A DNA stretch of 21,561 nucleotides from a virus. Of the stretch, positions 1 through 21,561 are shown piece after piece. Each line of letters opens with the position of its first letter. Position 1 is the first letter of the stretch. Location: positions 1 to 21,561 of IMG/VR virus record IMGVR_UViG_3300046517_001774; one strand, 5' to 3'. Position numbers and translations under genes: made by a program. The notes under the pieces are model-generated. The model was not told the DNA's origin, ran no database searches, and worked only from the letters and a program-made list of their open reading frames with translations.

Positions 1-156
1 AATAAGTCGCCGGAGGCCAGGATTCGCATGATTTTGAAGGCTTTGAACCTGTTGGATTCGACGAAATACCCAATTGACCAGGTCACCGCGATCACCGAGA
101 CACGGGTGGCGTTTAGCCGGCGTAGGGATCCGATGATGGAGGATGGGACGTTTTGA
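1..156 (+). CDS. C-terminal fragment of an unassigned phage gene upstream of the portal
   Basis: Frame 1 is open from the first base to a TGA at 154-156, giving the last 51 residues of a protein whose start lies outside the window. The visible part is a mildly amphipathic helix-rich stretch followed by a basic C-terminus (RVAFSRRRDPMMEDGTF). I do not recognise the family. In the lambda-type order seen downstream, the gene directly before the portal is either the terminase large subunit or the small head-tail joining protein gpW. A gpW-like protein of about 65-75 residues would fit the position, but no diagnostic motif is visible. Confidence 0.55.
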   Translation, partial: NKSPEARIRMILKALNLLDSTKYPIDQVTAITETRVAFSRRRDPMMEDGTF

Positions 157-164
157 TCGACCGA

Positions 165-192
165 GGCTCGCACAGAGTGACGAGCCCTACCT
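165..192. repeat. Intergenic hairpin with a repeated tail (TGACGAGCCCTACCT)
   Basis: In the 46-bp gap before the portal gene, GGCTCG (165-170) and CGAGCC (181-186) form a perfect 6-bp stem around a 10-nt loop. The 15 nt at 178-192 (TGACGAGCCCTACCT) recur with one mismatch at 9636-9650 (TGACGCGCCCTACCT), again in an intergenic gap. There is no T-run, so it is not a classical terminator. It looks like a dispersed intergenic repeat of the host type. Confidence 0.5.
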
Positions 193-202
193 GATTTGAA
201 CC

Positions 203-1768
203 ATGGCGGAAAAGGCTTACAAGTTCCTGGATAAGAGGTCGTCGCAGGGGTATTCGAACAATCACCTGATCGAGGCTTCGCGGCCGTCGGCGGATCGCAA
301 GCGGGTGGTGATGGCGGATCGGGATTTTCACCGGAATATCTCGAGTTACGGGCGGAGGGTGCTGGCTTCGATGGGGCGCAGGATGTTTTGGAATATCCCG
401 GCGCTGATGGGCATGGTCCTGGAGCAGGCTGACCTGGCGGTCGGGACTTTCATTCCTCAATTCTATGGGGCCAACCGGGCCTGGGGCGACATGGCCGAGA
501 CCTGGCTGTTCAATTGGCACAAGATTTTCGATATGGCGGGCTGGCCGTACGACGGCGACGCCTGGCTGTTCAACCAGGTGGTGAGCACGATGGTGGATGG
601 GGATGTGGGCACAATTTTGACGGAGACGGACCAGGGTTACCCGATGATCCAAACGATTCCGGGGCACCGGATTGGGTCCGGACCGCAGTCTTCCACGGAT
701 TTGATCGAGGGCGGCCCCTGGGATGGGGCGCAGATCATCGACGGGGTGATCGTGGACGATTATATGCGGCCGCTGGCGTATCGGCTGCTGTCGGAGGCCA
801 GCCTGGGTTATGCGCAGGAATATACCGATGTGCCGGCGCAGAATATGTTCCTGACGTTCGCGCCGATGTTCCCGGGGCAGTTGCGCGGGGTGAGTTGGCT
901 GGCTTCGAGCGCGTTTCCGTGGGAGGACATGGCCGAGTGGAGCGATTTCGAGAGATTGGCGCAAAAGGTTTTCGCGAGCAAAACGATCGTCGAGACGAAC
1001 GAGGCCGGAGAGGTGGACACGGCAAAGGCGGTGATGGCCACCGCGGCGACCTATGACAGCTCGAATAATCGGACGGCTCCGGACGTGCAGCTCCTGCAAC
1101 AGGGGATGTATCATTACCTGAAGGCCAATTCGGGGAGCAAGCTGGAGGCTTTCGATTATAGCCGGCCGGGCGCGGGGTCGCAGAATTTCATGGATCGGAC
1201 GGTGCGCGATGCTTTTCGCGGGACGGAATGGGATGTCTTTTTTTCGCTCGAACCGGGCAAGGTCGGGGGCGCCTCGATGCGCGTGGTAGTCGAGAAGATC
1301 AATCGCGTGCTGAAGAAACGCCGGCGGATGGTGGGCCGGGCCGCGGCGCGCGTGGATGGCTACGGCGTGGCCAAGGCGATCAAGATCGGTGACCTGGCTG
1401 AGAATGTCGATTGGTGGAAATTCGAGCGGCAGGGGCCCGGCGATGTGACCGCCGATCGCAAGTATGATTCGGACGTGGATCTCCAGGAGATTGCGCAGGG
1501 AATTTCGACGCGGAAAAAGGCGTGCGGCCGGCGTGGGGATTATTTCGAGGAGGTGGACGAGCAACGGTTCATCGAGGTGGACGGGGACCTGACGCGGGCG
1601 GCGATCCTGTCGAAAAAGCACGGGATTTCGATCATGGAGGCGATGGTTTGTCTCAGGCCGCCGACGCCGAATCAGCAATTGCCGCCGGGGCCGGGGGATG
1701 GGGGGAACGGGACCTTAACAAAAGATAACAAAGGGAACGAAGAAGAGGGGAAAGGGCAGGGATCATGA
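203..1768 (+). CDS. Phage portal protein (lambda gpB-like)
   Basis: This 521-residue protein is best read as the portal, the dodecameric ring at the head vertex through which DNA is packaged and to which the tail attaches. The length is close to lambda gpB (about 530 aa). The N-terminal pattern fits the lambda-type portal family: basic residues, then an SSYGRRVLASMGRRMFWNIP region followed by a helix over the next 40 residues. So does the direct coupling to an S49 protease. The ATG at 203 has no clear Shine-Dalgarno sequence. The stop overlaps the protease start as ATGA (1765-1768). The last 19 or so residues (GTLTKDNKGN then a Glu/Lys/Gly-rich end) are encoded by an AACAAAG-type repeat (1715-1745) and look like an extension added to the conserved fold. 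The long antisense reading frame is a GC-driven shadow. Confidence 0.88.
   Translation: MAEKAYKFLDKRSSQGYSNNHLIEASRPSADRKRVVMADRDFHRNISSYGRRVLASMGRRMFWNIPALMGMVLEQADLAVGTFIPQFYGANRAWGDMAETWLFNWHKIFDMAGWPYDGDAWLFNQVVSTMVDGDVGTILTETDQGYPMIQTIPGHRIGSGPQSSTDLIEGGPWDGAQIIDGVIVDDYMRPLAYRLLSEASLGYAQEYTDVPAQNMFLTFAPMFPGQLRGVSWLASSAFPWEDMAEWSDFERLAQKVFASKTIVETNEAGEVDTAKAVMATAATYDSSNNRTAPDVQLLQQGMYHYLKANSGSKLEAFDYSRPGAGSQNFMDRTVRDAFRGTEWDVFFSLEPGKVGGASMRVVVEKINRVLKKRRRMVGRAAARVDGYGVAKAIKIGDLAENVDWWKFERQGPGDVTADRKYDSDVDLQEIAQGISTRKKACGRRGDYFEEVDEQRFIEVDGDLTRAAILSKKHGISIMEAMVCLRPPTPNQQLPPGPGDGGNGTLTKDNKGNEEEGKGQGS
1715..1745 (+). repeat. 9/10-nt-period repeat inside the portal 3' end
   Basis: Three imperfect units AACAAAAGAT (1717-1726), AACAAAGGG (1727-1735) and AACGAAGAAG (1736-1745) follow TT. 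They encode most of the charged C-terminal tail of the portal. The unit resembles short tandem repeats I associate with Verrucomicrobiota intergenic DNA and is related in period to the CGCAAAGAN arrays at 4919-4945 and 10422-10448. Confidence 0.55.
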
Positions 1769-2559
1769 AAAGGTATCCGCACGTTATTTCGAAGCTTTTT
1801 TATGAGCCGCTGGTGATTACGAGGGCGCGGCATGCGGCGATTTGCAAGGTAGTGGAGGCGCATATTGCCAGGGTGGACGGCATGGACGAAGTGGACGGGG
1901 TGGACAGTGGACGGGCTGAAGTGGCGGTTGTGGGCGGGACGATGGTCATTCCGGTGCATGGAGTCCTGGTGGGGCATGCGAGCGATATTCCGCTCTCGAG
2001 CTGCGGTTGCGGGTGCGACGAGGTGGCGGGGATGATTGATATCGCGCTGGCGGATTCGAACGTGGGGACGCTGCTTTTTGATTTCCGGACGCCAGGCGGC
2101 GCCGTGACGGGGATTCCGGAGCTCGGCCGGAAGATCGCCGCGATCGTGAGCAAGAAGACAATCGCTTTCACGGATGATGAATGCTGCTCGGGAGGGCTTT
2201 GGCTGGCGGAGCAATGCCAGCAGTTCTATTGCACGGAATCGGCGAGCGTCGGGAGTATTGGCGTTTGGACGGCCTACCTCGATCTCAGCAAGGCCATGAA
2301 AAAGGCGGGCGAGAAGGTGACGGAGGTTTTCGCCGGCAAATACAAAACCATGGGGGCGTATTGGAAGAGTCTTAACCCGGAGGAGCTGGCCATGGTGCAG
2401 GCCTCGGTGGATAAGATCTACGCACAGTTCAAGGAGGGCGTGCAGACGCGGCGCGAGGTCAGCGAGGAGGTTATGCAGGGGCAGATTTTCGACGGGGCGG
2501 AGGCGGTGGAAAAGGGACTCGCTGACGGGGTGGTCGATAGCATCGAGGATCTGATTTGA
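1765..2559 (+). CDS. S49-family head maturation protease (SppA/lambda gpC-like)
   Basis: A 264-residue serine protease that would cleave scaffold and capsid components during prohead maturation. Family signatures are visible in order: FDFRTPGGAVTGI at 105-117 (the usual SPGG region), ECCSGGLWLAEQ at 139-150 with the probable nucleophile Ser142, SVGSIGV at 161-167, and AGKYKTMG at 190-197. Lys194 is the likely general base; the Ser-Lys spacing of 52 equals that of the SppA family dyad. The protein ends soon after the protease fold, so it lacks the C-terminal scaffold (Nu3-type) extension of lambda gpC; a separate coiled-coil gene lies downstream. Residues 37-48 (VDGMDEVDGVDS) come from an in-frame 9-nt tandem repeat in the N-terminal linker. 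Translation is coupled to the portal by ATGA. The stop lies 2 bp from the convergent stop of the nuclease gene. Confidence 0.9.
   Translation: MKRYPHVISKLFYEPLVITRARHAAICKVVEAHIARVDGMDEVDGVDSGRAEVAVVGGTMVIPVHGVLVGHASDIPLSSCGCGCDEVAGMIDIALADSNVGTLLFDFRTPGGAVTGIPELGRKIAAIVSKKTIAFTDDECCSGGLWLAEQCQQFYCTESASVGSIGVWTAYLDLSKAMKKAGEKVTEVFAGKYKTMGAYWKSLNPEELAMVQASVDKIYAQFKEGVQTRREVSEEVMQGQIFDGAEAVEKGLADGVVDSIEDLI
1873..1908 (+). repeat. In-frame 9-nt tandem repeat (GTGGACGNN x4) in the protease gene
   Basis: Four units GTGGACGGC, ATGGACGAA, GTGGACGGG and GTGGACAGT lie in frame with the protease codons and encode VDG-MDE-VDG-VDS. The repeat sits N-terminal to the catalytic domain, in a linker. The period of nine preserves the frame whatever the copy number. 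Confidence 0.75.
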
Positions 2560-2561
2560 AG

Positions 2562-3245
2562 TTACGCGGGCGCGGATGGGGGATTTTCCCACCAATGCCA
2601 GCTATTTTCGGGCGATAAATGAGGGATGCCGCGTTCGAAGCAGCGTCGGCGATGGCGCTCCCATGTCTGCCGCGCTGAGACACTGCATCGCCTCTTATAG
2701 ATGCGATCATGACCGGGGTAGCCGTGCTCGAGCTCTGATGCGATCTCCCTCTTTAGGTCGTTCAGCATTGATCCGGAAGGGAACGCGAACCATTCCGTGC
2801 TTCGCCCGACTCGATAGCCGCAGAGTTGTTCTTTCCAGAATTTCTCAATGCTGGAGGCAAATCGGCTCTTCACAAACATGCTGATCGTTATTTGAAATGG
2901 CAGGCCTCGATCCAATTGGCTCATGCGCCCTTCCGGCCTAGAGGTGATTCCGATTTTGAAAATCGTTTTGCCGGCGACGAAGAGGGAGGATTGGGCTCGA
3001 ACCATATAAAAATGGGCGTCATCGCCATCGGCGACGGGTGATCCCATAATGCTGATTTTCAGTGGCTTCTCGACCTTTGGCTTTTGCGGTCTCGCGGCGT
3101 GCTCTTCCGACTCCCACTGCATGGCCAATTCAAGGGCCTGTGAATGCTCAGTCATTTTGGTGGTCCTACGGCGCCAACGCTTGTCGCGATCGCGAAAGAC
3201 GGCTGACCAATAGGGCGAGTTCGGGTGCTTATGAACGCTGGCCAT
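2562..3245 (-). CDS. GIY-YIG/T5orf172-like nuclease with a tyrosine-recombinase-type N-terminal domain
   Basis: The only minus-strand gene (227 aa from the ATG at 3245; a TTG three codons upstream is an alternative). Residues 1-45 (MASVHKHPNSPYWSAVF, then a basic strand and QALELAMQWE) resemble the SAM-like/arm-binding N-terminus of phage tyrosine recombinases, but no catalytic recombinase domain follows. Residues 78-155 resemble T5orf172/MUG113 members of the GIY-YIG nuclease superfamily: HFYMVR at 78-83, FKIGIT at 96-101, R104 or R107, the potential metal-binding E134, and STEWF at 149-153. A basic Trp/Arg-rich tail (190-227) may also bind DNA. Its stop is 2 bp from the protease stop, and it separates two head genes that normally adjoin. 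That is the placement of a free-standing homing-type endonuclease. The gene is less GC-skewed than its neighbours. The nuclease assignment is moderately sure; the mobility is inferred. Confidence 0.7.
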   Translation of the reverse strand: MASVHKHPNSPYWSAVFRDRDKRWRRRTTKMTEHSQALELAMQWESEEHAARPQKPKVEKPLKISIMGSPVADGDDAHFYMVRAQSSLFVAGKTIFKIGITSRPEGRMSQLDRGLPFQITISMFVKSRFASSIEKFWKEQLCGYRVGRSTEWFAFPSGSMLNDLKREIASELEHGYPGHDRIYKRRCSVSARQTWERHRRRCFERGIPHLSPENSWHWWENPPSAPA

Positions 3246-3386
3246 AGCCGGCAATCCTACACCCTACAGCGCGGTTGGCCTCCGCGAACAGATGCCAATG
3301 ACACGGGCGGACTCCTGCGACCTTTAGCGGCCCGCTGATTTCGGCTTGACGCGAAAAGTTTGGGAGTCGATGGGGATGGGGTTTCG

Positions 3387-3401
3387 TTGACGGGGGGGCA
3401 G
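3387..3401 (+). promoter_or_regulatory. TTGACGGG element upstream of the scaffold gene
   Basis: TTGACGGGGGGGCAG matches 13 of 15 positions of TTGACGGGTCGGCAG at 9967-9981, and shares its first eight bases with 9664-9671. All three copies lie in gaps just before structural genes. Here the element is 45 nt before the ATG at 3432. It could be a -35-like box, an RNA element or a dispersed repeat; the role is unknown. Confidence 0.35.
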
Positions 3402-3431
3402 GGCTAACTGTGACGAGACTCGCTTATTTTT

Positions 3432-3914
3432 ATGGCCTGGAAATTTCTTAATATCGGAAAGGCGAACGCGGAGATCGAGCGCCTGCAGGCGGAAGTGGCC
3501 ACGGTTACTAAGGAGCGCGATGACGCGCGGGCTGCTCTCACCGATAACCATTCGGAGACCGTTACGGCTGCTGAATCTCTCCAAACGAATTTGACGGCTG
3601 CCCAGGCTGACCTGGTGACGGCCAAGGCCTCGGTGGCTTCGCTCGGGGCGCAGGTGACCAAGCTGGAAGCGGATTTGACGGCCGCCAATGCCAGGCTGGC
3701 GAATCCGGAGGCGCAAGTCGTCCAGATCGCGAGCCGACGGGCCCTCGAAATCACGCAGGCGCAGGGACAGGCGCCGGTGGTCAACAAGGGCGGCGAGAGT
3801 ACCGGGGATGTGATCGAGCAGTTCAATGCGATCAAGGATCCGCAGGCCCGGACCGAGTTTTACCGGAAGCACAAGGCGGCGTTTGACGCGGCCTGGAGGG
3901 CTAAGACGGTTTAA
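3432..3914 (+). CDS. Coiled-coil protein, probable capsid scaffold
   Basis: This 160-residue protein lies between the protease and the major capsid gene, the usual position of the scaffold. Residues 10-100 form a long heptad-rich coiled coil (ANAEIERLQAEVATVTKERD, then repeated A/L/T-rich heptads). A Gln/Gly/Pro hinge follows (about 112-125), then a charged C-terminal helix (QARTEFYRKHKAAFDAAWR). A coiled coil followed by a basic terminal helix fits a scaffold that binds capsid subunits and is removed by the S49 protease. No sequence family is recognised, so the function rests on fold and position. The start has no Shine-Dalgarno sequence; TTATTTTT precedes the ATG. Confidence 0.62.
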   Translation: MAWKFLNIGKANAEIERLQAEVATVTKERDDARAALTDNHSETVTAAESLQTNLTAAQADLVTAKASVASLGAQVTKLEADLTAANARLANPEAQVVQIASRRALEITQAQGQAPVVNKGGESTGDVIEQFNAIKDPQARTEFYRKHKAAFDAAWRAKTV

Positions 3915-3917
3915 CGG

Positions 3918-3932
3918 GAAGACACACTCTTC
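3918..3932. other. Small inverted repeat before the capsid start
   Basis: GAAGA (3918-3922) and TCTTC (3928-3932) form a 5-bp perfect hairpin with loop CACAC, in the 36-bp gap between the scaffold and capsid genes. It is too weak for a terminator. It could modulate capsid translation, or be chance. Confidence 0.25.
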
Positions 3933-3950
3933 GATAACTATTTCTGATTT

Positions 3951-4850
3951 ATGGCGACCTATACCAATCTGAATATTCCCCGGCTGGGGAATGCGGCCCT
4001 GCAGGCGTTCGTGAAGATGCTGGCGCCGTTGAGCGTTTTCTCCACGAATTTCTCAGCCGACGTCGTTGATTCAGTAACGCGCGGCAATGTGATTCTCGTG
4101 CCACTGGTGGGCACGCTGACCGCGACGACTTTCGGCGGCAGCTATGCGATCTGCGGCGGTACCAAGACCGTCGTGACCGTTAACCTGACGCGCCACAAGT
4201 TGGTGCCGATCGGCCAACAGGATCTCGACGCCCTGAACAATTCGGATAGCGCGCTGGAAAGCTTCGGCTATGAGCAGGGCAATGCCCTCGCCCAAGCGGT
4301 GCTGGAAGATGTGCTGACGCTGGTGACCACGGCCGCCGCGGGCTATGCCTCGGCTGGCCAGACGACCGCCGCGAACATGGATTTGACGCAGTTGCGCGCC
4401 GCGCGCCTGGCGCTGAACCAGGGCAATGCGCCAAAGACTTCCCGAGTGGCTTTGATTGATTCGGTGGGCATGGACGCTTTGCTTGCGGTGACCAATTTCA
4501 TCCAGGCCCAAATGTTTGCCGATAATACGGTGCTCCGCGAGGGCCGTGTTACCCGGGCGCTGGGTTTCGACTTTTACGAGTTGAACTCGAGCTTTCCCTC
4601 GGCCAACAGCGTGAATGCCTTTTTCGCCCATCCACAAGCCATCGCGATCGCGATGCGCTATGTGGCGCCGCAACGGCCGGACAAATACGACAATGCGACG
4701 CAATTTGCCGATCCGCTCACGGGCGCGACTTTCGGGCTGCGGGACTACTATGATCCGCTTACCGGCACTCGTTACCTGAACCTGGAGTGTAACTACGGTT
4801 ACTCGGTCGGGATCACGAATGGCGGACGGATCATCAAACGGTTGGATTGA
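3951..4850 (+). CDS. Major capsid protein (HK97-fold expected)
   Basis: A 299-residue protein following the scaffold-like gene and followed by a strong terminator, as expected for the most abundant virion protein. Features typical of capsid subunits are visible: a short N-arm beginning MATYTNLNIPRL, an extended strand region (NVILVPLVGTLTATTFG), a long helix around 90-125 (SALESFGYEQGNALAQAVLE) that fits the spine helix, and a C-terminal beta segment ending GRIIKRLD. Composition is Ala/Thr/Leu-rich and free of long charged runs. The N-terminus has no long prodomain, consistent with a separate scaffold. It has no detectable similarity to lambda gpE by eye, so the assignment combines position, length and composition. 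No decoration protein (gpD) gene lies between scaffold and capsid. Confidence 0.8.
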   Translation: MATYTNLNIPRLGNAALQAFVKMLAPLSVFSTNFSADVVDSVTRGNVILVPLVGTLTATTFGGSYAICGGTKTVVTVNLTRHKLVPIGQQDLDALNNSDSALESFGYEQGNALAQAVLEDVLTLVTTAAAGYASAGQTTAANMDLTQLRAARLALNQGNAPKTSRVALIDSVGMDALLAVTNFIQAQMFADNTVLREGRVTRALGFDFYELNSSFPSANSVNAFFAHPQAIAIAMRYVAPQRPDKYDNATQFADPLTGATFGLRDYYDPLTGTRYLNLECNYGYSVGITNGGRIIKRLD

Positions 4851-4884
4851 TTTTTTAACGGGTCGGAATTGGTGTTCATTGGGG

Positions 4885-4912
4885 GCCTCGGCGAAAGCCG
4901 GGGCTTTTTTTT
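4885..4912 (+). terminator. Rho-independent terminator after the capsid gene
   Basis: An 8-bp stem GCCTCGGC (4885-4892) and GCCGGGGC (4897-4904), with one T-G wobble, closes a GAAA tetraloop and runs directly into eight T residues (4905-4912). It lies 35 bp after the capsid stop and is the clearest terminator in the window. It separates the head genes from the glycosyltransferase block. Confidence 0.93.
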
Positions 4913-4918
4913 GTTAAC

Positions 4919-4945
4919 CGCATAGAACGCAAAGAGCGCAAAGCG
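4919..4945 (+). repeat. 9-nt tandem repeat CGCAWAGAR x3
   Basis: CGCATAGAA, CGCAAAGAG and CGCAAAGCG follow GTTAAC right after the terminator. A second array with the same GTTAAC leader lies at 10422-10448. The 70 bp that follow, up to the ATG at 5016, also look like short intergenic repeat material (GGACATTGAATGACCAATGG). Confidence 0.7.
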
Positions 4946-5015
4946 GAAAAATGGGCATTGGACATTGAATGACCAATGGTGTGGACAGGGTTGTCCAAGG
5001 TTGGCAGGGTTTGGG

Positions 5016-7247
5016 ATGGCGAAGCCTTTGATTTCTCTGTGCATGATTGTGGGCAATGTGCAGGAGTACATTGAGAGATGCCTGAAGAGCTTTGCGCCGC
5101 TGGCGGATGAGATTGTCCTGGTGACAGCGACGGGGAATCAAGACGAGGATGGCACGATCGCCAAGGCGCATAATTTTTGCCGCACACACGGGATCGATTT
5201 CGTGATCGGGAAGTACCACAACCAGGCCGAGCATAGTGATTGGCCGCATGTGGATTCGTTTGCGGCGGCGCGGCAGATGTCGTTTGACCTGGCTACGGGG
5301 CAATATTGCTTTTGGTGCGATTCGGATGATGTCCTGGAGTCGGGAGCGAAGGAGGCCCGGGAGCTGGCGGAGCGCGGGGGATTTGCGGCGTTTGTGTTTC
5401 CTTACCGGATCTTCGGGCGCGGACTGATGGTGCCGCGGGAACGGATGATCCTGAAGGGGGCGGGGCAATGGAGGTTTCCGGTGCATGAGTGCTTTAAGTT
5501 CCACGTGGAACCAGTCCAGGCGATCGAGGACCAGCGGGTGGTGGTGAAGCATTTGCCGCATGCGACGAAGACGGGGAGCAATCCGCGGAATCTGACGATC
5601 CTGAATTCCATTCCCAAGGAGGAAATGACGACGGGGCTCTGGTACCACTTGCACCTGGAGCGCGAGCTGGCCGGCGATACGGAGGGGAGCATCGAGGCGG
5701 CGAAGATCGCGCTGGCGGCGCCGGATATCGGCAAGCCGGAGAAATACGAGATTTTCCTGAACATGGCCCAAGCCTCAGGGGATGATCCGGCGGCGAAGGA
5801 GGTCTTTTTGCACCAGGCTTACCAGGCGGATGCCCGCCGGCGGGAGGCGCTTTTCCTGCTGACGTCCAATGCGCTGAATTATGGCCAGGACGAGCTGGGG
5901 CTGGCTTACGCGCGACAGATGATGGCGACGCGGGGCCCGGAGATCCGGGACTGGAACGATCGCGCGGCGGTCTATGGCTGGGCCGGCGATGACATTTATA
6001 CGCAGGCGCTGCGGGCCAATGGACGGGTGGGCGAGGCTGAATTTGTGCGGGCCGAGAGCATGAAGCGGGCGGGAGGTCCGCGGATCGCCTTGATTCACGC
6101 GACGCGCGGCCGGGCGCGCCAGGCGTCCAAGGCGCGCAAGATGTGGCTGGACCTGGCGGAGCGGCCGGACCGGGTGGAACATCTCTTTGTCATCGATGAC
6201 GATGACGAGGCCAGCTTCGCGCTCGAGCGATTGAATTGCCTGAAGGTGCCGGCGGGCGGCGGTTGCGTGGCGGCCTGGAATGCGGGGGCATTTTCGACGG
6301 TGGCGCCGGTGCTAGTGCAAATGAGCGATGATTTCATTCCGCCGGCGGCCTGGGATGAACTGATCCTGCAGCGGCTCGGGGATGTGGGCGAGGCGAAGGT
6401 GCTGGCGGTGAGCGACGGGCTGCGGACCGACAAGCTGCTATGCATCGCGATCATGACGCGGGCTTACCTGGCGCTGGACTGGTTTATGTTTCACCCGAAT
6501 TTCACGGGCGTTTATTCGGACAATTGGTTTACGAGTGAGGCTTACCGGCGCAATGCGGTGATCGAGGCGCGCGACCTGGTCTTCATGCATGATCATCCGG
6601 CCAAGACGGGCGCGCCGATGGATGAGACCTACCTGCGGCAGAATAATCCGGAGCGATACGAGGAAGGCCGGCGGATCAAAGATGATCTCTATGCGAAAAA
6701 GGATTGGGCGAGCGTGCCGGGCTTTTTCAACTACTGGCCCTTCTATGACATGATTGCCCGGCTGCTGAAGAGCGGCGACACGGCCGTGGAGGTCGGGTGC
6801 TGGCTGGGGCGATCGATTATTTTCCTCGCGCAGCGGCTGAAGCCAATGCCAAAGCTGGTACGGCTATTCGCGGTGGATCATTTCCGTGGGGAGACGAACC
6901 AGAAGGAGCACGAGGAGACGGTGAAATTCTGCGGGGGCAACCTGAGGGACGCTTTCGAGGCGAACCTGCAGCGCTGCGGGGTGACTGAGTACGTGGGGAT
7001 CATCGAGGCGGATAGCGCGGAGGCGGCGGCGAGGTTTATTGGGACCGGGCTGGCGTTTGTGTTCATCGATGCGGCGCACGATTACGAGAGTGTGAAACGG
7101 GATATCGCGGCGTGGCTGCCGAAGATGAAGCCGGGCGGGATTATTGCGGGGCACGATATTCAATGGCACGAGGTGGATCGGGCGGTGACTGAGCTACTGC
7201 CGAAGGCGATGAGGCTGGGGGGCGTTTGGTTTTGGAAGGTGGAATGA
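5016..7247 (+). CDS. Fusion protein: GT2 glycosyltransferase, second GT-A-like domain, SAM methyltransferase
   Basis: A 743-residue multidomain enzyme. Residues 4-180 form a GT2-type GT-A domain: PLISLCMIVGNVQEYIERCL at the start and the metal/nucleotide-sugar motif DSDD at 102-105. A helical, TPR-like region (about 205-350) follows. Residues 355-530 look like a second glycosyltransferase-like domain, with FVIDDDDEAS at 391-400, MSDDF at 436-440 and FMHDHP at 523-528. Residues 570-743 are a class I SAM-dependent methyltransferase: motif I VEVGCWLGRS at 591-600, AVDHF at 619-623, FIDAAHDY at 683-690 and PGGIIAGHD at 706-714. I chose the ATG at 5016 over one 17 codons upstream because the upstream residues come from repeat-like DNA and the GT fold starts right after 5016. 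The stop overlaps the next start (ATGA). It is probably cytoplasmic and builds or caps a glycan on a virion or envelope substrate; the substrate is unknown. Confidence 0.85.
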   Translation: MAKPLISLCMIVGNVQEYIERCLKSFAPLADEIVLVTATGNQDEDGTIAKAHNFCRTHGIDFVIGKYHNQAEHSDWPHVDSFAAARQMSFDLATGQYCFWCDSDDVLESGAKEARELAERGGFAAFVFPYRIFGRGLMVPRERMILKGAGQWRFPVHECFKFHVEPVQAIEDQRVVVKHLPHATKTGSNPRNLTILNSIPKEEMTTGLWYHLHLERELAGDTEGSIEAAKIALAAPDIGKPEKYEIFLNMAQASGDDPAAKEVFLHQAYQADARRREALFLLTSNALNYGQDELGLAYARQMMATRGPEIRDWNDRAAVYGWAGDDIYTQALRANGRVGEAEFVRAESMKRAGGPRIALIHATRGRARQASKARKMWLDLAERPDRVEHLFVIDDDDEASFALERLNCLKVPAGGGCVAAWNAGAFSTVAPVLVQMSDDFIPPAAWDELILQRLGDVGEAKVLAVSDGLRTDKLLCIAIMTRAYLALDWFMFHPNFTGVYSDNWFTSEAYRRNAVIEARDLVFMHDHPAKTGAPMDETYLRQNNPERYEEGRRIKDDLYAKKDWASVPGFFNYWPFYDMIARLLKSGDTAVEVGCWLGRSIIFLAQRLKPMPKLVRLFAVDHFRGETNQKEHEETVKFCGGNLRDAFEANLQRCGVTEYVGIIEADSAEAAARFIGTGLAFVFIDAAHDYESVKRDIAAWLPKMKPGGIIAGHDIQWHEVDRAVTELLPKAMRLGGVWFWKVE

Positions 7248-7468
7248 ACCGAGGACGCTCAGAGCCGAGGAGAGAGGCGCGCAGTGAGATAATTGATAGA
7301 ATTCTGGCGTTTCGGAGGAGAAGGCTGGTCGCTGGGAACCTACCAACCGAAATCAGGCTGAATAGACGCAACCGTCTGCTATTGGATTTGTGGGCAAGCT
7401 TCAACCTCCCTTATCCCGAAAAAGGCCCCGTGCTTCGCATTTTTGGCATGAATGTTATTAAACAATGA
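7244..7468 (+). CDS. Small protein of unknown function between two glycosyltransferase genes
   Basis: A 74-residue basic protein whose ATG overlaps the preceding TGA (ATGA at 7244-7247) and whose own TGA overlaps the next ATG (7465-7468). This double coupling supports it as a real gene. An Arg-rich N-terminal helix is followed by LPTEIRLNRRNRLLLDLW and a C-terminal strand VLRIFGMNVIKQ. The helix-then-RIFGMNV pattern resembles small head-proximal phage proteins seen generally in structural clusters, but I cannot name a family. Its composition is less GC-rich than its neighbours. It could be an accessory factor for the glycosyltransferases or a displaced virion component. Confidence 0.62.
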   Translation: MNRGRSEPRREARSEIIDRILAFRRRRLVAGNLPTEIRLNRRNRLLLDLWASFNLPYPEKGPVLRIFGMNVIKQ

Positions 7469-8049
7469 AAACAGAAATTCTCCTTTCGGTGCTGACGCCG
7501 GCGATGCCTTCCAGGATGGCGGCGATCGCGGGGCTTTGCGCGGAGATGCACGTGCAGATCGGTGAGAAGGCGGCGGAGCATCTTGTCCTCCTGGATAATA
7601 AGCGGCGCACCGTCGGAGAGAAACGTGATGCTTTGCTGCGGGCGGCACGGGGGCGATTCGTGGCTTTCGTGGATGATGACGACTGGGTTTCGCCGGATTA
7701 TATCAGGAGCCTGCTGATGGCGGCCGACGAATCGCCGGGCCCGGACGTGGTGACGTTTTTGCAGGAGGCGGATATCGAGGGGCGGATCGGGCGGATCGAG
7801 TTTCGGCTGGGGAATCCTAATGAGCCTTTTGTGCCGGGAGGGACGGCGCGGCGGAATGCCTGGCACGTTTGCGCCTGGCGGCGGGAGCTGGCGATTCTGT
7901 CGCACTTTCCGGCGGTCAATTACGGGGAGGATTGGGCGTTTGCGGAGCCGTTGTGCCGGATGGCAGGATTGAAGGAGGTTCATGTGCCGAGGATTTTGCA
8001 CCGGTATATTCACAGCGCGAAGGGGACGCTGGCGCCGGCGGGGAGCTAA
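7465..8049 (+). CDS. Small GT2-type glycosyltransferase
   Basis: A 194-residue enzyme consisting of little more than a GT-A domain. Key features: LLDNKRRTVGEKRDALLRAA at 42-61, a pattern common in GT2 enzymes; RFVAFVDDDDW at 64-74 with the DXD-type metal motif at 70-73; YGEDW at 153-157, the place of the catalytic acidic residue; and HRYIHS at 179-184. The N-terminal strand (ILLSVLTPAMPSR) is a standard nucleotide-sugar fold start. It has no signal peptide or membrane segment, so it acts in the cytoplasm. It is translationally coupled to the 74-residue gene and ends 24 bp before the head-tail joining gene, so it is co-transcribed with the tail genes. It may extend or complement the glycan made by the larger fusion enzyme. 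Confidence 0.83.
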   Translation: MKTEILLSVLTPAMPSRMAAIAGLCAEMHVQIGEKAAEHLVLLDNKRRTVGEKRDALLRAARGRFVAFVDDDDWVSPDYIRSLLMAADESPGPDVVTFLQEADIEGRIGRIEFRLGNPNEPFVPGGTARRNAWHVCAWRRELAILSHFPAVNYGEDWAFAEPLCRMAGLKEVHVPRILHRYIHSAKGTLAPAGS

Positions 8050-8073
8050 GGAGGTTGACCCGGGGGCGGGGAT

Positions 8074-8391
8074 ATGAGCCGGATTGGAAAGGCGAGCGCA
8101 CGGGCGGTGAAACGGTTGGAGCGGGATACCGAGGCGGTGGTGACGATCGCGGGCGCGGATTATCCGTGCGTTGCCAATACTTCGACGCGATGGAGTGTTT
8201 TTGGAGAGGGCGGTTTTGCGCTCGAGACGGATCTGACCATTTACTTGCGGCTGGAGGTTTGCCCGACGGTGCCGAGCATCAATGACCTGGTCACGTTTGA
8301 TGGGAATAGTTACCGGGTGCTGAGGCCGGTGGAGTTGCCAGGGGATGGGACGTTCAAATTGATCTGCGGGGATCCGGATCGGGCGGCGTAA
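8074..8391 (+). CDS. Head-tail joining protein (lambda gpFII-like position)
   Basis: A 105-residue protein, size and position of the lambda gpFII/head-completion family that caps the connector and receives the tail. After a charged N-terminal helix (ASARAVKRLERDTEAVVTI) the sequence is beta-rich: DLTIYLRLEV, then NDLVTFDGNSYRVLRPVELP. The second pattern, a strand-turn-strand in which a 'D-G-x-x-Y-x-V' unit precedes the last strands, is typical of these joining proteins. An AAGGAGGT Shine-Dalgarno-like sequence (8048-8055) overlaps the previous stop but is 18 nt from the ATG, too far for standard use. Function is assigned from fold pattern and synteny. Confidence 0.72.
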   Translation: MSRIGKASARAVKRLERDTEAVVTIAGADYPCVANTSTRWSVFGEGGFALETDLTIYLRLEVCPTVPSINDLVTFDGNSYRVLRPVELPGDGTFKLICGDPDRAA

Positions 8392-8395
8392 GCCA

Positions 8396-9073
8396 ATGGC
8401 ACAGGGAATTCAAATTACGGGGGATACAGCGGAATTCACGAGCACGCTGAAGCGGTTTGCGGAGCTATCGCGCAAGGCGCATTCGGAGATTGTGGATAAG
8501 AAGGCGCTTTATATTGCGCTCGGGGCTTTGCGCGAGACTCCCAAGGTAGACGCGGCGACGGTGCGCAGCGAGCTGGGGCGGGTGGGGCGATTGAAGAAAT
8601 TGGGCGGCCGGACTCTCCGCCTGGTGAAGGCAGATCGGCTGCCGGTCTCGCTGGCGGAGGCCATCATTCGCGCGAAGCTTTTTGCGGAGGGCAAACCGCA
8701 GCCGACGAAAGACCAGATCGGCGAGATGATTGTGGCGCTGATTGCCTCGAGAATGAAGAGCCTGGCTTATTTGAAATCGGGCTGGATCCCGGCGATTAAA
8801 AAGCTGGCGGCGGCGCTGGGGGTTTCGGGTAGCGTGGCTGGCGTCGGGTTTCGGAAGCCGCATGGATCGGCGACGGTGGCGAGGGATGGATTTTGGAACG
8901 TGACGGCCACGATCACTAATGCGGCGACGAGCAAGGATCCCAAGGAGCCGTTGGTTTTGTTTGGTGGGCCGGCCTTGCAGCGGGCGTTCGATAATGAGCA
9001 GCGATCGATGGAGGAAGAGATCGAACGGCGGCTGAGGCGGGCGGCGGGCGAGGCGGGAGTGGAGCACAATTGA
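8396..9073 (+). CDS. Tail completion protein (HK97 gp10 / lambda gpZ-like)
   Basis: A 225-residue protein four bases after the joining protein. Lambda gpZ (192 aa) and HK97 gp10 cap the head-proximal end of the tail and occupy this slot. In support: an N-terminal strand (GIQITGDTAEF) and a helix with conserved Arg/Lys; a central region (KSLAYLKSGWIPAIKKLAAAL) that matches the 'x-T-G-x-L-x-x-S/G-W' helix seen in gp10/gpZ families; a strand section (WNVTATITNAA); and a C-terminal basic amphipathic helix (MEEEIERRLRRAAGEAG). Medium-strong call. Confidence 0.7.
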   Translation: MAQGIQITGDTAEFTSTLKRFAELSRKAHSEIVDKKALYIALGALRETPKVDAATVRSELGRVGRLKKLGGRTLRLVKADRLPVSLAEAIIRAKLFAEGKPQPTKDQIGEMIVALIASRMKSLAYLKSGWIPAIKKLAAALGVSGSVAGVGFRKPHGSATVARDGFWNVTATITNAATSKDPKEPLVLFGGPALQRAFDNEQRSMEEEIERRLRRAAGEAGVEHN

Positions 9074-9097
9074 TGTATGTGGTTTTCGCCATAAGAT

Positions 9098-9553
9098 ATG
9101 AGCTATTTGCCAAATGACCGGTTGGAGAGCGCGCTGGCGGCGGTGATGACGGCGGCGGTGGCCGCGCTGAACCCTTTGCCGAAGGTTTATACGGGGATTG
9201 GGACTGATGAGAAGGTGCTGCAATCCATCACTTGCATGGCGGACGGTGACGGCGAGGAGGATCCGAAAGGAACCGGGAATTTTTGGGTGATGGCCAAGGT
9301 GCAATTCCGGACGCGGCCTTATCCGGATGTGACGGCTGATCCCAAGGGCGCTAGGCAGATCCTGCTCGATGCAGGTCTGACGGCGCTGATGGATTCGACG
9401 TTGCCGGCGACGTTATCGGCGGCGGTGACTAATCTGACGGTGTTTGATAATGGGATTGTCTATTCGGCGGTGAAAATGGGGCAGGACGCGAAGGGGGCCT
9501 GGGTGGATGAACTGGAGATGAGGTGTTATTGCTGTGGGAGGGGCGGGCTCTAG
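9098..9553 (+). CDS. Tail terminator-like protein (lambda gpU position)
   Basis: A 151-residue protein in the gpU slot (gpU is 131 aa), directly after gpZ and before the tail tube. It starts with a helix (NDRLESALAAVMTAAVAALN), then alternates strands and helices: KVQFRTRP followed by a helix with ARQILLDAGLTALMD, then a C-terminal beta hairpin (GAWVDELEMRCYCCG). That alpha/beta order fits tail terminators, which stop tail-tube polymerisation at the length set by the tape measure. The Cys-rich end (CYCC) is unusual. The assignment is by synteny and secondary structure, not by motif. Confidence 0.6.
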   Translation: MSYLPNDRLESALAAVMTAAVAALNPLPKVYTGIGTDEKVLQSITCMADGDGEEDPKGTGNFWVMAKVQFRTRPYPDVTADPKGARQILLDAGLTALMDSTLPATLSAAVTNLTVFDNGIVYSAVKMGQDAKGAWVDELEMRCYCCGRGGL

Positions 9554-9567
9554 CCGCGGGGAAGGGA

Positions 9568-9597
9568 ATGTCAGAAAAATGGATGGCAGAAAAATGA
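9568..9597 (+). repeat. Tandem 15-nt repeat, two copies
   Basis: ATGTCAGAAAAATGG (9568-9582) and ATGGCAGAAAAATGA (9583-9597) match at 13 of 15 positions. They lie in the 132-bp gap after the tail terminator. The short ATG-containing frames inside it are closed quickly and are not genes. It looks like another dispersed, host-type intergenic repeat. Confidence 0.6.
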
Positions 9598-9635
9598 AAG
9601 CAGGAGGTGCAGGGGCATAGAGATCGGAACTGGGC

Positions 9636-9650
9636 TGACGCGCCCTACCT
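9636..9650. repeat. Second copy of the TGACGNGCCCTACCT repeat
   Basis: TGACGCGCCCTACCT matches 14 of 15 bases at 178-192. It lacks the full flanking stem of the first copy. It lies 36 bp before the next start codon. Confidence 0.5.
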
Positions 9651-9663
9651 TGCTGGAGCGGTG

Positions 9664-9690
9664 TTGACGGGCTTATAGTGGGCATATGGC
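9664..9690 (+). promoter_or_regulatory. Start-proximal element TTGACGGG-n5-AGTGG-n2-ATATGGC, copy 1
   Basis: From 22 nt before the ATG at 9686 into the first codons, this stretch matches 9967-9993 at 20 of 27 positions, with the same 22-nt spacing to the start codon. The conserved blocks are TTGACGGG, AGTGG and ATATGGC. TTGACG looks like a -35 box, but the -10 position would fall inside the gene, so a translational or RNA-level role is more likely than a standard promoter. Confidence 0.45.
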
Positions 9691-9928
9691 TTTCAATCTT
9701 TCGATGACCGGTACCAAGGAGGGCATTGCTAAACAAATCGCGGCGCTCAAGGAGGATGAAGAGGGGCTGAAGCATGGGCTGCTTGAATCCTATCGGGCTG
9801 CGATCATCGCGGATATTGGGCGGCTGCCGGCGGGCGTTAATGGGTGCCATGTGACGATCGAGGGGAATGCGCACCAGGGCGGCCGGACGTTGAACGTGAA
9901 TATTGTGCCGCGGGCGGTTGCGGTTTGA
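9686..9928 (+). CDS. Small phage protein of unknown function between tail terminator and tail tube
   Basis: An 80-residue protein: a helical N-terminal half with charged heptads (KEGIAKQIAALKEDEEGLKH), then a short C-terminal strand pair (CHVTIEGNAHQ and RTLNVNIVP). It has no membrane segment or signal. A gene lies here in some siphoviruses, but I recognise no family. The shared start-proximal element with the tail tube gene (TTGACGGG, same spacing) argues that the two are expressed alike. It may be a minor tail or neck factor. Confidence 0.55.
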   Translation: MAFNLSMTGTKEGIAKQIAALKEDEEGLKHGLLESYRAAIIADIGRLPAGVNGCHVTIEGNAHQGGRTLNVNIVPRAVAV

Positions 9929-9935
9929 GGGGAGG

Positions 9936-9960
9936 CGGCTGAGGGCAGCCGGCCTACAGG
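9936..9960. repeat. Intergenic hairpin repeat CGGCTG-AGGG-CAGCCG with CCTACAGG tail
   Basis: CGGCTG (9936-9941) and CAGCCG (9946-9951) form a perfect 6-bp stem around AGGG, seven bases after the stop of the 80-residue gene, followed by GCCTACAGG. The 24 nt 9937-9960 match 11101-11124 at 21 positions. No T-run follows. It is probably a mobile intergenic repeat; a weak terminator role is possible. Confidence 0.55.
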
Positions 9961-9966
9961 GCTACG

Positions 9967-9993
9967 TTGACGGGTCGGCAGTGGCTATATGGC
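9967..9993 (+). promoter_or_regulatory. Start-proximal element TTGACGGG-n5-AGTGG-n2-ATATGGC, copy 2
   Basis: Second copy, 22 nt before the tail tube ATG at 9989. See copy 1 at 9664 for the alignment. Confidence 0.45.
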
Positions 9994-10414
9994 CACTGTA
10001 AACGGCACACCGGTCAATTTTGGATTCACGGGGACGAATGGGATCACCATCACGGGACTTTCGGGGACTCTCCTTCAGAATGTGGACCAGGCCAAAGCGG
10101 CCGACGTGGAGAATACCAAGAACGGCGTCGGGGATGTGGTGACTCGCGGTTGGACGGATATTCACGACGAGGCCACGATTGAATTTGTGGTGACGGACTC
10201 GAGCAGCCAGGCGGCCGCCAGGACGGCGACAACCCTGTCCTCATTGGTTCCGGGGGCTTTCATTGCGATCACGGCTTGCGCCTCTAGGCCGGACCTGGTC
10301 GCGACCTGGGAAGTCCAGGCGGGGGCGAAGGTCATCGGCGGGAATGTTAATGCGGCCAAGATTTCGGTGCCGCTGCATAAACGCGCGGGCGTGACTGCGG
10401 TGGCTGGGGCCTGA
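9989..10414 (+). CDS. Major tail tube protein (probable)
   Basis: A 141-residue protein of Gly/Thr/Val-rich beta composition, located after the tail terminator and before the chaperone and tape measure, the invariable slot of the tail tube. Strand-rich blocks are visible: NGTPVNFGFTGTNGITITG, then EATIEFVVTDSSS and FIAITACASRPDLVATWEVQ. It is shorter than lambda gpV (246 aa, which carries an extra Ig-like domain) and near the core tube fold length. No Ig domain is present. The motif 'GWTDIHDEATIEFVVTDSS' fits the beta hairpin that contacts neighbouring tube subunits, an inference. A 9-nt repeat array begins two bases after the stop codon. Confidence 0.72.
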   Translation: MATVNGTPVNFGFTGTNGITITGLSGTLLQNVDQAKAADVENTKNGVGDVVTRGWTDIHDEATIEFVVTDSSSQAAARTATTLSSLVPGAFIAITACASRPDLVATWEVQAGAKVIGGNVNAAKISVPLHKRAGVTAVAGA

Positions 10415-10421
10415 AGTTAAC

Positions 10422-10448
10422 CGCAAAGATCGCAAAGATCTCAAAGGG
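10422..10448 (+). repeat. 9-nt tandem repeat CGCAAAGAT x3
   Basis: CGCAAAGAT, CGCAAAGAT and CTCAAAGGG follow GTTAAC two bases after the tail tube stop. The leader and unit are shared with 4919-4945. The array ends 20 bp before the next ATG and may supply the AAGGGGAAA purine tract there. Confidence 0.7.
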
Positions 10449-10468
10449 GAAATGGAAACTCGATTGCC

Positions 10469-11134
10469 ATGGCCAATGATTATGCTTTCGCGGCGGCGAT
10501 TCCGGAGCCGTTTCAAATTCTTGGGCTGCGGTTGAAGCCGATGTCGCTGGGGCGATATCGGATTTTGCGGCGCGTGGATTGCGCTTTCGTGGCGGAGGAG
10601 TCGCGGGTGGTTTCGTTTGGGGACCTAATTCTCGGGGTTTGCCTTTGTTCCATGACTTGCGCCGCGGCCGCCGCATGGCTGGATTCGAAGCATTGCCTGA
10701 GGGACATTCGACGTTGGAGCCGGCGGATTTCTCCGGCGCCCTGGCTGCGTCGGCTACCATGGATCGGGCGATGGTGGGAAGCGCGTACTTCTTTCAATCC
10801 GCTCGAGAAGATCAAACTGTTTCAACGGTATATCTCGGAGGCCTCCGCACTGCCGGAATATTGGGACGAGTCGGATGGGCGCGCCTCGGGGGCCTCGCAT
10901 TGGAGTGAATCCATGGAGGTCGGCCTGCGATCGCAGCTTGGATGGTCGAAGGAGGAAGTCGAGGAGCAACCTTTGCAGAAGGCGATTCGGGATTTCTTTC
11001 AGTTGCTGGAGGGATCGGGCGCGATACGGATGCTGGCGGATGGCGAGCTCGAGTCGGGGAAGGCGAATGCGGCGGCGTTCGCGAAGGCGTTGGATGCGCC
11101 GGCTGGGGGCAGGCCGCCTACAGGCCCTGCGTGA
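10469..11134 (+). CDS. Tail-assembly chaperone-position protein (lambda gpG slot)
   Basis: A 221-residue protein between the tail tube and the tape measure, where gpG-type tail assembly chaperones sit. The N-terminal half contains PFQILGLRLKPMSLGRYRIL, which fits the 'GxxLxPxTxG' opening of these chaperones, then a hydrophobic Cys/Ala-rich stretch (LILGVCLCSMTCAAAAAW, residues 53-70). The C-terminal half has SHWSESMEVGLRSQLGWSKE and PLQKAIRDFFQLLEG, helices typical of such chaperones. A GC-rich +1 frame overlaps its end but I see no slippery heptamer of the gpG/GT type. The last 11 or so residues (GGRPPTGPA end) come from a dispersed 24-nt repeat. The stop is one base before the tape-measure ATG. 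Confidence 0.62.
   Translation: MANDYAFAAAIPEPFQILGLRLKPMSLGRYRILRRVDCAFVAEESRVVSFGDLILGVCLCSMTCAAAAAWLDSKHCLRDIRRWSRRISPAPWLRRLPWIGRWWEARTSFNPLEKIKLFQRYISEASALPEYWDESDGRASGASHWSESMEVGLRSQLGWSKEEVEEQPLQKAIRDFFQLLEGSGAIRMLADGELESGKANAAAFAKALDAPAGGRPPTGPA
11101..11124 (+). repeat. Coding copy of the 24-nt GGCTG-R-GGGCAG ... CCTACAGG repeat
   Basis: 21 of 24 bases match the intergenic copy at 9937-9960. Here it lies in the last codons (from about residue 211) of the chaperone gene and encodes Gly/Arg/Pro-rich residues. Confidence 0.55.
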
Positions 11135-11135
11135 T

Positions 11136-12299
11136 ATGGCTCTGGAATTAAAGGCAAAGGTCTCGCTGGATGGAAGCGGGTTTCAGAGTGGCATCGAGAA
11201 GATGGCTCACGGGGCGGAGCATTTTTCGCATTCGCTCAAGGAGCTGGCGCTGGAGGCCTTCGGGATTGTCACGGTCACCGAGGCAATCAAGAAGACCATC
11301 GAGCAGGCGGACCAACTCGTGGATACGGCCAACCGGATTGGCGTGGGCGTCGAGAAGCTGCAGGAGTTCGGCTACGCGGCCAAAATGACCGGCGCGCACA
11401 TGGAGGACCTGGTCGGGTTCGTCGAGAAGCTTAATTCGGCGCGAGTGGATCCCAAGAAGTTTGGTTCGTTCCAGGCGCTGGGCCTGGGTGGCGATCTGAA
11501 GGCGCCGGTCGAAGAGTTGATTTTGAAGCTGTCGGCGAATGTGCGAGGGCGGAGTCCACAGGAATTCATTCAGCCGCTGCGGGATATTGGTGGCCGCGGG
11601 GCCGGGTCCCTGATTCCGATGCTAAGGGACGACATGGAGGAGTTGATGGAATCCGCGAAGCGGCTGGGCCAGGTGATGACGACACAGGACGCGGTGGCGT
11701 TGAAGTTCCTCGATGACGAGATGAAAACTCTCGCGCAGACGATCACGGTGGGCCTGGCGCCGGCGCTGGTATATTTGATGGATATCGTGAACGCGCTGAT
11801 GTCGAGGATCAAAGCGGACGCCAGCTTCTGGGGAAATTTCTCGCAAGGCAAAAGTCTGGACCAGATGGTCACGGGCATAGCGAGGACGTTGATCACGGAT
11901 CCCAGTAATCAGGCAGCCTACGACAAGCAATTCCCGGGAGCGAAACAAGCGGCACAGGATTTTATCAATGCCGGGGCGAGTTCGGCGGCCGACCTCCAGG
12001 AGATGAAGGACGCCTGGGCGAAGCAGAAAAGCGATTTGCTGGAAAAGCAGCTAGCCCTGCAGCGCATTGGCGCCATGCCTGAATTCCAGGATGCGGCTGA
12101 AAAGGAAAGTCGTCGCGGGCTGAGCAGGATCAGCTCGGACAGTTTGCTGAAGACCGGGAACTTTTTGGGGGAGAACGCCGGCAACTTCACGGACATTGCG
12201 AGGCAGCAGCTAGACCTCCTGCGATTGATCGAGGCGAATACTCGGCCGTCGGCGAGCGCCGGCGCCGGAGGTGACACGGTTAATTTTGGAAATCCTTGA
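11136..12299 (+). CDS. Tape measure protein (short)
   Basis: A 387-residue protein, the scaffold that sets tail length and later enters the host. The start is the ATG at 11136, one base after the chaperone stop. The open frame continues 87 codons upstream, but the upstream part is Arg-rich overlap with the chaperone and not tape-measure-like. Seen: an N-terminal MALELKAKVSLDGSGFQSGIEKM, the usual opening of tape measures; repeated alpha-helical stretches (KSLKELALEAFGI-type and IGVGVEKLQEFGYAA); a hydrophobic helix around 205-225 (TITVGLAPALVYLMDIVNAL) that fits the membrane-inserting segment; and a Gln/Lys-rich C-terminal helix. At 1.5 A per residue it would span about 58 nm, giving a short tail compared with lambda gpH (853 aa). 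Confidence 0.83.
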   Translation: MALELKAKVSLDGSGFQSGIEKMAHGAEHFSHSLKELALEAFGIVTVTEAIKKTIEQADQLVDTANRIGVGVEKLQEFGYAAKMTGAHMEDLVGFVEKLNSARVDPKKFGSFQALGLGGDLKAPVEELILKLSANVRGRSPQEFIQPLRDIGGRGAGSLIPMLRDDMEELMESAKRLGQVMTTQDAVALKFLDDEMKTLAQTITVGLAPALVYLMDIVNALMSRIKADASFWGNFSQGKSLDQMVTGIARTLITDPSNQAAYDKQFPGAKQAAQDFINAGASSAADLQEMKDAWAKQKSDLLEKQLALQRIGAMPEFQDAAEKESRRGLSRISSDSLLKTGNFLGENAGNFTDIARQQLDLLRLIEANTRPSASAGAGGDTVNFGNP

Positions 12300-12302
12300 G
12301 CT

Positions 12303-13082
12303 ATGCCGAGAATTAACGGAGTTGCGGGGGCCTATTTGCAGCCGATCCGGTATGGGTTCGACGAGGGAGGGTCTTTCGCGGAGTACACCTGGATGGGCAC
12401 AAGGGCCGCCATTCAATTGCAATGGGCCAACCTGCAGGGGACGGGGAGCTTGCTCAATATCGAGCAGTCGCCGAGCGGGGCGTGCGACAAGCTGGTGGCG
12501 CGGTGGAATTTCCTTCCGGGCGGTACCGGCGGCGATCCCGGACAGGACTTCGTGGATACCTGGGAGTTCTTTGCCAATGAGCACGAGAAGGATGTGCTGC
12601 AATCGGACACGGCGGTGGTGCGGGCTTTCAATGAGGATGATTTCGCGGCGGCCAAGGCAATGTTGCAGGATCCCGCATCCGTAAAACCGCTGGCGACGGC
12701 CGTCAATAATGCGTTCTCGTCCGGCGCGAAAGCGGCGGGCGCGGAGACGTTGATGCGGCTGATGTTCGGCGGCTTTACCTCGGCGAGAATTTTTCAGCCG
12801 ATCATCCGGCACACGCAGACGGTCACGAACCAATGGACGATTCCAGCGGCGCAAACAAACGTCAAAAAGGTCATCAGCACGGCGAGCCTGATCGCGCTGG
12901 AGGCCATTCCCAACCATATCCTTTTCCAACTGCCTAACGACGTTTCGACGAAGGCGGATTTCAGCTATGGCTGGTATAAGAAATTTCCGACTACGAGGAC
13001 GGCCGCGCGGCAGCGCACGCAGCTCGAGCAAGAATGGGAATATGGGCTCTGGCCGATTTTAATTGTGGGGACTCCGCTATGA
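12303..13082 (+). CDS. Tail protein of unknown type, possibly distal tail/tip
   Basis: A 259-residue protein three bases after the tape measure and coupled to the next gene by ATGA. Lambda has gpM at this position, but the length is twice that of gpM and I see no similarity. The first half is beta-like (LQPIRYGFDEGGSFAEYTWMG and IQLQWANLQGTGSLLNIEQ). The middle is helical (EDDFAAAKAML and KPLATAVNNAF). The C-terminal half is beta-rich with Trp-Thr-Ile-Pro and ends EQEWEYGLWPILIVGTPL. The order suggests a distal-tail or tip component that starts tail assembly. No catalytic motif is visible. Confidence 0.55.
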   Translation: MPRINGVAGAYLQPIRYGFDEGGSFAEYTWMGTRAAIQLQWANLQGTGSLLNIEQSPSGACDKLVARWNFLPGGTGGDPGQDFVDTWEFFANEHEKDVLQSDTAVVRAFNEDDFAAAKAMLQDPASVKPLATAVNNAFSSGAKAAGAETLMRLMFGGFTSARIFQPIIRHTQTVTNQWTIPAAQTNVKKVISTASLIALEAIPNHILFQLPNDVSTKADFSYGWYKKFPTTRTAARQRTQLEQEWEYGLWPILIVGTPL

Positions 13083-13522
13083 TCAACCTGCCGATGCCGC
13101 CAGATGGGTCTGGAGCTGCTGCGCGCTGGTTTAAGCGGGTGCTGCAATGCATCGAGGCTCGCACGATCAGGCCAGGGCCTGGCTATCGCGTGAAGGAGGG
13201 CACGGGCGGAACGATTCTGGAAATCAATCCGGGGACGGGCGGTCCAGGCGGTCTGCCATATAAAGGTGATTTCGATGTCACTCAGTCTTACAAAAAGGAC
13301 GATATCGTCCGCTCGCGCAACGCACCTTATGCGCTCGGGCTCTTCATTTGCGTGAAGGATAATCCGGTCGTGGCGGGGATCTGCATCCCGCCGACTTTTC
13401 CGGAGCCGGCCGACAGCGGTGGTACCAACTATTGGGACCTTTGGTCGCTGGGAGTGAAACAGTACACGGCCTGCAGGGGAGGCACGGGCAAGACGACGTA
13501 TATAAACTTGCTGGAGGTTTAA
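13079..13522 (+). CDS. Tail-tip protein with carbohydrate-binding-like domain
   Basis: A 147-residue protein. I chose the ATG at 13079, which overlaps the previous stop, over an in-frame start 15 codons upstream. After a helical N-terminus (ARWFKRVLQCIEARTI) and a Gly-rich beta segment (GTGGTILEINPGTGGPGG) comes a module reminiscent of small carbohydrate-binding or fibre-attachment domains: FDVTQSYKKDDIVR, then LFICVKDN, then YWDLWSLG. The 'Y-x-x-x-D-I-V ... Y-W-x-L' pattern is common in phage fibre adhesin modules. Its stop overlaps the next start as TAATG. A baseplate or fibre-connector role is likely; ligand unknown. Confidence 0.55.
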   Translation: MINLPMPPDGSGAAARWFKRVLQCIEARTIRPGPGYRVKEGTGGTILEINPGTGGPGGLPYKGDFDVTQSYKKDDIVRSRNAPYALGLFICVKDNPVVAGICIPPTFPEPADSGGTNYWDLWSLGVKQYTACRGGTGKTTYINLLEV

Positions 13523-15075
13523 TGCCCGGCCCTGCCAATGACAATTTTGCGAATGCGACGGCGCTCGGCGGTTACGCCGGCGCGGCGAGCGGATCCAATA
13601 TCGGCGCGACGGGCGAAGCAGGCGAGCCGGCGAACGCAGGCAAAACGGTTTGGTGGGTTTGGTCGCCGCCGGTGGCCGAGACGGGCGGCGGCCGCTACGT
13701 CTTCGGGACCCGGTACCGGCCGGGCGTGGGCCTGCCGGAGACGAGCATCGCCACGGTGATCAATGTCTATCGCGGCACGACGCTGGCCGGGCTGGTCCAG
13801 GTGGGCGCGGCGACTACTTACGCAGGATGGGAACGCCAGGGCGAAGTGACCTTCGACGCGGATCCGAGCCATACCTATTACATTCGCGTGGACGGCATCG
13901 CCGGCGCCGAGGGGAACATTTTACTCTGGTGGGAGCCGGCTACGCAGCTCGAGCCCGGGGACTGCTCCGGATGCCCGCCGGGGAACAGCTTTGGCCGGAC
14001 ATGCGTCGGGAACTGGAATCCTGATATCTCGCGCGAGGGGACAATGGTTTTCTCGGGCGTGCCGGCAGGAGTCTATGAGCTGGCCTATTGCCGGGGCTCC
14101 TGGAACTACCGCGACGGATGGGTTGTGAGCCGGGTACCGCAATCGGCTTTGCAGACCTGGCCGCTCGGTGACTTGAGCGGATATTTCTTTTATGCCGAGT
14201 ATTCTAATAACGGCATTCAGCACGCGGGGCTGCCGGAACCGGTACCGCCGGGCGTGGGCTATGGCAACCGATTCCTGGCGGAGGACGCGGCGAAGTGCTC
14301 GCGCCTGGTCTTCCGGCATGACGCGGCTGCGCCGATCAAGCTGAGGTTCACCGACAACGCATTCGGCGACAACGTGCCGGCGCCCTACGATTCGACGCCG
14401 ACTTATGTGCTGAACAAGATTGCGATGGCGTTCAAGGCGAAGACGGCGACGTTCTTCCTGGATTCGCCGGGGGTTTATGATTCGAGTTTCCTCTTTGATA
14501 ACCTGAGCGACATCACCTGGACGTCCGTGAGCGCGACGCTGGCGCTGACGGGCGGAATTGTGGCCTGCTCGAATTGCCCTCTCACGGGAATCACGATCAA
14601 CGCCAACCAGGTGAACAAAGCGGTCGGGTTTGTATTCACGGTCAGCCCCTCGAGCAAGCTGGACGTGATGGCGACGATTCTTTTTTCGGACGCTTTTGGG
14701 AACAGCGCGGCGATCGTGTATGACCTGACGCCGAGGATCACGATCACTTTCGGCAGGGTAACAACGGGAACCTTGGCCGGGGCAAGGCGCTGGATAATCA
14801 CTTTCAATATCAAATGCGATGGGTTGCCGACCCTGGCGCTGGTGGTGACGCCGCGGCTGACGGGCGGCGTGAGCGATTTGAGGGATTGGTCGAGCGGCGC
14901 GCCGATCAGCTCGATCGCAGTGGGGGCGGTGTCGAGCAATATATCGACGTTCTCACTGGCATTCACGCCGACGCCGGTGGGCTTGACGGGCGTGACATTT
15001 ACTTTTGACCTGGCTGACGCAACTGCGGGATTGAGTTTTCCGCCGGCGGTCATCGCGGCCTCGGTGCCAATATGA
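13522..15075 (+). CDS. Large tail protein with N-terminal NDNFANA-type adhesin domain
   Basis: A 517-residue protein starting at the TAATG overlap (13522). A longer in-frame start 30 codons upstream would overlap the previous gene and is not used here. Residues 1 to about 138 match a beta domain common in secreted Verrucomicrobiota and related bacterial proteins: PANDNFANATALGG at the start, SNIGATGEAGEP, VWWVWSPPV, TVINVYRGT, HTYYIRVDG. It then has a Cys/Gly segment (GDCSGCPPG), an extracellular-type beta region with paired Cys, and a C-terminal half of Thr/Val-rich Ig-like strands. Unlike the next genes it has no signal peptide. The domain suggests an adhesin captured from host secreted proteins and used on the particle. 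Coupled by ATGA to the next gene. Confidence 0.65.
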   Translation: MPGPANDNFANATALGGYAGAASGSNIGATGEAGEPANAGKTVWWVWSPPVAETGGGRYVFGTRYRPGVGLPETSIATVINVYRGTTLAGLVQVGAATTYAGWERQGEVTFDADPSHTYYIRVDGIAGAEGNILLWWEPATQLEPGDCSGCPPGNSFGRTCVGNWNPDISREGTMVFSGVPAGVYELAYCRGSWNYRDGWVVSRVPQSALQTWPLGDLSGYFFYAEYSNNGIQHAGLPEPVPPGVGYGNRFLAEDAAKCSRLVFRHDAAAPIKLRFTDNAFGDNVPAPYDSTPTYVLNKIAMAFKAKTATFFLDSPGVYDSSFLFDNLSDITWTSVSATLALTGGIVACSNCPLTGITINANQVNKAVGFVFTVSPSSKLDVMATILFSDAFGNSAAIVYDLTPRITITFGRVTTGTLAGARRWIITFNIKCDGLPTLALVVTPRLTGGVSDLRDWSSGAPISSIAVGAVSSNISTFSLAFTPTPVGLTGVTFTFDLADATAGLSFPPAVIAASVPI

Positions 15076-15377
15076 GGGTAAGGCTAAGCGAGATCCGCGG
15101 GGCTTGCATGGAGCGACCGGGGGCTTGGGATGATTTCATGGGGCTGGGGCAGATTCACGGGGATTGTTTGGAGATCTCGCGGGCCAATTTCGACGTGGTG
15201 ATGAAGAGGAGGTTTCAGGGGCTGGCACTCGGGACTCTCTTGCACCAGGTGCTCGAGCCGGCGGCGGCGGTCATGGGCTGGCAGGATTGCGGAGGGTGTG
15301 CGGAGAGGGAGATGAGGTTAAACCGCCTTGTTGACGGCGACGGGTGGTTGAATGGGCGCACTCAGGTTAGCGGTTGA
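15072..15377 (+). CDS. Small CxxC protein of unknown function
   Basis: A 101-residue protein whose ATG overlaps the previous TGA and whose end overlaps the next start by 26 bp. The middle is helical (FDVVMKRRFQGLALGTLLHQ). The C-terminal third has WQDCGGCAEREMRLNRL, a CxxC motif followed by a basic helix. The same pattern is frequent in small proteins of phage tail regions, so this may be a metal- or disulfide-stabilised accessory of tail assembly. No catalytic function can be claimed. Coding use rather than chance overlap is supported by its position in the coupled series. Confidence 0.6.
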   Translation: MRVRLSEIRGACMERPGAWDDFMGLGQIHGDCLEISRANFDVVMKRRFQGLALGTLLHQVLEPAAAVMGWQDCGGCAEREMRLNRLVDGDGWLNGRTQVSG

Positions 15378-15972
15378 TTTGCAGAATAAGGTCCTGGTGT
15401 CGTACCTGGGATCGGCGGGGATTATTCCGGGGCTTTTTCAATCGAACGTGGTGACGCTGCAGGTGCAAGGCCTCGAGGCGACTTCGAATATCAATTCGCC
15501 CTGGACGTTGGCGAATCTTTCCACTTACGGGCTGAGGGCCTCGGTGGGGCAGCAGCCGACGGGGACTTCTGGAGGGCCGGCGCCGCTCGCTTTGCAGGAC
15601 ACTTTTGTTTGGAACGCGGCGGGGAGCTATTTCTCGGCGGATCTGAATCTGGCGGTGGCCGCGGTGGACGCATACATCGGGACCGCGGCTGCGAAGTCGG
15701 CTTGGTTCGAGTTGAACCTGACGCTGGCGGGGAATCGGATCACGATCCTGCAGACGCAGTTCAACTTGATGGCGGTTGTCGACGAGCTGACGTCCACAGT
15801 GCCGGGGCCGACGGATCAATACATGACCAAGGCGGAATGCCTGGCGCTTTTCCAGAAGATGGTTGGCGATCTGGGCCAGGTGCAACAGTTCCGGAGCCAG
15901 AATGGGGTTTATGGCAGGGAGCTCGGCGTGGCGAACGATGGGACGGCGACCGACAACATTATTACGCTATGA
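15352..15972 (+). CDS. Tail/baseplate protein of unknown family
   Basis: A 206-residue protein starting inside the previous gene (26-bp overlap) and ending in ATGA with the first signal-peptide fibre. The sequence is beta-rich (VLVSYLGSAGIIPGLFQSNVVTLQVQGLE and DLNLAVAAVDAYIG). A helical C-terminal part follows (DQYMTKAECLALFQKMVGDL), which resembles the linkers that end phage adhesin or upper-fibre proteins, and the final residues are GTATDNIITL. There is no signal peptide. It probably connects the tail tip to fibres. The family is not recognised. Confidence 0.58.
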   Translation: MGALRLAVDLQNKVLVSYLGSAGIIPGLFQSNVVTLQVQGLEATSNINSPWTLANLSTYGLRASVGQQPTGTSGGPAPLALQDTFVWNAAGSYFSADLNLAVAAVDAYIGTAAAKSAWFELNLTLAGNRITILQTQFNLMAVVDELTSTVPGPTDQYMTKAECLALFQKMVGDLGQVQQFRSQNGVYGRELGVANDGTATDNIITL

Positions 15973-17258
15973 GAAAGAGGATTTTTGCGGTCTTCATGCT
16001 GGTAATGGCGATCTGGCTGGCGCCGGAAGTGAGCTCGGCGCAGCGGGTTACGGCGAGCGTGACTTTTACGAATGCGGCGGGGACGACCAATGGGCAGACG
16101 CTTACGGTGAATGCGGCGGTGCGGACTTTCACGAATTCGGTGGTTATCAGCTCAATCCAGATCGGGACCAACTCGACGCCGGATGGGAGCAAGACGAATG
16201 CTTTCAAGCAGATTGGGCTCAATCCTTTTTCGCAGGTGACCATGCTGGATGGGGGCGTCACGAATTTCACGCTGGCGGGCGCGAGCGGAGTGGCCATGAC
16301 GGTGACGCTGTCGGCCGGGGTCGGGACGGTCACTTACAGCACGCAGGTGGTTGCCACGGTTACGGAGTTCAGGATTCCGTGGGAGAGCGAAGCAATCGGG
16401 CAGCGGACGAACGTCGTCAGCGACGTGGCGCGCGCGCTGGATAGCTCCTCGAACACCAATGTAGTGCATGAGAACGCTCCGGCGATGGCGAATTTCATGG
16501 GGCTGACGAATGTGCAGCTATCTGTCCCTGGGGCGAAAGGATTGACGAACCTGGCCAACCTGGTGAATGGGACGATGGTGCTTATCAGCGGGTCTTACGT
16601 GACGAATCCGGCGGCGAATGTTTGCGACTTTTCGATTATCGGAAGCGCTGGGACTGGAGGGCATGCGTCGCTCCTCGAATGCACGCCGGCCGGCCTCATT
16701 ATTTCCACGGTTGGAACCATCTATCTACACAATCCAGTGAACATGAATGGCGATATGGCGCTGAACACTTTCAACATCGTGGGCGGCCGGATTCAGATCG
16801 GGACCAATGGCTTTGTGGGCAACGGCGCGAGTTTGACCAATATTCCGGCGAACGGGCTGCAGGTTGGGACGGTGGATGGGAGCGTGGTGACCAATCAACT
16901 CGTGGTGCCGGGGAAGATCTGCTTTCCGAGGTTTCCCATTACGAGCCTGGCGAATGGGAACAATTCGGATCTGCCGATCGGCACGAATACGTTCATCGAG
17001 GTCAGCGGGCCGAGCGGGGCTTTTGCGATCCTGGGCATCGACGGCGGCCGCGACGGTCAGCTTTGCACGGTGATCAATCAGACGGGGTTCAACATGACGA
17101 TCGCGACGGAGGGCGGCGCGACGGGGAATGACACGACGGCGGCGAACCGGATTATCTCGATGAGTGGCGCCGATCGCGCCACGACGGGTAATGGGGCGGC
17201 GACGTTTATGTATTCGGGGGCGGCGAGCCGGTGGATCCTGATCGCGTTTGAACCATGA
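15969..17258 (+). CDS. Signal-peptide-bearing tail fibre-like protein
   Basis: A 429-residue protein starting at ATGA (15969). A longer open frame upstream is a shadow of the previous gene. Residues 1-24 are a textbook Sec signal peptide: MRKR, a hydrophobic core IFAVFMLVMAIWLA, and a probable cleavage site after SSA at 22-24. The mature part is Asn/Thr/Gly-rich with fibre-type repeats, including GLTNVQLSVPGAKGLTNLAN and the diagnostic 'GNGASLTNI' unit (FVGNGASLTNIPANGLQ). A C-terminal beta domain follows (FNMTIATEGGATGNDTTAAN), ending WILIAFEP. Fibre-type sequence plus an export signal is unusual for tailed-phage virion proteins. It is coupled by ATGA to a 36-codon frame. Confidence 0.72.
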   Translation: MRKRIFAVFMLVMAIWLAPEVSSAQRVTASVTFTNAAGTTNGQTLTVNAAVRTFTNSVVISSIQIGTNSTPDGSKTNAFKQIGLNPFSQVTMLDGGVTNFTLAGASGVAMTVTLSAGVGTVTYSTQVVATVTEFRIPWESEAIGQRTNVVSDVARALDSSSNTNVVHENAPAMANFMGLTNVQLSVPGAKGLTNLANLVNGTMVLISGSYVTNPAANVCDFSIIGSAGTGGHASLLECTPAGLIISTVGTIYLHNPVNMNGDMALNTFNIVGGRIQIGTNGFVGNGASLTNIPANGLQVGTVDGSVVTNQLVVPGKICFPRFPITSLANGNNSDLPIGTNTFIEVSGPSGAFAILGIDGGRDGQLCTVINQTGFNMTIATEGGATGNDTTAANRIISMSGADRATTGNGAATFMYSGAASRWILIAFEP

Positions 17259-17365
17259 AAATTTGCAAATTTGCAATGCCGTTCGCGCGCCTGATTTTCT
17301 GGGTGCTGCTGGCTTTTCATAGCTGCGAGCCGAGTTACGCGGCGCAGGTGGTTTTTGAGCCTTGA
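17255..17365 (+). CDS. 36-codon signal-peptide stub
   Basis: ATG at 17255 overlaps the previous TGA. The product has a Sec-like signal (MKICKFAMPFARLIF, core WVLLAF, Cys24, cleavage near YAA at 28-30) and then only QVVFEP. The stop at 17363-17365 is two bases before the next ATG. The same FEP ending occurs in the preceding protein, so this may be a fibre gene deleted between its signal peptide and last residues, or a small secreted peptide. The start region holds an 8-nt repeat (AAATTTGC twice). Confidence 0.45.
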   Translation: MKICKFAMPFARLIFWVLLAFHSCEPSYAAQVVFEP

Positions 17366-17367
17366 AT

Positions 17368-19545
17368 ATGAAAAAACTTCTCTCCGGCCTTCTTTTGTTC
17401 GCGGCCGGCGCCGCATGGGCATCCACAAATTTGGTGAACGCGACATACATTTACGCGGACTTTCAACTAACGCCGCAGGCGCTTCTCCGCATCACCCAGA
17501 CGCCCCTGGCTCCATTTGCGGATTATGGCGGCAACACTCTGCTTACTCCTCAGCCAATCTATCAGCTCACGAGCCCAAGCGGTTCGGCGACGTTTTCAAA
17601 TACCGTTGCGGGCTACGCTTACCGCATTCAACTCGACACGATTCACGGCTCGACGATTCGAACATGCGGATATCCGGCGACAGTTTCGGGAAACGTGAAT
17701 GGCCGGGATTACCTGGGGGACATTCATGCGATGTCGTTTTATTATCTATACAGTACTAATCCCATAGCTCCGGCGGCGGTGACTAATTTTGATACTCGGA
17801 GCCTGGAGATGGATGGTGACCTTTTTACTTTCGGCGGCGCGCAAGTTGTTTTTCCGAGCGACAATTTTATCGATAATGACGGCTATCACGCCAATGCAGG
17901 GCTAAGCCAGACATTCAGCACGACCGACGGTAAATTTGATGCAGGCGGGTCCGATGGGCATTTGAATTGGGCTGGATTGGCGAATGGGAATGGGGGCGGG
18001 GTAACCAACATACCCCTGCGCGTTGCGGGCGCTGGAATCACGCTGACAACTCCGGGTGGAACTAATGTGCTGACGGTGACCGCGACCGGCGGTGGCGCCA
18101 CATTTACGAACTTCCCGGCCGTTCTCGACTCTGAGACTTGGTCCTGGGAGAACGAAACAAATCAGCCCATTGCCTATAGCAGCCTGGTGAGCAAGGGCTG
18201 GTATCCGCTGGGAGCAAGTCTGTCGCTTTACAACACGCTCACGAATGTGCTCTGCATCACCAATGAGGGATGGGGCGGAAGCATCGTTTGCAAGGGAATT
18301 GGCCAGCCCGCCTTGTACTTATACAAGGGTTTTGATCCGCTTAGCCCGAAGCGAATTCGCGGGGTTTCAGTCAAGTTCCTGTTCTCAACTGCCTACGCGA
18401 ACGTTTACAACTACGCATACGCATTCACCAGGTATCCGGTGCTTATTGCCTCTCCGGCCAGTCCGGTGGATGCCACATTTAGAACCTTCGGAGTTCCTGT
18501 CGGGCCGACGTTTCACCTGCAGTACATTGCCGCGTCTGGTTATTATGCTGTGGACATTTTCACCAACGGGCTGGGGACCGTTTACACGAATGAAGACACG
18601 CTTGGCAGGAATTGGATAATGCAGCAAGGAAGAAGTGGGGGCTCTTACTACTATCCTCCAACGGAGCTGGATATAGGGCAATACCCCCAAACCAACACCG
18701 TCATGACGTGCGGGTGGGAGCTTATGAGCGAAAGCGCGGTGAGAGTCTTTCAAACTGGTGCCTCCGACGTGATCCGGACGGTGGATTATCTGACCAATGT
18801 TTTCACCAGCATCACCAACGTGGTGGTCGAGACGTTTCCCATAGATAACGGAGGAACGGCAATGCAGGGGCAGGCGGCGATCCAATCGATCACAGTGTTT
18901 TATTCCCCCCGCACCGTATGGCCGAGCGGTTTATATCTAACCACCAATGGCCCGCAGTCAATTTCCTACAGCGCTCGGGCCACGAATACCGCGACAACCT
19001 CGCTGACGGTGTCCGGGGCATGGCCAGGACAGATTAATAGCAACGCGCCGGCGCAATCCGGGAATGGGACGACCAACTATAACTTCCACGAGTTCAACAC
19101 CAACACGGTGAATGGAAGCTGGATGATTCGCGGGACCAACATGGGAATCGTGGGGACTAATGCTACGGGGCCGAATCAGAGGTTTGATATAACCAATGGG
19201 GCGGCGACGTATCAGGGTACGGTTACGGCCAGCGCTTTCATTGGGAGCTTTGGCGCCATTACCAATTCATGCACCTGGAGCAACCTTCAGGAGGTGGCGA
19301 CATCGGCGGACATAACCATGTCGGCCTCGGGCAAAGACGTCCTGGCTGTGACGCCGGGCGCCAATATCAACGTCATTCTGCCGGCGGCGGGGCTGTATAT
19401 CGGACACGAAAAGAGAATCTTATGCGTGAGTGCGGGCGCCTTTGTAATAACCGTCAAAGACAGTGGAGGAAATGTGCGAATGACGTTGCCCGACGCCACT
19501 GGCTTCACCTGTGCTTGGTTAACAGGCGGCTGGTTCAAGGAATAG
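17368..19545 (+). CDS. Large signal-peptide-bearing fibre protein with lectin-like centre
   Basis: A 725-residue protein. ATG 17368 is chosen; TTG 17362 is an alternative that overlaps the previous stop. Residues 1-18 are a signal peptide (MKKLLSGLLLFAAGAAWA, cleavage after AWA). The N-terminal 200 residues are beta-rich. At about 206-218 the fibre unit NGNGGGVTNIPLR appears, followed by GITLTTPGGTNVLTVTATGGG. The centre (about 255-520; LDSETWSWENETNQPIAY, later WELMSESAVRVFQTG) looks like a jelly-roll or LamG-type lectin fold. The last 180 residues carry more fibre-type repeats (QGTVTASAFIGSFGAITNS) and a C-terminal cap ending AWLTGGWFKE. Composition is less GC-rich than the head genes, suggesting a separate history. 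The specific ligand is not determinable. Confidence 0.7.
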   Translation: MKKLLSGLLLFAAGAAWASTNLVNATYIYADFQLTPQALLRITQTPLAPFADYGGNTLLTPQPIYQLTSPSGSATFSNTVAGYAYRIQLDTIHGSTIRTCGYPATVSGNVNGRDYLGDIHAMSFYYLYSTNPIAPAAVTNFDTRSLEMDGDLFTFGGAQVVFPSDNFIDNDGYHANAGLSQTFSTTDGKFDAGGSDGHLNWAGLANGNGGGVTNIPLRVAGAGITLTTPGGTNVLTVTATGGGATFTNFPAVLDSETWSWENETNQPIAYSSLVSKGWYPLGASLSLYNTLTNVLCITNEGWGGSIVCKGIGQPALYLYKGFDPLSPKRIRGVSVKFLFSTAYANVYNYAYAFTRYPVLIASPASPVDATFRTFGVPVGPTFHLQYIAASGYYAVDIFTNGLGTVYTNEDTLGRNWIMQQGRSGGSYYYPPTELDIGQYPQTNTVMTCGWELMSESAVRVFQTGASDVIRTVDYLTNVFTSITNVVVETFPIDNGGTAMQGQAAIQSITVFYSPRTVWPSGLYLTTNGPQSISYSARATNTATTSLTVSGAWPGQINSNAPAQSGNGTTNYNFHEFNTNTVNGSWMIRGTNMGIVGTNATGPNQRFDITNGAATYQGTVTASAFIGSFGAITNSCTWSNLQEVATSADITMSASGKDVLAVTPGANINVILPAAGLYIGHEKRILCVSAGAFVITVKDSGGNVRMTLPDATGFTCAWLTGGWFKE

Positions 19546-19547
19546 CT

Positions 19548-21561
19548 GTGCTGAGAGTACTTGCACTTCTAATCTGCCTGACACTTCCGGCGCGGGCCTT
19601 TTTCCCAGCGCAGGGAGAGTCGATCATCAATTCCTGTGTAGCGGTCTGGACGGCGTGGGACTACGACCCGGTAAACAATCGGTATCCCAACATCGGGCAG
19701 AGCCAGAACGGGACCAACCTTTTCATGGTGGAGGATGGAAACAGCGTCTTGCGCCCGACTCGGCTGATCGGCAGCGGCTACCTGTGGATGCCGGGGCAAA
19801 ACAACAATAGTGCATCCATCACGAACGCGACCGCCTACAACCTGACGAACGATTTTGAGATTCGGCTGGATGCGGCGTTGGACAGTTGGGCGAGCGGGAA
19901 TCTGGCGTCCAAATCATTCAACACACCGCAGAGGACATGGGAGATGACTTGCACCTCGAGCAAGTTCGCGCTGGGAATTTCAACGAATGGAACGGGCCTG
20001 CTCCCCAATACTCAGAGCGCCGCGCACGGACTTGCTGCCGGTCAGCGAATGGCGGTGCGGGTGACGGTTGGCCAGGTGAACGATAACATCGTGATGACCT
20101 GGTACACCAACACGGACATTAACGCGCTGAACTGGACTCAACTGGGAAGTCCTGTGACAAATCTGAACACCAGGATGACGAACATTTTCAACAGTGACTC
20201 GAGGGTTTACTTGGGAGCAGTGGCCGGTGCGAACAGCGCGAAAGGCAAGTTTTACGGGTTTCAGATCAGGCAGCCGATTGGCGGATCGAATGTCGTTTAT
20301 TTCGACAGCACGCTATGTGGGCAGACCGGATATACGGATACGAACTGCACACCCAACGCGGTCTGGACTTTGAACCGCGGGACATATCCGCTCAGCTTGC
20401 GGCAGCCTACTTCGATGGCGGTGTGGCTTCCCAACCCGGCGGCCAGCAATTACCTGGCATGTGTGAGCAGTTCGCTGCTGAGCTTTGGGGCGGCGACTAA
20501 TGGATCAGTATTTGCGGTGGCGATGTCGCATGGAGGGGAGTCCAACCGAAGGCTGGTGAACAAACGAACCACGGGTTCAACGGACGCTGGTTATGAGTTG
20601 AAATATGCGGGATCGGCTCAGCCTAGCGCGATCATAGCGGATGGCACCCACAGCGCCACCGGCAGCAGTTCGGCACCCACGCCGGCCAGCGACACGCTGG
20701 TGTTCCTGATGCTGGGACTGATTAACAGCAATGTGGTCAATTCGGTTGACGGCACGAATGGGACGGCGCCGATCAATCGAACGCCGACGTTGAGCATTGA
20801 TAGCTCGACAATGCTTTACTTGATGGGCTCGGCCAGCACGGGCCAATTCGACTTTGCGCAATGCGAGCTGGTGGGCGCGGGGATTTGCAAGCGGACATTG
20901 ACCACAAATGAGCAAATACGACTCAAGCAGGAAATTGTTAATCGAGGCAACCGGAACGCGACCAGCACCAACGACCCTGGGTTTCCCAGGTTCAAATGGC
21001 CGGCCGGAACGAATATAACGGGGCCTTACCCCCTGGTGCCGACGATTGTGAATGCGACCGTCTCAGCGCCGAACTCAAGCGCGGCCACGGAGGGCAGCAT
21101 CCCGTCGCATAAATACAGCCATCACACGCGAATCGCCGCGCAGGCTTTGTCTGGCGGGGGCTATATGGAGTGGGTGGCGTTTTCTTCGAACGCGACGAAC
21201 GAAACGGACGGGGGCATGCAGACGGCGGTCTGCTATTCAACTGATAAAGGGGTGACCTGGTCGGCGCCATTGCTGGCGGTGCCGAGCCAGAGTAACTGGC
21301 AGCTTTCGCAACCGACGAACATCGTAGGTTCGAGGTACGCCTATCCGCGCAATTTCACGCTCTATAATGGGACCAATTACCTAATCGTCGGCGTGGACGA
21401 TCTCCTGGACACGGGAGGTGATCTGCACGGCGCGGCGCTCTACGCGATCGCCTGCAACACCAATGGGACGCTCGGGACGCTGTTCCGAATCTCTTCGGCG
21501 GCATGCCCCACCGTGGATGGGAAGACAGTGCCGGCATACGATTCGACGCTGGGGCCGCCGC
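19548..21561 (+). CDS. Signal-peptide-bearing LamG/sialidase-like fibre or glycan-binding protein (3' truncated)
   Basis: Open from a GTG at 19548, two bases after the previous stop, to the window end: at least 671 residues. No ATG lies near the true start. Residues 1-17 form a signal peptide (core VLALLICLTL, cleavage after ARA at 15-17). The next part (about 35-245) is LamG-like beta structure, including NLTNDFEIRLDAALDSW, MAVRVTVGQ and KFYGFQIRQ. A second related beta segment follows. Near the end an exact Asp-box, STDKGVTW (about residues 565-572), precedes a sialidase-type beta-propeller start (APLLAVPSQ, later YLIVGVDDLLD). That predicts a sialidase-like or carbohydrate-binding beta-propeller. 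Whether it has the catalytic residues cannot be judged, as the gene is cut. Confidence 0.7.
   Translation, partial: MLRVLALLICLTLPARAFFPAQGESIINSCVAVWTAWDYDPVNNRYPNIGQSQNGTNLFMVEDGNSVLRPTRLIGSGYLWMPGQNNNSASITNATAYNLTNDFEIRLDAALDSWASGNLASKSFNTPQRTWEMTCTSSKFALGISTNGTGLLPNTQSAAHGLAAGQRMAVRVTVGQVNDNIVMTWYTNTDINALNWTQLGSPVTNLNTRMTNIFNSDSRVYLGAVAGANSAKGKFYGFQIRQPIGGSNVVYFDSTLCGQTGYTDTNCTPNAVWTLNRGTYPLSLRQPTSMAVWLPNPAASNYLACVSSSLLSFGAATNGSVFAVAMSHGGESNRRLVNKRTTGSTDAGYELKYAGSAQPSAIIADGTHSATGSSSAPTPASDTLVFLMLGLINSNVVNSVDGTNGTAPINRTPTLSIDSSTMLYLMGSASTGQFDFAQCELVGAGICKRTLTTNEQIRLKQEIVNRGNRNATSTNDPGFPRFKWPAGTNITGPYPLVPTIVNATVSAPNSSAATEGSIPSHKYSHHTRIAAQALSGGGYMEWVAFSSNATNETDGGMQTAVCYSTDKGVTWSAPLLAVPSQSNWQLSQPTNIVGSRYAYPRNFTLYNGTNYLIVGVDDLLDTGGDLHGAALYAIACNTNGTLGTLFRISSAACPTVDGKTVPAYDSTLGPP

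Follow-up and report, generated by a model that had tools for sequence, protein, structure and literature searches.

Genome organization of the window and its fibre region

The window analysed here is the whole 21,561-nucleotide stretch (21.6 kb) of virus record IMGVR_UViG_3300046517_001774, and encodes a lambda-type portal, an S49 head protease, a coat protein and a tape measure. Genes were called with a purpose-made gene caller. From the portal their order runs through the protease, a scaffold-like gene and the coat gene to a glycosyltransferase/methyltransferase gene, followed by tail genes and the tape measure and then by the tip genes (12303-15972) and the fibre region. A single cultured relative was found, Verrucomicrobia phage P8625, which has the same order of portal and coat genes, with 26–27% identity in the portal and 27% in the coat protein; nearer relatives stand at 44–56%. 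Between the protease and scaffold genes there is an ORF of about 230 aa on the minus strand (2562-3254), the rest of the operon being all on the plus strand; by eye, it has an integrase-N-domain-like start and a GIY-YIG-type or related domain in mid-protein. A glycosyltransferase-2 gene behind the coat gene is seen in the window's clade (window 4965-7247, L139:5842-8421, L142:9359-10591 and L140:5607-6812). The window copy has a methyltransferase domain, and the copies in the relatives were called by eye from their sequence; the product might modify sugars of the virion or of the host. Two similar intergenic stretches of the AACCGCAtAGAaCGCAAAGAgCgCAAAG type (4917-4946 and 10416-10446) resemble dispersed chromosomal repeats.

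The fibre genes 15969, 17368 and 19548 lie behind the tape measure and tip genes within the structural operon, and all are on the plus strand. The last tip/adaptor-like gene (15352-15972, plus strand, 206 aa) encodes no signal peptide and overlaps the first of them. A weak homologue of its product (L148:6639-7235, 26% identity, pairwise E 2e-4) is likewise encoded directly upstream of a signal-bearing fibre and also has no signal, and the 15352 protein may act as an adaptor for such fibres.

The first fibre gene (15969-17258) starts with an ATG overlapping the previous stop (ATGA) and encodes a protein of 429 aa with the predicted signal peptide MRKRIFAVFMLVMAIWLAPEVSSA (15969-16040). It is 35% identical over its full length to L148:7232-8728, with a pairwise E of 1e-17 for the C-terminal domain, and each of the two has its own signal; an AlphaFold model built with one homologue was uninformative (pLDDT 31). 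The next ORF (17255-17365, plus strand), whose ATG overlaps the stop of 15969, encodes only 36 aa and comprises a signal peptide followed by AQVVFEP. In relative L003 the fibre N-domain opens with a similar stretch (A↓ATVVFDLSDF), and on this likeness the ORF is probably a relic of an older signal-bearing fibre gene. The second fibre gene (17368-19545) begins with an ATG 2 nt behind the stop of 17255 and encodes a 725-aa protein with the signal peptide MKKLLSGLLLFAAGAAWA (17368-17421) and a beta-rich N-domain. The mature N-domain aligns with signal-bearing proteins of four relatives at 23–27% identity. Its model is of modest quality (pLDDT 64), and the best named viral fold matches, to minor tail and tail fibre proteins at E 0.013 and weaker, are only suggestive; a PDB search with the model was uninformative. 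The third (19548-21561) begins with a GTG 2 nt behind the stop of 17368 and is cut by the contig end, leaving a lectin-type protein of at least 671 aa with the signal peptide MLRVLALLICLTLPARA (19548-19598). It has a possible Asp-box motif (BNR/Asp-box match at E 0.19 only), and over residues 65-263 it matches minor tail proteins of Streptomyces phages at E 1e-5. This is the one recognised tail-family match among the signal-bearing proteins of the window, the family libraries giving only distant phage matches, or none, for the bodies of 15969, 17368 and 19548.

The initial annotation described four consecutive fibre-region genes here. Its coordinates and starts are right, each start being pinned down by an overlap with the preceding stop or a gap of 2 nt to it; three of the four are of fibre or lectin type, and the 36-aa ORF at 17255 is no fibre gene.

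Predicted signal peptides

Signal peptides were scored with a PWM around the cleavage site together with n-h-c rules, using a training set of 28 E. coli signal peptides and a check against 42 annotated E. coli genes. In that check TolB, CpoB, YbgS and ModA were clearly found, soluble cytoplasmic proteins gave zero positive scores, and scores near 3 went to Pal, a lipoprotein, and to N-terminal anchors (TolA and TolR, for example). The chance rate of a positive score is 1.5% when every start codon of the window is taken and 0.9% for shuffled N-termini. All four N-termini for which Sec-type signals had been proposed are positive, with scores of 3.3 (15969), 9.0 (17255), 13.2 (17368) and 3.3 (19548), and the best cleavage sites are SSA↓QR, YA↓AQ, AWA↓ST and LPA↓RA, respectively. 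For 19548 the signal call itself holds, although the cleavage after ARA proposed initially (ARA↓FF) lies two residues beyond the site that the scorer prefers. The four N-termini thus fit the predicted form of Sec/signal peptidase I substrates, with n-h-c organization and a small-residue cleavage site. No other gene in the window has a positive score, and the tip genes (12303-15972) give either no score or −10, bearing out the abrupt change noted behind them.

Because membrane anchors and Pal also score near 3, the calls for 15969 and 19548 carry less certainty than the two with higher scores (17255 and 17368), and it is for 15969 and 19548 that recurrence in relatives matters most. A chance origin of the window signals is ruled out by the null rates together with that recurrence.

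Signal-bearing fibre genes in related phages and prophages

Used as direct queries against IMG/VR, INPHARED and 388 Verrucomicrobiota genomes, the window fibre proteins gave nothing, or weak LamG-region matches only. Relatives were therefore collected via portal alignments, and these alignment-based scans yielded 72 relatives, mostly P8625-like, as well as nearer relatives at 37–56% portal identity and prophages in Verrucomicrobiota genomes. Three stretches (G409, G411 and G414) stop short of the fibre region.

Signal peptides were sought at the homologous fibre loci and proved recurrent, with signal-bearing genes in the fibre region of every close relative in which that region is covered. Relative L138 has three in a row behind the tip genes, the last encoding a LamG protein; L143 encodes a 1076-aa signal-bearing protein and then a LamG one; L141 has signal-bearing proteins of 1265 aa and 152 aa; L147 and L148, which belong to one record, have them in both places, after the coat gene and after the tip genes; and L003 has one such gene behind the coat gene. 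Among Verrucomicrobiota prophage stretches, 6 of 17 (L150, L157, L158, L159, L161 and L162) encode signal-bearing proteins at fibre positions. With a lenient test applied to genes of at least 150 aa, 25 of 146 are positive in the window's clade versus 3 of 276 in P8625-like records (Fisher p 8e-10), the former count including a few lipoproteins or doubtful calls and some genes counted twice in overlapping stretches. The three P8625-like positives look like hydrophobic stretches in tape-measure-sized proteins. The scorer found none in Bacteroides phage B40-8 or Flavobacterium phage 6H, and in lambda it found Lom and gave one weak call in a fibre gene. The fibres of the P8625-like sister phages and of several prophages are without signals, and export is thus not obligatory for such phages.

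Signal-bearing proteins are also encoded directly behind the coat gene, the head-fibre position, in four stretches (L147:7636-14968, L144:5239-6483, L158:2914-4878 and L003:1-696), and head fibres may be exported too.

Several of the proteins behind the signals are recognisable as fibres. Tail fibre families are matched by L159:13304 and, at 2.6e-14 for one family, by L158:15680 (signal score 17), and L150:12616 is homologous to phage antireceptors; L161:6177 combines a GDSL esterase domain with a tail-protein C-terminus, and L148:7232 has YadA-head repeats and a weak match to a lower-baseplate N-domain. The fibre start motif NIGTSPNDGTGD is matched from residue 22 of L147:8785, just behind the signal, and from residue 3 of gp46 of a Nonlabens phage, which indicates that the signal is an added leader before an ordinary virion module.

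The presence of LamG lectins and a GDSL esterase among these proteins, and the fact that several can stand in succession in one phage, would also suit free soluble lectins or esterases that are no part of the virion, but are released at lysis to target host polymers, or receptors on cell debris and nearby cells, as a release aid, a decoy or a block to superinfection. We consider this unlikely, because attachment-type modules are present (the PNDGTGD motif and tail-fibre C-termini) and because some relatives have no fibre candidates behind the tip genes other than the signal-bearing proteins.

Behind the signal-bearing fibre of L157 and L158 there are two further signal-bearing proteins of 296 and 201 aa (L157:13314-14806 and L158:16714-18206). 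The 296-aa protein of L157 has no PHROG match, and the two could possibly be periplasmic fibre chaperones or lysis proteins.

Conservation and composition

The fibres L157:12280 and L158:15680 have 285 of 319 mature residues identical and only 9 of 17 in the signal, and despite these changes both keep the n-h-c form and the A↓QNAAVTKN site. For the next two signal-bearing genes of these prophages, signal versus mature identities are 14/20 versus 225/276 and 13/18 versus 145/183; from these alignments, faster divergence of the signal than of the mature fibre is one clear case and no rule. The homologues 15969 and L148:7232 likewise each retain a signal although its sequence has changed. The bodies of the signal-bearing fibres contain about 20% Thr/Asn, versus 9.5% for other genes. 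Cysteine is not enriched (0.54% versus 1.07%), and disulphide formation or periplasmic oxidative folding as the reason for export consequently finds no support.

The Thr/Asn-rich bodies could reflect capture of exported host proteins, and the hydrophobic N-termini would then be non-working leftovers inherited with them. This we regard as improbable: the signals are carried by unrelated fibres in many phages, they keep the n-h-c form while the sequence changes, and some of the bodies are plainly phage modules. Many of the phage cleavage sites, moreover, end in A↓Q, a site seen in 4 of 20 host signals too.

Probable export and proposed fate of the fibres

The usual view is that the virion proteins of tailed phages are assembled in the cytoplasm. 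A Sec signal in a diderm host takes a protein to the periplasm. Export of the window fibres by Sec is very probable, and is well supported by the recurrence of signals in relatives, by their position exactly before conserved virion-fibre modules, and by their retention while the letters change. The initial annotation had left it between exported fibres, attached to virions or to the cell, and secreted coats or decoys; export is likely, virion fibres are favoured, and coats or decoys less so. What favours virion fibres is the position of the genes, the gene without a signal just upstream, and the phage fibre domains in relatives, and on this basis we lean somewhat towards incorporation of the exported proteins into virions.

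One of the two main competing explanations, beside free lectins or esterases, is lysogenic conversion, in which lysogens or infected cells would export these proteins, which would then cover the host surface or occupy receptors, in the manner of Lom, and never be on virions. Lambda does have its outer-membrane gene lom between its fibre genes, and relatives of the window carry integrase-like genes or lie inside bacterial genomes. These relatives are also the basis for speaking of a prophage, as was done initially, no integrase being seen within the window itself. Further, signal-bearing proteins of prophages L154 (14286-15605) and L160 (12025-13245 and 17678-18796) end in a hydrophobic stretch and arginines, as for surface sorting of the PEP-CTERM type, and are candidates for lysogenic conversion or host genes. 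However, inspection reveals no such C-terminal hydrophobic anchor in the complete window proteins 15969 and 17368 or in the signal-bearing fibres of relatives, nor is a second secretion signal visible in 15969 and 17368, and a Sec signal alone would bring them only as far as the periplasm of a diderm host. The genes also occupy the fibre slots of a late structural operon, and in relatives phage fibre modules stand directly behind the signal. We therefore think lysogenic conversion unlikely, if the strongest of the alternatives.

Our preferred reading, to which we give a probability of roughly 55%, is that these are genuine receptor-binding fibres that are exported by Sec, held in the periplasm, and join cytoplasmically built virions at lysis. 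The capsid, tail tube, tip and 15352 adaptor would be made in the cytoplasm, and the distal fibres 15969, 17368 and 19548 would be translated late from the same operon, pass through SecYEG and be cut by signal peptidase I. The mature fibres would fold and wait in the periplasm until lysis opens the membranes, when virions would meet and bind them and the infectious particles would be complete. Whether this extends to a whole group of temperate tailed Verrucomicrobiota phages, with a cytoplasmic core and with receptor-binding tail fibres (and head fibres) Sec-exported and attached only at lysis, we judge to be evenly balanced.

Recurrent, lineage-wide export signals on the fibres would mean one of two things. 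They could reflect a novel way of assembly that holds the receptor-binding part away from the virion until lysis, and this might prevent newly made virions from attaching to receptors of the dying cell, or make use of periplasmic folding factors. Or they could mark secreted phage lectins, a large class so far undescribed. Fibre annotation would change as well, a signal peptide no longer being grounds for rejecting a fibre call. No precedent for signal peptides on phage fibres was found in the literature searched, which included few subscription papers.

Comparison with known systems

The tail fibre region of P8625 (gp22-gp24, NC_029047) lies behind the tape measure and tip genes as in the window, and gp24 is annotated with a lectin-type domain, a further likeness. 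Unlike those of the window, the P8625 fibres are without signal peptides by our scorer, and in the P8625 genome paper SignalP detected signal peptides in zero proteins (PMC4642752). The fibre connectors of Nonlabens phage P12024S (gp46) and a cyanophage (gp9) have the same fibre N-terminal motif as L147:8785, although in gp46 it begins at residue 3 and there is no signal peptide. Lambda Lom is exported, as the window fibres are predicted to be, and its gene too lies in a fibre region, that of a temperate tailed phage; it is, however, annotated as an outer-membrane protein, and is the product of a single gene separate from the fibres themselves. The coat proteins of filamentous phages are, like the proposed state of the window fibres, virion proteins with cleavable Sec signals; filamentous virions, however, are assembled in the membrane and extruded without lysis, unlike tailed capsids.
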